Assembly: GCF_018881965.1 (NCBI RefSeq)
Contig: NZ_JACVPI010000001.1
Location: 1,184,018 to 1,248,017, forward strand
Length of the DNA: 64,000 bases
Reading direction: 5' to 3'
DNA from: Polynucleobacter sp. JS-Polo-80-F4
GTDB lineage: Bacteria > Pseudomonadota > Gammaproteobacteria > Burkholderiales > Burkholderiaceae
Part shown: positions 1-64,000 of the stretch, one piece after another
Layout of the letters: the number at the start of each line of letters is the position of its first letter
Position numbering within the stretch: position 1 is the stretch's first letter
Translations under genes and position numbers: made by a program
The notes under the pieces: generated by a model
What the model saw: only the letters and a program-made list of their open reading frames with translations
Told to the model about the DNA's origin: nothing
The model's database searches: none

Positions 1-861
1 CGTCTGACCCAAAATCCTCGAGCTGAAGTGCTTGAAAATGATATTGCTGGAATGGCTGATGAGGATATTCAGGAGAACTATCGTGTTTGGCTGCGTTATC
101 GGACGCGCCTATTGGCCTCAAGCTCTTTAGAAAGCTTTTATATGAGCTTGTTTAAGGGTGAAGGTGTCGATGTCCCGCCTTTATTTATTGCGCAGCTCGC
201 ACAGATTTTTATAAGACATATTCTGGGCGATCTTGCTCATCCATTAGAAGTGCGTATGGGCGAACTCTTTTTTAGAACTCAGAAAATCAGCGTTATCGAA
301 GACGGTATCGTGATGGGTGCAGATGAAGAGGCTATTACACGCAATGCACAGGCCAGTGATACGGGCAACATCATGGATTTGCTGAAAGGCAAATCCATGA
401 CCATGCGTTCAGCCGATCTAGATGTCATTCATGAAGATAATGCAGAAACGTACTGGACTCGAAATGAAGATTTTGATTTAGCGGTCCAATTAAATTTTGG
501 GCATGAGCCTATTAATTATTTTTGCCGTGCCTTAGAGAAGTGGGTCAAGCACTTCCTAGGTGTTAGCGTCCGCATTACACCGATGCAGCAAATTACTGAC
601 CCTAAGTGGTCGTGGCATGTTGGCTTGGATGCAGCAGCTACAGAAATATTGAATAAGCTCTATAACAAAGAGCTAGTTGAAGCTGACGAATTGCAAAAAG
701 TAATTTGTTTATTCCGCCTGGACTTTATTGATGAGGCTGCTGTAGCCAAGACTCAGGCCGGCAAGCCGGTGTATATGGCTATTGCCATGAATGATCAACA
801 GCAGTTGAAGTTAAAGCCCCAAAATCTATTATTTAACTTGCCGCTTGCAAAAACTTCTTAA
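1..861 (+). CDS. DUF6352 family protein, 5' end cut by window edge
   Basis: The frame is open from base 1; the first in-frame start is a GTG at 28, but the bases before it keep coding (RLTQNPRAE), so the true start lies outside the window. The visible part resembles the conserved betaproteobacterial family DUF6352, with the recognisable stretches ENYRVWLRYR, GEGVDVPPLF, RHILGD, DLAVQLN, WHVGLDAAATEILN and LKPQNLLFNLPLA. Members are about 330-350 residues, so roughly the first 60 residues are missing. No signal peptide or membrane segment is visible. The function of the family is not known to me. Its stop overlaps the stop of the convergent transporter gene at TTAA. Confidence 0.8.
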   Translation, partial: RLTQNPRAEVLENDIAGMADEDIQENYRVWLRYRTRLLASSSLESFYMSLFKGEGVDVPPLFIAQLAQIFIRHILGDLAHPLEVRMGELFFRTQKISVIEDGIVMGADEEAITRNAQASDTGNIMDLLKGKSMTMRSADLDVIHEDNAETYWTRNEDFDLAVQLNFGHEPINYFCRALEKWVKHFLGVSVRITPMQQITDPKWSWHVGLDAAATEILNKLYNKELVEADELQKVICLFRLDFIDEAAVAKTQAGKPVYMAIAMNDQQQLKLKPQNLLFNLPLAKTS

Positions 862-2054
862 GCTTTAGCCCGCAACATTTTGCGCTGTTGGGCGAGCCAG
901 TAAATTGCTAGTCCGCTAACGACCACGGGAATGAGTGATCCCCAGTTGAGGATGTTCCAGCCCTGAGAGGTGATGAGGGCTCCTGAACCGAAAGAAGTGA
1001 AGGCCATCGTGCCAAAGACACAGAAGTTGATGACAGCCTGGGCTTTATCACGTTCGTTAGGTTGATATGCAGTCATTGCCAAAGAGGTGGCGCCTGTAAA
1101 TAAAAAGTTCCAACCGACACCAAGCAAAAATAAAGCGATGAAGAATTGATGAAGATCCGTTCCGGTCAGCGCAATGGCAATGCAGATAAAGTTCAGCAGA
1201 ACTCCGGTGCCCATAATTTTCAGGACCCCAAATCTCTGAATGAGAGATCCTGTAAAAAATCCAGGGGCAAACATACCTATGACATGCCATTCCAAAACTA
1301 ATGCAGTGTCAGAAAATGGTAGCCCGCAAATTTGCATCGCCAAAGGGGTGGCAGCCATGAGAAGGTTCATGACGCCATAGCCCAATGCTGCGCCAATGAT
1401 GGCAACCATGAAAGCAGGTTGTCGGAGGATGACCTTCAGAGGGCGTCCATCCGTCAGCGCATGCTGGGTCTTAAATTCTTGTGGGAAGTGAATGAACTGC
1501 ATCACGAAGATACCAATGAACCCAGCGATGGATAGCGTTAGGTAGGCTCCAAGAAAAGCAGTGTCAAAGAGGTCTCGGGTCCACGATGCGAGATTGGGTC
1601 CAATAACGGCGCCAAGAATGCCGCCAGCCAAAACCCAAGAAACTGCTTTATCTCGTTGACTGACATCTGTTAACTCTGCAGCAGCGAAGCGATAGAGCTG
1701 GCCATTAGCGCTGTAATAGCCGGCAATAAACGTACCTAAGACCAATAGCCAAAAGTTCCTACTAACGGCGGCATAAGCGCACAACAGCGCTGACAGCATT
1801 GCTATGAGCAAGCCGAATTGGAAGGAAATCTTGCGCCCAAAGTAGTTTTGGGACTTGGCCACAATCGAGGTAGAAAACGCTCCGCCCACTACATAGCCCA
1901 TAACGGGTAGGGTGGCCATCCAGCTTACCGGCGCTAGGCTAAGACCCACCAAGCCATTAATAGCGATAAAAGTGACATTATTGGTTAGGAATAGCCCCTG
2001 ACAAATGATCAGCAGCACCAGGTTTTTATTGAGTAATGGATGCTTGCTGGTCAT
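858..2054 (-). CDS. MFS transporter
   Basis: The 398-residue protein is almost entirely hydrophobic, with about 11-12 predicted membrane-spanning segments by eye and a loop after helix 2 (QNYFGRKISF) that resembles the MFS signature between helices 2 and 3. It therefore belongs to the major facilitator superfamily in the inner membrane. The substrate cannot be told from sequence. The chosen ATG gives a short cytoplasmic N-terminus (MTSKHPLLNKN) before helix 1. It is convergent with the DUF6352 gene, sharing 4 bases, and divergent from icd across 235 bases. A drug or sugar exporter role is possible but unsupported. Confidence 0.85.
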   Translation of the reverse strand: MTSKHPLLNKNLVLLIICQGLFLTNNVTFIAINGLVGLSLAPVSWMATLPVMGYVVGGAFSTSIVAKSQNYFGRKISFQFGLLIAMLSALLCAYAAVSRNFWLLVLGTFIAGYYSANGQLYRFAAAELTDVSQRDKAVSWVLAGGILGAVIGPNLASWTRDLFDTAFLGAYLTLSIAGFIGIFVMQFIHFPQEFKTQHALTDGRPLKVILRQPAFMVAIIGAALGYGVMNLLMAATPLAMQICGLPFSDTALVLEWHVIGMFAPGFFTGSLIQRFGVLKIMGTGVLLNFICIAIALTGTDLHQFFIALFLLGVGWNFLFTGATSLAMTAYQPNERDKAQAVINFCVFGTMAFTSFGSGALITSQGWNILNWGSLIPVVVSGLAIYWLAQQRKMLRAKA

Positions 2055-2289
2055 GCCTTGCAGTTTACGGCGAATTTATAGCCTCTGCTGCCTCGGTGGA
2101 TTCCCTTAAATTGCCCCATATCGGGCGCTTTCGGGTGCAAAACCGCCATTTTTGCCAAGTCCGATGATTTAAAATAGATGTCTCGCCTCATTGGCAAAAG
2201 TGCGCTAAAAGCGACTTGCTCGGTGTGGATTTGAGGGCGACAGGGTAAAAACCTGACTCTGTAATTTTTTCAATATTGAGGAAACATTC

Positions 2290-4524
2290 ATGGCTTCAGA
2301 GAAATCAAAGATTATTTATACGCTGACAGATGAGGCGCCGCTTTTGGCAACTTGTGCATTTCTGCCAATCATTCGTACTTTTACGGCACCTGCTGGCGTA
2401 GAGATTGTGACGAGCGACATTTCTGTTGCTGCTCGTATCTTGGCTGAGTTTTCTGATTGCCTTACCCCTGAGCAACAAGTGCCCGACAACTTAGGTGCCC
2501 TTGGCAAGATGACTTTATTGCCTGACACCAACATTATTAAGTTACCTAACATTAGCGCCTCTGTTCCTCAGCTGCTCGCAGCAATTAAAGAGTTGCAAGT
2601 TAAAGGCTACAAGATTCCAAATTTCCCTGAAGATCCAAAAACAGACGAAGAAAAGTCTATTCGCGCTCGTTACTCTAAGTGCTTGGGTAGCTCAGTGAAT
2701 CCAGTATTGCGTGAAGGTAACTCTGACCGTCGTGCCCCTCCTGCAGTAAAACGTTACGCTCGTAAAAATCCACACTCCATGGGCGAGTGGAGCCAGGCCT
2801 CGCGTACACACGTATCTCATATGCATGGTGGCGACTTCTACTCTAGTGAGAAGTCAATGACTATGACTAAAGCTTGTGATGTGAAGATGGATTTAGTAAC
2901 TCAGAGCGGCAAGACCATTGTCCTCAAGCCAAAAGTCTCTTTACTGGCCGGTGAAATTATCGACAGCATGAATATGAGCAAAAAAGCACTTTGCGAGTTC
3001 TATGAAAAAGAAATCGAAGATGCTTACAAGACTGGCATGATGTTGTCCTTGCACGTGAAGGCAACGATGATGAAAGTGTCTCACCCAATCGTGTTCGGTC
3101 ACGCGGTGAAGATCTTCTATAAAGACGCTTTTGAAAAGCATGCCAAGTTGTTTGAAGAGCTAGGCGTCAATGCCAACAATGGTATGAGCAGCCTGTATGA
3201 AAAGATTAAAACTTTGCCAGAATCCAAGCGCGAAGAAATCATTCAAGATTTGCATGCTTGCCATGAGCATCGCCCAGCATTAGCGATGGTGGACTCTGCT
3301 AAAGGCATTACTAACCTCCATTCTCCAAGCGATGTGATCGTGGATGCTTCTATGCCTGCGATGATTCGTGTTGGCGGCAAGATGTGGGGCGCGGATGGTC
3401 GCTTGCATGACACCAAGGCCGTGATTCCAGAAAGTACATTTGCCCGCATCTATCAAGAAATGATTAATTTCTGCAAGACGCACGGTAACTTTGATCCAAC
3501 AACGATGGGTACAGTGCCTAATGTGGGTTTGATGGCTCAACAGGCTGAAGAGTATGGTTCACACGATAAGACTTTTGAGATTCCTGAAGCTGGTGTAGCC
3601 CGTATTGTTGCTGACGATGGCACGGTATTGCTTGAGCAAAACGTTGAAGAGGGTGACATCTGGCGTATGTGTCAGTGTAAAGATGCGCCAATTCGTGACT
3701 GGGTGAAGTTGGCCGTGAATCGTGCGCGCCTCTCAAATACTCCGGCCGTGTTCTGGCTTGATGAGTACCGCCCACATGAAGCAGAGTTGATTAAGAAGGT
3801 GAATACCTACCTTAAAGACTATGACCTTAAAGGCGTAGATATTCAGATCATGTCTCAGACACGTGCAATGCGTTACACCTTAGAGCGTGTGATTCGTGGC
3901 AAGGACACTATTTCTGTGACCGGTAATATTTTGCGTGACTACCTCACTGACTTGTTCCCAATTATGGAATTAGGAACCAGTGCGAAGATGTTATCTATCG
4001 TGCCTTTGATGGCTGGTGGCGGCTTGTTTGAAACTGGTGCAGGCGGTTCTGCTCCTAAGCACGTTCAGCAGTTGGTTGAAGAGAACCATTTGCGCTGGGA
4101 TTCACTGGGTGAGTTCTTGGCACTCGCTGTTTCTCTTGAGGATATCGGCGATAAGACTGGTAACAACAAGGTAAAAATCTTGGCACGTACTTTGGATGAA
4201 GCGACCGGTAAATTGTTAGACAACAATAAGTCACCATCACCGCGTACTGGTGAACTGGATAACCGTGGTAGCCAGTTCTACTTGGCAATGTACTGGGCCG
4301 AGGCATTGGCAGCTCAATCTGAAGATAAAGAATTGCAAGCCTTCTTTGCTCCTTTGGCTAAAACTTTAATTGAGAATGAGAAGAAAATTGCTGATGAGCT
4401 CAAGGCAGTTCAAGGTAAGCCAGCAGATATCGGCGGTTATTTTGTTGCTGATTCAGAGAAGTGCAAAGCGATAATGCGTCCTAGCACTACTTTCAATGCA
4501 GCTTTGAAGGCAGCAAGAGCGTAA
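2290..4524 (+). CDS. icd: NADP-dependent isocitrate dehydrogenase, monomeric type
   Basis: The 744-residue product has the length and sequence of the monomeric (IDH-II) NADP-dependent isocitrate dehydrogenases, about 740 residues, not the 420-residue dimeric enzyme. Family-typical stretches are [19 protein letters not shown] near residue 130, NPHSMGEWS, the central [17 protein letters not shown], and [15 protein letters not shown] near residue 585. It oxidises isocitrate to 2-oxoglutarate in the TCA cycle, making NADPH in the cytoplasm. The ATG is preceded by TTGAGGAAAC, a good ribosome binding site. It is monocistronic, closed by an intrinsic terminator at 4572-4601. The 235 bases upstream hold its promoter, which I could not place with confidence. 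Confidence 0.96.
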
Positions 4525-4571
4525 TAGGTATAAGCGATAAGTACCTAATTTTATCAATTAGGTTTAGCATC

Positions 4572-4601
4572 AAAAGGCAAACTTCCGAGTTTGCCTTTTT
4601 T
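4572..4601 (+). terminator. Intrinsic terminator of icd
   Basis: A perfect 12-bp stem (4572-4583 with 4588-4599) closes a TCCG tetraloop and runs into a T tract. It lies 47 bases after the icd stop and ahead of the BLUF gene, so the BLUF gene needs its own promoter or read-through. A-rich bases on the 5' arm would allow some activity on the minus strand too. Confidence 0.85.
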
Positions 4602-4633
4602 ATTCATACCCCCCCGTTGACATTGTTTGATTG

Positions 4634-5041
4634 ATGGCAAAACCAAAAGACCTCGTTGAATTGAGTTATCTGAGCGAAGCAGTCTCGGATATGTCTTTTG
4701 TGGGCCTGATGCGATTGTTGGAGTCTGCACGCACCTTTAATCAGAAAAATGGAGTCACTGGCATTCTCTTATATGACAACCAGCAGTTTGGTCAAATTAT
4801 GGAAGGTGAGCGAACTAGTGTGATGCGAGCTTGGAAGCGAATTCAGGAAGATAAGCGCCATCACCGTGTAGAGCTCTTGGAAATTCGTGAGATTACTGAG
4901 CGCAACTTTCCAGATTGGTTATTGCGCTTTTATGGCGGTGAAACACTTACTCGAGACTATCCTCATTTGGTTGAAATGGTGGGCGGTATGGATAAGCATA
5001 GCCTTGCTTTGATGAATAAGATGCGCAGCAGCCAAACTTAA
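4634..5041 (+). CDS. Short BLUF-domain blue-light sensor protein
   Basis: The 135-residue protein is one BLUF (sensor of blue light using FAD) domain with a short tail. The FAD photocycle residues are visible: Tyr12 in LSYLS, Asn39 in KNGVTGILLY and Gln54 in FGQIMEGE, plus Trp in FPDWLLRF. No EAL, GGDEF or cyclase output domain is attached, so it probably signals through a partner protein, as short BLUF proteins such as PixD and BlsA do. A TTG lies directly before the ATG at 4634; I prefer ATG. No clear ribosome binding site is seen. A run of seven C lies about 20 bases upstream. The gene is 57 bases from msrP and co-directional with it. Confidence 0.9.
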   Translation: MAKPKDLVELSYLSEAVSDMSFVGLMRLLESARTFNQKNGVTGILLYDNQQFGQIMEGERTSVMRAWKRIQEDKRHHRVELLEIREITERNFPDWLLRFYGGETLTRDYPHLVEMVGGMDKHSLALMNKMRSSQT

Positions 5042-5098
5042 GCAAGAAATCCCCATCGGTAGCAAAATAGGTCTATTACATTCCTTAAGGGGTTCGGT

Positions 5099-6061
5099 AT
5101 GCGTTTTATCGATAAGACAATTCTTGCAAGCGACATCACTCCAAAAGAAGTTTTTGAAAACCGCCGCACCATCATCAAGACAGCAGCTGCAGGGGGCTTC
5201 GGAATGGCTTTGGCCCCTTGGTTTTCAAGAGAGGCGCTTGCTTCTACTCCCGAAAAATTAGCTGCAGCGCTAAATCCCGCCTTTGCGGATAAGGAAGGCC
5301 TAACCCCATATAAATTTGTCACTAGCTATAACAACTTTTACGAATTCGGTACAGATAAGGCGGATCCAGCAGCGCATGCAGAGAGCTTACAAACTCGTCC
5401 CTGGACAATATCCATTGAGGGCTTGGTAAAAAAACCAATGACGCTGGATATTGATGCCCTCCTAAAATTGGCCCCGATGGAGGAGCGTATTTATCGGATG
5501 CGTTGCGTTGAGGGTTGGTCTATGGTTATTCCTTGGGATGGTTACTCACTCTCCAAGTTAATTAGTAAGGTTGAGCCACTAGGATCGGCAAAGTATGTGG
5601 AATTTATTTCTCTAGCTGACCGCAAACAAATGCCAGGAGTCAAAAGCAACATCATCGATTGGCCTTATCGCGAAGGCTTGCGTATGGATGAGGCAATGAA
5701 TCCATTGACGCTACTTACCTTTGGTTTGTATGGCGAGGTCTTGCCTAAGCAAAATGGAGCTCCAGTCCGCATTGTGGTGCCTTGGAAGTATGGTTTTAAG
5801 AGCGCCAAGTCTATTGTCAAAATTCGTTTTACAGAAGAAATGCCTAAGACTAGCTGGAATCAATTTGATGCACGTGAATATGGTTTTTATTCCAACGTGA
5901 ACCCTCAGGTAGATCACCCACGCTGGAGTCAGGCGGTTGAACGTCGTATTGGCGATCCTAAAGGAATGTTTGCGCCTAAGATCAAAACCCAAATGTTTAA
6001 TGGTTATGGTGAGCAAGTAGCCAGTATGTACACGGGGATGGATCTGAAGAAGTACTATTAG
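5099..6061 (+). CDS. msrP: Periplasmic protein-methionine-sulfoxide reductase, catalytic subunit MsrP
   Basis: The 320-residue protein is a molybdopterin enzyme of the sulfite oxidase fold (formerly YedY) that repairs oxidised methionine in periplasmic proteins. A Tat signal is visible: twin arginine at residues 22-23 (NRRTIIK) followed by a hydrophobic stretch ending near REALAS. The molybdenum ligand is Cys136 in [17 protein letters not shown] lies about 7 bases before the ATG. It requires the haem membrane protein MsrQ for electrons; msrQ is not adjacent but lies about 7 kb downstream in this window. Lipocalin and MBL-fold genes follow with gaps of 2 and 7 bases, suggesting one transcript. 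Confidence 0.95.
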
Positions 6062-6063
6062 GA

Positions 6064-6618
6064 ATGAGCAAAATTTATTCAGTATTTTTTAGTGCCTTCA
6101 TTTTGTTGTTTGGCTTTTCTGCTTACGGGCAGGGAAGTGATATACCGGTAAAGACGATTCCATCGTTAGATGTACAGCGTTATCTAGGGACTTGGTATGA
6201 GATTGCCAAATACCCAAACTGGTTTCAGAAGAAATGCGCTAGCAATACCAAGGCGGTTTATTCGGCTAGGGCCGATGGAACTTTGAAAGTTTTAAATAGC
6301 TGCAAAACAGCTGATGGAGAGGTTTCAGAAGCTGAGGGAACGGCTCGACAGATCGGGCCTAAGGACTCTCCAAAGCTAGAGGTTCGCTTTGCACCGGCTT
6401 GGCTAGCCTTTATCCCAATGGTATGGGGTGATTATTGGGTAATTGATCTAGATTCTCAGTATCAAGTAGCGGTTGTAAGTGATCCACGTCGTGAATATCT
6501 TTGGATTCTGTCTAGAACTCCACAGATAGATAAAAAAGTCTACGAAGACACGTTACAGCGTTTGCAAGCGCAGCAGTTTGATACGCGGAAACTAGAGATC
6601 ACTTCTCAAGCAAAGTAA
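6064..6618 (+). CDS. blc: Bacterial lipocalin (Blc-like), secreted
   Basis: The 184-residue protein has a Sec signal peptide (to about residue 22, FSAYGQ) and the lipocalin signature GTWYEIAKYPNWFQ followed by a single eight-stranded-barrel-sized domain, ending with the conserved WILSRTPQID. Lipocalins of this family bind fatty acids and lysophospholipids. The E. coli Blc is a lipoprotein, but no lipobox cysteine is visible here, so this one is probably soluble in the periplasm. It starts 2 bases after the msrP stop, a strong sign of cotranscription, and an MBL-fold gene follows at 7 bases. A role in handling oxidised or released membrane lipids is inference from context. Confidence 0.9.
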   Translation: MSKIYSVFFSAFILLFGFSAYGQGSDIPVKTIPSLDVQRYLGTWYEIAKYPNWFQKKCASNTKAVYSARADGTLKVLNSCKTADGEVSEAEGTARQIGPKDSPKLEVRFAPAWLAFIPMVWGDYWVIDLDSQYQVAVVSDPRREYLWILSRTPQIDKKVYEDTLQRLQAQQFDTRKLEITSQAK

Positions 6619-6625
6619 CTAAGGT

Positions 6626-7549
6626 ATGACAACGCATTTATTACCGCCTGGCATTGAAGTATTTGAAAGAGGTTGGCTCTCAGCCAATAATATCCTGCAC
6701 TTTAGTGATAATGATGTTGCTTTGGTGGACTCTGGATACTGTGCCCACCAAAATCTCACCGTAGATTTGGTTCGTAACGCTCTAAAAAAACATCAATTAC
6801 CAAAGCTCAATAAGCTTGTGAATACCCATCTGCATTCGGATCATTGCGGTGGTAATGCAGCCTTAGCAACAGCATTCAATAGCGAAATATATATTCCTGC
6901 CGCTGAAGAGATTGCTGTTAAAAACTGGGATAGCACCTTATTGAGCTATGACAACCTAGGGCAAGAATGTCCACAGTTTGCTCATCACGCAGTATTAATT
7001 CCAGGCGAGGAGATCTTGCTGGGGAAATATATTTGGAAGATATTAGCTGCCCCTGGACATGATCCCCATTCGATCATGTTGTATCAGGCTGATCATCGCA
7101 TCTTAATTTCAGCTGATGCATTGTGGGAAGAAGGCTTCGGAGTCATTTTTCCTGAGCTATGGGGTGAGGCTGGGTTTGAAGAGGTAGCGCAGACTTTGGA
7201 TTTAATTGAAACAATCCCCGTGGATCTGGTAATCCCGGGGCATGGCGCACCATTTATCGATGTCGCAAAATCGCTGGCTACTGCACGCTCAAGATTAGAT
7301 TATTTGGCATCCGATCCTGACCGCAATGCACGCCATGGCGCTAAAGTATTGTTGAAATATCGCTTATTAGAGTGGCGTAGTCGTGATCTTGCACAAGTAA
7401 ATGATTGGATTGCTAATACTCCTGCACTTATCAGCGCAGCAAAACTACTCAATATGGATATGAATGAGTTTATTCAGTGGCTACCTAAAGCACTCGTGAA
7501 ATCAGGTGCAGCAAAGCTAGAGGGGGGAACCTTGGTTGATCTTGCTTGA
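6626..7549 (+). CDS. MBL-fold metallo-hydrolase
   Basis: The 307-residue protein carries the metallo-beta-lactamase-fold metal motif NTHLHSDHCGGN near residue 70, a following histidine in PGHDPHS, the aspartate in ISADALW and VIPGHG near residue 195, which together form a di-metal site. A C-terminal helical part of about 90 residues follows. No signal peptide is visible, so it is cytoplasmic. Substrate is unknown; relatives include glyoxalase II-like thioesterases and lactonases. It is the last gene of the BLUF-msrP-blc run, 7 bases after the lipocalin. About 166 bases without a recognisable gene or terminator separate it from the SDR gene. Confidence 0.85.
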   Translation: MTTHLLPPGIEVFERGWLSANNILHFSDNDVALVDSGYCAHQNLTVDLVRNALKKHQLPKLNKLVNTHLHSDHCGGNAALATAFNSEIYIPAAEEIAVKNWDSTLLSYDNLGQECPQFAHHAVLIPGEEILLGKYIWKILAAPGHDPHSIMLYQADHRILISADALWEEGFGVIFPELWGEAGFEEVAQTLDLIETIPVDLVIPGHGAPFIDVAKSLATARSRLDYLASDPDRNARHGAKVLLKYRLLEWRSRDLAQVNDWIANTPALISAAKLLNMDMNEFIQWLPKALVKSGAAKLEGGTLVDLA

Positions 7550-7715
7550 GATGCGTTCATAGGCTCTAAAATAGGGGCAAGGGAAAATTGCTCGACGGCC
7601 CACACTAAAGTGGCGTGCATGCATAAGCAGGCAAATGTCAGTAAGCGCAGGAATCCCACATAGGCATTAATATTAAATTACAAACCACCATTCACTAAAG
7701 ATTTGAAGAGGAAGT

Positions 7716-8486
7716 ATGAAACATACCGTATTAGTTACTGGCGCTACCGCAGGATTTGGAGAGGCAACTGCTCGCCGCTTTTTGGCCAATGGTCACCAAG
7801 TTGTTGCTGTTGGTAGAAGAGCTGAGCGTTTAGAGGCTTTAAAAAATTCCTTGCCAGCTGAGCAGCAGAAAAAACTACTCACGATGGTGGTGGATGTTTG
7901 CGACAGTGCTCAAGTCGATGCTCTGGCTAGTGCGCTGCCAGCAGAATTTTCTAAGGTATCTGTTTTGGTGAATAATGCCGGCCTTGCTTTGGGTTTAGAG
8001 CCAGCTCATAAAGCATTTTTGAGTGATTGGGATCAAATGATTGATACCAACATTAAAGGACTTGTTCATATGAGCCGCGCTTTCCTTCCAGGCATGGTAG
8101 AGCGCAAGTGTGGTCATGTCATTAATTTGGGCTCTGTAGCTGCAAACTACCCTTACCCGGGCGGTAATGTTTATGGCGGTACCAAAGCATTTGTTAAGCA
8201 ATTTAGTTTAAATTTACGCGCCGATCTCATTGGTACTCCCGTGCGCGTGACATGCATTGAGCCTGGTATGTGTGCTGGCACTGAGTTCTCGAATGTTCGC
8301 TTTAAAGGTGATGACGAGAAAGCGGAGAAGGTTTATACCGGCGTTCAGGCTTTAAGTGCTGATGATGTGGCTGAAACTATTTATTGGTCAGCTACCTTGC
8401 CAAGCCATATCAACATCAATGTCCTTGAGGTAATGCCAGTCCAGCAAGCCTTTAATGCATTTAATGTGCATCGCGGTGAGTTTTAA
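7716..8486 (+). CDS. Short-chain dehydrogenase/reductase, YdfG-like
   Basis: The 256-residue protein is a classical SDR. The nucleotide motif TGATAGFGEATARR sits at the N-terminus with VGRRAERL following strand 2 (arginines suggest NADP), NNAGLAL near residue 88, the catalytic serine in NLGSVAANYPYP, and Tyr-x3-Lys in YGGTKAF. PGMCAGTEFSNVRF matches YdfG-type enzymes, which oxidise L-allo-threonine, serine and 3-hydroxy acids. The exact substrate is uncertain. The ATG has GAAGAGGAAG ahead of it. Its stop overlaps the stop of the convergent DUF2889 gene by 4 bases (TTAA). Confidence 0.88.
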   Translation: MKHTVLVTGATAGFGEATARRFLANGHQVVAVGRRAERLEALKNSLPAEQQKKLLTMVVDVCDSAQVDALASALPAEFSKVSVLVNNAGLALGLEPAHKAFLSDWDQMIDTNIKGLVHMSRAFLPGMVERKCGHVINLGSVAANYPYPGGNVYGGTKAFVKQFSLNLRADLIGTPVRVTCIEPGMCAGTEFSNVRFKGDDEKAEKVYTGVQALSADDVAETIYWSATLPSHININVLEVMPVQQAFNAFNVHRGEF

Positions 8487-9025
8487 GTCTTGGATTTATT
8501 CCACTGATAAAACTTAGGGTACACACGCATTACTACGGGGCCATCAAAGTCCCAAGATTTGCAGGTGCCTAAGTACAGCGGCGGTTTATCACTATCCGGA
8601 TTAAAGAAGGCGCCTGGAACAGATTGATAAGCTGCCGTAGCAAGGCTGACGAGAAGCTCACGTAGATGAGTGCAGCCTTTGATGCCGCCAAGGTGAGTAT
8701 CTATCGTTTTGCGCCAGCCTTTGCCTATCTGTGACCCAATCAAACCATCCATTGGTGGAATAGCGGTTGTGCATTCTGCATGAGGTTGCCCATCCATCAC
8801 GGCTTCAATATCTTTGATGACAAATTCTTTATCAAGCGTGACTCGCACCCACATGTCATGAAAAGCTTCGCCCGGCTGCCAAGTTTTTGCGCTCGTTTGA
8901 AAAGGGTTCGTTTTGAAGTCTTTAAGGTGCCCTTCGATATCCCAAAGACCGTCGTCTCTTGCATACCCTTGAAAAGTAATTTCTCTAGTATGTAAAAGGG
9001 ATCGTGGTTTTGGGGTGGAGAGCAT
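8483..9025 (-). CDS. DUF2889 domain-containing protein
   Basis: The protein resembles DUF2889, a family of unknown function common in betaproteobacteria, which begins near RSLLHTREITFQGYARDDGLWDIEGHLKD. I place the start at the ATG at 9025 (MLSTPKPRSLLHTRE, 180 residues) because family members start a few residues before that motif and because a longer frame beginning at 9133 would overlap the divergent rsuA-type gene. Conserved features include KGWRKTIDTHLGGIKGCTHLRELL, with a His/Cys-containing patch. No signal peptide or membrane segment is seen. It is convergent with the SDR gene, overlapping by 4 bases. Confidence 0.78.
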   Translation of the reverse strand: MLSTPKPRSLLHTREITFQGYARDDGLWDIEGHLKDFKTNPFQTSAKTWQPGEAFHDMWVRVTLDKEFVIKDIEAVMDGQPHAECTTAIPPMDGLIGSQIGKGWRKTIDTHLGGIKGCTHLRELLVSLATAAYQSVPGAFFNPDSDKPPLYLGTCKSWDFDGPVVMRVYPKFYQWNKSKT

Positions 9026-9126
9026 CGTAATAGCGTCTATAAATGGCGGGAATACCCAATCATAATGAATTGTAGAAAATACCCTCAACTCAACGTAATT
9101 AGCCTCTGTAGTATCCTTTGCAGCAT

Positions 9127-9852
9127 ATGGCAAAACCGATCTCCCTAGAAAAAATACTTTTTAGCCAAGGCTTTGGTACTCGTCGCTACTGTAGTGATTT
9201 GGTCTACGCTGAGCTCGTAAAGGTAAACGGCGTATTGGCTGAGGATCCAGAAGAAAGAATTTCGACAGAAAATCTGATGCTCAATGTAGAGGGTAAGGAC
9301 TGGGAATATCACGAGAAGGCTTATCTTGCCTTTAACAAGCCAGCCAATTACGAGTGCTCACATAAAACAACGCACCATCCTAGTGTTTATAGTTTGTTGC
9401 CGAGTCCTTTTGTAGAAAGAGGCTTGCAATGCGTAGGTCGCCTTGACTATGACACCACTGGATTGCTTTTGATTTCGGATGACGGTCAGTTCATCCATAA
9501 GATGACAACTCCCAAGAAAAATATTGGTAAGGTTTATGAGATCACGACACCCGAGCCCATTACTCAAAAACAAATCGATCACTTAATGAATGGCGTTGTG
9601 CTTGATGATGATCCTAAGCCTTGCTTTGCAACAGCGTGCCAACAAATTTCTGATCATGTGCTCGCTATGACGATAGTCGAAGGCCGATATCACCAGGTGA
9701 AGCGAATGATGGTTGCTGTTGGTAATCATGTTGACAAATTGCATCGTACTAAGATTGGTGCTTATCAAATGCCTGCTGATCTAGCTGAGGGTGAATGGCG
9801 TTGGCTCTATCCAGAGGATTTAAAGCATCTCTCACAAAGCGTTCCCACTTAA
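9127..9852 (+). CDS. rsuA: RsuA-family pseudouridine synthase
   Basis: The 241-residue protein has an N-terminal S4 RNA-binding domain (about residues 1-60) and a catalytic domain with GRLDYDTTGLLL, whose aspartate is the nucleophile of the RsuA/RluB/E/F group. Its length and short S4 domain fit RsuA, which makes pseudouridine 516 in 16S rRNA; RluE or RluF activity cannot be excluded. A TTG at 9118 would add three residues, but ATG at 9127 is preferred. It is divergent from the DUF2889 gene, and the PCD gene follows after 15 bases. Confidence 0.82.
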   Translation: MAKPISLEKILFSQGFGTRRYCSDLVYAELVKVNGVLAEDPEERISTENLMLNVEGKDWEYHEKAYLAFNKPANYECSHKTTHHPSVYSLLPSPFVERGLQCVGRLDYDTTGLLLISDDGQFIHKMTTPKKNIGKVYEITTPEPITQKQIDHLMNGVVLDDDPKPCFATACQQISDHVLAMTIVEGRYHQVKRMMVAVGNHVDKLHRTKIGAYQMPADLAEGEWRWLYPEDLKHLSQSVPT

Positions 9853-9867
9853 AGGTAATCCGTCTGA

Positions 9868-10155
9868 ATGGTTGATAACTTCAATTTAGAGCAAGAAATA
9901 CCCTTGTGGTCACTTGATAGCAGTGGCAAAAGGATTGTGCGGGAGTTTGCTTTTACAGACTTCAAGCAAGCATTTGAATTTATGACGCTCTGTGCGCAAT
10001 ATGCCGAAGAAATTGACCATCATCCTGATTGGTCAAACTCTTGGAATAAGGTGATGGTGGAATTGACCACCCATTCGGCTGGGACTTTAACTAAATTAGA
10101 TATTCAGTTGGCAAAGGCAATGGATGCCTTTGCTTCCCAGGTTAAGCTCGGCTAA
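9868..10155 (+). CDS. phhB: 4a-hydroxytetrahydrobiopterin dehydratase (PCD/DCoH family)
   Basis: The 95-residue protein has the pterin-4a-carbinolamine dehydratase signature: EIDHHPDWSNSWNKVMVEL followed by TTHSAGTLT. The two histidines and the tryptophan bind the pterin. It recycles the cofactor of aromatic amino acid hydroxylases, but no phenylalanine hydroxylase gene is nearby, and relatives without one have been linked to molybdopterin or other pterin metabolism, which would suit the molybdenum genes in this window. The start is 15 bases after the pseudouridine synthase stop, with AAAGGTAA as ribosome binding site. Its stop abuts the convergent small gene with no gap. Confidence 0.88.
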   Translation: MVDNFNLEQEIPLWSLDSSGKRIVREFAFTDFKQAFEFMTLCAQYAEEIDHHPDWSNSWNKVMVELTTHSAGTLTKLDIQLAKAMDAFASQVKLG

Positions 10156-10371
10156 TTAGTGCTCATCGCCTTCGTGTTCTTCCTCATTCATGCTCATGAG
10201 GATGGTGGCCAATAAACCATAGACCACTTCAGTGGAGATCATTCCATCTTCATCCAAATCATCAATTAAGTCGTTTAGGCGGTCCTCGGTTGGCTCGTTG
10301 AGCAAGGTCATCGCACACTCGCACCCATAGTCAAAATCTTCGTCGTTCTGGGTTTGGTTTTCTTCGGTCAT
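10156..10371 (-). CDS. Small acidic protein of unknown function
   Basis: This 71-residue frame encodes a strongly acidic protein (many Asp/Glu, including DLIDDLDEDGMIS and MNEEEHEGDEH) with two cysteines in DYGCECAM. It is not a shadow of another gene: the opposite strand is empty here, and the start has AAGGATAAAT just upstream. I do not recognise a family. The central part could form two helices separated by an EF-hand-like acidic loop, though it lacks a full EF-hand. It is convergent with phhB with zero spacing. Likely a real cytoplasmic protein, but unverified. Confidence 0.6.
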   Translation of the reverse strand: MTEENQTQNDEDFDYGCECAMTLLNEPTEDRLNDLIDDLDEDGMISTEVVYGLLATILMSMNEEEHEGDEH

Positions 10372-10514
10372 ATTTATCCTTAATTGGGTACTTAGGATAG
10401 CAAATTACAGCGCAATTCGATAGGGTTTTGCCCTAGGCCAAGACATTTATGTGCGAGCGCAAAAAGTCCAGAATGATTTATAGTCTTTTGAAAAGAAAAA
10501 CCATAGGAGACAGC

Positions 10515-11012
10515 GTGCAATTAGATATTAATGGCCAGGTTCAAAATATTGACGTTGAGCCAAATATGCCCTTGTTATGGGCCATCCGAGAAGTGGTGGG
10601 GCTTACCGGCACCAAGTATGGCTGTGGTGTAGCGCAATGTGGCGCTTGTACTGTCTACCTCAATGGCGAGCCAGTGCGTTCTTGCTCTATTCCGGTGTCT
10701 GCAGTTGGTAAGGCCAAAATTACCACTATTGAGGCACTCTCTAAAAATAATACGCATCCAGTGCAGCAAGCCTGGATTGCACTGGATGTTCCTCAGTGCG
10801 GTTATTGTCAGTCTGGTCAAATTATGGCCGCTGCAGCACTGTTAAAGCGAAACCCAAAACCTACCGATGTTGATATTGATAACGCAATGGGAAATCTTTG
10901 CCGTTGCGGAACCTATCAAAAGATTCGGGATGGCATTCATGTGGCTTCTGGTCAAAAGAAATTAGTAGATGTTTTGGCCGAGTACAACGCTACTCCTGCG
11001 ACTCGTGGTTAA
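10515..11012 (+). CDS. (2Fe-2S) subunit of a molybdenum hydroxylase (IorA-like)
   Basis: The protein carries two [2Fe-2S] sites of the xanthine oxidase family: the plant-ferredoxin type CGVAQCGACTVYLNGEPVRSC and the helical type CGYCQSGQ...CRCGTY. I place the start at the GTG at 10515, preceded by AGGAGA at 5 bases, giving 165 residues, close to the usual 150-160 of isoquinoline 1-oxidoreductase alpha subunits. A longer frame starts at 10449, but lacks family similarity there. It passes electrons from the molybdenum subunit encoded 10 bases downstream. No signal is present, so it is probably carried across the membrane with the Tat-exported large subunit. Confidence 0.9.
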   Translation: MQLDINGQVQNIDVEPNMPLLWAIREVVGLTGTKYGCGVAQCGACTVYLNGEPVRSCSIPVSAVGKAKITTIEALSKNNTHPVQQAWIALDVPQCGYCQSGQIMAAAALLKRNPKPTDVDIDNAMGNLCRCGTYQKIRDGIHVASGQKKLVDVLAEYNATPATRG

Positions 11013-11022
11013 GGAGAAAAAC

Positions 11023-13254
11023 ATGACAACAAAAAATCAAACTCCTATTTTAGAAAATGCTTTACGCCGTGACTTCATTATTAAGGGCACTATGCTGGGT
11101 GGTGGACTTATGCTGGGCATAGGTGCATTGCCTGATGCAGCATTTGCTCAGGCTGGCGCTAAGTATGATCCAAACACACCGCTACAAGCCGGTGAGGCTG
11201 AGGTAAATGCCTGGGTTAGCATTAAGCCAGACGATACCGTCTATATCAGAATTGCCCGATCAGAGATGGGTCAAGGGACGCGTACAGGCCTTGCCCAATT
11301 GGTTACCGAAGAGCTCGAGTGCAATTGGAAAAAAGTCAAAACACAGTCAGCTACTCCGGGCCAAAGTTTAGCGCGCAAGCGTGTTTGGGGTGAGCACGGT
11401 ACAGGCGGTAGTCGTGGTATTCGGATCTCTGAAGACTATGTACGTCGTGGTGCAGCAGCAGCGCGCATCATGCTCATGCAGGCAGCCGCTAATCAATGGA
11501 ATGTTCCTGTTTCAGAATTAATCGTGGATAAGGGTGTTATCACTCATACGGCAACAGGTCGTAAAACAACTTACGGAAAAGTAGCTGAGTTAGCTTCAAC
11601 CTTAAATCCACCGGATCCTAAATCAATCACTTTGAGAGACCCAAGAAATTGGAAAGTGGCTGGACAACCTTATGCACGTATCGATACCGCCAATAAGGTC
11701 AATGGATCAAAAGTCTATGGCGTTGATTTGCAGCTCCCCGGAATGCTTTGCGCATCCGTAAAAGCGTGCCCAGTCTTTGGTGGCAAATTGGTGAGCTATG
11801 ACGAAGCCAAGATCAAAGACATGCGCGGAGTGAAGAGCGTAGTCAAGATTGATGACAGCACTCTTGCGGTAGTGGCTGATACTTGGTGGCATGCAAACAC
11901 CGCCCTGAATGCGCTACCAATCGTTTGGGATGAGGGTAAGGCTGCTAGCGTCTCACAAGATGGCATTAATAAAATGCTGCGGGATGGTCTAGATGAGCAG
12001 GGAGATTTCTGGCAGCGTAAGGAAGGGGATGCGCCTGCCGCTATTAATAGCGCCTCTAAGAAAGTTGAGGCTATTTATTACACACCTTATCGTGCCCACG
12101 TCACGATGGAGCCTATGAATGCCACCGTCAAGATCACAGGTGATCGTGCGGAGGCTTGGGTTCCAACACAAAATGGTGAAGGCTCACATGCAGCTTTATC
12201 TGAGGCGACTGGATTCCCACTCGCAAATTGCGAAGTATATAAATTAGATTCTGGTTGTGGCCTGGGTCGTCGCGGATCAACACAAGACTTCACTACATTT
12301 GCGGCTAAAGTGGCGCAAAAATTTCCGGGCGTACCCGTGAAAGTCATTTGGAGTCGTGAAGAAGATATGACTCATGATTACTATCATCCAATAGCGATGG
12401 CAAAGATGACTGCTGGTATAGATGGCTCTGGTAATTTGACAGGCATGCATATTAAGGTTGCGGGTCAATCTATTAATGCCACCTTGGCACCACAGGCTAT
12501 TAAAAATGGTAAAGATGAACGTCAGCTCCAAGGCTTTTATGAGAAGGGTCCAGATGCTCAACTTGGTTATACCTTCCCGACACTCTTAACTGAGTATGTG
12601 ATGAAGAATACCCATGTGCCCGTTGGCCCATGGCGTGGCGTGAATACCAATCAAAACGGCATCTTCATGGAATGCTTCATGGATGAGTGCGCTAAGGCGG
12701 CCGGCAAGGATCCTGTGAAATTCAGACAGGCACTCATGCAAAGCCATCCAAAACATTTGGGTGTTCTGAATGCTGCCGCCAAGAAGGCGGATTGGGATAA
12801 ACCATTGCCAGCAGGAACGTATCGAGGTGTTGCTCAGTTCATGGGCTATGCCAGTTACTCTGCATGCGTAGCGGAAGTTACTGTGCAAAATAATGTAGTT
12901 AAAGTCACGCGCTTAGTATTTGCCTTAAATTCTGGTCATGTGGTTAACCCATACTTAACACGTGAACAAATTGAAGGTTCTGTGGCGATGGCATTGGGTG
13001 CAATCTTCTTGCCGGAGATCTCTGTCGAAAACGGCCGCATTAAACAGCAGAATTTGGATACTTATCCGCTTCTGAAACTGTCTGCGACACCAAGAATTGA
13101 AACAGTCTTGGTTCCGAGCTTTGATTTTTGGGGTGGGGTTGGTGAGCCAACCATCTGCGTAGTTGGCCCAGCTGTTGCAAACGCAATCTCTGCTGCAATC
13201 GGCAGACCGGTGCGGAACTTCCCACTCAGCAAGGAAGGTTTGAGCTTGGCTTAA
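11023..13254 (+). CDS. Molybdopterin-binding subunit of a Tat-exported molybdenum hydroxylase (IorB-like)
   Basis: The 743-residue protein belongs to the xanthine dehydrogenase/aldehyde oxidase molybdopterin family in the single-chain IorB arrangement. It begins with a Tat signal (twin Arg in LRRDFIIKG, hydrophobic stretch, cleavage near AAFAQA). Molybdenum-cofactor motifs include GQGTRTGLAQLV, GTGGSRGIRISEDY, CGLGRRGSTQDF and the catalytic glutamate in GVGEPTICVVGP near the C-terminus. It oxidises an aldehyde or N-heterocycle in the periplasm; the substrate is unknown. ATG at 11023 is chosen for GGAGAAAAAC just before it. No cytochrome subunit or XdhC-like maturation gene is adjacent. Confidence 0.9.
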   Translation: MTTKNQTPILENALRRDFIIKGTMLGGGLMLGIGALPDAAFAQAGAKYDPNTPLQAGEAEVNAWVSIKPDDTVYIRIARSEMGQGTRTGLAQLVTEELECNWKKVKTQSATPGQSLARKRVWGEHGTGGSRGIRISEDYVRRGAAAARIMLMQAAANQWNVPVSELIVDKGVITHTATGRKTTYGKVAELASTLNPPDPKSITLRDPRNWKVAGQPYARIDTANKVNGSKVYGVDLQLPGMLCASVKACPVFGGKLVSYDEAKIKDMRGVKSVVKIDDSTLAVVADTWWHANTALNALPIVWDEGKAASVSQDGINKMLRDGLDEQGDFWQRKEGDAPAAINSASKKVEAIYYTPYRAHVTMEPMNATVKITGDRAEAWVPTQNGEGSHAALSEATGFPLANCEVYKLDSGCGLGRRGSTQDFTTFAAKVAQKFPGVPVKVIWSREEDMTHDYYHPIAMAKMTAGIDGSGNLTGMHIKVAGQSINATLAPQAIKNGKDERQLQGFYEKGPDAQLGYTFPTLLTEYVMKNTHVPVGPWRGVNTNQNGIFMECFMDECAKAAGKDPVKFRQALMQSHPKHLGVLNAAAKKADWDKPLPAGTYRGVAQFMGYASYSACVAEVTVQNNVVKVTRLVFALNSGHVVNPYLTREQIEGSVAMALGAIFLPEISVENGRIKQQNLDTYPLLKLSATPRIETVLVPSFDFWGGVGEPTICVVGPAVANAISAAIGRPVRNFPLSKEGLSLA

Positions 13255-13277
13255 GTTGTAACCTGATTGAAATTGAT

Positions 13278-13316
13278 TAAACGACCCCATTGGTTCTAAA
13301 TGAATGGGGTCGTTTA
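13278..13316 (+). repeat. Long perfect inverted repeat between iorB-like gene and msrQ
   Basis: A 14-bp perfect stem (13278-13291 with 13303-13316) with an 11-base loop lies 24 bases after the molybdenum-subunit stop and ends 9 bases before the msrQ ATG. It has a GC-rich core but only a poor T tract (TTTAATAT), so it is either an inefficient terminator or a structure controlling msrQ translation: the only Shine-Dalgarno-like bases ahead of msrQ (GGGGT) sit in its 3' arm. Confidence 0.6.
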
Positions 13317-13325
13317 ATATGTCTT

Positions 13326-13928
13326 ATGAAGTTTATTAAGACCGCCGTCTTTCTCTTATCCCTCGCGCCACTAGCTCGCTTGATTTGGCTTGGTGCTTAT
13401 GAGGGTTTAGGTGCCAACCCCATTGAATTTATCACCCGCTCAACGGGTACTTGGGCACTGGTCTTTCTCTGCATTACGCTAGCCATGACCCCCTTGCGCT
13501 TGTTAACGGGTATGACTACATGGATCAAGCTGCGTCGAATGTTGGGGCTCTTTTGCTTCTTCTACGCTGCTATTCATTTTTCAATCTGGTTCTGGTTGGA
13601 TCAGAATCTAGATCTTCAATCCATGTGGAATGATGTCATTAAGCGACCCTTTATTACAATGGGCTTTTTGAGTTTGGTGCTGCTGACCCCCTTGGCCTTA
13701 ACATCCAATCAATGGGCAGTCCGCCAGCTCGGTAGGCGTTGGAATTTATTACATAAGCTTGTGTACGTGATCGCATGTACTGCAATCGTTCACTATTGGT
13801 GGCATAAAGCAGGCAAGAATGATTTAGGAACAGTCTCCGTTTATGGAGTCGTTATTTTTCTATTGCTGATCTGCCGCATTCCAGCCATTAGAAATTTTCT
13901 TCAGAATATCCGAAGCAAATCTACTTAG
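13326..13928 (+). CDS. msrQ: MsrQ, haem b membrane subunit of the MsrPQ system
   Basis: The 200-residue protein has about six membrane segments of the ferric reductase-like transmembrane domain, with haem-ligand histidines in FFYAAIHFSIW, NLLHKLVYV and IVHYWWHKAG. It matches MsrQ (formerly YedZ), which moves electrons from the respiratory chain to periplasmic MsrP. The ATG at 13326 (MKFIKTAVF) is chosen over the in-frame TTG at 13290, which lies inside an inverted repeat. Usually msrQ is adjacent to msrP; here seven genes intervene. Its stop overlaps that of the convergent gene by 4 bases. Confidence 0.92.
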   Translation: MKFIKTAVFLLSLAPLARLIWLGAYEGLGANPIEFITRSTGTWALVFLCITLAMTPLRLLTGMTTWIKLRRMLGLFCFFYAAIHFSIWFWLDQNLDLQSMWNDVIKRPFITMGFLSLVLLTPLALTSNQWAVRQLGRRWNLLHKLVYVIACTAIVHYWWHKAGKNDLGTVSVYGVVIFLLLICRIPAIRNFLQNIRSKST

Positions 13929-14815
13929 AACTCGACGGTATAACGCGCGATCAGGCGACGTGTTTCGACAAATCCATTCTTGATTTCCATGTCACGACCA
14001 TACTGGAGACTAATTCTGCCAAATGGGTAATACGCTAATGCGCTCAATAAGAAGCGTTGAGTATTCATAACATTATTTTGATAGGTATTACCAATCGTGG
14101 TGGCGCCGCCTGCTACATAAAAGTATGAGGCACCTAATGTGTAGGTCTGATTGATCTTGTAGATTGGACCCAGCTGCGTAGTCGTTAGTGGCTTCTGATT
14201 GAGGGAGGTATTATTTGCGGAAAAGCACGCTGCAGCGCACTGACTATTGCCTCCGAACCACATCGTATCAACGGCAATCATGCCATCCAGATTCTCAATA
14301 ATCGGTTGTTGATAGCCCATCTGAATATCGGATCTATAGCGGTTCTCACTAACGTTAAAAGCTTGCTGGCTGTTATAGCTTCCAGTAGGAGCTGTTAAGT
14401 AAGCGGCCAAACCAAGGTACCTCCTCTTTTCCCTATCTGCATAGGGCCAGAATGCGGTCGCAAATGTGAGATCTCCAGCGCCAGTGCTTGGTGCGTAACT
14501 TGCCAATGACCCTGCTGGTTTAATCGTGCCATAAGGGATTTGAATGTAGGAGATAGCAGGTAGATCTTTCACTGCATAACTTGTGCTGATGCGGGCAATG
14601 GCGCTTTGAGTGCCAATATCTGGGCTGCCAAATGGTTTAGTAGAAACGGCTGCACCATTCCTATAAAAAGTACCATTCTCTGTATTTAGGTAACTGATCA
14701 TGGCGTGGCTCTTGCCTGGTAATGGCGCCACAATATCATTAGGTTGCAAATCAATAGCGAAGGCAGCCGACGGTAGATTCAAAAGAGTAAGTGCGATGAA
14801 GCGACGTAAATTCAT
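13925..14815 (-). CDS. Outer-membrane transporter-like protein (phenol meta-degradation/MetA family)
   Basis: The 296-residue protein has a Sec signal (to about FAIDL) and then alternating hydrophobic/polar beta strands ending with an aromatic residue (YTVEF), typical of outer-membrane beta-barrels. It resembles the family annotated as transporter or phenol meta-degradation superfamily protein (PF13557-like), with DIQMGYQQPI, PIYKINQTYTLGASYFYV and LALAYYPFGRISLQYG-like strands. The substrate is unknown. Its position after the molybdenum hydroxylase is compatible with uptake of a hydrophobic substrate, but that is only a guess. Convergent with msrQ with a 4-base overlap. Confidence 0.72.
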   Translation of the reverse strand: MNLRRFIALTLLNLPSAAFAIDLQPNDIVAPLPGKSHAMISYLNTENGTFYRNGAAVSTKPFGSPDIGTQSAIARISTSYAVKDLPAISYIQIPYGTIKPAGSLASYAPSTGAGDLTFATAFWPYADREKRRYLGLAAYLTAPTGSYNSQQAFNVSENRYRSDIQMGYQQPIIENLDGMIAVDTMWFGGNSQCAAACFSANNTSLNQKPLTTTQLGPIYKINQTYTLGASYFYVAGGATTIGNTYQNNVMNTQRFLLSALAYYPFGRISLQYGRDMEIKNGFVETRRLIARYTVEF

Positions 14816-14866
14816 GCAAGTATTGTAATTAATATAAAAAGAATAGGTATCACGTACTACCCTACA

Positions 14867-15202
14867 ATGGATCTCATGAAAACCTTCTTCTCAAAGTTAA
14901 GTCCACTTTTATTATTGGTGGGCCTTTCGGCTTGTACTAAAGCCCCTCCCCAGCCCCCTGGATCGACAACGTACTCCCCGTATACCTCGCAGCAGATCAA
15001 AGAGTTTAATAGCCAGACTCTTTCTCCGGTAGAGGGGCCATTTGGTCCAGTGGATCCAAGAGCAGAGGATCTTCGTATAGCCAAAGAGCGCACATTGGAT
15101 TCAAAATTTTATAATCAGCCAGAGGGTGAAGAAGAGGCGGAGGCAATAGAGACTCAATCTGCCGATCCTTATCAAGCCACAAAACCTATTATTACTTTCT
15201 AG
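14867..15202 (+). CDS. Small proline-rich lipoprotein of unknown function
   Basis: The 111-residue protein has a lipoprotein signal with the lipobox LVGLSAC, so the mature chain starts at Cys near residue 23 and is probably anchored in the outer membrane. The mature part is short, rich in Pro, Ser and Glu (KAPPQPPGSTTYSPYTS, GEEEAEAIE) and looks disordered. I do not recognise a family. A second ATG at 14876 is equally possible as start. It is divergent from the transporter-like gene and its stop lies 8 bases from the convergent yedK-type gene, without a terminator. Confidence 0.7.
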   Translation: MDLMKTFFSKLSPLLLLVGLSACTKAPPQPPGSTTYSPYTSQQIKEFNSQTLSPVEGPFGPVDPRAEDLRIAKERTLDSKFYNQPEGEEEAEAIETQSADPYQATKPIITF

Positions 15203-15210
15203 GCAGGTAT

Positions 15211-15831
15211 TTAGCTGATCGTTAGTTCTGGAATAGAGTTCAGCTGTAGTAATTCTTGTGCTTCTTCAGGCGTGGCATTAAGCCAAGCGTTAAAAAGTTC
15301 GGGGCGCAATGGAACTACTGCACGTTTTTCATCCTCGGGTTTATGCATGCGCCGCATTACGGGGTGATCACTAGCATCGATAGTGAGCATAGAAAAAGAA
15401 ACGATAAGCTCACCAGTTTCAGGTTCAGTCCAGGTATCCCAGATTGATGCAATCGCCATAGGTTCTTGATTGGCTTGTTGGATAGCAGTACGCACCGCTT
15501 TGCCTGATTCATAACAGGGCTCATAAAAAGCATCGGCTAAAGCAAGGGCGTAATGTCGACTTTTCCAGGCATGTTTATAAGAAGGCTTCTGCGCAACCGT
15601 TTCCGCTCTAGCGTTATACGTTTTTCTTCCGAAGGTTTCCTCTTTGGCCCAGGATGGCAATAAACCAAAACGAGCCAAACCAATGGCGGTGCGGTCAGTA
15701 TTGTGGCTTTTGAGAACAATAGGCCCTGGGTAGGTCGGAAACACATCATGAGCATTTGAAGCCGGAAGAACCAGATCAAAATGGGTCTTAACCCAATCAG
15801 CATTGACGGTAGTGAGGTATTGAACGCACAT
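15211..15831 (-). CDS. yedK: SOS response-associated peptidase, YedK/HMCES family
   Basis: The 206-residue protein is of the SRAP family, which forms a stable thiazolidine crosslink with abasic sites in single-stranded DNA. The reactive Cys2 is present directly after the initiator Met (MCVQY), with Asn73 and Arg75 in KTYNARAETV, Glu104 in ADAFYE, and the histidine in DHPVMRRMHKPE. Those match the catalytic set of E. coli YedK, except that the usual MCGR start is MCVQ here. Length is close to the family norm (about 220). No SOS box was seen upstream. Confidence 0.9.
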   Translation of the reverse strand: MCVQYLTTVNADWVKTHFDLVLPASNAHDVFPTYPGPIVLKSHNTDRTAIGLARFGLLPSWAKEETFGRKTYNARAETVAQKPSYKHAWKSRHYALALADAFYEPCYESGKAVRTAIQQANQEPMAIASIWDTWTEPETGELIVSFSMLTIDASDHPVMRRMHKPEDEKRAVVPLRPELFNAWLNATPEEAQELLQLNSIPELTIS

Positions 15832-15915
15832 GGCTTGATTTTACTGCTGCTTATGACTATTTAAGCTTGGCCTGCTGGTAACATTGAGGTTAATTTTTAG
15901 AAAGATACGTTCCTT

Positions 15916-16755
15916 ATGAAACCTTTTGCTTCTGTATTTAATCCAATGGTAGTGCGCTTTATTGCTGCTGGCTTGTTGACGGGTGCGCTTGTAGGCGGCT
16001 CCTATGCACAACAAAGTGGTTTGCCAATTAATGCTGCAGCATCTGTTAACGGCGCCATCATTACTAATGACATGGTTGAGCAAGGAATTAAGGTTGCTAT
16101 TTCTCAGGGGCAAAAAGATTCTCCAGAACTACGCAAAATGGTGATTGAGAAGTATGTTGAAGTGCTATTACTTTCACAGCAAGCAGAGAAAGATGGCTTG
16201 GCTAATTCTGAGAAAGCCAATACGCAACTCATGATGATTCGTCAAAATTATCTGGCAGATCTTGAGTTATCAACTTATATGGCTAAAAACCCAATCACCG
16301 ATGCGGATATCCAAGCTGAATACAACAAAGAGATTTCTTCATTGGGTCCACAAGGCATGATTACTGAATATAAGGTGAGTGATATTGCAGTGGCCAGTGA
16401 GGCGGATGCGCAAGCTGCATTAGCACGCATTAAAAAGGGCGAGTCATTTGATAAGGTTGCCAAGAGCGTTTCATTGGCTCCGAACAAAGTTCAAGGTGGA
16501 GCTGTAGGATGGGTTCAGGCTGGCCAGGTAGGTCCTCAATTAGCCTCTGCCTTAGCCTCGCTATCTAAAGGCCAAGTTACTGCCCCGATCCAGATGCAGC
16601 AAGGCTGGTACCTCATGAAGTTGGAAGATAAAAAATCGAGCAAGCCGCCATCATTTGAGCAGGCAAAGCAGGCTATTCGTGCTGGAATGACGCAAAGAAA
16701 GCAATTTGAATTTTTAAGTCAGATTGCAAAAGATGCAAAGATTGTAGTTCAGTAA
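15916..16755 (+). CDS. Secreted parvulin-type peptidyl-prolyl isomerase
   Basis: The 279-residue protein has a Sec signal ending near SYAQQS, an N-terminal SurA-like helical chaperone part (residues 40-130) and a parvulin (PpiC) rotamase domain around residues 140-240, with VSDIAVASEADAQAALARIKKGESFDKVAK, GGAVGWVQAGQVGPQLASAL and GWYLMKLEDKK being typical. It assists folding of exported proteins in the periplasm. It stands alone, with a strong terminator 27 bases after its stop. Specific assignment (PpiC, PrsA-like or PpiD-like) is not possible. Confidence 0.9.
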   Translation: MKPFASVFNPMVVRFIAAGLLTGALVGGSYAQQSGLPINAAASVNGAIITNDMVEQGIKVAISQGQKDSPELRKMVIEKYVEVLLLSQQAEKDGLANSEKANTQLMMIRQNYLADLELSTYMAKNPITDADIQAEYNKEISSLGPQGMITEYKVSDIAVASEADAQAALARIKKGESFDKVAKSVSLAPNKVQGGAVGWVQAGQVGPQLASALASLSKGQVTAPIQMQQGWYLMKLEDKKSSKPPSFEQAKQAIRAGMTQRKQFEFLSQIAKDAKIVVQ

Positions 16756-16781
16756 AAAGTAACTGCAAGACTATGCTGTAG

Positions 16782-16807
16782 AAAAAGGACTCCTCGGAGT
16801 CCTTTTT
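16782..16807. terminator. Bidirectional terminator between the parvulin gene and folA
   Basis: A near-perfect palindrome (16782-16793 with 16796-16807) with A tract on one side and T tract on the other can terminate both the parvulin transcript and the folA transcript arriving from the other strand; the folA stop codon overlaps its edge. Confidence 0.85.
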
Positions 16808-17294
16808 ATTTGCGCTCTAAAGTAATAAAGCTAAAGGTGATATCGCCTTCGGAGCCAGGGGTGCGCTCAATCTCTTTCCAGGAGGATTCATTGGGCACCT
16901 CAAAGAAAGTATCGCCGCCTTCAATATCTAAATCGATTTCGGTAATGTAGAGACGATCCGCTTTATCAAAGGCTTGCTTAAATAGTTGTTCACCACCGAT
17001 AACAAAAACACGCGGGAATTCACTCAAGCTCCTTAAGGCTTCATCAAGAGAGCCGACTAATTCGCCACCAGTAGCTTGATAGTTTGCATTGCGGCTCACA
17101 ACGATATTGCGACGTCCAGGAAGAGGGCGTCCAATGGATTCCCAGGTCTTGCGACCCATGATGACAGGAAAGCCCATAGTGACGCGCTTGAAAAACTGTA
17201 AATCAGCCGATATTTTCCAAGGCATTTGGTTATCGCGGCCGATGACGTGATTGCGCGAGCGCGCAACAATCATGGAGATGGCAGGTTGAGTCAT
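16806..17294 (-). CDS. folA: Dihydrofolate reductase
   Basis: The 162-residue protein has the DHFR pattern: ISMIVARSRNHVIGRDNQMPWKISADLQFFKR at the start (with Trp of the M20 loop and Asp27-equivalent in SADLQFFK), PVIMGRKTWESIGRPLPGR and FVIGGEQLFKQA. It regenerates tetrahydrofolate with NADPH after thymidylate synthase. It lies 11 bases downstream of thyA on the same strand, the usual thyA-folA pair, and is the last gene of a possible fdxA-fpr-thyA-folA transcript ending at the palindrome at 16782-16807. Confidence 0.96.
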   Translation of the reverse strand: MTQPAISMIVARSRNHVIGRDNQMPWKISADLQFFKRVTMGFPVIMGRKTWESIGRPLPGRRNIVVSRNANYQATGGELVGSLDEALRSLSEFPRVFVIGGEQLFKQAFDKADRLYITEIDLDIEGGDTFFEVPNESSWKEIERTPGSEGDITFSFITLERK

Positions 17295-17305
17295 AAGTAC
17301 GATTC

Positions 17306-18100
17306 TTAAATAGCTACAGGAGCTTTAATGTGGGGATGAGATTCGTAACCAACGATTTCGAAGTCTTCAAACTCATAATCAAATATTGAATCAGGTTTAC
17401 GCAAAATATTAAGCTTTGGTAGTGGGAAAAAGTTCCGTGATAACTGAAGCTCTACTTGCTCCAAATGATTGCTATATAAATGACAATCGCCACCAGTCCA
17501 AATAAAATCACCGACCTCAAGATTGCATTGTTGCGCCATCATATGCGTTAACAATGCATAGCTTGCAATATTAAAAGGAACGCCCAAGAAAATATCAGCG
17601 CTGCGTTGATAAAGTTGGCAGGACAACTTGCCATCAGCTACATAAAACTGAAAGAAGGCGTGGCATGGTGCTAAAGCCATGCGTGGAATATCTGCAACGT
17701 TCCAGGCGGACACAATAATTCGGCGTGAGTCCGGATTTTTCTTGATAGTTTCAACTACTTCTGAGATTTGATCGATGTGCTGACCGTTAGGAGCAGGCCA
17801 CGAGCGCCACTGATAGCCATAGATCGGACCTAAATCGCCATCAGCTGCGGCCCATTCATTCCAAATAGAAACACCACGCTCTTTAAGCCAGTTATTGTTA
17901 GTGCTGCCCTTGAGAAACCAGAGCAATTCGTAAATGATCGATTTGAGATGCAATTTTTTCGTGGTTACCATCGGAAACCCGTCGGCCAAGTTAAAGCGCA
18001 TCTGGTGCCCAAATACTGAGACTGTGCCAGTTCCAGTCCTGTCAGACTTTTGAACCCCCTTGGCGAGGACTTCTTTCATGAGATCGTGATATTGATGCAT
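17306..18100 (-). CDS. thyA: Thymidylate synthase
   Basis: The product is 264 residues, the exact length of E. coli ThyA. It holds the catalytic cysteine in [14 protein letters not shown], the phosphate-binding SDRTGTGT and [36 protein letters not shown] and the final APVAI. It methylates dUMP to dTMP using methylene-tetrahydrofolate. ATG at 18100 is preceded by AGCCAATATAT with no strong ribosome site. It is followed by folA at 11 bases and preceded by the ferredoxin reductase gene at 45 bases. Confidence 0.97.
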
Positions 18101-18145
18101 ATATATTGGCTAAAAATGGTTATTTAATAACGAATTAGAGATAGC

Positions 18146-19192
18146 TTACTCGAATGTGGGCGACTTCACTCCCAGGACCTTGTGAAGCTTGGGGGAGGTG
18201 GTCGTATATTGCAATTGAATCTGCTTTTCAGGGTGCAGGTACTCGGCGGCTGCAAAGGCGGCCAGCGCGGCCTCATGAAATCCAGATAGGATGAGTTTTT
18301 TCTTGCCTGGATAAACATTGATGTCGCCAACTGCATAAATTCCGGGGGTGCTGGTTTGGAATTTAGCGGTATCTACGCAAATTTGTTTGCGATCAATATT
18401 CAGACCCCATTCAGCAATAGGCCCTAGCTTTGGAGAGAGTCCATAAAACACTAAAAGGTCATCTAAGGGAATCCGTTTAGATTCACCATCAATATTAGTG
18501 AATGTAATTTCGGTAAGTAGATCATCCGTTGCTTCGTAACCGGTCACTTGTCCAATCAGAAGCTCCATCTGATGATTGGCGCAAAGCTCACGCATTCTGG
18601 CAATAGACTTTGGTGCTGCTTTGAACTCATCGCGACGATGAATCAAAGTGACGCTAGCTGTAATCTCTGCAAAATGAATTGCCCAATCTAAAGCTGCATC
18701 ACCGCCCCCGCAAATGACAATTCTTTTGCCAGCAAATTGCTCGGGATTTTTAACGTGGTAGAAAAGATGTTTGCCCACCAGGGCTTCTATGCCTTCAAGG
18801 TTGATGGTGCGTGGCTGGAATGCCCCAACACCACCAGCAATAAAGACGGTTCTACTTAAAAAGTGATTGTCTTGTGAGGTGCTAATCAGAAAGCGGCCAT
18901 CGGCTTGGGGCTCAAGCCTGCTAACCTCTTGACCAAGATGAAACTGGGCGCCAAAAGGTTCAATTTGCTTTAATAAATTATTGGTGAGTTCACGCCCAGT
19001 ACAAACAGGGATCGCGGGAATATCGTAGATCGGTTTATCTGGATAAAGCTCGATGCATTGACCACCAACTTCTGGAAGTGAATCAATCACATGCACTTTA
19101 ATTTCTAGCAAGCCTAATTCAAAGACTTGAAAGAGACCCACTGGGCCGGCGCCAATGATGACGGCATCGGATTCTATGGGTGAGTGTGACAC
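18146..19192 (-). CDS. fpr: Ferredoxin--NADP(+) reductase, thioredoxin-reductase-like type
   Basis: The 348-residue flavoprotein has two Rossmann folds: FAD site [15 protein letters not shown] at the N-terminus and NAD(P) site [17 protein letters not shown] near residue 160, followed by [12 protein letters not shown] and the C-terminal FAD contact [26 protein letters not shown]. It lacks the CxxC of thioredoxin reductases, which identifies it as the YumC-like FNR type. It exchanges electrons between NADPH and ferredoxin, and the 7Fe ferredoxin gene fdxA lies 19 bases upstream, probably encoding its partner. Confidence 0.9.
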
Positions 19193-19211
19193 GAATTTAA
19201 TTAGCTAGAAA

Positions 19212-19535
19212 TTACTTTACTAACTGGTCGAGTTTATTTTTAACATCTTTCCACTCTTCAGCATCTGGAAGTGCTGCTTTGGACTTGGTAATAGAAGTCC
19301 ATGAAGGAGAAAGATCGGCATTCAATTTAATAAAAGCTTGTTGATCACCAGGTACGTCATCTTCAGCATAAATAGCATTGACTGGGCACTCAGGTACGCA
19401 AACTGCGCAGTCAATGCACTCGTCTGGATCAATCACTAAAAAATTAGGGCCTTCGCGAAAGCAGTCAACTGGGCAAACATCAACGCAGTCGGTATATTTG
19501 CAGCGGATACAAGCTTCGGTAACAACGTAAGTCAT
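19212..19535 (-). CDS. fdxA: 7Fe ferredoxin FdxA
   Basis: The 107-residue protein has two iron-sulfur cluster motifs in its first 60 residues: a 3Fe-4S site ([18 protein letters not shown], with the extra residues typical of Azotobacter-type FdxA) and a 4Fe-4S site ([13 protein letters not shown]). The tail with [17 protein letters not shown] is conserved in this family. It is a low-potential electron carrier in the cytoplasm. It heads the minus-strand run with the ferredoxin-NADP reductase gene; the 119 bases divergent to the 2-hydroxyacid dehydrogenase gene contain its promoter, which I did not place. Confidence 0.95.
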
Positions 19536-19654
19536 GGTGGATTTGTTTCATGAGCCCCAAAAAGCTGGGTGCTAAGTTATAAAAGCTCAATTTTAGCCGA
19601 AATAGCCTATTTTTCAGGCAAAACCCTTTATTTACTTAAGGTAAAGTTCCCACT

Positions 19655-20668
19655 ATGAATACACAGTCCAATACCCAGGCAGGGATGCAAAAACCCAAAA
19701 TTTTGGTGGCAAGAGCCATTTTTCCAGAGGCTTTAGCCAAACTAGAAGAATCCTTCGAGGTTCGATCTAATCAAGAGGATCGGATTTTTAGTCCCGAAGA
19801 GCTGCAAAAAGAACTCTCTGGTGTTGTAGGGGCTTTAGTGGCGGGCAGCGAAAGAATTGATGCGAATGCCTTGGCCCATGCCAAGGATTTGAAGGTGATA
19901 GCCAATATCTCTGTGGGATATAACAATTTTGATGTGCCAGCAATCACTGCTGCTGGTGTGATGGCAACCAATACACCAGATGTTTTGACGGATACAACGG
20001 CAGACTTTGGATTCGCATTGCTGATGGCAACAGCAAGACGAATTACCGAATCCGAACATTGGGTGCGTGCAGGCCAATGGGATAAGTGGTCGATTGTGAA
20101 TAATCCCCTTGGGATGGATTTGCATCACAGCACTGTAGGCATTATTGGTATGGGCCGTATTGGTCAGGGCATTGCTAAACGTGCTTTAGGTTTTGGTATG
20201 AATGTGATTTATCACAATCGCAGTCACTTATCAGATGCTGATGAAAAAGCATGTGATGCGACATATGTTTCTAAAGAAGAATTACTGCGCACTGCAGATC
20301 ATGTTGTCTTAGTATTGCCCTATAGCGCTGAGAGTCATCATACGATTGGCGCAAAAGAAATTGCCCTTATGAAACCGACGGCAACCCTGATAAACATTGC
20401 CCGTGGTGGTATTGTGGATGATACGGCACTAGCTCAAGCCCTCAAGGATAAAAAGATCTTTGCTGCTGGCTTAGACGTCTTTGAGGGTGAGCCTAAGGTG
20501 CACCCTGAGTTATTGAAATTGAGTAATGTAGTACTTGCTCCGCATATTGCTAGCGCTACAGAAAAAACACGTAGAGCAATGGTGGATTTAGCAGTAGATA
20601 ATTTGCGCGCAGCACTTGAGGGTAAAAAACCGCCCAGCCTTATTAATGTAGAAATGTTTAAGGGCTAG
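19655..20668 (+). CDS. ghrB: D-2-hydroxyacid dehydrogenase (glyoxylate/hydroxypyruvate reductase type)
   Basis: The 337-residue protein has the fold of D-isomer-specific 2-hydroxyacid dehydrogenases: NAD(P)-binding GIIGMGRIGQGIAKRALGFGM near residue 165 and the catalytic Arg, Glu and His in INIARGGIVDD, DVFEGEPKVHPELL and VLAPHIASATEKTR. The HNRS after strand 2 suggests NADPH. It most resembles GhrB-type glyoxylate/hydroxypyruvate or 2-ketogluconate reductases; the exact substrate is not certain. AAGGTAAAG precedes the ATG. A bidirectional terminator follows at 20701-20727. Confidence 0.85.
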   Translation: MNTQSNTQAGMQKPKILVARAIFPEALAKLEESFEVRSNQEDRIFSPEELQKELSGVVGALVAGSERIDANALAHAKDLKVIANISVGYNNFDVPAITAAGVMATNTPDVLTDTTADFGFALLMATARRITESEHWVRAGQWDKWSIVNNPLGMDLHHSTVGIIGMGRIGQGIAKRALGFGMNVIYHNRSHLSDADEKACDATYVSKEELLRTADHVVLVLPYSAESHHTIGAKEIALMKPTATLINIARGGIVDDTALAQALKDKKIFAAGLDVFEGEPKVHPELLKLSNVVLAPHIASATEKTRRAMVDLAVDNLRAALEGKKPPSLINVEMFKG

Positions 20669-20700
20669 TAGAGTTCATTGGGTTACGTAGGTAGTAAAAA

Positions 20701-20727
20701 ATAAAGCCGAGCAATGCTCGGCTTTAT
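20701..20727. terminator. Bidirectional intrinsic terminator
   Basis: A 12-bp perfect inverted repeat (20701-20712 with 20716-20727) with GC core GCCGAGC and A/T-rich ends lies between the convergent 2-hydroxyacid dehydrogenase and the moeA-side membrane protein gene, so it can serve both. Confidence 0.8.
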
Positions 20728-20758
20728 TGCTTGAAGCGTAGCTTCGAATAAATACCAA

Positions 20759-21052
20759 TTACTCAGCGTCAATTTCTTCTGGAAGTTCCCGCATTGCTAA
20801 TTCAATACCGCCAAATTTTCCAGCAACCCAGTTATAGACTTTGCAGGCAATCCACAATAATCCAAAGCCAAGTAACGCATTGAGAATAAGTGCCGACAGC
20901 ACAGTGAATCCAGGGATGGCGCCGTCACGTATGAAGGCCACAAATAGCGCCAATAAAACGATTGGAACAGAGAAGCAGAGGTAAACCAAAACTAAGGTTT
21001 TGGCGGTATGCATTGGGTCGAGAAAGACGAGTTCTTTTTTGGTGAGTTTCAT
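20759..21052 (-). CDS. Small membrane protein of unknown function
   Basis: The 97-residue protein has two membrane segments by eye (about residues 17-41, TLVLVYLCFSVPIVLLALFV, and 51-72, VLSALILNALLGFGLLWIAC) and a short acidic tail (LPEEIDAE). I do not recognise a family. It is the last gene of the minus-strand moaA-mobA-moeA run, 12 bases after moeA, so it is probably cotranscribed with molybdenum cofactor genes, though a role there is unsupported. The terminator at 20701-20727 follows it. Confidence 0.7.
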   Translation of the reverse strand: MKLTKKELVFLDPMHTAKTLVLVYLCFSVPIVLLALFVAFIRDGAIPGFTVLSALILNALLGFGLLWIACKVYNWVAGKFGGIELAMRELPEEIDAE

Positions 21053-21064
21053 GATGACGCAATC

Positions 21065-22381
21065 TTAAAGCAGTCCATCAAAAAGCGCTATATCTACCCA
21101 GTCTCCTGCAGCAACATTTCCTTGTTCGTGACCTAGGATGACAAAGCAATTGGCCTCACTCATTGAGCGCAAGATTCCCGCACCTTGGCTGCCAGTGAGT
21201 CTGACCGTTGGTTTGCCATCAGGGCTGCGTCCTAGGATAGCGCGTTGAAATTCTGTGCGACCTGGCTTTTTCCGGATAGGCGCTTCGGCAATGGCTTGGG
21301 TAAGAGGCGGTTCAGTTTGATTGGCGCCATTCAGCTGCAGAAGGGCTGCTCGGACAAATTGGTAAAAAGTCACCATGACTGCCACTGGGTTTCCTGGTAA
21401 ACCAAAGAAAAGCGTTTTGCGAGTAGACGACTTTCCGGCTACGGGCTTAAGGACTCCAAAGGCCATGGGCCGGCCAGGACGCATGGCAATTTTCCAAAAA
21501 CCGACATCACCCAACTCTTGCATGATCTGTTTCGTGAAATCTGCTTCGCCAACAGATACACCACCAGAAGAAATCAATACATCCGCCTTATTTGCTGCTT
21601 CAATAAATGCCTGCTTCAAAGAGGTGGGATCATCGCGCACAATACCGCAGTCAATGATGTCCAGATTTAAGCGGTTAAGTAAACCAGTCAGGCTGTAGCG
21701 ATTGCTGTCATAAATGCTGCCCGCATCCAATGTTTGGCCTAGCGAACGCAACTCATCACCTGAAGACAGAATGGCAACCTTGAGCTTGCGCTTGACTGGC
21801 AATGAGGCAATGCCAAGTGAAGCAGCTAAACCGAGATCAGAGGGGCGTAGTAAACGACCAGCCGCAATTGCAGGTCTACTCTTTTGCAGATCTTCACCAC
21901 GCAAACGCCTGTTCTCACCGGGCTTTAATTGATCCTGCTTGAATTCAATGGTGAATTCATCTTTTGCAGTTGTAAATTCTTGTGGAATAACGGTATCGCA
22001 CCCAGTCGGCATTAGCGCACCAGTCATGATCTTCAGGCATTCTCCTAGACCAATACTGCCTTCATAAGGCTTGCCAGCCAGCGCAGTACCAGTAACTCGT
22101 AATTCAATAATGGCACTCTTGGTATTGAGACATTCGCCGTTAAATGCAAAGCCATCCATTGCAGAATTGTCTGCAGCTGGTACATCGATTGGTGAAAGTA
22201 GATCTGCTGCCAAGATTCGATTGATCGCTTGATCTAGTGCAACAGTTTCAATATCTGCAGGATCATTAATCGCTGCCGATTCTTGAATGAGGTCGTTGAC
22301 CAGTCCTGCAATTGCCTTGCGTGCATCATCTACATGAAGTGATGAGGTTAAAAGAATAGGTTGGTTTGGTGAATGACTCAT
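21065..22381 (-). CDS. moeA: Molybdopterin molybdotransferase MoeA
   Basis: The 438-residue protein has the MoeA/gephyrin signatures: DVPAADNSAMDGFA near residue 70, GETRRL-like ENRRLRGEDLQ, VAILSSGDEL, YDSNRYSL, SSGGVSVGEADF and GLPGNPVAVMVTF. It inserts molybdate into adenylylated molybdopterin in the last step of cofactor synthesis. Its start codon overlaps the mobA stop (ATGA), so the genes are translationally coupled. The cofactor is used in this window by MsrP and the IorB-like enzyme. Confidence 0.96.
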   Translation of the reverse strand: MSHSPNQPILLTSSLHVDDARKAIAGLVNDLIQESAAINDPADIETVALDQAINRILAADLLSPIDVPAADNSAMDGFAFNGECLNTKSAIIELRVTGTALAGKPYEGSIGLGECLKIMTGALMPTGCDTVIPQEFTTAKDEFTIEFKQDQLKPGENRRLRGEDLQKSRPAIAAGRLLRPSDLGLAASLGIASLPVKRKLKVAILSSGDELRSLGQTLDAGSIYDSNRYSLTGLLNRLNLDIIDCGIVRDDPTSLKQAFIEAANKADVLISSGGVSVGEADFTKQIMQELGDVGFWKIAMRPGRPMAFGVLKPVAGKSSTRKTLFFGLPGNPVAVMVTFYQFVRAALLQLNGANQTEPPLTQAIAEAPIRKKPGRTEFQRAILGRSPDGKPTVRLTGSQGAGILRSMSEANCFVILGHEQGNVAAGDWVDIALFDGLL

Positions 22382-22983
22382 GCAGATACTTCTTCAAGAG
22401 ACTTGAGTTCTTCAGGTGTATTCACATTCGCGAAAACTTGCGGGTCTTCAAAAATCACGGTACTGCTATGTAACTCTTTAAACCAGCGATCAATTTTGAG
22501 GTCGCCCTTCAGTAGAAAGTTCGCGAGAGAGTCTTGTAAGTTGGTACGCATTAAGCAAAACACTGGCTGTGCCCATACTTTGCCATCAGTTTCTCTGCTA
22601 GAGGCATACACCAGTTGAAAGTCATCTCGCTCCATCTCTGCACTCAATGCTTGGGCAAGATTATTCGGCAGCAAAGGGGAGTCACAGGGTGAGGTAAGAA
22701 GGTAAGGAGTTTTGCAAGCCTTTAGACCTACAGAGAACCCCGCCAAGGGGCCAGAAAAATCTGGCGTCTCGTCCATGATGACGGGGTATCCGTAGCCCGC
22801 ATACTTTGTAATGTTGCGGTTGGCATTAATGATGATGGATTGTGTCTGAGTCTTTAGCTTGGCAATAGTCGACTCAATCAGCGGCTTGTTATGAAAAGAA
22901 ATTAAGCCTTTATCGATGCCACCCATACGCTGGGCGCGACCGCCGGCAAGAATGAGTCCAGTAATGTCTTTAGTCAAAATCAT
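22378..22983 (-). CDS. mobA: Molybdenum cofactor guanylyltransferase MobA
   Basis: The 201-residue protein has the nucleotidyltransferase N-terminus GLILAGGRAQRMGGIDKGLI, then SIIINANRN, GPLAGFSVGLKA and TSPCDSPLLP, all typical of MobA. It attaches GMP to the molybdenum cofactor to form the dinucleotide form used by DMSO reductase-type enzymes. MsrP and the xanthine-oxidase-type enzymes use other cofactor forms, so a bis-MGD enzyme should exist elsewhere in the genome. It overlaps moaA by TAATG and moeA by ATGA. Confidence 0.94.
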   Translation of the reverse strand: MILTKDITGLILAGGRAQRMGGIDKGLISFHNKPLIESTIAKLKTQTQSIIINANRNITKYAGYGYPVIMDETPDFSGPLAGFSVGLKACKTPYLLTSPCDSPLLPNNLAQALSAEMERDDFQLVYASSRETDGKVWAQPVFCLMRTNLQDSLANFLLKGDLKIDRWFKELHSSTVIFEDPQVFANVNTPEELKSLEEVSA

Positions 22984-24110
22984 TAGCCACCAATATAAGA
23001 CATTTCAACCTTGCGATTACCAGAAGATAGGTTGGCGGTATGAGAGCCGCGAATCTCAGAATAGTGATCATCGCGAGTGGACCAGGTATTCATGACAGCA
23101 TTGGCAATTTCTAAATTACTTTTTCCTGAGCGTAATAAAGTTTTGAAATCAAATCCTTCATTTGCAAAAAGGCAGAGATACATTTGCCCATCAGTAGAGA
23201 TACGTGCTCTAGAGCATTCGTGACAGAAGGTTTGGGTAACGCTAGAGATCACGCCAATCTCGCCTGAGCCATCCACATAACGCCAGCGCTGAGCAACTTC
23301 GCCAGCATAGTTGGCCTCTACGGGCTCGAGTGGATACACTTCATTAATACGGGCAATGACTTCTCTGGACGGAAGAACTTGCTCCATATTCCAACCATTC
23401 GAACTACCCACATCCATGAATTCAATAAAGCGCAGAATGATGCCGCTACCTTTGAAGTGTTTGGCCATCGAAATAATCTCATGATCATTGGTGCCTTTTT
23501 TAACCACCATATTGACTTTAATATTCTCAAAGCCAACCTCTTGCGCCGCGGCAATTCCATCGAGCACATCTGCTACCGGGAAGTCGACATCATTCATCTT
23601 TTTAAAGATAGCGTCGTCTAGGCCATCCAGACTGACTGTCAAGCGATGCAGACCAGCCGCTTTTAGTGCAGCAGCTTTTTTGCGTAGAATGCTGCCGTTA
23701 GTCGTTAATGTCAAATCAAGTGGCTTACCTTCGGCTGTCTCAATTTTTGCCAACATCTCAATCAGTACTTCTAAATTCTTGCGGAGCAAAGGCTCCCCAC
23801 CGGTCAGCCTAATTTTTTCAACGCCTAATGTAGCGAAGATAGAAGTAAGGCGAGTAATTTCCTCAAAGCTTAATAACTCTTTGTGAGCTAAGTAGGGATA
23901 GTTTTGATCGAACACTTCTTTGGGCATGCAATAGTTGCAGCGGAAGTTGCAGCGATCCGTTACGGAGATGCGAAGATCTCTTAGGGTACGTCCGCGGACA
24001 TCTTTAGTGTGACTATGGGGCGTGATCAGTTGCGCGCCAATAGATGGCGACAGGCCTTTGCCTTCGTCAATACGGATGGGGATTACCTTTGGGTTTACTT
24101 TTTCAACCAT
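22983..24110 (-). CDS. moaA: GTP 3',8-cyclase MoaA
   Basis: The protein is a radical SAM enzyme. The SAM cluster cysteines are in [15 protein letters not shown], the second 4Fe-4S cluster in [10 protein letters not shown] and CLFA, and the conserved double glycine ends the chain (SYIGG). It makes the cyclic pterin precursor of molybdopterin from GTP. I choose ATG at 24110 (375 residues, [13 protein letters not shown]) since the longer frame starts with a TTG at 24155 inside a hairpin. It lies 94 bases after rne on the same strand. Confidence 0.94.
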
Positions 24111-24147
24111 GATCTCAATTATGGCTGTGAAACGGGGTTTCTGCCAA

Positions 24148-24180
24148 ACCGCCAAATATCCTTTTGGGATAAATGGCGGT
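24148..24180 (-). promoter_or_regulatory. Hairpin in the rne-moaA gap
   Basis: An inverted repeat (24148-24161 with 24167-24180; 7 paired bases at the base, a small internal loop and about 5 pairs above, 5-base loop) lies between the rne stop and the moaA start. It lacks a T tract on the minus strand, so it is unlikely to be a simple terminator. It may be an mRNA processing or stabilising element, or a regulatory leader of moaA. Confidence 0.4.
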
Positions 24181-24204
24181 CTGGAGAAAAAGCTTAAATA
24201 AGCG

Positions 24205-26859
24205 TTAAACCGTTTTTTCTTGGCCGCCGGTTTCGACTAAAACCATTGGACCATCATGAAGGCTTGCTGCTGGTTTAGGCGCTCTGCCCAAGTTATGAGC
24301 AACAGGCTCTGCCTGAATCTGGCTTTGCGCTTCAGCATGCTTTGAAGAGTCAGTAGCAACCCAGATCATGCCAGCCGATTGCACAACGCTATGCAAAGGT
24401 GTTTCCTCAAGTGCTTGGAAAGCAACTTTAGGAAGTTCTGGTGCAGGCTTTGCAATCACTTCCAACTTCGCAGCCGCTACAGCAACAGGTGCTGGAGTAG
24501 ATGCTGGTGCAGAAGTGGGCGCTGGAGCCGCAGCGGAATTTTGCGCAGGGCGATTGGATTGACGTGGAGGACGTGGTGCGCGCTCTTGTCTTTCTTGTTT
24601 CTCTGCAACAGGTTTTGCATTGCCAAAGCTATTGACGATATTCTGAATCGGCATTGAAGAAGATGCGCCGCCCATTCCAACTGGAGGGCCCGTAAATGGA
24701 CTTGCAGACGCTGTAGTTGCCGGTGCATTAGTTGATGCACTAGCTGCGTCATTGCCGCCTTCAGTTCGCTCGCCGCGTTGACCGCGACCACGACCACGAC
24801 GGTTGCGACCACGACCGCGACGCTCTTCACCATCTGCAGCTGGAGTAGTTTCACTACCAGGAGCCGCTTCAGTTGCAGGCGTTACTGCCGCTGGGTTAGC
24901 TTGACGTTCTGGTTTAGGACCATTTTGATTGCCCTGGTTACGGTTGCCGTTACGGTTGGTACGGTTGCGATTATTGCCCGTGCCTTCTGCTGGAGTGCCT
25001 TCAGCCGCATTTGCTGCTGGGCGCTCGGTGCGCTCAGTACGCTCGCCGCGACGGTTGCGACCGCGATTGCGATCGTTACCATTGCGCCCTTGATTGCGAC
25101 CGCGTGGGTTACTTGGCGCTGGTTTCTCTTCAACTGCTGGTGCTGAACCAAATAGGCTCTTAATAAATCCAAAGAATCCACCAGTGCTTTCTGCTTTCGC
25201 TACTTTTTCAGTGCGTGCAGGACGTGGTTGGCTAATTGGCGCAGGCTGTGTTGGTGTAATACCTTTAACAGCAGCTTCAGGACGCACTTTTACATCAGCA
25301 TCTTTTTTGCTTACTGTTGTGTCTGTCTCGAGTTCACGAGCAGCTTCTTCCGCCATCACATAGCTAGCTTTTTGATCATCAAGACGTGGATCGTCATGAC
25401 GCAAGCGCTCTAGTTTGTAATGTGGAGTTTCTAAGTGCTTATTAGGAACCATCAAGACATTGACTTTGAAGCGAGTCTCGATCTTGATGACTTCAGCGCG
25501 TTTTTCATTCAAGAGGAAGGCAGCCACTTCGACTGGCACCTGAGTATGAATTGCTGCTGTGTTTTCCTTCATTGCTTCTTCTTGGATGATGCGCAGAACT
25601 TGCAAAGCAGAAGATTCAGTATCGCGAATGTGGCCAGTGCCGTTACAACGTGGGCAGGTTACATGGCTACCTTCAGATAATGCAGGGCGCAAGCGCTGAC
25701 GAGACATTTCCATCAAACCAAACTTGGAGATCTTGCCCATTTGAACGCGAGCGCGGTCATGACGCAGGGCATCACGTAAGCGATTCTCAACGTCTTTCTG
25801 AGCTTTGCTGGACTCCATGTCAATGAAGTCGATCACGATCAAACCACCCAAGTCACGTAAACGTGCTTGACGAGCGATTTCATCAGCGGCTTCTAAGTTG
25901 GTGCGAGTCGCTGTCTCTTCAATATCAGAGCCACGGGTTGCGCGTGCCGAGTTAACGTCCACAGAAACCAAAGCTTCGGTGTGGTCGATCACGATTGCGC
26001 CGCCAGATGGCAATGGCACAGTGCGTGAGTACGCAGTTTCAATTTGATGCTCAATCTGGAAACGAGAGAACAAAGGCACGTCATCTTGGTAACGCTTCAC
26101 GCGTGGCAAGTTGTCAGGCATCACTACAGACATAAATGCTGCAGCTTGTTCATAGATGTCATCGGTATCGATGAGGATCTCACCAATATCAGGCTGGAAG
26201 TAATCGCGAATTGCGCGGATTACCAAGCTGGATTCGAGGTAGATCAGTAATGGAGCGGAGTTGCCTTTTGCGGCTTCATCAATCGCTGTCCACAACTGCA
26301 TGAGATAGCTTAAATCCCATTGCAATTCAGTAGCGTCGCGACCAATACCGGCTGTGCGAGCAATAATGCTCATGCCATCTGGTACTTGTAATTGGGACAT
26401 TGCTTCACGGAGTTCTTGACGGTCTTCACCTTCAATACGGCGAGAAACGCCGCCTCCACGGGGGTTATTTGGCATTAATACCAAATAACGGCCTGCTAAG
26501 GAGACAAAAGAGGTGAGGGCAGCGCCTTTTTGGCCGCGCTCTTCTTTTTCTACCTGAACAATGATTTCTTGGCCTTCGCGCAAAGCATCCTTGATGGAAG
26601 CATTGCGAACGTCAATACCTTCTTTGAAGTAAGTGCGGGCTACTTCCTTGAATGGCAAGAAGCCATGACGTTCTTCGCCGTAATTGACAAAGCAAGCTTC
26701 GAGCGAGGGCTCAATGCGAGTAATAACACCTTTGTAAATATTGCCTTTGCGTTGTTCACGACCGGCAGCTTCGATATCGATATCAATGAGTTTTTGACCA
26801 TCAACGATGGCAACTCGCAACTCTTCTTGTTGAGTTGCATTAAACAACATGCGTTTCAT
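24205..26859 (-). CDS. rne: Ribonuclease E
   Basis: The 884-residue protein has the RNase E/G catalytic half in its first ~500 residues: S1 domain ([22 protein letters not shown]), [11 protein letters not shown] and [11 protein letters not shown] carrying the metal-binding aspartates, and the Zn-link [10 protein letters not shown]. The C-terminal half is low-complexity, rich in Arg, Asn, Gly, Pro and Ala (for example [18 protein letters not shown]), expected to be disordered and to scaffold RNA and degradosome partners. ATG is preceded by TAGGAGAG. It cleaves single-stranded AU-rich RNA and heads a run with moaA-mobA-moeA. Confidence 0.96.
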
Positions 26860-27235
26860 AACACTCTCCTATGGGGGAGGGCGTCGTTGCGCGCTGCGTT
26901 AGGGGACAAGTTAGATGCCGCTTGGAACTAAGCCCAAGGCGGTATATGAGTGTGGATCATGCAAATCTAAGCATTTTTTGCCTAGCTCACCCAGTTAACG
27001 GTTGGTTAAATCGGTGCCACACTTGACGATCGCCGCAGAGACCTCCTTTAGGCCATCAATGCAGGCGCGCGCCTGAAAACTGTCTTCTAATCGCGGGTCG
27101 CGGCATACGGCACACCAACCCTGCGCCTCATTACAACGGGGGAGGGGCAACCCCGGGAGTCTTTTAAAGGGCGACTCCAAGCTCCACGATTCAAACCTGA
27201 CTTCAGGTTAGTCTCGGACCAATAAATTGGCTAGA
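26860..27235 (-). promoter_or_regulatory. Long structured 5' leader of rne
   Basis: The 464 bases between rne and rluC hold no recognised gene. With the predicted promoter, the rne leader would be about 376 bases. It is noticeably more GC-rich than the flanking genes and holds several short hairpins: 27156-27161 with 27173-27178, GGGG/CCCC at 27144-27154, and a 14-base palindrome at 27062-27075. E. coli rne has a 361-base leader whose hairpins mediate RNase E autoregulation, so the same role is inferred. A 61-codon frame (27180-26995, TTG start, Cys-rich) lies inside and is not called. Confidence 0.55.
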
Positions 27236-27241
27236 GCGTTG

Positions 27242-27270
27242 ATTATACGGCACAAGTTGCGTGACAATGG
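27242..27270 (-). promoter_or_regulatory. Predicted rne promoter
   Basis: On the minus strand a perfect -10 box TATAAT (27242-27247 complement) is preceded at 17 bases by CCATTG (27265-27270 complement). The -35 is poor, but the -10 is ideal. The start of transcription would be near 27235. Confidence 0.5.
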
Positions 27271-27323
27271 GGTATTGTTGAGTCCCTTGTCGTCCCTCGC
27301 CGGGGTCACAAGAGAGATAAATC

Positions 27324-28340
27324 ATGAAATCCGAACCTATTTCCAAGCCTTTACAGGTAAAAACGCCCAATACTTCAGCGCCTGCTGCAGTGCACCTTCA
27401 GACCATTGGTCCAGAAGAGGCTGGCCAACGCTTAGATAATTACCTATTGCGCTGGGCTAAAGGGGTTCCTAAAAGCCACGTTTACCGAATTATTCGTTCT
27501 GGAGAGGTCCGGGTTAATAAAAAGCGGGCCGAGCCAACCACCCGTCTTATTGAGGGGGATGTGGTGCGCCTTCCCCCTGTGCGGATTGCCGAGCCAGCCC
27601 AAATGGCGGCAGTCAATTCTGCCCAAACCAAGTCACGGGCCCATGGCTACTCCGACAAAATGCCCATCCTTTTTGAGGATGAAGCCCTCTTAATAGTAAA
27701 CAAGCCAACGGGTTTGGCTGTACATGGTGGCTCAGGAATCGCCCTTGGAGTCATTGAGACTCTGCGGATTACTCGTCCTGAACTCAAATTTCTGGAACTG
27801 GTTCATCGCCTAGATCGAGACACCTCAGGAGTTTTGCTACTGGCTAAAAAGCGAAGTGCTTTAGTGGAGTTGCATCGCCAAATTCGTGAAGGTCAAACCG
27901 ATAAGCGGTATTTCTTGCTTGCACATGGTGAAATTGTTCAGGGCGCGCAAACAATGCAGCTTAAATATCCTTTGCATAAATATCTTCTCCCGAATGGCGA
28001 GCGTCGCGTGAAAGTCGATCCAGATGGGTTGCCAAGCCATACCGCACTAAGAGTGACTAAAACACTTAAGCGTGAGGATGCCACTATTACTTTGGCTGAA
28101 GCGCAACTGAAGACGGGGCGCACACATCAGATTCGGGTGCATTTACTAAAGTTAGGCCACGCGATTTTGGGTGACGATAAGTATGGCTTTGAGGATCTAG
28201 ATAAAGCTATTAAATCAAAGCGCTTATATTTGCACGCTCATCTGGCGGGTTTCACTCATCCCCGCACCGGTGAGAAGATGCGGATTGAATCACCATTGCC
28301 CGCAGAATTTATCGCCATGATGAAAACCTTTGAGCAGTAA
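27324..28340 (+). CDS. rluC: 23S rRNA pseudouridine synthase RluC
   Basis: The 338-residue protein has an N-terminal S4 RNA-binding domain (GQRLDNYLLRWAKGVPKSHVYRIIRSGEVRVNKKR) and the RluA-family catalytic motif HRLDRDTSGVLLLAK around residue 168, with GRTHQIRVHL near the end. Divergent position to rne is the standard rluC arrangement, supporting RluC (positions 955, 2504, 2580 of 23S rRNA) over RluD. The ATG has AGAGAGATAAATC ahead. Residues 1-28 upstream of the S4 domain are a low-complexity extension. The HAD phosphatase gene follows at 28 bases. Confidence 0.93.
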   Translation: MKSEPISKPLQVKTPNTSAPAAVHLQTIGPEEAGQRLDNYLLRWAKGVPKSHVYRIIRSGEVRVNKKRAEPTTRLIEGDVVRLPPVRIAEPAQMAAVNSAQTKSRAHGYSDKMPILFEDEALLIVNKPTGLAVHGGSGIALGVIETLRITRPELKFLELVHRLDRDTSGVLLLAKKRSALVELHRQIREGQTDKRYFLLAHGEIVQGAQTMQLKYPLHKYLLPNGERRVKVDPDGLPSHTALRVTKTLKREDATITLAEAQLKTGRTHQIRVHLLKLGHAILGDDKYGFEDLDKAIKSKRLYLHAHLAGFTHPRTGEKMRIESPLPAEFIAMMKTFEQ

Positions 28341-28368
28341 AAAATAAGAATCAAGTAGAAACAAGACA

Positions 28369-29043
28369 ATGCCTCAAACGAATAAATCGAATCGACCGTA
28401 CGACCTCATTGTTTGGGATTGGGATGGAACTATTATGGATTCCACGCCGACAATCGTGCATTGCATTCAGCAAGCCTGCCGCGACTTGGGTTTTAAGGCG
28501 CCAGATGACACCTTGGCAAGTTCAGTCATTGGTTTGGGAATTCAGGATTCATTGCGCAGGGCGGTACCTTGGGTTGAGCCGATTCATTTTCAAAAGCTCA
28601 CCGAGCGCTTTCGCTACCACTACTTAGCAAAAGATCATGAGCTCGATTTATTTGTTGGGATCAGAGAGCTTTTACAAGAACTGCATGACCAACAGTTCCT
28701 ATTGGGTGTTGCTACAGGTAAATCTCGTGTGGGATTGGATCGCTCGCTCAAGCATCATCAAATTGGGCACCTCTTTCATGAGACGCGCACAGCAGATGAA
28801 TCTTTCTCCAAGCCACATCCAGGTATGTTGCTGGAGTTGTCAGATGTGACCCAAGTGCCGACTCGCCGCATGCTGATGATTGGTGATACAACACATGATT
28901 TGGATATGGCAGCCAATGCTGGCGTGGATGCAGTAGCGGTGACTTATGGCGCCCATCCCCCGAGTACGCTGAAGGAATCGCCATCATTGGTGCATGTTGA
29001 TGATGTAGTGCAACTTTCCCAATGGCTTAAAAGTAATTTGTAA
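28369..29043 (+). CDS. HAD-superfamily hydrolase, phosphoglycolate phosphatase-like
   Basis: The 224-residue protein has the HAD nucleophile motif VWDWDGTIMDSTP, motif II in GVATGKSRVGLDR, the motif III lysine in SFSKPHPGMLLE and the acidic motif IV in MIGDTTHDLDMAANAG. It is a soluble phosphatase of the Gph/YjjG-like group; the substrate is not fixed by sequence. It follows rluC and precedes the S49 peptidase gene with short gaps, as in other Burkholderiales, and is probably in one operon with them. Confidence 0.88.
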   Translation: MPQTNKSNRPYDLIVWDWDGTIMDSTPTIVHCIQQACRDLGFKAPDDTLASSVIGLGIQDSLRRAVPWVEPIHFQKLTERFRYHYLAKDHELDLFVGIRELLQELHDQQFLLGVATGKSRVGLDRSLKHHQIGHLFHETRTADESFSKPHPGMLLELSDVTQVPTRRMLMIGDTTHDLDMAANAGVDAVAVTYGAHPPSTLKESPSLVHVDDVVQLSQWLKSNL

Positions 29044-29072
29044 TCTGATTAGCAACGCTAAGGAATTGATAG

Positions 29073-30020
29073 ATGGAAAATAATCCAAACCCTAATTGGG
29101 AGCGCCAAGCTCTCGAGCATCTTCTCCTAGAGAATTTGAAGGAGACTCGTAAGGCACGTCGCTGGAAAGCGGTATTGCGCGTACTTACTCTGTTGGTATT
29201 GGTAGGCGCTCTCTTATCAATATTTGATTTTCATCTGCCAGGCAAAGGTATTGGGGTTGAAAAACATACCGCCTTAGTCACTCTCGAAGGGGAAATTTCC
29301 TCCAGCTCGATGGCTAATGCCATGGATATCAATTCTTCGTTGCTATCAGCATTTGAGAATGAGAATAGCGCTGGTGTTGTATTACGCATCAACAGCCCTG
29401 GAGGATCTCCAGTGCAAGCTGGCATGATTAATGATGAGATTCATCGCTTGCGCACACTCTATCCAAAGAAACCCTTTTATGTTGTAGTGGAAGATATTTG
29501 CGCATCAGGTGGTTACTACGTTGCGGTGGCTGCGGATCAAATCTTGGTTGATAAAGCTAGCCTAGTGGGATCCATTGGCGTGATCATGGAAGGCTTTGGG
29601 TTTACGGGTTTAATGGATAAGTTGGGCGTTACGCGTCGCATGATTACCTCAGGCTCTAACAAGGGCATGATGGATCCATTCAGCAAAGAAAATCCAAAGC
29701 AAGTAGAGATGGTCAAAACCATGATTGATGAGATTCATCAGCAATTTATTGCGGTGGTGAAAGAGGGTCGTGGCGATCGTTTAAAAGATGTACCAGATTT
29801 ATTTTCTGGACGCATCTGGAACGGTGAACAAGCCGTCAAGATTGGTTTGGCTGATGGTTATGGCACGGTTGACACAGTCGCGCGCGATATCTTTAAAGCG
29901 CCTGATATTCTGGACTACACCATGAAAGAAAACTTTGCCGAGCGGGTTGCTAAGCGCTTTGGTGCAGAGGCTGGTGCTGCTGCTGGTAAAGCTTTAGTGA
30001 AGACGCCTGATCTCAAGTAA
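29073..30020 (+). CDS. sppA: S49 family signal peptide peptidase
   Basis: The 315-residue protein has one N-terminal membrane anchor (residues 34-52, VLRVLTLLVLVGALLSIF) and an S49 peptidase domain: INSPGGSPVQAG near residue 107 and the nucleophile serine in ICASGGYYVAVAADQILVDK, followed by GSIGVIMEGFGF. It has the short, single-domain SppA/SohB form rather than the 67-kDa E. coli SppA. It would digest leftover signal peptides at the inner membrane facing the periplasm. No terminator is seen before the convergent methylase gene 31 bases away. Confidence 0.9.
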   Translation: MENNPNPNWERQALEHLLLENLKETRKARRWKAVLRVLTLLVLVGALLSIFDFHLPGKGIGVEKHTALVTLEGEISSSSMANAMDINSSLLSAFENENSAGVVLRINSPGGSPVQAGMINDEIHRLRTLYPKKPFYVVVEDICASGGYYVAVAADQILVDKASLVGSIGVIMEGFGFTGLMDKLGVTRRMITSGSNKGMMDPFSKENPKQVEMVKTMIDEIHQQFIAVVKEGRGDRLKDVPDLFSGRIWNGEQAVKIGLADGYGTVDTVARDIFKAPDILDYTMKENFAERVAKRFGAEAGAAAGKALVKTPDLK

Positions 30021-30051
30021 ATAAAAAAACAAAACTAGAGTAGCAACAAAT

Positions 30052-30822
30052 TTAGGCCAATAGTAGAAATACTGTTGGCCTATTTTGTAATGAGGCACAA
30101 GCGGCTTCATTCGGGTAGCGTTTGCGCCAATCCGCAATCGATAGTGTTGTGATCATTTCCGATGGCAGACTAAGGTCTACTCCAAGACAGAGCAAGCTTT
30201 GTGGCGCTAGTGAGTTGATGCAAGCCATCAGCATCGCGGTATTGCGATAGGGTGTCTCAATCCAAATTTGCGTTTGTTGTAATTTGCGAGACTCCACTTC
30301 TAATTGCTTTAGCTTGGCTGTGCGCTCATGAGTGTCATGCGGTAAGTAGCCCTGAAATGCAAAGCGTTGACCATTCAGTCCGCTTGCCATCAAGCCCAGC
30401 AAAATAGAACTAGGTCCAACCAGCGGTTTTACTTTGGCGCCCAGCTTGTGTGCGGCTAATACCAATTCTGCGCCTGGATCTGCAACACCAGGGACTCCTG
30501 CCTCAGACATTAAGCCCATATCATTGCCGGCGAGCAAAGGCTTGAGTAAATCAGCAGGTTTCACCGCATCACCGTATTTGGCATTGCGGGCGGCTCCACG
30601 CCATTCACTCATTTGCATTTCTTGAATAGTGCACACCAATGGGGAAACAGAATCGATTGCTTTTAATAGCGCCCGCGCTGTCTTGGCATCTTCAACAATC
30701 CAGTGTTTTAGCTTGGCTGATTGCGTAATCGTTTCGGATGGAAGCACCCAAGGCAATTGCTCAACGCGACCATCATCACCCAAGGTATTGGGAATTAAAT
30801 ATAGAGTGCCGAGTTTGCTCAT
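30052..30822 (-). CDS. RsmI-like tetrapyrrole-methylase-fold SAM methyltransferase
   Basis: The 256-residue protein has the two-domain fold of RsmI: LYLIPNTLGD at the start, MGLMSEAGVPGVADPGAELVLAAH near residue 105, VKPLVGPSSILLGLMASGLNGQRFAFQGYLPH and IWIETPYRN. RsmI proper reads TPIGNL and DAGTPLISDPG at those places, so this is a paralogue rather than RsmI itself; its target is unknown. It lies 26 bases downstream of the maf gene on the same strand. Confidence 0.82.
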   Translation of the reverse strand: MSKLGTLYLIPNTLGDDGRVEQLPWVLPSETITQSAKLKHWIVEDAKTARALLKAIDSVSPLVCTIQEMQMSEWRGAARNAKYGDAVKPADLLKPLLAGNDMGLMSEAGVPGVADPGAELVLAAHKLGAKVKPLVGPSSILLGLMASGLNGQRFAFQGYLPHDTHERTAKLKQLEVESRKLQQTQIWIETPYRNTAMLMACINSLAPQSLLCLGVDLSLPSEMITTLSIADWRKRYPNEAACASLQNRPTVFLLLA

Positions 30823-30848
30823 AGAGAACTTCTTTTATTTTTTATTAC

Positions 30849-31445
30849 TTAGTTTTTTGATGGAATTACAAAACCGGCATCACGCAGTAAGCCTGTTAAT
30901 GCAATGAGCGGTAAACCAATTAAAGCGGTTGGATCATCACTCTTGATTGACTCTAGCAGGCTGATGCCAAGACCTTCCGACTTAGCGCTACCAGCGCAAT
31001 CGTAAGGTTCCTCAGTAAGTAAATAGGCCTCTAGAACGTTATCTGGCAGTTTACGAAAGGTCACTTCGGTTGGAATGCAAACGGTAGTCTGGGTGTCGCC
31101 CCTCATCAAACACAGCGCTGTTTGAAAAGTCACTACTTGACCGCGCATAAGTTGTAGCTGTGCCAATGCTCTTTCAAAATTACCGGGCTTACCAATCGCT
31201 GCACCACACAGATCGGCAACTTGATCGGAGCCAATTACCCAAGCATCTGGGTATTGTTTAGCAACTGCTGCTGCTTTAGCTTGAGCAAGTCGAAGTGCTA
31301 AATCGAGTGTGCTTTCTCCGGTGAGTGGTGTCTCATCTACATTTGGTGAAATGACTTCAAAAGGAATGCGTAGACGCTCTAAAAGCTCACGGCGATATTT
31401 GGATGTAGATCCTAGGATAAGGGGTGGGTTTTGGAAACTACTCAT
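30849..31445 (-). CDS. Maf-family nucleoside triphosphate pyrophosphatase (YceF type)
   Basis: The protein has the Maf signature LILGSTSKYRRELLERL, ISPNVDET, the catalytic aspartate region VIGSDQVADLCG and the C-terminal LLESIKSDDPTALIGLPL typical of YceF. YceF acts on m7GTP and similar modified nucleotides. I choose ATG at 31445 (198 residues), since the 10 extra residues from 31475 are not family-like. It is divergent from yceD, the neighbour seen in many betaproteobacteria, and followed by the RsmI-like gene. Confidence 0.92.
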   Translation of the reverse strand: MSSFQNPPLILGSTSKYRRELLERLRIPFEVISPNVDETPLTGESTLDLALRLAQAKAAAVAKQYPDAWVIGSDQVADLCGAAIGKPGNFERALAQLQLMRGQVVTFQTALCLMRGDTQTTVCIPTEVTFRKLPDNVLEAYLLTEEPYDCAGSAKSEGLGISLLESIKSDDPTALIGLPLIALTGLLRDAGFVIPSKN

Positions 31446-31488
31446 TCTGTTCTGTGCTTTCTGGTGCGGCTTCATTTAGACTGATGAC

Positions 31489-32064
31489 ATGAATCGTAAT
31501 CAAGTTTTACCTCAAGTCGAGCTATCTGCCGAGCCAAGTGCCTTAAAAAGGGTAGATTTTTGTGCCCCTCAATCTTATGAAGGCGCTGGTTTTTTAAGTA
31601 TGTCAGATATGCCAAGATTGGCTGAGGAGGCTTCAACAGTCAATCCAGCTGATGGCTTCAATTGGTCAGTGAGGACCCATTTTGAGGATTCCCCAGGCAG
31701 TGAGCCCCACCAAATTCTGGAATTGGGCCTAAAAGGACGTCTGCACCTGGTCTGTCAGCGCTGTTTACAAGATTGCGCAGTGGATTTGGACGAAAAGCGT
31801 CGATTTGTTCTGGTTCTGACGGATTCTGAGGCTGATGAATACCCGGTTGAGGATGAAGAGCAAGAGCCTTTGGTGGTAAATCAGCATTTCAACCTTCTGG
31901 AAACCATTGAGGATGAGGTTTTGTTGTCACTGCCCCTTATTCCAAAGCATCCTGATGGGTTTTGTGAGCCCCATGCCTCTACCTTTGCGGATGAGGGTGA
32001 AGAAGGGGTGTCAAATGAGCGCGAAAATCCCTTTAACATATTGAAAAATATGAAGAAAAACTGA
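31489..32064 (+). CDS. yceD: YceD family protein (DUF177), linked to 23S rRNA accumulation
   Basis: The 191-residue protein has the DUF177 cysteine motif LVCQRCLQDCAVDLD around residue 85 and an acidic stretch (SEADEYPVEDEEQEP) before the final NLLETIEDEVLLSLPLIPKH. YceD in E. coli and its plant relative affect 23S rRNA accumulation. It is always found directly upstream of rpmF, as here (105 bases). The C-terminus ends with ENPFNILKNMKKN, the usual PFAVLKGLK-type ending. Confidence 0.92.
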   Translation: MNRNQVLPQVELSAEPSALKRVDFCAPQSYEGAGFLSMSDMPRLAEEASTVNPADGFNWSVRTHFEDSPGSEPHQILELGLKGRLHLVCQRCLQDCAVDLDEKRRFVLVLTDSEADEYPVEDEEQEPLVVNQHFNLLETIEDEVLLSLPLIPKHPDGFCEPHASTFADEGEEGVSNERENPFNILKNMKKN

Positions 32065-32169
32065 ATTTAGGGGTCTTGTATCAGATGTTGTTTTGAGTAC
32101 CTTTTGTCAATAAATCAAGCATTTAGGCGCATTTCCATGCTAGAATATCGCCTTGCTTAGGAGTTCAAT

Positions 32170-32349
32170 ATGGCCGTTCAACAAAACAAAAAATCACCTT
32201 CCAAACGTGGCATGCACCGTGCGCACGACTTCTTGACCGCACCTGCTACGGCTGTTGAAGCCACAACTGGTGAGGCTCATTTGCGCCACCACATTTCACC
32301 TAACGGCTACTATCGTGGTCGTAAAGTTGTTAAAACCAAAAACGACTAA
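32170..32349 (+). CDS. rpmF: 50S ribosomal protein L32
   Basis: This 59-residue gene begins at ATG 32170 behind TTAGGAGTTCAAT and reads [21 protein letters not shown]..., ending KVVKTKND. It is the ribosomal protein L32. The zinc-ribbon cysteines found in many L32 proteins are replaced ([19 protein letters not shown]), so this is the zinc-independent form common in betaproteobacteria. It sits between yceD and plsX; a terminator-like hairpin follows at 32371-32399. Confidence 0.96.
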
Positions 32350-32370
32350 TTTTTTAGTCTAAACAGATAG

Positions 32371-32399
32371 AAGCGGCTCCAGTAAAAGCCGCTTTTTTC
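32371..32399 (+). terminator. Intrinsic terminator between rpmF and plsX
   Basis: An 8-bp GC-rich stem (32371-32378 with 32387-32394) with an 8-base loop is followed by TTTTTT. It lies 22 bases after rpmF and 34 bases before the plsX start, so it should separate abundant L32 mRNA from the fatty acid genes, with partial read-through likely. Confidence 0.8.
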
Positions 32400-32432
32400 T
32401 TGGATAAATCAATTGCAGCAATCAATGAGCTT

Positions 32433-33446
32433 ATGAGCGTTACTCTCGCTATTGATGCCATGGGCGGAGATCATGGAGTCGTCGTGACGGTTCCAGCTGC
32501 CTGCGATTTTTTAGAAAAACATTCTGATGTGAGGATTGCCCTTGTCGGCGATCCCGATTTAATCAAGCAAGCCTTGAGTAAATCTCCTAAAGCTCCTATG
32601 GAGCGCATTCATATTATTCCCGCTAGTGAAGTTGTCTTGATGGATGATCCTATCGAGGTTGCCTTACGTCGCAAAAAAGATTCTTCCATGCGTGTTGCCA
32701 TCGAACAAGTGAAAGAGGGTACTGCTGATGCCGTGATCTCTTCTGGCAATACTGGCGCGCTCATGGCGATTTCTCGCTATATCCTGAAAACACTTGATGG
32801 CGTTGATCGTCCTGCGATTGCTGCCGCTATTCCCAATGAACTTGGGCTCGGCACAACCATGTTAGATCTTGGGGCTAATGCCGACTGTGAGCCTATGCAC
32901 TTAGTCCAGTTTGCCGAAATGGCTAACGTGATGGTGCAAGTGGTGGATGGCAAACAAAACCCCTCAATTGGCCTTCTTAATATTGGCGAAGAAGTGATCA
33001 AGGGTAATCAGGTAGTGAAGCAAACTGGCGAACTACTTCGTCAAACCGCTTTAAATTTTTACGGCAACGTAGAAGGCAATGATATTTTCAAAGGCACTAC
33101 GGATATTGTGGTGTGCGATGGTTTTGTTGGTAACGCTGTCCTGAAAGGCAGCGAAGGTTTGGCAAAAATGATGAGCGGATTGATTCGCCAAGAATTTAAT
33201 CGCTCATGGCTTACCAAGTTAATGGCAATTTGCGCTATGGTGCCATTGCTGAGAGTTCGTAAGCGCGTTGACCATCGTCGTTATAACGGCGCGGTATTGT
33301 TAGGTTTGCGTGGTTGTGTGATTAAGAGTCATGGTTCTGCTGATCGCTTTGCCTTTGGCTTTGCTTTAGATCGCGCCTATGAAGCAGCTAAGAACCGCAT
33401 GGTAGAGCGTATTGCTGCAGCATTTGTGGTGGAGACAAAAGAATGA
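32433..33446 (+). CDS. plsX: Phosphate acyltransferase PlsX
   Basis: The protein has the PlsX signature [20 protein letters not shown] at the start, [17 protein letters not shown] and [15 protein letters not shown], then [16 protein letters not shown] near residue 230. It converts acyl-ACP to acyl-phosphate for phospholipid synthesis. ATG at 32433 (337 residues, [12 protein letters not shown]) is chosen, as an upstream in-frame TTG at 32400 falls within the terminator. Its stop overlaps the fabH start by ATGA. Confidence 0.96.
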
Positions 33447-34429
33447 GTATTTTCGCAAGAGTAGCCGGCACTGGAAGTTATCTTCCCGAGTTGCGCCTAA
33501 CCAACCAGGATTTAGTTGAGCGTCTTGCCAAAACTGGCTTAGAGACCAGCGATGAGTGGATTAAAACGCGTAGTGGTATTTCTGCACGCCATTTTGCGGC
33601 TGAGAATGAACTTACTAGCGATCTAGCGGTGAAGGCTTCACAAGCTGCATTAGATAGCGCAGGCATTACCTCTGAAGATTTAGATCTGATTATTTTGGCT
33701 ACGTCTACGCCAGACCATTTAGGTGGCTTTCCAAGTACGGCCTGTGTAGTGCAAGACAAATTGGGCGCACATACTGCTTGCGCAGCTTTTGACGTGCAGG
33801 CAGTTTGCGCCGGCTTTACCTATGCACTCGCCATTGCAGATGCGTTTATTCGTTCTGGTTCATACAAAAAAGTATTGGTGATTGGTGCTGAGACCTTCTC
33901 ACGCATTCTCAATTTTCAAGATCGCGGAACTTGTGTATTGTTTGGTGATGGTGCTGGAGCTGTCGTACTAGAGGCCTCTAAAGAGGCTGGTATTTTGTCT
34001 ACAGCACTTCATGCTGATGGTAGTCAGCGCGACATTTTGTGTGTTCCTGGGCGCGCTGGTAATGGGGAAGTGCATGGCTCTCCATTCATGACCATGGATG
34101 GTCCAGCGGTTTTCAAGTTGGCCGTGAAGGTCTTGGAACAAGTGGCTCACGAAGCACTTGAAAAAGCCAATCTCAAGGCCGAGCAAATTGATTGGTTAGT
34201 GCCGCATCAAGCCAATATTCGCATCATGGAAGGCACAGCCAAGAAAATGGGCATGTCGATGGATAAGGTCATTGTTACCGTGCATGAGCATGGCAATACC
34301 TCTGCCGCTTCCATTCCATTGGCATTAGATTCTGGTGTGCGCTCTGGGCAGATCAAGCGTGGTCAACATCTTTTATTAGAAGGTGTTGGCGGTGGCTTTG
34401 CTTGGGGCGCGGTTGCCATTAAATACTAA
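33443..34429 (+). CDS. fabH: 3-oxoacyl-ACP synthase III (FabH)
   Basis: The 328-residue protein has the thiolase-fold KAS III residues: Cys in [14 protein letters not shown] near residue 120, His in [13 protein letters not shown] and Asn in [15 protein letters not shown]. It starts fatty acid synthesis by joining acetyl-CoA and malonyl-ACP. The start overlaps plsX by 4 bases. Length and ending ([13 protein letters not shown]) are standard. The fabD gene follows at 59 bases. Confidence 0.97.
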
Positions 34430-34488
34430 GAACAGTTCACCTTTTATTTACCCATCTCTTTAATTTCTTTTATTAGCGAATTAATCAC

Positions 34489-35424
34489 ATGACATTTGCA
34501 TTCGTATTCCCAGGTCAAGGTTCTCAATCTGTCGGCATGCTCAACTCTATTTCTGAGCGTCCAGAGGTGCGTGCAACATTGCAAGAGGCTTCCGAAGCCC
34601 TGGGTGAAGATATTGCAAAGCTGATTGCTGAAGGCCCTGCAGAGGCTTTGTCATTAACTACCAACACGCAACCCGTGATGTTGACTGCTGGTGTGGCTTT
34701 TTATCGAGCCTGGTTGGCTGCGGGTGGTCCCGCTCCTACGGTGATGGCTGGTCATAGTCTTGGTGAGTACTCTGCATTGGTGGCTTCTGGCGTAATTGCT
34801 TTTAAGGATGCAGTGCCCTTAGTGCGTTTCCGTGCTGAAGCGATGCAAAGTGCGGTACCTGTTGGCACTGGTGGCATGGCAGCTATTTTGGGTTTGGATG
34901 ATGCAACAGTAATTCAGGTTTGTGCTGAAGCGAGTGCAGTATCTGGTGGCGTTGTAGAGGCCGTGAATTTCAATGCCCCTGGTCAAGTGGTGATTGCAGG
35001 TGCTAGTGATGCTGTTACTAAAGCATGTGAGTTGTTGAAAGCCGCTGGCGCAAAACGCGCATTGCCATTGCCGGTGTCCGCACCGTTCCACTCCTCTTTA
35101 TTGCAACCCGCTTCCGAGAAACTCAAGGGCTACTTGGCGAATATTGAATTTAAAGTTCCTAGCATTTCTGTTATCAATAACGTGGATGTTGAAATCTTGA
35201 ATGACCCAGCAGCTATTAAAGATGCATTGGTGCGTCAGGCTGCTAAACCGGTGCGTTGGCAAGAAACTATTCAGGCCATGGCTGGGCAAGGCGTTACTCA
35301 AGTAGTGGAGTGTGGACCTGGCAAAGTATTGGCAGGCCTTACTAAGCGCATTAATGATCAAGTTACCGGCGTGCCAGTATTTGACGAAGCTAGCTTGAAT
35401 GAAGTGCTGGCTAGCTTGAAATAA
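34489..35424 (+). CDS. fabD: Malonyl-CoA:ACP transacylase (FabD)
   Basis: The 311-residue protein begins FAFVFPGQGSQSVGM and has the catalytic serine in MAGHSLGEYSALV near residue 90, arginine in LVRFRAEAMQ, and histidine in PVSAPFHSSLLQPA. It loads malonate from malonyl-CoA on ACP. It stands in the standard fabH-fabD-fabG order with about 40-60 bases between genes. Confidence 0.97.
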   Translation: MTFAFVFPGQGSQSVGMLNSISERPEVRATLQEASEALGEDIAKLIAEGPAEALSLTTNTQPVMLTAGVAFYRAWLAAGGPAPTVMAGHSLGEYSALVASGVIAFKDAVPLVRFRAEAMQSAVPVGTGGMAAILGLDDATVIQVCAEASAVSGGVVEAVNFNAPGQVVIAGASDAVTKACELLKAAGAKRALPLPVSAPFHSSLLQPASEKLKGYLANIEFKVPSISVINNVDVEILNDPAAIKDALVRQAAKPVRWQETIQAMAGQGVTQVVECGPGKVLAGLTKRINDQVTGVPVFDEASLNEVLASLK

Positions 35425-35465
35425 AATCAAGATACATAAAATATAGAAAATAGCGGAAGACAAAT

Positions 35466-36209
35466 ATGAATCTCGACTTAAGCGGACAAATTGCCTTAGT
35501 AACTGGTGCCTCACGTGGCATCGGTCAAGCAATTGCAGATGAGTTAGTGAAGTGTGGCGCCAAGGTGATTGGTACTGCTACATCCGAGAGTGGCGCAAAA
35601 GCCATTGATGATCGCTTGAACACCTCGGGCGGTGCAGGCAAAGTATTAAATGTCACCGCACCAAATGCGTGTGAAGAAATCATTGATTTGATTGTGAAAG
35701 AATACGGTGGCATCAATATTTTGGTGAATAACGCTGGCATTACTCGCGATAACTTGTCCATGCGCATGAAGTCTGAAGAGTGGACTGATGTGATTGACAC
35801 CAACTTAAGCTCTGTATTCCGTCTTTCTCAAGCGGTGATGCGTCCAATGATGAAGGCTCGCAGTGGCCGCATTATCAATATCACTTCTATTGTTGGTCAT
35901 ATGGGTAACCCTGGCCAGGCAAATTACGCTGCTGCTAAAGCAGGCGTTTCAGGGATGACTCGTGCCTTAGCCCGTGAAATCGGCAGCCGTAATATCACCG
36001 TGAATTGTGTTGCTCCTGGATTTATTGATACCGATATGACCCGCGCTTTGAGCGAAGAGCAACAAAATGCCCTAAAAGTGAACATTCCTTTAGCGCGTTT
36101 AGGTAGCCCTGAAGATGTAGCCCAGGCAGTGGCGTTTTTGGCCTCTCCAGCAGCTGGTTACATTACGGGTAATACCCTACACGTCAATGGCGGACTCTAT
36201 TTAGCCTAA
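35466..36209 (+). CDS. fabG: 3-oxoacyl-ACP reductase (FabG)
   Basis: The 247-residue SDR protein has NADP motif VTGASRGIGQAIADEL, NNAGITRDNLSMRMK, the catalytic serine in NITSIVGHMGNPGQ, and Tyr-x3-Lys in NYAAAKAGVSGMTRALARE, all FabG hallmarks. It reduces 3-ketoacyl-ACP with NADPH. It ends about 100 bases before acpP, in which a promoter for acpP is possible. Confidence 0.97.
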   Translation: MNLDLSGQIALVTGASRGIGQAIADELVKCGAKVIGTATSESGAKAIDDRLNTSGGAGKVLNVTAPNACEEIIDLIVKEYGGINILVNNAGITRDNLSMRMKSEEWTDVIDTNLSSVFRLSQAVMRPMMKARSGRIINITSIVGHMGNPGQANYAAAKAGVSGMTRALAREIGSRNITVNCVAPGFIDTDMTRALSEEQQNALKVNIPLARLGSPEDVAQAVAFLASPAAGYITGNTLHVNGGLYLA

Positions 36210-36244
36210 CGGCAAAGCAAGGATTTGGTCATTTTTAGGCGAAT

Positions 36245-36275
36245 TTGCTAATTCGGTCCGCCAAACTGATAAAAT
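36245..36275 (+). promoter_or_regulatory. Possible acpP promoter
   Basis: TTGCTA at 36245-36250 and TAAAAT at 36270-36275 are 19 bases apart, slightly long but plausible, about 36 bases ahead of the acpP start. acpP commonly has its own promoter because ACP is needed in excess. Confidence 0.35.
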
Positions 36276-36310
36276 CCTCTCATCGTTTTTTACAACCCCT
36301 GGGGAAATTA

Positions 36311-36550
36311 ATGGACAACATCGAACAACGCGTTAAGAAAATCGTCGCTGAGCAATTAGGCGTCGCAGAAGGAGATATCAAGAATGAATCTTCTTTCGTG
36401 AACGACTTGGGCGCTGACTCTCTTGACACTGTTGAGCTGGTTATGGCTTTGGAAGATGAATTCGGAATCGAAATTCCTGATGAGGAAGCTGAAAAGATCA
36501 CTACAGTTCAGCTCGCAATCGACTTCGCCACATCAAAAGCTCAGGGTTAA
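36311..36550 (+). CDS. acpP: Acyl carrier protein
   Basis: The 79-residue acidic protein has the phosphopantetheine serine in [19 protein letters not shown] (Ser38 with the initiator Met counted) and the usual [12 protein letters not shown] helix 3. The start is ATG at 36311 ([12 protein letters not shown]), behind TGGGGAAATTA; an upstream frame extension to 36245 has no family support. It carries growing acyl chains; acpS, whose product activates it, is in the same window at 45327. Confidence 0.98.
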
Positions 36551-36571
36551 TTCCCTAGCCTAGGTATTATT

Positions 36572-37819
36572 GTGTCAGCATCAAATGGCCGACGCCGGGT
36601 AGTAGTCACCGGCCTTGGCCTCATCTCACCTGTTGGTAATTCAGTTGATATAGCTTGGTCTAATTTGCTCGCGGGCAAATCTGGCATTGCTACCATCACG
36701 AAGTTTGACCACACTCCGCTTAGCGTTCATTTCGCTGGAGAGGTGAAAGATTTCAATGTTGAAGAATATGTTTCCGCCAAAGAGGCGCGCCATATGGATA
36801 CGTTTATCCATTACGGTATTGCTGCTGGTACACAAGCTATTCGAGACAGCGGTTTAGAGATTACTGAACAAAACGCCGAGCGCGTTGGCGTCATGGTTGG
36901 TTCCGGTATTGGCGGCCTGCCGATGATTGAGGAAACAGGCGCTGAGCTATTGGCTCGCGGTCCTCGTCGCATCTCACCATTCTTTGTGCCAGGTTCAATC
37001 ATCAACATGATTTCTGGCCACCTCAGTATCTTGTTTGGTCTCAAGGGTCCAAACGTTGCTGCGGTAACAGCATGTACAACCGGTTTGCACAGCATCGGTT
37101 TGGCAGCGCGCTTAATTCAGTATGGTGATGCGGATGTCATGGTTGCTGGCGGTGCTGAATCAACCATCTCTGCATTAGGTGTTGGCGGCTTTGCTTCAGC
37201 AAGAGCACTTTCTACTCGCAATGATGATCCTGCAACTGCATCACGTCCATGGGACAGAGATCGCGATGGTTTTGTTCTTGGCGAAGGTGCTGGCGTCATA
37301 GTGCTTGAAGAGTATGAGCATGCCAAAGCACGCGGCGCAAAAATCTACTGCGAATTACTTGGCTTTGGTATGAGTGGTGATGCGTATCACATGACTGCTC
37401 CAAATATGGATGGCCCACGTCGTTGCATGCTCAATGCAATGCGTGATGCGGGCTTAAATGCTGATCAGATTCAATACATTAATGCTCACGGCACTTCTAC
37501 ACCGTTGGGTGATAAGAACGAAACTGGTGCTATTAAGGCTGCTCTTGGCGACCACGCTAAGAAGACCTTGATTAATTCCACCAAGTCCATGACCGGCCAC
37601 CTTTTGGGCGGCGCTGGGGGTCTGGAGTCTGTTTTCACGATTTTGGCTCTTCATAACCAAAAATCGCCACCTACTATCAATATCTTCAATCAAGACCCTG
37701 AGTGTGATTTGGACTACTGCGCCAATACCGCTAGGGATGTGAAGATCGACCATGCAGTCAAAAACAATTTTGGCTTTGGGGGTACTAACGGTACCTTGAT
37801 TTTTGGCAAACTGACCTAA
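36572..37819 (+). CDS. fabF: 3-oxoacyl-ACP synthase II (FabF)
   Basis: The 415-residue protein has KAS II features: [14 protein letters not shown] at the start, the nucleophile Cys in [14 protein letters not shown] near residue 170, His in [13 protein letters not shown] and Lys/His in [16 protein letters not shown]. It elongates acyl-ACP. The start codon is GTG at 36572, 21 bases after acpP. In related genomes the sigma-E operon follows, but here a mucD-type gene is next after 50 bases. Confidence 0.97.
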
Positions 37820-37869
37820 TATTCTTAATATCTTCATTGTTGGTTTTTACCAAGTAGGTCTATAGCATT

Positions 37870-39318
37870 ATGAAAAAGTACTTAATTGCGCTCATGGCTA
37901 TTTTTAGTCTTGGGCAACTCTCGCTCATTTCAACAGCTTCTGCTCAAAATCCACGGGTGACCATTCCTGATTTTGCGGATTTGGTTGAACGTGCGAGTCC
38001 TGCAGTTGTGAATATTCGTACGACTGAAAAAGTGGTGGTGCAGCAAGCTCAAGGTGGCATACCTGGAATGCCTGAAGATCAAGCTGAATTCTTCCGCCGT
38101 TTCTTTGGCGTGCCTATTCCTGGAATGCCAAGCGGCCCTAAGCAGGCACAACCAAATCCTAGCAAACCACAAGAAGCAGATCGTGGTGTGGGCTCTGGTT
38201 TCATTATTGAATCCAATGGATTGATTTTGACCAACGCACACGTTGTTGAAGGTGCCACCACTATCTATGTGACTCTGACTGATAAGCGGGAATTCAAAGC
38301 CAAGTTACTGGGTATGGATAAGCGTACTGACGTAGCGGTAGTCAAAATTGAGGCGCGTGATTTACCAAAGTTGCCTTTGGGTGATTCATCCAGGGTGCGA
38401 GTGGGCGAATGGGTGCTGGCAATTGGCTCTCCATTTGGTCTTGAGAACACGGTCACTGCTGGCATTGTCTCGGCAAAGAGTCGCGACACTGGCGACTATC
38501 TACCCTTTATCCAGACGGACGTTGCGGTGAACCCAGGTAACTCTGGTGGCCCACTTTTAAATACTGCTGGCCAAGCGATCGGTATCAACTCTCAAATCTT
38601 TAGTCGCTCTGGCGGCTACATGGGGATTTCATTTGCGATTCCGATCGATGAAGCGATGCGTGTTGCAGATCAATTGCGCACTAACGGCAAGATGACCCGT
38701 GGTCGCATTGGTGTTGCTTTGGGTGAGATGACAAAAGAAGTGGCTGAGAGCTTAGGTTTAGGAAAGCCTCGTGGCGCATATGTGCGTAACGTTGAACCAG
38801 GCGGTCCTGCAGCTGTAGGCGGTATTGAAGCGGGCGATGTGATTCTGAGTTTCAATGGCAAAGATATTTCTAAATCAACCGACTTACCCAGAGTAGTTGG
38901 CGAAACTAAGCCAGGCACTTCCGTGCCATTGCAAGTTTGGCGCAAGGGTGGGACCCGTGACCTAACCGTCACCGTTACGGATGCTGAGTCTACTCAGGCA
39001 GCCAATAAGAAGCCAGATGCACCTACGGCGAATAGCAATAGCGCCAATACTCTAGGAGTTGCTGTCAGTGAGCTCTCGGATGCCAAAAAGAAGGACTTGA
39101 ATATCAAAGGCGGGGTGGAGGTGACTGGTTTGGGGGATGGCCCTTTAGCTAGAGCCGGAATTCGGCCGGGAGACGTCATTATTCGGGTTGCAGACGCTGA
39201 TATCACGAGTGTTAAGCAGTTTGAGGCTCTGGTGAAGGGTTTGGACACCAATAGGGCTGTTCCAGTCTTTATCCGCCGCGCTGACAGCACTTTGGTGGTC
39301 CCTGTCAGACCTAAATAA
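37870..39318 (+). CDS. mucD: Periplasmic Do-family serine endopeptidase (MucD/DegP-like)
   Basis: The 482-residue protein has a Sec signal (to about TASAQN), a trypsin-like domain with His in LTNAHVVEGA, Asp in DKRTDVAVVKIE and Ser in NPGNSGGPLLNT, and two PDZ domains (roughly residues 275-370 and 390-475). It degrades or refolds damaged periplasmic proteins. In Ralstonia and Burkholderia mucD is the end of an rpoE-rseA-rseB-mucD operon between fabF and lepA; the location is the same here but the regulators are absent. The lepA gene follows after 136 bases. Confidence 0.92.
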   Translation: MKKYLIALMAIFSLGQLSLISTASAQNPRVTIPDFADLVERASPAVVNIRTTEKVVVQQAQGGIPGMPEDQAEFFRRFFGVPIPGMPSGPKQAQPNPSKPQEADRGVGSGFIIESNGLILTNAHVVEGATTIYVTLTDKREFKAKLLGMDKRTDVAVVKIEARDLPKLPLGDSSRVRVGEWVLAIGSPFGLENTVTAGIVSAKSRDTGDYLPFIQTDVAVNPGNSGGPLLNTAGQAIGINSQIFSRSGGYMGISFAIPIDEAMRVADQLRTNGKMTRGRIGVALGEMTKEVAESLGLGKPRGAYVRNVEPGGPAAVGGIEAGDVILSFNGKDISKSTDLPRVVGETKPGTSVPLQVWRKGGTRDLTVTVTDAESTQAANKKPDAPTANSNSANTLGVAVSELSDAKKKDLNIKGGVEVTGLGDGPLARAGIRPGDVIIRVADADITSVKQFEALVKGLDTNRAVPVFIRRADSTLVVPVRPK

Positions 39319-39454
39319 CCCTATTTTGGGCCTAAAAATGGGGTTTGGTGCCTTTTTGGCGCCACCCATTACAATCACTTTAAGACGACTTTTTGCAGCG
39401 CATCATCGTGGTGCGTTCTGACAAGGCGTTTTTTGAATGACCTATTAAGACGCT

Positions 39455-41260
39455 ATGGATTTAATCCGCAATTTTTCTATCATCGCCCATATCGATCACG
39501 GCAAATCGACGCTTGCTGATCGCATTATCCAACTTTGTGGCGGCCTCTCCGATCGCGAAATGGAAGCCCAAGTTCTCGACTCAATGGATATTGAGCGTGA
39601 GCGCGGCATCACTATTAAGGCTCAAACCGCAGCTTTAAATTACAAAGCTAAAGACGGCAAGATTTACAACATCAATCTCATTGATACCCCGGGGCACGTT
39701 GACTTCTCTTACGAGGTAAGTCGTTCCTTGTCTGCCTGTGAAGGTGCACTCCTGGTGGTGGATGCTAGTCAAGGTGTTGAGGCGCAAACGGTTGCAAACT
39801 GTTACATGGCTCTGGAGTTGGGCGTTGAGGTTGTGCCAGTCCTCAATAAGATCGACTTACCCCAAGCAGATCCAGAGCGCGCTAAAAAAGAAATTGAAGA
39901 CGTGATTGGTATTGATGCGTCTGAGGCTATCACTTGCTCAGCCAAAACTGGCTTGGGCGTAGCAGATGTTATCGAGGAAATGATTGCTAGGGTGCCTCCG
40001 CCAAAGGGCAATGCAACGGATCCGTTACAAGCCTTGATTATTGACTCCTGGTTTGATAACTACGTAGGTGTTGTCATGTTGGTGCGGGTTGTAAACGGCA
40101 CCTTAAAGCCAAAAGAAAAAATTACATTAATGGCTAATGGTTCAAGCCATTTAGTCGAGCATGTAGGCGTGTTTAGTCCGAAGTCAGTAGATCGTCCAGA
40201 GTTATCTGCAGGTCAAGTGGGCTTTGTGATCGCTGGCATTAAAGAATTAAAAGCCGCCAAAGTAGGCGACACCGTTACACATACTCCTGGACAGCAAGGC
40301 AGAGTTCCTGCTGCCGAACCGCTACCTGGCTTTAAAGAGGTGAAGCCCCAAGTTTTTGCTGGCTTATATCCAGTAGAGGCTAGTGAGTACGATCAGTTGC
40401 GTGAGTCTCTTGAAAAGCTCAAGCTAAATGACGCTTCACTCTTGTATGAGCCAGAGGTATCTCAGGCTTTAGGTTTTGGATTCCGTTGTGGCTTCTTAGG
40501 TTTGCTCCATATGGAGATCGTACAAGAGCGTTTAGAACGCCAGTACGGCATGAATCTCATTACGACCGCCCCAACAGTGGTGTATCAAGTAGAGCAATCT
40601 GACGGCACACTCATGATGGTGGACAACCCATCCAAGATGCCTGAGGCCAGCAAGATCAACACCATTCTTGAGCCGATTGTGACGGTCAATTTATACATGC
40701 CACAAGAGTATGTAGGGGCAATGATTACCTTATGCGTAGGTAAGCGTGGCATTCAGATGGATATGAATTACTTAGGTCGTCAGGTCAAACTCACATATGA
40801 GTTACCGATGGCTGAGATTGTTTTGGACTTCTTTGACAAAATGAAATCCATCTCGCGCGGTTATGCCTCTATGGACTACGAGTTCAAAGAATATCGCCCG
40901 GCAGACGTGGTTAAGGTCGACATCCTCATTAATAGTGAGCGTGTTGATGCCCTCTCTGTGATTGTTCATAGAAGCAATAGTCAGCATCGTGGGCGCGAAG
41001 TGGTTGCCAAGATGCGCGGCATTATTCCTCGTCAAATGTTTGATGTAGCCATTCAGGCGGCAATCGGTAGCAATATCGTTGCGCGTGAAAACGTCAAAGC
41101 TTTGCGTAAAAACGTTTTGGCTAAATGCTACGGCGGGGATATCTCTCGTAAGCGTAAGTTATTAGAGAAGCAAAAAGAAGGCAAGAAACGTATGAAGCAA
41201 GTAGGTAACGTGGAAATTCCACAAGAAGCCTTCTTGGCTATTTTGCAGGTGGAGGATTAA
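39455..41260 (+). CDS. lepA: Elongation factor 4 (LepA)
   Basis: The 601-residue GTPase begins [19 protein letters not shown] (P-loop) with [12 protein letters not shown] and [10 protein letters not shown], and ends with the LepA-specific C-terminal domain ([21 protein letters not shown]). It acts on ribosomes, remobilising stalled elongation complexes or aiding assembly. Its stop overlaps the lepB start by one base (TAATG), so the two are coupled. Confidence 0.97.
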
Positions 41261-42066
41261 TGAACTTTGCCTTAGTTCTCTTCATCTTGGTGATTCTTTC
41301 TGGAATTGCTTGGGTTGCAGATAAATTGCACTTTGCCCCGCAAAGACGTTTGGCCGGTAATGACCGTATGCCTTTGTGGCTTGAGTACACAGCGGGCTTC
41401 TTCCCTGTAATTTGTGCGGTATTTGTATTGCGCTCCTTTATTGCCGAGCCTTTCAAGATTCCTTCTGGCTCAATGATTCCAACATTACAAATCGGCGATT
41501 TCATTTTGGTAAATAAATTCACCTATGGAATTCGTTTGCCAGTGCTTAATCAAAAAGTGGTAGATTTGGGCACCCCTAAGCGTGGTGATGTGGTTGTGTT
41601 TCGCTACCCGCGTGATGAGTCGGTTGACTACATTAAGCGCGTAGTCGCATTGCCAGGCGATGAAATCACGTATGAAAATAAGCGTCTGATCATTAATGGG
41701 CAGCCTCTGCAATACAGTGGCGGCGAGCCTTATCTCGATCCTGAGAATATGCGTTATGCGAAGCGCTTCACGGAAACTTTCCCAGCAGATTTGGGTGGCA
41801 ATCGTCATGACATTCTCAATGATCCTGATCGTCCAGCTAGCGTATTCCCGACTGAGCGTTTCCCGGGTTCTGAGTTCTGTCAGTACCAACAGTCTGGCGT
41901 GACTTGCAAGGTGCCTCCAGGACATTATTTTGCAATGGGCGATAACCGTGACAATAGCGCGGACTCACGTTACTGGGGTTTTGTCCCGGATAAAAATATT
42001 GTGGGTAAAGCCTTCTTCGTTTGGCTGAACCTCGGTAATCTTGGCCGTATAGGCGGATTCGAGTAA
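41260..42066 (+). CDS. lepB: Signal peptidase I
   Basis: The 268-residue protein has two N-terminal membrane segments (about 3-19 and 42-60), the catalytic serine in [18 protein letters not shown] near residue 71, the lysine in [12 protein letters not shown], and the conserved [22 protein letters not shown]. It removes signal peptides of Sec and Tat substrates, including many in this window. It is tightly coupled to lepA and followed by rnc after 5 bases. Confidence 0.97.
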
Positions 42067-42071
42067 ACATC

Positions 42072-42863
42072 ATGAATGCGCGCGCCGTTATCGAAACTGG
42101 ACCGCTGCAAGAGCGCCTTGGCTATACCTTCAAGAAGCCGGAGCTACTAAATCAAGCGTTGACTCATCGCAGTCATAGCAAGAAAAATAATGAGCGACTT
42201 GAGTTTCTCGGCGACTCTATTCTCAATTGCGTTGTTGCTGAAATGCTCTATGAACGTTATTCCGACTTAGATGAGGGTGACCTCTCTCGCGTACGCGCAA
42301 ATTTAGTTAAGCAACAGGCTTTATACGAAATCGCACAGACTTTATCCCTATCGGATTACTTGCGTTTAGGTGAAGGTGAATTGAAGAGTGGTGGCTTTCG
42401 TCGTCCCTCAATTCTGGCTGACACCTTAGAAGCAGTAACTGGCGCGATCTTTATGGATGGTGGTTTTGAAGCGGCTAAGGCAAGCTTACGTAAGCTGTAC
42501 TCCATTATCTTGGCAAACGTTGATCCTAAAACCTTAGGCAAAGACGACAAAACCTTATTGCAAGAGTGCCTACAAGGGTATCAATTGCCATTGCCCACTT
42601 ATAACGTGACTGGTACTACTGGGGCTGCACATAACCAGCAGTTTGAGGTGGAATGCTTGATCCCAAGTCATAAAGTGGCAGTCAAAGGTGAGGGTGCCTC
42701 GCGCCGTGCTGCTGAGCAAGCAGCAGCAAAGTTGGCCTTGATTGCTATGCTCAAGGCTTTGCCGCAAGAATCTCGTAAACCCAAGAAGACTCGGTCGGCT
42801 AAAAAGAAGGCAGCCAAAAAAGAAGTGACCGAAGAGCAGTTCAATCTTAAGCTGAAGGGCTAA
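42072..42863 (+). CDS. rnc: Ribonuclease III
   Basis: The 263-residue protein has the RNase III signature [21 protein letters not shown], the metal-binding glutamate in [16 protein letters not shown] and a C-terminal double-stranded RNA binding domain (about residues 150-225), then a lysine-rich tail ([14 protein letters not shown]) typical of betaproteobacterial enzymes. It processes rRNA precursors. Genes lepB, rnc and era are 5 and 2 bases apart. Confidence 0.97.
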
Positions 42864-42865
42864 TC

Positions 42866-43801
42866 GTGTTTAGATGCGGCACCATCGCCATTGTTGGGCG
42901 TCCTAATATGGGTAAATCAACTCTTCTGAATGCATTAGTCGGTCAGAAGATTAGCATTACCTCCCGTAAGGCTCAAACAACACGTCATCGCATTCTAGGA
43001 ATTCAGAATCGTGAAGAAGCGCAGTTCATCTTTATCGATACGCCAGGCTTTCAGACACGTTTAATGAACACCTTAAACAAAGCGCTAAACCGAACTGTCA
43101 CTACTGCTTTGCAAGACGTCAACGTCGCTTGTTTTGTAGTGGAGGCCGGTTACTTTGGAGAGGATGACAAGAAGGTATTGAAGTTGTTGCCAGATGACTT
43201 GCCGGTTGTCTTGGTTCTGAATAAATTAGACCTGTTTAATAGTCGTTTTCAAACTCCATCAGAGCGAGATCAAGCTTTGCTCAGCTTTATTAAAGACATG
43301 GCTCGCCCTTGGTGTGAACTGGGTGGCCATGAAGACCAGAAGTGTGAGTTTGCTGAGATCGTACCGATGAGCGCCAAGAGTCCTGGCGATATTGAAAGAT
43401 TGTTAGATGTCCTTGAGGGCTACCTGCCTGAGGCTGAGGCTGTTTATGATGGTGACACCATCACGGATCGCAGTGAGCGCTTCTTAGCGGCTGAGATTCT
43501 GCGTGAAAAAGTATTCCGCTTTACTGGGGAAGAGTTGCCTTACACCAGCACTGTAGTAATCGACCAGTTCAAGATGGATGGCAAGATGCGTCGCATTGCG
43601 GCAACCATTTTGGTTGATCGCGACAGTCATAAAGCAATGATCATTGGGCAAAAGGGTGAGCGTCTCAAGAAGATTTCTACTGATGCTCGCATCGATATGG
43701 AAAAGCTCTTTGATGGCAAAGTCTTTTTAGAGACCTGGGTCAAGGTGAAGCGCGGCTGGGCAGATGATCGTGCTGAACTACGGGCACAAGGGTTGGAATA
43801 A
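42866..43801 (+). CDS. era: GTPase Era
   Basis: The 311-residue protein has the G-domain motifs [23 protein letters not shown] and NKLDLF and a C-terminal KH domain around [15 protein letters not shown]. It binds the 3' end of 16S rRNA for 30S assembly. The start codon is GTG at 42866, 2 bases after rnc. A short insertion around residue 150 ([14 protein letters not shown]) is common in related species. RecO follows after 6 bases. Confidence 0.96.
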
Positions 43802-43807
43802 GTTCTG

Positions 43808-44542
43808 ATGGCCTCGATTCGCATTGCTGACGAGCCTGCTTTTGTATTGCATAGCATTCCCTATAAAGAGACCAGCTTAATTCTGGATGTCTTTACCCGG
43901 CAATATGGTCGTATGGCTTTGATTGCTAAGGGCGCTAAGCGTCCGCACTCAACTCTAAGACCTGTATTACAACGCTTTCAACCGCTACTCGTTTCTTGGA
44001 GCGGCAAATCAGAATTGCGTACTCTAACAAAGTCCGAGTGGGTGGGGGGTACGCCCTCCTTGGTTGGTGATGCTTTGCTCTGCGGCTTCTACCTCAATGA
44101 ATTGCTGGTCAAATTCTTGGCGCGTGAAGATGATTATGAAAAACTCTACGATCGCTATGCCCAAACTATCAATGCCTTGTCTAATCTGGAGTTTGAATCT
44201 AAGGGTTTAGAAGAAATTCTGCGACCATTTGAGTTATCACTCCTGCAGGAGACGGGTTATGCAGCAGCCTTGGATTGCTGCGTTGAGACCAATGAAGCAC
44301 CCTTAGCTCAAGAACAATACGTCTATCAACCAGAGCGGGGTATACGTCCTGTTCAGGTAGATGATCCTGGGCACTGGCCCGTTCTTACTGGAAAATCCCT
44401 TTTAGCGATTGCGGTGGGGGATTTTTCTGATCCCGAGACGCTGTCCGAAAGTAAGCAATTAATGCGCTTTCTGCTGGGCCTGCATTTACAGGATCAGATC
44501 TTAACGACTCGCCAGATTTTGATTGATTTGAAGAAAATCTAG
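43808..44542 (+). CDS. recO: DNA repair protein RecO
   Basis: The 244-residue protein has the RecO OB-fold start PAFVLHSIPYKETSLILDVFTRQYGRMALIAKGAKRP and a helical C-terminal part with LNELLVKFLAREDDYEKLYDRY. The zinc-finger cysteines are mostly missing, as in many proteobacteria. It helps load RecA at gaps with RecR. It lies between era and pdxJ as in other betaproteobacteria. Confidence 0.93.
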   Translation: MASIRIADEPAFVLHSIPYKETSLILDVFTRQYGRMALIAKGAKRPHSTLRPVLQRFQPLLVSWSGKSELRTLTKSEWVGGTPSLVGDALLCGFYLNELLVKFLAREDDYEKLYDRYAQTINALSNLEFESKGLEEILRPFELSLLQETGYAAALDCCVETNEAPLAQEQYVYQPERGIRPVQVDDPGHWPVLTGKSLLAIAVGDFSDPETLSESKQLMRFLLGLHLQDQILTTRQILIDLKKI

Positions 44543-44554
44543 TAATCTACAGAG

Positions 44555-45298
44555 ATGAACAGTCCGCAAGCTATTGAATTAGGTATCAATATCGATCACG
44601 TAGCCACCTTACGTAATGCACGAGGCACGGTCTACCCTGATCCACTTAGAGCGGCAGCCTTGGCTGAAGAAGCTGGCGCTGATTTAATCACACTGCATTT
44701 GCGTGAAGATCGTCGACATATTAAAGATGCGGATTTACTAGCACTACGCCCACTCATTAAAACGCGCATAAATCTAGAGTGTGCAGTCACCCCTGAGATG
44801 ATTGATATTGCATGCAAGGTAAAACCGCACGACGTCTGTTTAGTCCCAGAGAAACGTGAAGAGGTTACAACTGAGGGTGGTTTGGATGTAGTGGGTCACT
44901 TTGATGCAGTTAAAGCTGCTACCAAGAAATTAGTTGATGCTGGCATTCGGGTGTCTTTATTTATTGACCCAGAAGAAAAGCAAATACAGGCGGCCAAAGA
45001 AGTTGGTGCAACTGTAGTGGAATTGCATACCGGTCGTTACGCAGATTTATCTGGAGCTGATCAGGCGGTAGAGCTTGAGCGTATTCGTAAAGCGGCGATA
45101 TTTGGAAAAAGTATTGGCCTGAGAGTCAATGCAGGCCATGGTTTGCATGAGGGCAATGTCAAACCAGTAGCAGCTATTGTTGAATTATCCGAGCTTAATA
45201 TTGGCCACGCCATTGTTGCTGAGGCTTTGTTCAAGGGATGGCAAAAAGCAATCATTGATATGAAAGCGCTGATTGCCCAAGGCAGAGCCAGTGCTTAA
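44555..45298 (+). CDS. pdxJ: Pyridoxine 5'-phosphate synthase
   Basis: The 247-residue TIM-barrel protein begins [17 protein letters not shown] and has [14 protein letters not shown] and [12 protein letters not shown] with active-site histidines. It condenses deoxyxylulose phosphate with aminoacetone phosphate in vitamin B6 synthesis. It lies 12 bases after recO and 28 bases ahead of acpS in a conserved order. Confidence 0.97.
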
Positions 45299-45326
45299 GA
45301 GCTAACAACAAAACCATTTACATCAC

Positions 45327-45719
45327 ATGATCATTGGTATCGGCACAGACATTCTGCAGATTGACCGCTTACAAGCGGCTTACGATCGCACTAATGGTCG
45401 CCTAGCTGAAAAAATTCTAGGTCCCGATGAAATGTTGGTATTCAAACACCGCCTTGCCAGAAATCACAAGCGTGGGATTGCGTTCTTGGCTACCCGTTTT
45501 GCTGCCAAGGAGGCTTTCTCAAAAGCGATTGGACTTGGCATGAGAATGCCCATGACATGGCGCTCACTCCAAACCTTAAATGAGCCGAGCGGCAAACCAG
45601 TGACTAGCTATTTGGGTGCCTTGGCACAATTTATGCAAGAAAAAAATTGGGAAGCTCACGTCACGGTGAGTGATGAACAAGATATGGCAATTGCGCATGT
45701 CATCGTTACTCAAAAGTAA
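45327..45719 (+). CDS. acpS: Holo-ACP synthase
   Basis: The 130-residue protein has the AcpS residues Asp8 in [13 protein letters not shown] and Glu in [16 protein letters not shown], with [14 protein letters not shown] at the end. It transfers phosphopantetheine from CoA to ACP, here the product of acpP. It follows pdxJ as in most proteobacteria and precedes nagZ by 29 bases. Confidence 0.96.
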
Positions 45720-45748
45720 ATAAAAAAATAGTTGAAATAGAGGAAAAA

Positions 45749-46822
45749 ATGAGTAAGTCAACCATGGCACCGGGCCCAATCACCTTAGATGTAGTCGGTC
45801 TGGAATTAACCCCCGAGGATCGTCGTCGCATCCTGCATCCTCTGACTGGGGGTGTGATTTTATTTGGCCGAAACTTTGCCAATCGTCAGCAACTTACCAA
45901 ATTAACGGCTGCCATTAAGGCACTGCGCCCTGATGTCCTGATATCTATTGATCATGAGGGCGGTCGCGTTCAACGCGCTAAGACTGATGGCTTTACCCAT
46001 CTTCCAGCAATGCGTCAGTTAGGTCAATTGTGGAGTGCCAAAAATAAATCAACTCATGCTGCAGAGTCTGCTGCTATAGCGATGGCTGCTGCAACAGCTT
46101 GCGGATATGTGCTTGCTACTGAACTGCGTGCTTGTGGAGTTGACTTCAGTTTTACCCCAGTGCTCGATTTAGATTTTGGCCGAAGTGGCGTGATTGGCGA
46201 TCGATCTTTTAGCCGCGATCCACAAATCGTTTTTGCTTTGGCAAAAAGTCTGAATGAGGGTTTACGTCTTGCTGGTATGGCCAATTGTGGCAAACACTTT
46301 CCAGGACATGGTTGGGCTGAGGCTGATTCTCACGTGGCCATTCCGGTAGATGAGCGTCCTTTAAAAGAAATCTTGAATGATGATGCCAAGCCGTATGAGT
46401 GGTTAGATCTAAGCTTGGCTTCTGTGATGCCGGCACACGTGATTTATCCAGAGGTAGATAAGAATCCAGCGGGATTTTCTAAGATTTGGCTTCACTCCAT
46501 TCTGCGTCAAGAATTGGGTTTTGAAGGGGTGATCTTTAGTGACGATCTATCTATGGAAGGTGCAAGTGTTGCAGGATCAGTAGTGAAGGGTGCAGAAATG
46601 GCGCTAGAAGCTGGTTGCGATGCGGTACTCATTTGTAATCGCCCAGACCTTGCAGACCAGCTATTAAGTAAGCTAAAGGTGTCTAAAACCAAGCTAGAAG
46701 CGTCAAAAGCGCGTTTAAATAAGTTAATGCCCACTGCGCTTGCATTAAGTTGGAAAGAATTACAAAATGAGGCGGAGTATCAGCATGCTAAAGGCTTGCT
46801 AGAGCAGTTGAACTTAATTTAA
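45749..46822 (+). CDS. nagZ: Beta-N-acetylhexosaminidase (NagZ)
   Basis: The 357-residue glycoside hydrolase family 3 protein has LISIDHEGGRVQRAK near residue 70, the catalytic region GKHFPGHGWAEADSH and the nucleophile aspartate in GVIFSDDLSMEGA. It is cytoplasmic and cleaves GlcNAc from anhydro-muropeptides in cell wall recycling. It closes the lepA-acpS block. GAGGAAAAA precedes the ATG. A separate carbonic anhydrase gene follows at 24 bases. Confidence 0.95.
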   Translation: MSKSTMAPGPITLDVVGLELTPEDRRRILHPLTGGVILFGRNFANRQQLTKLTAAIKALRPDVLISIDHEGGRVQRAKTDGFTHLPAMRQLGQLWSAKNKSTHAAESAAIAMAAATACGYVLATELRACGVDFSFTPVLDLDFGRSGVIGDRSFSRDPQIVFALAKSLNEGLRLAGMANCGKHFPGHGWAEADSHVAIPVDERPLKEILNDDAKPYEWLDLSLASVMPAHVIYPEVDKNPAGFSKIWLHSILRQELGFEGVIFSDDLSMEGASVAGSVVKGAEMALEAGCDAVLICNRPDLADQLLSKLKVSKTKLEASKARLNKLMPTALALSWKELQNEAEYQHAKGLLEQLNLI

Positions 46823-46846
46823 CAATAATTTATTTGGAGACGAAAT

Positions 46847-47584
46847 ATGAAGAAAACTGTATTTGCATTGTCTTTATTAACGACATCTACGCTTGCGTTT
46901 AGTGCTGGAGATACGGCCTGGGGTTATCAAGGAAAAGATGGCCCTGATAACTGGGGTAATCTCAGCCAAGAATTTGCGACCTGTAAGTTAGGTCAACAGC
47001 AGGCTCCGATTGATATCCCCGCCAAGTCTGCTGCAAAAGTAACAGCAGCAATTAAGACTAATTACAAAGCTTCTTCTGGCGATGTTATTAATAATGGTCA
47101 CACGATTCAGGTCGCGCTATCTGATGCTGGTGGTGCAAATCTATCGGGTGTGGATTACCAATTTTTGCAAATGCACTTTCATGCTCCAGGCGAAGAAAAG
47201 GTGGATGGTCAATCCTTTCCATTTAATGCGCATTTAGTACATAAAAGTGCTGATGGGAAACTGGCGGTAATTGGCGTTTTCTTTAAAGAGGGCGCTGAGA
47301 ATGCGGCTCTAAAAGATGTCTTTGCTCAGATGCCGAGTAAAGAAGGTAAAGCAGCCTTGAAGGGTAAGTTAGATCCAGCTAGCCTGCTACCTAAATCCCT
47401 TGCCTACTATAGCTATGCAGGATCCTTAACAACTCCTCCATGTAGTGAGGGCGTGACTTTTTACATTCTCAAGACCCCAATGGAAATGTCCAAGTCCCAG
47501 TTGGAGCAGTTTAAGAAACTCTATCCAATGAATGCACGTCCAACATTCCCGTTGAACGGTCGCAAAGTAACCGAAACTAATTAA
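46847..47584 (+). CDS. Periplasmic alpha-carbonic anhydrase
   Basis: The 245-residue protein has a Sec signal (to about LAFSAG), then WGYQGKDGPDNWGNL and the three zinc-binding histidines of alpha-type carbonic anhydrases in FLQMHFHAPGEEKV and FNAHLVHKSADG, with SLTTPPCSEGVTFYIL near the end. It speeds up CO2/bicarbonate exchange in the periplasm. A paired Cys (ATCKLG and PPCSEG) can form the usual disulfide. A palindromic terminator follows at 47627-47652. Confidence 0.95.
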   Translation: MKKTVFALSLLTTSTLAFSAGDTAWGYQGKDGPDNWGNLSQEFATCKLGQQQAPIDIPAKSAAKVTAAIKTNYKASSGDVINNGHTIQVALSDAGGANLSGVDYQFLQMHFHAPGEEKVDGQSFPFNAHLVHKSADGKLAVIGVFFKEGAENAALKDVFAQMPSKEGKAALKGKLDPASLLPKSLAYYSYAGSLTTPPCSEGVTFYILKTPMEMSKSQLEQFKKLYPMNARPTFPLNGRKVTETN

Positions 47585-47626
47585 TGCAAGTTAGTTAATT
47601 GAGTTGCTCGTAAAGAAGTGGTAATA

Positions 47627-47652
47627 AAAAAGCCCGGCATGCCGGGCTTTTT
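47627..47652. terminator. Bidirectional terminator between carbonic anhydrase and efp
   Basis: A 26-base perfect palindrome with a GC-rich core (GCCCGGC/GCCGGGC) flanked by A5 and T5 lies between the convergent genes and can end both transcripts. Confidence 0.9.
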
Positions 47653-47671
47653 AACATCTGTAGTTAGCTAA

Positions 47672-48232
47672 TTAGTTAGCGCGGCTACGGTATTCACCGG
47701 TGCGAGTATCGATCTCGATCTTGTCACCAGTATTGCAGAACAAAGGAACTTGCAATTCATAGCCAGTGGCCAATTTTGCGTTCTTCAATACCTTGCCTGA
47801 GCTGGTATCACCCTTAACTGCTGGCTCTGTGTAAATAATTTCACGAACCAGTGAGTTAGGCATTGCAACAGAAAGGGCTTTACCTTCGTAGAACACCACT
47901 TCGCATGGCATGCTTTCTTCGAGGTAGTTCAATGCATCACCCATGAACTCAGCTTCAACTTCGTACTGGTTGTATTCAGTATCCATAAACACATACATTG
48001 GATCTGCGAAGTAAGAGTAAGTACATTCTTTCTTATCGAGAATCACAACATCAAACTTGTCATCTGCTTTGTAAACGCCTTCGTTAGGCGCGCCAGTTAA
48101 CAAATTCTTAAATTTCATTTTCACAACAGAGGAGTTGCGGCCAGAGCGGCTATATTCTGCCTTTAAAACGACTTGGGCATCAGTACCAATCATGACTACG
48201 TTACCAACGCGGAGTTCTTGTGCTGTTTTCAT
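47672..48232 (-). CDS. efp: Elongation factor P, EarP-modified type
   Basis: The 186-residue protein has the three-domain EF-P layout. The tip residue is Arg32 in [12 protein letters not shown] rather than the lysine modified by EpmA. Arg32 is the residue rhamnosylated by EarP, whose gene lies directly upstream. EF-P relieves ribosome stalling at polyproline; this genome has many proline-rich proteins (for example RNase E tail). CAGGAATAGCAAG precedes the ATG. The gap to earP is 87 bases and may hold a separate promoter, as EF-P is abundant. Confidence 0.97.
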
Positions 48233-48319
48233 CTTGCTATTCCTGGGGGCAGAGCTATTTTTCTGCGGTTTTTATCAAAAACAAGATTGTAACCGCCCGC
48301 AAGCCTTTATTGCTTGGGA

Positions 48320-49390
48320 TTAGGTGACAAAGCGGATTAAACGCGCTGGCAAGCCACCATCCGCTTGTTTTTCAAGTAAATGCTTACGCCAGGCCTTCGC
48401 ATGCGTATTCCAGCTGTTTAGGTCTTTAAACCATTCGCTGGGCATCGCCCAGGTCATGGCGGCAATCGTAGCTAGCCTTAATTCTTGGCTGGCTTGCTCT
48501 AGATATAGATCTAGAAAGGCGGCTAATTTCACTTCATGGGCGCGATCCTCTTGCGGATAGATATGCCAAATAAATGGCTTACCAGCGAGCTGCGCTCGCA
48601 CAAAAGAGTCTTCACCGCGCACAATATTGAAGTCGCATTGTGAAAGCACCCAATCGTATTCATCCTGAGACACGAATGGCATGGAAAGTAATTGCAGATT
48701 TTTCGGCAGTACGATGGGTTGCTCGCCGTAAAGATTTAATTGTTCGGCGTGACCGTGTGCCAGCAGGACATCAATATCTTCGCCAAGGCGCCCTAAGTCA
48801 GCTAGCCATTTTTTGAGTGGTGCTCCTGGGTAACAGAAAACACTGATCCGCTGAGCGCCTGGTCGTAAGAGAGACCAGGTAGTTTTGAGATCTTTGGGGA
48901 TTTGCTTTTTAACGAGCTGGCCTTCTACTGGTATGGGGTCGAGCAATAGCCCACCCACTTCATCCTGAAAGCCGGGAAAGAAGAAATACTTCGGAATGCC
49001 GTGTGACTGAGGTGACGCCTTGCCATGAAAATCCATCACCCAGGGCTCTGCGCTTAGGTATTCCAAGTTCATGATGATGGGTTTAATAGGGGCAATAAAT
49101 AGGCCTGCAAGATAGCGTTCTGGTAAGTCGCAGCCAAATGCTTCAACCACTACGTCAGGCATTTGTACTGGATGGCGGGCGTTAGCATGGCTAGCCTCCC
49201 ATGGTTGTAGATCAATTTTTTGCTTAATCGATAGATCCACTCCTGATGCGAGTAAATTAAGGGTTGGCAGATCATCGCAAAAAATACGGACCTCTTGCCC
49301 ATGAATGCTTGATAAGCTTCGGGCTAGACGCCAGCAAACACCAGCATCACCATAGTTATCGACGATTTGACAGAAAATATCCCAACGCAT
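48320..49390 (-). CDS. earP: EF-P arginine rhamnosyltransferase EarP
   Basis: The 356-residue protein matches EarP (formerly DUF2331), a GT-B-fold inverting glycosyltransferase that adds rhamnose from dTDP-L-rhamnose to Arg32 of EF-P. Typical are the N-terminal [22 protein letters not shown] (with the catalytic aspartates), the sugar-nucleotide site region [32 protein letters not shown] near residue 260. Its start codon ATG overlaps that of the divergent uvrC gene in the bases CATG at 49388-49391. Its target efp follows 87 bases downstream. Confidence 0.95.
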
Positions 49391-51299
49391 GAGTAATTCG
49401 CTTTTCGAAACCCTTCAGCAGGATGTTAAACGGCTACCCGGATTGCCGGGGGTGTATCGCTTTTTTGATGAAGCGGGACATATTCTGTATGTAGGCAAAG
49501 CTCGTAACCTTAAAAAGCGTGTTTCTAGTTATTTCCAGCGCACCCAGTTATCACCGCGTATCGAGCTGATGGTGGGCAAAATTGCTCGCTATGAGACAAC
49601 GGTAACACGGACTGAAACTGAAGCCCTCATTCTAGAGAACAATCTCATTAAAGAGTTGGCGCCACCGTTCAATATTCTGTTTCGTGATGACAAGTCTTAT
49701 CCCTATGTGATGTTAACAGGGCATCAGTTTCCCAGGTTATCCTCATATCGAGGAAAAGTAGATAAGCGCAATCACTACTTTGGGCCATTTCCGAATAGCT
49801 GGGCAGTTCGTAACTCAGTGCAGATCTTGCAGAAGGTGTTTCGTCTGAGGACATGTGAGGATTCTGTATTCAAGAATCGTAGTCGGCCCTGCCTTTTGCA
49901 TCAGATTCATCGTTGTAGCGCCCCTTGTGTCGGCCGCTTGAGTGTTGAACAGTATGGGCAAGACGTCGCTCAAGCTACTCGATTTTTAAAAGGTGATCAC
50001 AGCCAAGTGTTATCCGAGCTTGAAAGAGAAATGCATAAGCATAGTGAGGCGATGGAATTTGAGATGGCAGCGGTATTACGTGATCGGATCGCAGACCTAT
50101 CTAGCGTCTTGCAACAGCAGTCCATGGATACCGTTGCTGAAGGTGAGGGTGACGTGGATGTTATCGCTGTAGAGCAAATGGAGGGTATGGTTTGCGTTAA
50201 TTTGGCGATGATACGTGGTGGGCGTCACTTAGGTGATAGAGCTTATTTCCCCAAAGGATTACGCTCTACCTCCGGTGAGCTGCCTTCCCCAGCAGAAATA
50301 CTAGAAGCCTTTATCACTCAGCATTATTTGGAAGAGCATGCGGATGAGACTGCTGCCAACTTAATACCGCCAGTATTGGTTTTAAATCACGCCTTGCAGT
50401 CAGCAAGCGATGATCTTACCCAGTTGAATGAATCGCCACCCGAAGATTTGCATGAATTACTCAACGCACAAGCTGGAAGGAAAATTACTTTCTTACATCA
50501 GCCTCAAGGGCAAAGACGTCATTGGCTTGCAATGGCAGAAGGTAATGCGAAGATTGCTTTGACAAAGCGCCTAGTAGAGACGGGTGGGCAGTTAGCAAGA
50601 GCGCGTGCATTAGCTGATTTGTTGAGTCTTGAATTAGAAAGTCTTGAGCAGTTACGTATTGAGTGTTTTGATATTAGCCATACTTCTGGCGAAGCAACTC
50701 AAGCGTCTTGCGTGGTCTACACCAAAAATGCGATGCAATCGAGTGAGTATCGACGTTTCAATATTAATGACATTACGCCCGGTGATGATTACGCAGCAAT
50801 GCGTCAAGTCTTGCAGAGACGTTATGCTAATTTTCAAGAGCTACCAATAGAAAAAATTCCTCAAGTGATTTTGATTGATGGTGGTAAAGGCCAGGTAGAG
50901 ATGGCTCGTCAGGTCTTATCTGAATTTGGCATGGACATTGGTTTGATTGTGGGTGTGGCTAAGGGCGAAGGCCGCAAGGTTGGGTTGGAGACGCTCATTT
51001 TTGCGGATGGACGCGAACCGTTGGAATTGGGTATTGATAGTGCAGCCTTGCTATTGGTAGCCCAGATAAGAGATGAAGCGCATCGCTTTGCTATTACAGG
51101 CATGCGAGCTAAGCGCGCTAAGGCGAGGACGATTTCTCGTTTAGAGGAGATCGAGGGCATTGGCGCTAAACGTCGTCAAAAGTTACTCGCTCGTTTTGGT
51201 GGTCTAAAAGGGGTTGCTAATGCCAGCATTGAGGAGATTGCCAGCGTCGAAGGTGTCTCTTTAACGCTCGCAGAGCAGATCTATCGCCAGCTTCACTAG
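49389..51299 (+). CDS. uvrC: Excinuclease ABC subunit C
   Basis: The 636-residue protein has a GIY-YIG nuclease domain ([31 protein letters not shown]), a central UVR helix pair (near [24 protein letters not shown]), an RNase H-like second nuclease domain ([21 protein letters not shown] and [11 protein letters not shown]) and C-terminal helix-hairpin-helix repeats. It makes both cuts in nucleotide excision repair. The start is an ATG at 49389 that overlaps the earP start on the other strand; no Shine-Dalgarno sequence is apparent. pgsA follows at 33 bases. Confidence 0.96.
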
Positions 51300-51332
51300 G
51301 CGTATTAACCGTTCTTGGTTTATGCTTATCCA

Positions 51333-51908
51333 ATGCCATTTAATCTTCCCATCGCCTTAACCTGGTTGCGTGTTGCAGCGATTCCACTCTTAGTGGCGGT
51401 GTTTTATCTTCCGAATTCTTGGCTTACCCCGTTTGAGAAGAATCTGATTGCGGCAATCATTTTTATTTCTGCAGCGATTACCGATTGGTTGGATGGCTTC
51501 TTAGCACGTCGTTTAAAACAAGAATCCGCATTTGGTCAGTTTTTAGACCCTGTCGCAGACAAACTCATTGTTGCTGCTGCTTTATTGGTGCTCTTAAACA
51601 TGGATCGCGTTCAGGTTTGGGTGGCACTCATCATTATTGGTCGGGAAATTACGATCTCCGCTCTACGCGAATGGATGGCCTTGTTAGGCGCTGGAAAAAG
51701 TGTGGCAGTGCACATGGTTGGCAAACTCAAAACGACTGCTCAGTTAGTAGCTATTCCGTTTTTGTTGCTGAATGACACCTTATTTGGCTGGCTAAATTGC
51801 GCGCAAGTGGGTACCTGGTTAATTTGGATTGCCTCATTTTTAACGCTTTGGTCGATGTTCTATTACATGAAAAAGGCTTTGCCTCAGCTCGCTGGAAAAA
51901 TCGACTAA
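51333..51908 (+). CDS. pgsA: CDP-diacylglycerol--glycerol-3-phosphate 3-phosphatidyltransferase
   Basis: The protein (191 residues from ATG 51333, MPFNLPIALTWLR) is an inner-membrane CDP-alcohol phosphatidyltransferase with the motif DWLDGFLARRLKQESAFGQFLDPVADK, which contains all metal-binding aspartates. It makes phosphatidylglycerol phosphate. An upstream start at 51315 would add MVYAYP and is less likely. It sits behind uvrC, an arrangement found in most proteobacteria. Its end is 116 bases before tRNA-Gly. Confidence 0.95.
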   Translation: MPFNLPIALTWLRVAAIPLLVAVFYLPNSWLTPFEKNLIAAIIFISAAITDWLDGFLARRLKQESAFGQFLDPVADKLIVAAALLVLLNMDRVQVWVALIIIGREITISALREWMALLGAGKSVAVHMVGKLKTTAQLVAIPFLLLNDTLFGWLNCAQVGTWLIWIASFLTLWSMFYYMKKALPQLAGKID

Positions 51909-51956
51909 GTGTCATAAAGCCCAGCCAGATAAGACTTTTAGGGTTTTTCAATTCCC

Positions 51957-51984
51957 TTGCATCTAAGGTTTTACAAGGAATAAT
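51957..51984 (+). promoter_or_regulatory. Possible tRNA-Gly promoter
   Basis: TTGCAT (51957-51962) and AATAAT (51979-51984) are spaced by 16 bases, about 40 bases ahead of the tRNA. Plausible but not strong. Confidence 0.3.
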
Positions 51985-52024
51985 GCTTTCTTGGCGATTG
52001 TTTGTTAAACTACTGCCCTGTTAT

Positions 52025-52100
52025 GCGGGAATAGCTCAGCTGGTAGAGCGATACCTTGCCAAGGTATAGGTCGGGAGTTCGAACCTCCTTTCCCGCTCCA
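52025..52100 (+). tRNA. glyT: tRNA-Gly (GCC)
   Basis: The 76 bases fold as a cloverleaf: acceptor GCGGGAA with TTCCCGC, D arm AGCTCAGCTGGTAGAGC, anticodon loop TTGCCAA with anticodon GCC, T arm GTTCGAAC, and an encoded CCA end. It precedes tRNA-Cys in the usual glyT-cysT order. Confidence 0.97.
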
Positions 52101-52106
52101 AGTTCG

Positions 52107-52136
52107 ATGGGAAGCCCTCAAAAGCTTCCCATTTTT
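52107..52136 (+). terminator. Hairpin with T tract after tRNA-Gly
   Basis: A 9-bp stem (52107-52115 with 52124-52132) and 8-base loop are followed by TTTTG. It lies between the two tRNA genes and could be an intrinsic terminator or part of their processing. Confidence 0.65.
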
Positions 52137-52149
52137 GATTCAAGAGTAT

Positions 52150-52223
52150 GGCGCGTTGGCCGAGTGGTTAGGCAGGAGCCTGCAAAGCTTCGTACGGGGG
52201 TTCGATTCCCTCACGCGCCTCCA
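52150..52223 (+). tRNA. cysT: tRNA-Cys (GCA)
   Basis: The 74 bases fold as a cloverleaf: acceptor GGCGCGT with ACGCGCC, D arm GCCGAGTGGTTAGGC, anticodon loop CTGCAAA with anticodon GCA, T arm GGGGGTTCGATTCCC, and encoded CCA. The discriminator base before CCA is T (U73), the identity element for cysteine tRNA. Confidence 0.96.
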
Positions 52224-52316
52224 GTAATTTGTCTTGACGAATTGGGTGCTTCACCTAAAATACTTTTAACTATCATCAGTTAAAAGCGTCAACTACCTCA
52301 ATCAATTAAAGAACAC

Positions 52317-52778
52317 ATGATCACAATTCAAACTCTCAAAGTTAGCGCTCTTGCATTATTGATTGCGGTGCTCATCAGTGGGTGCGCTAGCTCAGGCGAT
52401 TCTCCTTCTGGATCACCTCAAGAGGTTCAGGAAGTCCAATCACAGTTATTGGGAGATATGTTGTTGCCACAAGGTGCGCGGTTGAATGGCACTGATTCAA
52501 TCATCATTGGTCGTGGGAATGAATGGGTTGGCAGAGCTGTTGTAAATGCATTGCAAGGCGCCACTGATGTTTACGCATTTTTCCAATCTGAATATCCAAA
52601 AAGTGGCTGGACAATAGTGACCGCAGTGAAAGCAAAAACCAGTATTTTGGTTTTTACAAAGGGTGATAGAACTGCAACGATTGAAATAGTCGATGGATCA
52701 CTCGGTGGGCCAAAGTCAGTCATCGTCATTACCTCATCACCGAAAAATGCGAATGTGATTGCCCCAGTTCGCAAGTAA
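52317..52778 (+). CDS. Putative lipoprotein of unknown function
   Basis: The 153-residue protein has a lipoprotein signal with lipobox LISGC, giving a mature N-terminus Cys-Ala-Ser-Ser. The mature region includes LLGDMLLPQGARLNGTDSIIIGRGNEWVGR and a C-terminal beta-rich part with the pattern of small periplasmic lipoproteins of betaproteobacteria. I do not recognise a characterised family. It has its own terminator at 52805-52830. The 93 bases ahead of it include an AT-rich inverted repeat (52263-52271 with 52278-52286) of unknown role. Confidence 0.72.
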   Translation: MITIQTLKVSALALLIAVLISGCASSGDSPSGSPQEVQEVQSQLLGDMLLPQGARLNGTDSIIIGRGNEWVGRAVVNALQGATDVYAFFQSEYPKSGWTIVTAVKAKTSILVFTKGDRTATIEIVDGSLGGPKSVIVITSSPKNANVIAPVRK

Positions 52779-52804
52779 TTCAGTTAAGCAACTGCAGTAA
52801 ATAA

Positions 52805-52830
52805 AAAAGGCCTCTAACAAGAGGCCTTTT
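52805..52830. terminator. Bidirectional terminator between lipoprotein gene and lexA
   Basis: A stem of about 11 bp (52805-52815 with 52820-52830), loop AACA, with A tract before and T tract after, lies between convergent genes and can terminate both. Confidence 0.88.
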
Positions 52831-52847
52831 GCTTTATGGGCTCTAAC

Positions 52848-53567
52848 TTATAGCCCTTCAGCCCTGATTAAGCCAACAGCCTGCCCTTCAACTGCAAAGT
52901 TGGGCTGACGATCATCTACCAAAATATTTTTGAAGTCTGGATTTTCTGCTTGCAATTCAATAACCATGCCGTTCGCAGTTTTCTTTTGCTGCCAGCGTTT
53001 TACGGTGACTTCATCATCCAGGCGAGCTACAACAATATCGCCATTGCGAACCTCAGTCGTTTTTCTAACAGCTAAATAATCGCCGTCCAAAATTCCAGCA
53101 TCACGCATGCTCATGCCTTTTACTTTCAGTAAGTAATCAGCACCTTTGCTAAATAAACTTGGATCAATCGGAACATGTTTTTCAATATGCTCTACTGCCA
53201 TGATTGGAGAGCCAGCGGCAACTCTTCCGATTAGTGGCAATGTCAGTTGTTGTAATGCGCCAGACGGTAAAGACAGCTGACGATATTTATTGCTGTTGTG
53301 CGATTGATTAAATCGTTGTGGAATACGAATGCCACGTGAAGTTCCTGGCGTTAATTCTATGTAACCTTTTTTCGCTAGCGCACGAAGATGCTCTTCAGCT
53401 GCGTTGGCAGAAGCAAAGCCTAACTGTGTAGCAATCTCAGCACGAGTGGGCGGGAGGCCGCTCTCATCGATGGCTTTAGTGATCAACTCCAAAATCTCAT
53501 TCTGGCGTGGAGTGAGCTTGGGGAGGGCAGTCAGCTCCTCCGGAAAATCGACTGTGTTTATGTCCAT
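52848..53567 (-). CDS. lexA: LexA repressor
   Basis: The 239-residue protein has an N-terminal winged helix ([29 protein letters not shown], recognition helix near [14 protein letters not shown]) and a C-terminal S24 self-cleavage domain with cut site Ala-Gly in [10 protein letters not shown], catalytic Ser in [10 protein letters not shown] and Lys in EVTVKRW. It represses SOS genes. An SOS box (53569-53584) lies directly ahead of the start, consistent with self-repression. The ATG at 53567 has no ribosome site in front; the predicted promoter starts transcription at or next to it. Confidence 0.96.
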
Positions 53568-53568
53568 A

Positions 53569-53584
53569 CTGGGATTGTATACAG
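53569..53584 (-). promoter_or_regulatory. LexA (SOS) box of lexA
   Basis: On the minus strand the 16 bases CTGTATACAATCCCAG match the CTG-N10-CAG LexA operator. The box spans the predicted -10 element and ends 2 bases before the lexA start codon, so bound LexA would block RNA polymerase. Confidence 0.8.
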
Positions 53585-53602
53585 CAGTATTTGATAGATC
53601 AA
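53574..53602 (-). promoter_or_regulatory. Predicted lexA promoter, leaderless
   Basis: On the minus strand TTGATC (53597-53602 complement) is followed by 17 bases and TACAAT (53574-53579 complement). The seventh base after the -10 is the A of the lexA ATG at 53567, which would make the mRNA leaderless. Confidence 0.55.
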
Positions 53603-53626
53603 GCTATTTAAGGGGGATAATGGGGT

Positions 53627-54703
53627 ATGAGCTCACTACAAGACACTCCTGAAAATTCACCCCATATCCTGGTTTTGGGTATGGGTGGCACGATTGCTGG
53701 TTTAGCATCAAGCCCAGATGAGAATCCCATGAAGTATGAAGCTGGTCAGGTCGAAGTTGCCTCTTTGCTTGCCCATATTCAATCCGCTGTGCCAGAGGGA
53801 ATTAAGCTAGTGTCAAGGCAGGTTGCCAACATCAATAGTCGCAACCTCACAGAGCCCTTGCTGACGCTTTTGGGTGAAACAGTGAGAGAGGCTCTAGCAA
53901 ATACGTTGGTTAAAGGGGTAGTGGTCACTCACGGAACTGACACAATTGAAGAATCGGGGATCTTTTTGCAGCTGACTTGCGGAAAAAATGCCCAAAATTT
54001 AGGCAAAAGAGTCATCTTGACTGGCGCCATGTTGCCAGCAAACGCGCCTAAGGCAGATGGCCCCTCCAACTTGCTTGATGCCATTCGTTGGGCCTCCACT
54101 CCTATTGATAACTGCCCCGGTGGTATCTACTCCGTTATGGATGGCAGAGCTTGTTTAGCCATGGATCTAGCAAAACGCCATGGAAGTGCCCTGAATGCAC
54201 CCATTCAAGCATCTCCGAGTAGCTCAGCCGGGCTAATTAATCCATCCTGGCTCTCGGGCGTAAAGGCGGTTCATGCTCTTTGGGCTGAAGATCTGCCTAT
54301 TCCTAAAGAGGGTGAATGGCCTTGGGTAGAGATATTGACAAGCCATGCGGGCGCTCGCTCAGAGACGATTACCCATTGGTTGGGCTCCAAAGTAAAGGGC
54401 TTAGTCCTTGCGGGCTCTGGCATGGGAGGCTTTCATGATGCATGGAAAGATTCCTTGGTTGCCGCTGTAAAGCATGGCATTGCATTGGTAAGAACCACGC
54501 GAACTGGTGCAGGCGAAACACTGCCAGATTTGCCTGAAAAGGACATCTCTGGATGCTTGGCCTCAGGCAGTCTTACTGCCCCAAGGGCCAGAATTGCACT
54601 CCAATTGTCTTTGAATGCGGAAAAACAAGCTCAAGCTGCAGGTAAATCCCTGACTTGGCAGGATTTTTTTGCTAGAATAGCGGTCTTGCCTGTTATTCGG
54701 TAA
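53627..54703 (+). CDS. Type II-like L-asparaginase
   Basis: The 358-residue protein has both threonine motifs of the bacterial asparaginase family: VLGMGGTIAGLASSP near residue 18 and VVTHGTDTIEESGIFLQLT near residue 100, plus LTGAMLPANAPKADGPSNLLDAI. No signal peptide is visible, so it is cytoplasmic. It hydrolyses asparagine to aspartate and ammonia; glutaminase activity is possible. It diverges from lexA by 59 bases, so both promoters lie in a very short stretch. AGGGGG is about 11 bases ahead of ATG. Confidence 0.9.
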   Translation: MSSLQDTPENSPHILVLGMGGTIAGLASSPDENPMKYEAGQVEVASLLAHIQSAVPEGIKLVSRQVANINSRNLTEPLLTLLGETVREALANTLVKGVVVTHGTDTIEESGIFLQLTCGKNAQNLGKRVILTGAMLPANAPKADGPSNLLDAIRWASTPIDNCPGGIYSVMDGRACLAMDLAKRHGSALNAPIQASPSSSAGLINPSWLSGVKAVHALWAEDLPIPKEGEWPWVEILTSHAGARSETITHWLGSKVKGLVLAGSGMGGFHDAWKDSLVAAVKHGIALVRTTRTGAGETLPDLPEKDISGCLASGSLTAPRARIALQLSLNAEKQAQAAGKSLTWQDFFARIAVLPVIR

Positions 54704-54767
54704 GCGCTGAAAAGCGGCTGTAAAAGTGTTGTAAGCAGTACCTACAATTTGTTACTACCTTGTCACA

Positions 54768-54811
54768 CTGGCGCTGAGTTCACAACCATCAGAACTCAGC
54801 AAGACGCCCAG
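54768..54811 (+). promoter_or_regulatory. Leader hairpin ahead of rpsF, possible ribosomal-protein autoregulation site
   Basis: A perfect 9-bp stem (54773-54781 with 54792-54800) with a 10-base loop is extended after a bulge by outer pairs (54768-54772 with 54806-54811). Leaders of rpsF operons often bind the S6:S18 complex to control translation. The CCG bulge of that known motif is not obvious here, so this is only a candidate. Confidence 0.35.
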
Positions 54812-54837
54812 GTGACTTAATCCTTAAGGAGTGTTAG

Positions 54838-55212
54838 ATGCGTCATTATGAAATCGTCTTTATCGTCCATCCGGACCAAAGCGAGCAAGTGCCAGCGATG
54901 ATCGATCGTTACAAAGCTACATTAGCAGCTGCGGGCGGCAAAATTCATCGTATGGAAGACTGGGGTCGTCGTCAGATGGCTTACATGATCGACAAGCTTG
55001 CTAAAGCCCATTACGTTTGCATGAACATTGAGTGCGACCAGAAAACTCTGGAAGAGCTCGAGCATGCGTTCAAATTTAACGATGCTGTTTTGCGTCACCT
55101 CATTATCAAGACTAAGAAAGCTGAAACAGAGCCTTCTATCATGATGAAAGAAGTGCAACGTGAAGAAGCGCGTAAATCAGCTCAAGCCGACGCTCCTGTA
55201 GCGGCAGCCTAA
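54838..55212 (+). CDS. rpsF: 30S ribosomal protein S6
   Basis: The 124-residue protein begins [25 protein letters not shown] and has the S6 core with [16 protein letters not shown] and [17 protein letters not shown]. The Ala-rich tail is typical. TTAAGGAGTGTTAG gives a strong ribosome site. It heads the rpsF-priB-rpsR-rplI-dnaB operon. Confidence 0.97.
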
Positions 55213-55271
55213 GTTAGAAATTTGAAGAGGAATACACAGACTAGAAAACGTATCAGAGAAGCGGAGCGGCG

Positions 55272-55565
55272 TTGAATCATTTCACCCTAACTGCAATCTT
55301 GGTATCTAAAGACGCGATTCGATTTACACCAGCAGGAATACCGGTGATGCATTGCCAGCTAGAACATAGCGGCCAAGCAAACGAGGTAGGAGTGGCAAGG
55401 AAAATTCAGATGAACGTTGAAGCCATCACGATAGGTCCGGTACAAAAGGATTTAGAGCGAATGGATTTAGGTACTGAGGCAGTGTTTGAGGGATTCTTAG
55501 CACCCAAGACTCTACGTAATCAAAGACTTGTTTTCCATATTACCCATATTCAATTGAAAAATTAA
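55272..55565 (+). CDS. priB: Primosomal replication protein N (PriB)
   Basis: The 97-residue OB-fold protein reads [34 protein letters not shown] with [23 protein letters not shown] near the end, as in PriB. The start is a TTG at 55272 behind CGGAGCGG; no ATG or GTG fits. PriB binds single-stranded DNA in primosome restart and evolved by duplication of SSB. Its place between rpsF and rpsR is standard in beta- and gammaproteobacteria. Confidence 0.93.
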
Positions 55566-55578
55566 AGAGGAAATCATC

Positions 55579-55851
55579 ATGGCGTTTGGAAAGAAACCCG
55601 ATTTCAAAAAGAAACCAGCTCAGAACCCATTGTTCAAGCGTAAGCGTTATTGCCGTTTTACTGTTGCTGGCGTAGAACAGATTGATTACAAAGATGTAGA
55701 CACATTGAAGGACTTCATTGGCGAAAACGCCAAGATCACTCCTGCTCGTTTGACAGGCACAAAAGCTAAGTATCAGCGTCAATTAGACACTGCTATCAAG
55801 CGTGCTCGTTACTTGGCTTTATTGCCATTCTCCGATCAACATAAGAAATAA
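55579..55851 (+). CDS. rpsR: 30S ribosomal protein S18
   Basis: The 90-residue basic protein has [20 protein letters not shown] and [32 protein letters not shown], the S18 signature. It binds S6 in the platform of the 30S subunit. AAAGAGGAAATCATC precedes the ATG. Confidence 0.97.
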
Positions 55852-55864
55852 TTGGGAGCCCTCA

Positions 55865-56317
55865 ATGCAAATCATTCTTTTAGAAAAAGTAACTAACCTG
55901 GGCAACCTTGGCGACGTAGTTCGCGTTAAAGACGGTTTCGCTCGTAACTTTTTAATCCCACAACGCAAAGCGCGTCGTGCAACTGAGGCAGCAATTGCTG
56001 ACTTTGCAGTTCGCCGTGCTGAGTTGGAAAAATTGGCTGCTGAGAAATTGGCTGCCGCTGAAGCAGTTGGTATCAAGCTCAAAGACTTGGTTCTTGAAAT
56101 TGGTCAAAAAGCGGGCGTTGATGGTCGTTTGTTTGGTTCTGTAACCAACCATGACATCGCCGATGCTTTGAAAGCTAAAGGCTTCATCATTGAGAAGTCT
56201 TCAGTTCGCATGCCTACTGGCCCATTGAAAATGGTTGGTGATCATCCTGTAGCGGTTGCTGTTCATACCGACGTAGTTGCAGACATCACTATTCGTGTTG
56301 TTGGCGAGCAAGCTTAA
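55865..56317 (+). CDS. rplI: 50S ribosomal protein L9
   Basis: The 150-residue protein begins [32 protein letters not shown], the L9 signature, with the C-terminal domain ending near [16 protein letters not shown] at 55865 is chosen, behind TTGGGAGCCCTCA; a frame running back to 55802 overlaps rpsR. It is 13 bases after rpsR. Confidence 0.97.
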
Positions 56318-56341
56318 GTTTTAGCACTGTAAATAAGCCAC

Positions 56342-57781
56342 ATGGCTGAATCCCGTTCACGTTCCGTTACGCTGAATCCCGGCATGATGGGTTCTGGGGA
56401 TCCAGTCGTGCAGGCTTTAAAAGTCCCGCCGCATTCTGTAGAAGCCGAGCAATCTTTGCTCGGCGGTCTACTGATCGATAACTCTTCTTGGGATAACCTG
56501 GGTGGAGTATTAAACGATAAAGATTTCTATCGCCCCGAACATGCTTTGATCTACAAAGCAATTGCTCGTTTGGTTGGCGACAATCATCCCGCTGACGTTA
56601 TTACTGTTCATGATGCAATTAAGTCTGAACAGGGTGGTGACTTAGTTGGTATTGATTACCTAAATTCATTAGCGCAAAACACACCAAGTGCGGCAAACAT
56701 TAAAGGCTATGCCGATATTGTTCGTGACCGCAGTATTTTACGTCGCTTGATCGAAGTGTCCGACAGCATTGTGAATTCTGCATTTGTTCCAGAGGGCCGC
56801 ACAGTCAGAACCTTGTTGGATGAAGCTGAATCACGCATTCTTCAGATTGGTGAAGAGGGTAGTCGTAAGGCTGACTATCTTGAGATTGAGCCTTTGCTCA
56901 AAGCGGTGGTTGCCCGTATTGATGAGCTCTATAACCGCCAAGGCGGTAGTGACATTACCGGTATTGCCACAGGCTTTATTGATTTAGATAAGCAAACTAG
57001 CGGTCTGCAAAAAGGCGATTTGGTGATTATTGCCGGAAGACCGTCGATGGGAAAAACGGCGATGGCGTTGAACATTGCTGAAAACGTAGCTTTAGCCGAA
57101 GGTTTGCCGGTAGTTATATTTTCGATGGAGATGTCGGGTGAGCAATTAGCCGCACGTTTATTAGGTTCAGTAGGGCGCGTTGATCAAAGTCGCATGCGTA
57201 CCGGTAAGCTACAAGACGATGAGTGGCCACGTGTTACTGATGCTATTGCGCGTTTAAGCAATACCCAAATTTTGATTGATGAGACTGGCTCTTTATCCAG
57301 CTTAGAGTTGCGTGCTCGTGCACGTCGTATCGCCAGAAACTTTGGTGGCACGCTCGGATTAGTGGTGATTGATTACTTGCAGTTGATGAGCGGCTCTGGT
57401 TCTGAGAATCGTGCAACTGAGATTTCAGAAATCTCCCGCTCACTCAAATCACTCGCAAAAGAATTGCAGTGCCCAGTAGTTGCGCTCTCCCAGTTAAATC
57501 GTGGTCTTGAGCAACGCCCTAATAAGCGTCCGATCATGTCGGACTTGCGTGAGTCAGGCGCTATCGAGCAAGATGCCGACTTAATTATGTTCATCTATCG
57601 TGATGAGGTGTATCACCCAGATACCACTACTGATAAAGGTATAGCTGAGATCATCATCGGCAAGCAGCGTAATGGCCCAATTGGAACTATTCGGGTAAGC
57701 TGGCAAGGTCCATATACTAAGTTTGATAACTTGGCGATGGGCTCTGTTGGTTATTCGTCTGGTGGTTATGAGCCGTTCTAA
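56342..57781 (+). CDS. dnaB: Replicative DNA helicase DnaB
   Basis: The 479-residue protein has the DnaB N-terminal helical domain (KVPPHSVEAEQSLLGGLLIDNSSWD) and a RecA-like helicase domain with Walker A IIAGRPSMGKTAMALNIA near residue 225, Walker B VVIDYLQLMS and the arginine-rich RESGAIEQDADLIMFIYRD. It is the hexameric motor at the replication fork. It closes the rpsF operon; a terminator follows at 57818-57845. Confidence 0.97.
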   Translation: MAESRSRSVTLNPGMMGSGDPVVQALKVPPHSVEAEQSLLGGLLIDNSSWDNLGGVLNDKDFYRPEHALIYKAIARLVGDNHPADVITVHDAIKSEQGGDLVGIDYLNSLAQNTPSAANIKGYADIVRDRSILRRLIEVSDSIVNSAFVPEGRTVRTLLDEAESRILQIGEEGSRKADYLEIEPLLKAVVARIDELYNRQGGSDITGIATGFIDLDKQTSGLQKGDLVIIAGRPSMGKTAMALNIAENVALAEGLPVVIFSMEMSGEQLAARLLGSVGRVDQSRMRTGKLQDDEWPRVTDAIARLSNTQILIDETGSLSSLELRARARRIARNFGGTLGLVVIDYLQLMSGSGSENRATEISEISRSLKSLAKELQCPVVALSQLNRGLEQRPNKRPIMSDLRESGAIEQDADLIMFIYRDEVYHPDTTTDKGIAEIIIGKQRNGPIGTIRVSWQGPYTKFDNLAMGSVGYSSGGYEPF

Positions 57782-57817
57782 GCAAAAAAATAAACAGACA
57801 CAAATAAACAGTCAAAG

Positions 57818-57845
57818 AAAAAGCCTCACAGTGTGAGGCTTTTTT
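57818..57845. terminator. Intrinsic terminator of the rpsF-dnaB operon
   Basis: A 13-bp inverted repeat (57818-57830 with 57832-57844) with A tract and T tract lies 37 bases after dnaB and can also serve the convergent small gene. Confidence 0.88.
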
Positions 57846-57889
57846 AATGCAGAAAATTGGTCTGATCAAAATAGATTAAATAACTAACC

Positions 57890-58156
57890 TTATTTTGCGC
57901 CTTCACATTTCTTGATGGAAGCGGCCTTAGCTGCGCCATAGAGTGGTTTACCTTCTTTGCTTACCGCTTTAGCTTCACAATCATTCGGCTTTGCATCACC
58001 CATACATTTCTTAATGGATGCATCTTTAGCAGCACCATAGAGTGGTTTACCTTCTTTGCTTACTGCTTTAGCTTCACAAGCTGCTTGGTCAGCAAAGGCG
58101 TATGTTGGAACTGCAAAACTCAGTGCAATACTTAAAGCGATGATGATTTTTTTCAT
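57890..58156 (-). CDS. Small exported Cys-repeat protein, PsiF-like
   Basis: The protein is 88 residues from ATG 58156 (MKKIIIALSIALSFAVPTYA), a clear Sec signal, while the frame upstream to 58213 is not needed. The mature chain is two nearly identical repeats of about 25 residues, CEAKAVSKEGKPLYGAAK with ASIKKC following, linked by MGDAKPND. The matching DNA copies (57898-57966 and 58009-58077) differ at only a few sites. The pattern resembles PsiF repeat proteins (phosphate-starvation-inducible), but the match is by eye only. Each repeat has two cysteines, so disulfide-linked helical hairpins are likely. Confidence 0.75.
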   Translation of the reverse strand: MKKIIIALSIALSFAVPTYAFADQAACEAKAVSKEGKPLYGAAKDASIKKCMGDAKPNDCEAKAVSKEGKPLYGAAKAASIKKCEGAK

Positions 58157-58268
58157 GGCAACTCCAGTTGTGAGTATTTCAGTTAATAGGCTACTTATAA
58201 GTACTGTAATCAAAATTTAAGTATTTGGAAACATAGGGAAAGTGCTATTCACCATAAAGTAGGCAATA

Positions 58269-58799
58269 TCAGGGCACTATACGGCGTGCTTCAGTAAATT
58301 TAGCGGCCCAATATGGCGTAGTGATGTAATCGAGGCGCACAGTTCCACCAGCGCTAGGCGCGTGTACAAATCTGCCTTGCCCCACATAGATTCCAGCATG
58401 AGAGTATTTTTCTCCAGTGGTGTTGAAGAACACCAAGTCTCCTGGAGCCGGAGGTTGACCTTCAATACTTACACCCTTAGTACTCATCAATTGAATGGTG
58501 CGTGGTAGTTTGATCCCTGCCGCTTTGTTATAGACATACACAATCAGTCCGCTGCAATCAAAACCGCCTTTGGGGGTATTGCCACCATATCGGTAAGGAG
58601 CATCTACCAAGCCAACCGCTGCTATAGAAATATCCTCAGTACCAACACTCGTATCTTGTTTGAATTGAGAAACTTTTGCAGTGTTTGGCTTACCGCTGAA
58701 TGTGCCGCATCCGCTTAGGATGAGTAAGCTACAAATAAAAATGCCGCACCCCAGGAGAGTGCGGCATGAGAGGGATTGCTTAGAGTGCGTCAGCAGCAT
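58269..58799 (-). CDS. NlpC/P60-family lipoprotein endopeptidase
   Basis: The protein (176 residues from 58799; an ATG at 58808 adds three) has a lipoprotein signal ending LILSGC and a C40 peptidase domain with the catalytic Cys in GGFDCSGLIVYVY, His in KYSHAGIYVGQG and a third polar residue region FVHAPSAGG. It likely cleaves gamma-glutamyl-DAP bonds in peptidoglycan (Spr/NlpC-like), anchored to the outer membrane. Its start lies inside the end of the phoH gene, so the two are translationally linked. Confidence 0.88.
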   Translation of the reverse strand: MLLTHSKQSLSCRTLLGCGIFICSLLILSGCGTFSGKPNTAKVSQFKQDTSVGTEDISIAAVGLVDAPYRYGGNTPKGGFDCSGLIVYVYNKAAGIKLPRTIQLMSTKGVSIEGQPPAPGDLVFFNTTGEKYSHAGIYVGQGRFVHAPSAGGTVRLDYITTPYWAAKFTEARRIVP

Positions 58800-60450
58800 G
58801 ATCCGCAAGACGTGAACGCTCGCCGCGTGCCAAAGTCACATGACCACCATGACGCCAGCCTTTGAAGCGATCCACCACGTAGGTTAGACCAGACGATCCT
58901 TCGGTTAAGTAAGGAGTATCAATCTGAGCAATATTACCTAAGCAAACAATTTTGGTTCCAGGACCTGCACGAGTCACCAAGGTCTTCATTTGTTTAGGTG
59001 TGAGATTTTGTGCTTCATCAATGATGACAAATTTGCTGACAAACGTTCTGCCGCGCATAAAGTTCATGCTCTTTACCTTAATGCGTGAACGAATCAACTC
59101 TTGAGTCGCGGCACGACCCCATTCACCGGCACCGCCATCCTCATTACGTTGCAACACTTCGAGGTTGTCGTCAAACGCACCCATCCAAGGCTGCATTTTC
59201 TCTTCTTCGGTACCTGGTAGGAAGCCGATATCTTCGCCAACTGGCACAGTGGCACGAGTAATAATGATTTCGTTATAGCGTTTGCTATCCAGTACCTGTT
59301 CAAGACCAGCAGCCAAAGCTAGCAAGGTTTTACCGGTACCAGCTTGGCCTAGTAGGGTCACAAAATCGACGTCTGGGTTCATGAGTAAGTTCATGGCGAA
59401 GTTTTGCTCACGATTACGCGCTGTCACGCTCCAGACATTATTTTTCTGATGAGAGAAGTCTCTCAATGTTTGCAGTAGAGCGGTCTTGCCATTAATCTCT
59501 TTCACCTGTGCGTAGAAGGGTGTAGAGCCATCCGGATTTTCTTGATAGACAAACTGGTTGACCAACATGCTTTGTACAGTCGGTCCGGTGACTCGATAGA
59601 ACATCGTGCCAGATTTAGAGTCAGCCCAGCTTTCCATATCCTTGCCATGCTTCGGCCAAAAATCTGCTGGCAATGACATCACACCGGCATACATTAGGTC
59701 ACGATCTTCTAAGACCTGATCATTGAAGTAGTCTTCAGCAGGCAAACCTAGTGCGCGGGCTTTAATGCGCATATTGATATCTTTGGATACCAATACGACT
59801 TCTTGACCTTTGCGAGTTTTTTGCAGCTCACTCACTACAGCCAAAATCATGTTGTCACCCTTACCTTCGGGTAAGCCTTCAGGCAATGCTTGTGTAGAGA
59901 ATTTGGTTTGGAAGAAGAGGCGACCAGTTACATCCTGGTTACCAAGCTTATTCAGGGGGATGCCTTCATCTAGAGTGCCGCTAGTGCCAGCAATCAGTTG
60001 ATCTAAGGATCTGCTGACGGTACGGGCGTTGCGGGCTACCTCAGTCATACCTTTCTTGTGATTGTCCAGTTCCTCAAGAGTGGTCATCGGCAAGTAAAGG
60101 TCGTGCTCAGAGAAGCGGAATAAAGAGCTTGGATCATGCATCAATACGTTGGTATCGAGTACGAACAAGCTAGGAGGTCCGGTGCGAATAATCCGTTTAG
60201 GTTTCGCTGGCGCAGCTGCTTTGTTCTCGTTGCGCTCATTACGCTGATGATGAACAGGGCGATGATCCGCCTTAATTTTTTCAAGAGCCACTTCTGCTGC
60301 AGATAAATCTTCCTCTGCATCATTGGTCCAATCAACAGCTTCCACTACCACTGGTTTTGCTTGAGCAGGACGTTTCTTTAAGTCGGGAGTATCTTTGCGA
60401 CTGAGCTTCACTTGATCAGCAATTTGAGTGGGGATTGGGGGCAGTGGCAT
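58780..60450 (-). CDS. phoH: PIN-PhoH family ATPase
   Basis: The 556-residue protein has a disordered charged N-terminus (1-90), a PIN nuclease domain starting at LFVLDTNVLMHDP (Asp99) with MTTLEELDNHKKG, and a C-terminal PhoH ATPase with Walker A GQAGTGKTLLALAAG near residue 368 and Walker B FVIIDEAQNLTP. PIN-PhoH (PhoH2-type) proteins are RNA-binding helicase/nucleases related to toxin-antitoxin systems. ATG has AGGAGAG at 3-4 bases. A terminator hairpin and a small upstream frame directly precede it. Confidence 0.9.
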   Translation of the reverse strand: MPLPPIPTQIADQVKLSRKDTPDLKKRPAQAKPVVVEAVDWTNDAEEDLSAAEVALEKIKADHRPVHHQRNERNENKAAAPAKPKRIIRTGPPSLFVLDTNVLMHDPSSLFRFSEHDLYLPMTTLEELDNHKKGMTEVARNARTVSRSLDQLIAGTSGTLDEGIPLNKLGNQDVTGRLFFQTKFSTQALPEGLPEGKGDNMILAVVSELQKTRKGQEVVLVSKDINMRIKARALGLPAEDYFNDQVLEDRDLMYAGVMSLPADFWPKHGKDMESWADSKSGTMFYRVTGPTVQSMLVNQFVYQENPDGSTPFYAQVKEINGKTALLQTLRDFSHQKNNVWSVTARNREQNFAMNLLMNPDVDFVTLLGQAGTGKTLLALAAGLEQVLDSKRYNEIIITRATVPVGEDIGFLPGTEEEKMQPWMGAFDDNLEVLQRNEDGGAGEWGRAATQELIRSRIKVKSMNFMRGRTFVSKFVIIDEAQNLTPKQMKTLVTRAGPGTKIVCLGNIAQIDTPYLTEGSSGLTYVVDRFKGWRHGGHVTLARGERSRLADHAADAL

Positions 60451-60458
60451 GGGCTCTC

Positions 60459-60620
60459 CTAAAAGAAAAAACCGCCAAGCGGAGTGCGTTGACGGTTTAT
60501 TACGAAACTAGTTGAAATGATATCTAAAAAACGGCGGGGGTTGCTCTCCAAGCCTGATCTGAGATATTCAGGTTTTTGATTCAAACGGATTGTCAGACTT
60601 TCCCGTCGTTTACGGTGCAT
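60459..60620 (-). CDS. Possible 53-codon upstream frame in the phoH leader
   Basis: A frame from ATG at 60620 (complement) runs for 53 codons and ends with TAG at 60459-60461, whose bases join the phoH Shine-Dalgarno sequence (TAGGAGAG). The predicted peptide is basic (starts MHRKRRES) and ends PLGGFFF, coded by the terminator hairpin. No family is known to me and its own ribosome site is weak. It may be a leader peptide that controls phoH, or chance. Confidence 0.3.
   Translation of the reverse strand: MHRKRRESLTIRLNQKPEYLRSGLESNPRRFLDIISTSFVINRQRTPLGGFFF
60461..60498 (-). promoter_or_regulatory. Terminator/attenuator in front of phoH
   Basis: On the minus-strand RNA a 10-bp stem (60489-60498 with 60469-60478, one U-G pair) with a 10-base loop runs into TTTTTTCTTTT (complement of 60461-60471). 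It ends directly before the phoH ribosome site, so phoH transcripts must pass through it. Either it ends the bcp transcript with phoH depending on read-through, or it is an attenuator. Confidence 0.6.
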
Positions 60621-60682
60621 ATGAATCACTTTACCCCAAAATTTGGGGTTTGCAAGCACCTCAGATCAAATTGTTGTAAAAA

Positions 60683-61150
60683 TTATTTAGTGGCTTGAGC
60701 CGCTTGTAATACCTCTGTCACATGACCTGGAACCTTGAGGCCACGCCACTCTTTTGCCAGCTTGCCAGAGGAGTCAAACAAGAAGGTGCTGCGCTCAACA
60801 CCGCGGACTTGTTTGCCGTACATATTCTTCATCTTCATGACGCCAAAGATCTGGCAAAGCGTTTCTTCAGTGTCTGCAACCAATTCAAAAGGAAGCTCTA
60901 GTTTGCTGCGGAAATTGTCATGTGATTTGAGGCTATCCCGAGAAACTCCCACCACTAGAGTATTGGCTTTAGTGAATGCTTCAATATTGTCTCTAAATTC
61001 ACCTGACTCAGCAGTGCAACCTGGAGTCATATCCTTTGGATAAAAATACAGAACCAGTTTTTTGCCTTTAGCAGATGATGGTGAAAACGTTAATCCAGAG
61101 GTTGCTGGAATCGCGCACTGTGGCATAGGTTGACCAATGGCTACTGTCAT
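60683..61150 (-). CDS. bcp: Thioredoxin-dependent thiol peroxidase (Bcp/PrxQ)
   Basis: The 155-residue peroxiredoxin has the peroxidatic Cys in FYPKDMTPGCTAESGEFRD near residue 45; the second cysteine of the usual CxxxxC pair is absent (Ser), so it may be a 1-Cys form or use Cys98 (LCQIFGV). Arg in GVERSTFLFD is conserved. It reduces hydrogen and lipid peroxides. It stands alone with a 38-base gap to arnD and a long leader towards phoH. Confidence 0.93.
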   Translation of the reverse strand: MTVAIGQPMPQCAIPATSGLTFSPSSAKGKKLVLYFYPKDMTPGCTAESGEFRDNIEAFTKANTLVVGVSRDSLKSHDNFRSKLELPFELVADTEETLCQIFGVMKMKNMYGKQVRGVERSTFLFDSSGKLAKEWRGLKVPGHVTEVLQAAQATK

Positions 61151-61187
61151 GATGATCCTTTGTTATGTGTCTCTAAGTTTTACTAAA

Positions 61188-62105
61188 TTAGTTATTTTGA
61201 ATAATCAAATCACCGCTGCGATTGGGAATTTCACCCCAGCTTAGCGGTAATACGGCTATTTTATCGAGTTGCTTGGTGGCTTCCCAGGATTTGTGAAGTT
61301 CACCCATAGTGACAAGGTCGTGACCTTGATTTAGCCATCCAGCCAATAGCTGCTCAAAGGCAGGCAATAGCTTTTGACCCTCTAGTTCAGCATGTAGCGT
61401 GAAGACTTGGTCATTTGGATTGCTTTGGGTGATTTCTAATAATTTTTTAACTGCGCCAAATTCATCTGCGCCATCGATGCCAATGAGTTCATCAAAGGTA
61501 GGGAGTGTGGTTGGGTACTGAACGTGCTTCGCTTTTCCTGATGACAAAGCAAGTCGATAGGGTATGAGATTGGGTTCGGCCCTACCATCGGATGAATAGG
61601 TAATACCCCACTGATCGAGTTGCTCAAAGGCAACCTCATTCATCTGCCATCCTGCTGCACCATAAGTGACTGGTGTATGACCGAAAATCTCTACGAAACG
61701 ATCCCAGCTTTTTTGCATCATCGCTTTTGTCCAAGAGGCATCTTGATTGCGAACGGCATCTTGCCAGGCTACGTGATCCCAAGTATGAATACCCGTCTCA
61801 TGACCTGCTTTATCAATTGCGCGCATTTCTGCAGCTGCTTTCTTGCCAATGTCTGGACCGGGCAGAAGGACGCCGTAAAGCAACGTCTTAATGCCGTAGT
61901 GCTCGACAACAGAAGTGCGACTTACCTTTTTTAGAAAGCCTGGACGAAAGACGCGCTTTAAGGCCCAGCCGGTATGGTCAGGCCCAAGACTAAACAGGAA
62001 GGTGGCTTTAAGACCAAAACGCTCCAGAGTGCGAGCTAGGTTAGGGACGCCTTCTTTAGTGCCGCGTAAGGTATCTACATCAACCTTGAGAGCTATCTTA
62101 GCCAT
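61188..62105 (-). CDS. arnD: ArnD, 4-deoxy-4-formamido-L-arabinose-phosphoundecaprenol deformylase
   Basis: The 305-residue polysaccharide deacetylase-like protein begins ALKVDVDTLRGTKEGVPNLARTLERFGLKATFLFSLGPDHTG (metal aspartate motif) and has GHETGIHTWDHVAWQD with the metal histidines. It fits ArnD, which removes the formyl group from undecaprenyl-phosphate Ara4FN in the periplasm-facing Ara4N pathway that modifies lipid A. It follows the ArnA-type dehydrogenase gene by 22 bases. Confidence 0.9.
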   Translation of the reverse strand: MAKIALKVDVDTLRGTKEGVPNLARTLERFGLKATFLFSLGPDHTGWALKRVFRPGFLKKVSRTSVVEHYGIKTLLYGVLLPGPDIGKKAAAEMRAIDKAGHETGIHTWDHVAWQDAVRNQDASWTKAMMQKSWDRFVEIFGHTPVTYGAAGWQMNEVAFEQLDQWGITYSSDGRAEPNLIPYRLALSSGKAKHVQYPTTLPTFDELIGIDGADEFGAVKKLLEITQSNPNDQVFTLHAELEGQKLLPAFEQLLAGWLNQGHDLVTMGELHKSWEATKQLDKIAVLPLSWGEIPNRSGDLIIQNN

Positions 62106-62127
62106 GTACCTTTGGGTTTACTTTTAC

Positions 62128-63174
62128 TTATTCTTTATCAACTAAGGTGCGAGCTTTTTCAACATCTTCACGATAGGCTTCGAAAATATTCTTGAGCGCA
62201 TCGGTCATCGTTGTAGTTGGCTTCCAGCCTAATTCGCTCATCGTATTGTCAATTGCGGGAACACGGTTTTGAACGTCTTGGTAGCCTTCACCATAGTAAG
62301 CGCCAGAAGTGGTTTCCACAATCTTCACTTCATTAGCAGTCTTTGCATATTCAGGAATGCTACGAGCAATTTCTAACATCTGATTGGCTAGCTCACGAAT
62401 AGAGTGATTGTTCTTTGGATTACCAATGTTATAGATCTTGCCGTTAGCAACACCATCTTTGTTGTCGATGATGCGCATCAAAGCGTCGATGCCATCATCA
62501 ACATAAGTAAAGGCACGTTTCTGGGCGCCACCGTCAACAACGTTGATGGATTCGCCACGAACGATATGACCTAAGAACTGAGTCACAACACGGGATGAGC
62601 CTTCTTTTGGCGTATAGATGCTATCTAGACCAGGGCCAATCCAGTTAAATGGGCGGAAGAGGGTAAAGCGTAAGCCTTCCATGCCATAGCCCCAGATCAC
62701 GCGGTCCATCAATTGCTTGGAGCAAGCATAGATCCAGCGCGGTTTATTAATTGGGCCGTAAACCATATTCGATTTAGCGGGATCAAATTCAGCATCTTCA
62801 CACATTCCATAGACTTCGGAAGTTGATGGGAACACTAAATGTTTCTTGTATTTGACTGCTGAGCGCACGATGGGGAGGTTGGCTTCGAAGTCGAGTTCAA
62901 ATACTTTTAGTGGTTGCTGTACATAAGTTGCAGGGGTTGCAATCGCAACTAAAGGCAAGATGACATCGCATTTGCGGATGTGATATTCAACCCATTCTTT
63001 GTTGATTGTGATATCACCTTCGAAGAAGTGCATGCGCGGATGATTTACTAAGTCACCAAGGCGATCGTTTTGCATATCCATGCCGTAGACATCCCAGTCG
63101 GTTGTCTCGAGAATGCGCTTGGAAAGGTGGTGACCAATAAAGCCGTTAACACCAAGAATGAGTACTTTTTTCAT
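62128..63174 (-). CDS. ArnA-type UDP-glucuronate decarboxylase (stand-alone)
   Basis: The 348-residue SDR-type epimerase-like protein has KKVLILGVNGFIGHHLSKRIL at the start, PLVAIATPATYV, the catalytic FPSTSEVYGMC and Tyr-x3-Lys in WIYACSKQLMDRVIWGYG, FRPFNWIGPGLDS and AFTYVDDGIDALMRII. It matches the C-terminal half of E. coli ArnA, the oxidative decarboxylase converting UDP-glucuronate to UDP-4-keto-pentose. In E. coli it is fused to a formyltransferase; here that is a separate gene 59 bases upstream (63234-64000). Confidence 0.9.
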   Translation of the reverse strand: MKKVLILGVNGFIGHHLSKRILETTDWDVYGMDMQNDRLGDLVNHPRMHFFEGDITINKEWVEYHIRKCDVILPLVAIATPATYVQQPLKVFELDFEANLPIVRSAVKYKKHLVFPSTSEVYGMCEDAEFDPAKSNMVYGPINKPRWIYACSKQLMDRVIWGYGMEGLRFTLFRPFNWIGPGLDSIYTPKEGSSRVVTQFLGHIVRGESINVVDGGAQKRAFTYVDDGIDALMRIIDNKDGVANGKIYNIGNPKNNHSIRELANQMLEIARSIPEYAKTANEVKIVETTSGAYYGEGYQDVQNRVPAIDNTMSELGWKPTTTMTDALKNIFEAYREDVEKARTLVDKE

Positions 63175-63233
63175 CTTTACTGCCTCGTTTTAATCTAATA
63201 AGAGTTGTTACTTAGTTGCCACTCAATTACTTC

Positions 63234-64000
63234 TTAATTGCTAGCTGGAAACCACTCCAATACTTCCACTGCTTGATGGTCGCCACAAATGCCGAATACC
63301 CGATTATCAACCACTTGGATACCGCAAACCCCAAGATTGAGCTCGGCTGGAAAAGGCCCTTTTAGGCTGGTACGGGCCACAATCAAGGTCTTGCCATCAT
63401 GGGTGGTAAAAGCCCCTGGATAAGGGGGTGCAACCGCCCTAACTAGGTCGTGGACCTGTTTAGCCGTCTGATTCCAGTGAATTTGCCCGTCGGCAGGCTT
63501 ACGACCGCCAAAATAACTGCCTTTTTGGAGCTCATTCGCCTTGCGGGGAACAAGTCCTTTTAAAAGGCTGGGTAAGGCTTGATCGATAACACTCACAGCG
63601 GCCTGGCTTACTTTGCCAAAGACATCGGTAGCAGTCTCATCTGGACCGATGCTCACGGCTACCTGCCCAACAATATCGCCTGCATCTGGTTTGGCTTCCA
63701 TCACATGCAAGGTTGCGCCAGTCTCAGTTTCGCCATGCAGGATGGCCCAATTGACTGGCGCACGTCCACGGTACTTAGGAAGAAGCGAGCCATGCATATT
63801 CAGTGCGGCAATTTTTGCGCATTGCAAAATCTGCTCTGGAATCATGAAGCGATAGTAGAAAGAAAAAATATAGTCAGGATTTAAAGCTTGGAGTTTTGGA
63901 ATTAAATCCACCAGCTCGGTCGCATTTGGAGTGACGTAAGAAATATTCTTTTCTTGGCAAAGTTTTGCAACGCTCCCAAACCAAACATTCTCATTGGGAT
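63234..64000 (-). CDS. ArnA-type formyltransferase, start beyond window edge
   Basis: The frame continues upstream of the GTG at 63911 with coding bases (WFGSVAKLCQEKNISYVTPNATELV), so the 5' end is missing. The visible 255 residues resemble the N-terminal half of ArnA: FSFYYRFMIPEQIL, the catalytic His and Asp in LNMHGSLLPKYRGRAPVNWAILHGE with ETGATLHVMEAKPDAGDIV and GQIHWNQTAKQV. It formylates UDP-Ara4N using formyl-tetrahydrofolate. It is split from the dehydrogenase half, which follows after 59 bases on the same strand. Methionyl-tRNA formyltransferase is a less likely alternative, given the neighbours. Confidence 0.85.
   Translation of the reverse strand, partial: PNENVWFGSVAKLCQEKNISYVTPNATELVDLIPKLQALNPDYIFSFYYRFMIPEQILQCAKIAALNMHGSLLPKYRGRAPVNWAILHGETETGATLHVMEAKPDAGDIVGQVAVSIGPDETATDVFGKVSQAAVSVIDQALPSLLKGLVPRKANELQKGSYFGGRKPADGQIHWNQTAKQVHDLVRAVAPPYPGAFTTHDGKTLIVARTSLKGPFPAELNLGVCGIQVVDNRVFGICGDHQAVEVLEWFPASN

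Follow-up and report, generated by a model that had tools for sequence, protein, structure and literature searches.

The phoH locus of Polynucleobacter sp. JS-Polo-80-F4 raises the question of how transcription enters a gene whose Shine–Dalgarno sequence is immediately preceded by an intrinsic terminator, the latter being read as codons by a short upstream frame. The locus lies in a stretch of 64,000 nucleotides, analysed here at its full length (the window). The initial annotation had placed a terminator hairpin with a U tract just before the phoH Shine–Dalgarno sequence and a 53-codon frame that runs through it and stops in the Shine–Dalgarno bases, and had read this as the geometry of translation-coupled attenuation. 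Both elements are there, and the hairpin holds up under the thermodynamic folding that had been suggested as a check (Table 1). The window phoH is 99% identical to that of Polynucleobacter sp. UK-Gri1-W3, the nearest named relative found. Downstream of phoH there is a 107-codon frame (57890..58213, minus strand) with two copies of CEAKAVSKEGKPLYGAAK, which presumably resembles PsiF.

Table 1. Features of the bcp–phoH region (window coordinates)
Feature	Position	Strand	Basis or remark
bcp-like peroxiredoxin gene	60683..61150	-	upstream neighbour; Pfam AhpC-TSA 1.2e-30
bcp–phoH gap	60682..60451	-	232 nt; bcp stop ends at 60683, phoH ATG at 60450
phoH, 556 aa, PIN domain and PhoH ATPase	58780..60450	-	Pfam PIN_4 3.5e-35, PhoH 2.6e-47
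Predicted -35 box TTGCAA of the leader promoter	60650..60655	-	box and spacing in Polynucleobacter leaders
Predicted -10 box TAAAGT	60628..60633	-	7 nt before the upstream ATG
Upstream frame, 53 sense codons, MHRKRRESLTIRL...GGFFF, predicted leaderless	60459..60620	-	open frame kept, stop-creating changes avoided
Stop codon TAG of the upstream frame	60461..60459	-	overlaps AGGAG of the phoH Shine–Dalgarno sequence
Inner hairpin within the upstream frame; RNA polymerase may pause here	60552..60573	-	compensatory changes
C-rich stretch followed by a U tract (AACCCCCGCCGUUUUUU), candidate pause region	60526..60542	-	mostly conserved across the 27-leader alignment; putative role
Intrinsic terminator hairpin, coinciding with codons of the upstream frame	60469..60498	-	-13.8 kcal/mol; compensatory changes
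Terminator U tract TTTTTTCTTTT	60461..60471	-	first bases also pair in the hairpin
phoH Shine–Dalgarno sequence AGGAGAG	60454..60460	-	sequence

Our scan of the window for hairpins of -10 kcal/mol or better followed by a T run yields 24 terminator-like sites, and the one in the phoH leader is the only one followed within 25 nt by an in-frame ATG belonging to a frame of 120 codons or more. A simple terminator scan does not list this hairpin, probably because of its loop and bulge. The whole leader does not fold with unusual stability (z of -1.44; 23 of 200 shuffles fold as well), and hence the case for an attenuator rests on conservation. The length of the window frame alone is unremarkable too, an equally long open frame being present in 6.3% of base shuffles.

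Matches were obtained in 179 of 186 Polynucleobacter genomes, and from a subset of these we took 123 loci, some of them from the same genome, which yielded 104 distinct gaps. The first classification of the frames required a stop at most 22 nt before phoH and left eight gaps formally without a frame. The terminator is traversed by the frame in 100 gaps out of 104, namely 89 of the long type, seven of the short type and four others; since an open frame was the search criterion for the 89, the denominator to trust is 104. The long-type frames have 47–53 codons and differ in length by whole codons, and the two other forward frames of the same 89 leaders contain stops in 88 and 89 cases, respectively. 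The short-type frames, 21 codons in length (MLKNTFTSITATPPGRRFFLY and the like), come from a distant clade and also end in the Shine–Dalgarno sequence. All 96 leaders classed as framed have a hairpin with a folding energy of -9.5 kcal/mol or lower, with only 10–21 nt between the U tract and phoH.

The remaining gaps are as follows. In L032, L082, L172 and L202 the frame passes through the terminator and then on into phoH. In L033 and L034 a frame with the usual kind of start also reads into phoH (122 and 115 codons, overlapping it), and there is no strong terminator hairpin. A one-base deletion in L022 ends the frame after 12 codons, the phoH match there having no stops. In L053 the leader frame has acquired a stop codon, the hairpin is weakened and phoH itself is a pseudogene with ten stops inside. 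Two peculiarities may be mentioned separately. In L202 (genome G182) one extra T in the U tract joins the upstream frame in frame with phoH, so that 628 codons are open; in L035 (genome G023) phoH is a pseudogene with six stops inside, and the leader frame is nonetheless intact (L053 comes from genome G151).

Selection on the frame was assessed in 41 pairs of long-type leaders, each sequence being used once, by setting the changes seen against an expectation obtained by placing them at random on the same bases. In frame 0 there is one stop-creating change against 15.3 expected, while in the shifted frames such changes number 53.5 against 24.7 and 33 against 23.4. Amino-acid-changing substitutions in frame 0 occur at the neutral rate, 331.5 observed and 332.1 expected. 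The synonymous excess that one would expect of a real frame is present but small (161.5 observed, 146.5 expected, P 0.017), so this prediction is borne out weakly. It is pronounced in codons 2–13, with 23 synonymous changes against 16 expected, a number reached in none of 300 simulations, and the first residues of the upstream peptide may therefore matter. As a yardstick, the last 50 codons of bcp have 370.5 amino-acid changes against 659 expected in the same test, and the first 18 codons of phoH have 27.5 against 89. A third yardstick, phoH codons 91–140 (23 of the 41 pairs; 512 amino-acid changes against 675.5), was dropped, as length differences there were left unaligned. Judging by these substitution counts, the frame is maintained open, whereas the peptide is under hardly any constraint past its first twelve residues or so. 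This is as expected if translating the frame matters and its product does not, and it agrees with the principle of pyrBI that translation, not the peptide, counts, codons 2–13 excepted.

The same data bear on whether the frame might instead be a small gene whose protein is functional, such as a PhoH partner or an antitoxin. In mycobacteria, a short gene, PhoAT, is likewise situated directly upstream of the PIN-PhoH gene; the PhoAT–PhoH2 pair is described as cotranscribed and PhoAT as a protein interacting with PhoH2 (PMC7390352). The position is thus the same, codons 2–13 are under some purifying selection, and the peptide N-terminus is basic and Arg-rich, the latter in Polynucleobacter only. 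However, compared with PhoAT as described, the phoH-leader peptide is barely conserved and has a terminator inside its frame; its sequence is nearly unconstrained, amino-acid changes being neutral over the whole frame, and in other genera this position is taken by unrelated peptides (see below). Searches of Pfam and NCBIfam with the upstream peptide gave no match, and AlphaFold2, given 14 aligned sequences, produced no confident fold (mean pLDDT 58.7, pTM 0.31). The pattern of changes therefore argues against a conserved small protein like PhoAT, and we consider this explanation quite unlikely.

The RNA elements were analysed in 27 chosen long-type leaders for two helices, the terminator and the inner hairpin. 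In the two helices together 98.4% of cells are paired, and five pairs have changes on both sides. Their covariation score is reached in none of 500 shuffles, and versions of the helices slid along the alignment are only 21.5–50.5% paired. The number of further pair types shows no excess over shuffles (415 of 500 reach the observed number), and four of the eleven terminator pairs are invariant and hence uninformative on covariation. In the inner hairpin, three of the five pairs have changed on both sides and 97.8% of cells are paired. Thus compensatory changes, which the initial annotation proposed to look for in relatives, are seen in both helices, and the frame and the hairpin are indeed kept across the genus, with the layout recurring in other Burkholderiaceae. 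The second weak pairing, noted earlier at about 60525–60610, turned out to be half right: the hairpin at 60573..60552 is real, as its compensatory changes indicate, but it does not look like a second terminator, since the T run (60531..60526) starts about 20 nt past it. This short U tract is mostly conserved in the alignment of 27 leaders. An antiterminator excluding the terminator was not found; the consensus fold comprises the terminator and separate upstream hairpins only.

The promoter was scored in the long-type leaders only (n=89). The best -10 box ends 6–8 nt before the ATG in 88 of them and reads TAAAGT in 81 and TACAGT in seven; the -35 box is TTGCAA in 80, and the spacer is 16 in all 89. 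With the usual spacing, the distance from the -10 box to the ATG places the transcription start at the AUG or right beside it, and hence the upstream mRNA is probably leaderless. This promoter is absent from the list produced by a simple promoter scan. Leaderless mRNAs are on record in Burkholderia cenocepacia (PMC4603805) and Cupriavidus metallidurans (PMC7563307), and the word phoH does not occur in the main texts of these two papers. The B. cenocepacia RNAs ncS18 and ncS21 were considered as candidates for this leader and set aside, as the tables of PMC4603805 yielded no link to phoH. A perfect palindrome, CCCCAAA-T-TTTGGGG (60648..60634, minus strand), lies between the -35 and -10 boxes. 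A palindrome-like sequence is present between the boxes in much of the main clade and is degenerate outside it; it is possible that the palindrome is an operator.

Outside Polynucleobacter, 118 distinct gaps were considered. The layout was defined by a -10-like box 7–8 nt before an ATG with a terminator behind, the spacing thus being built into the search. It is present in 81 gaps, named as Cupriavidus, Ralstonia, Pandoraea, Burkholderia, Paraburkholderia, Caballeronia, Trinickia, Mycetohabitans and others, and was not detected in 37. More than half of the latter have genus names that we take to belong to the Oxalobacteraceae, and there are also some Comamonadaceae-like records. One of the 37, L234, does have the promoter and the frame start, the phoH ATG being called inside the leader, whereas in L064 and L257, from the same family, the layout is truly absent. 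Three Cupriavidus-type leaders and L062 were caught by the second search pattern, not by the first.

The frame passes the U tract in 74 of these 81 leaders, while the other two frames are open in one and 20; in an earlier pass over fewer loci the respective numbers were 41 of 44, zero and eight. The seven misses are L065, L067, L098, L123, L235, L241 and L246. L067 is counted here, yet its correct ATG gives a traversing frame. The frames of L098, L123, L235 and L241, all of one Caballeronia-like type, stop in the hairpin loop, and those of L065 (only five codons) and L246 (26 codons) end before the hairpin. In 38 Burkholderia-type leaders the distance from the ATG to the terminator takes 17 values, from 109 to 187 nt; 32 leaders are in one phase, and the phase-changed L242, L252 and L260 are open in the new phase. 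In 29 non-Polynucleobacter pairs, selected to have traversing frames, which favours the result on stops, there are no stop-creating changes against 4.0 expected, and the amino-acid-changing and synonymous changes number 160 against 164.3 and 77 against 68.8, respectively.

The peptides seem unrelated between most genera (MHRKRR, MSSDSGCH and the similar MSTKSGCH, MIKRIERD, MSACP), and the last arm of the terminator is read as GGF, RLF or AAF, depending on the genus. Most frames in Polynucleobacter, Cupriavidus, Ralstonia and Pandoraea stop no more than about 25 nt from phoH, and in the Burkholderia types the end is usually situated roughly 80–300 nt before the gene. By sequence comparison, the shared factor is the passage of the frame through the terminator. 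In L100, L103, L110 and other Burkholderia-type leaders a recurrent block, AAGGAGCC.ATCGAA..CCAGGCGAACCGGC, is seen between the terminator and phoH, inside the upstream frame.

The hairpin might be merely the terminator of bcp, with phoH having its own promoter or being subject only to translational coupling, and the frame being incidental. Indeed, the distant relatives L142, L147 and L148 have bcp–phoH terminators without the leaderless layout, and a -10-like TAATAA or TTATAA is situated just before the hairpin in much of the main clade. However, these bases are not retained throughout the alignment, and the interval between the U tract and phoH in the 96 framed leaders is too short for a promoter. 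Moreover, the frame is kept open through the hairpin, and the distant frame ends of the Burkholderia types make translational coupling alone insufficient there. This explanation thus seems very unlikely.

We consider it probable that the leader is a translation-dependent transcription attenuator of phoH, similar to that of pyrBI and formed on a leaderless frame. The geometry proposed in the initial annotation is supported by the conservation of frame and hairpin, the avoidance of stops and the recurrence in other genera; the predicted leaderless start and the occurrence outside Polynucleobacter go further than that annotation. According to this model, the promoter right after bcp would start the RNA at the ATG of the short frame, or one or two nucleotides from it, and the frame would be translated as a leaderless mRNA, as its promoter spacing suggests. 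About 120 nt further on (the hairpin of the window starts 122 nt after the upstream ATG), RNA polymerase would make the intrinsic terminator inside the last codons of the frame. With no ribosome close by, the hairpin would form and transcription would end just before phoH, whereas a closely following ribosome would cover the hairpin bases, and the polymerase would continue into phoH. The peptide itself would be largely irrelevant to the attenuation. In Polynucleobacter, the position of the stop codon in the Shine–Dalgarno sequence could also couple the translation of phoH to that of the frame.

Repression of intrinsic terminators by ribosomes, just after coding regions or well inside them, has been measured (PMC4824070, PMC5021804), and coupling within the first 100 bp is reported to need a pause (PMC4824070). 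The inner hairpin, situated 48–69 nt into the RNA, may make the polymerase pause long enough for the first ribosome to close up on it; a further candidate pause is the U tract at 60531..60526. The distances vary: in the short type the hairpin begins only 25–26 nt after the ATG (three of the seven leaders, those measured), and in some other genera (L105, L070) there are about 50–90 nt from the ATG to the last arm of the hairpin. In the short type, a ribosome at the start codon or just past it would have to block the hairpin, and this spacing is the weakest point of the attenuation model.

The terminated RNA, about 160 nt in length, may instead be the main product, acting in trans as a regulatory RNA and/or a small mRNA, with read-through into phoH being secondary. 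It has its own predicted promoter, conserved hairpins and a strong terminator, and there is a precedent in the trpL RNA of Sinorhizobium, a leaderless attenuator RNA that is reported to act also in trans (PMC7298713). On the other hand, an open frame is not something that a small RNA requires; nevertheless, changes creating stops are avoided, and in several genera the frame crosses the terminator despite the otherwise diverged sequence. An Rfam search of positions 58000–62000 gave no family at the gathering score and only two sub-threshold matches. The RNA lies before phoH in every leader examined, but as the loci were picked by phoH, this does not discriminate between the two possibilities. 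We regard action in trans as the main function as unlikely.

The attenuator as proposed is close to several known systems. In the pyrBI operon of Escherichia coli the leader frame, pyrL, also contains an intrinsic terminator before the gene, and a close ribosome is described as preventing the hairpin, which is the action proposed here (PMC4824070, PMC5021804); by the sequence alignments, the frame likewise traverses an intrinsic terminator just upstream of the presumably regulated gene in 100 of the 104 Polynucleobacter gaps. The phoH leader differs in its frame being predicted to be leaderless and in the gene, UTP sensing being a feature of pyrBI. The RNA of trpL in Sinorhizobium meliloti starts with the ATG of the leader frame, as predicted here, and this frame, too, precedes an intrinsic terminator (PMC7298713). 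However, control by trpL depends on an antiterminator and on stalling at Trp codons, whereas in the phoH leader neither a run of control codons nor an alternative fold was found: the codon table of 89 leaders has no conserved run of one amino acid of the trp or his type. The pyrBI principle and leaderless attenuator frames, exemplified by S. meliloti trpL, are thus already known, separately.

Two other systems are more remote. CruR of Bordetella pertussis is also an upstream frame from a betaproteobacterium by which transcription of the following genes is controlled, but it is described as a conserved protein that senses copper by stalling, and the termination is Rho-dependent (PMC9426467). 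The uORFC-6-1 motif upstream of hflX in the Bacillales is similar in that the leader of a gene for an RNA helicase contains an upstream frame, but the phylum, the RNA and the presumed mechanism, stalling, are different (PMC8632094). The same survey of structured RNAs, which includes Polynucleobacter, reports icd and carA motifs, and its main text does not contain the word phoH. The initial annotation knew of no such control of PIN-PhoH genes, and none was found in the open-licence papers searched.

As the peptide lacks a run of any single amino acid, the candidates for the input are general translation capacity, leaderless initiation and UTP. As a tentative generalization, which we put forward as possible rather than likely, throughout the Burkholderiaceae the transcription of phoH may be licensed by leaderless translation, with neither a ligand nor a specific leader peptide. 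On this reading the attenuator would report whether ribosomes can start on the 5'-terminal AUG and keep pace with RNA polymerase, and the production of an RNA helicase–RNase would follow the state of the translation machinery.

PIN-PhoH proteins are described as widespread, with poorly known biology (PMC7390352). The leader would offer a naturally occurring transcription attenuator driven by leaderless initiation instead of initiation at a Shine–Dalgarno sequence, and would document clearly how selection keeps a frame open while acting little on the peptide. A conserved switch tying PIN-PhoH synthesis to translation would point to a role of these proteins in the upkeep of RNA or ribosomes.
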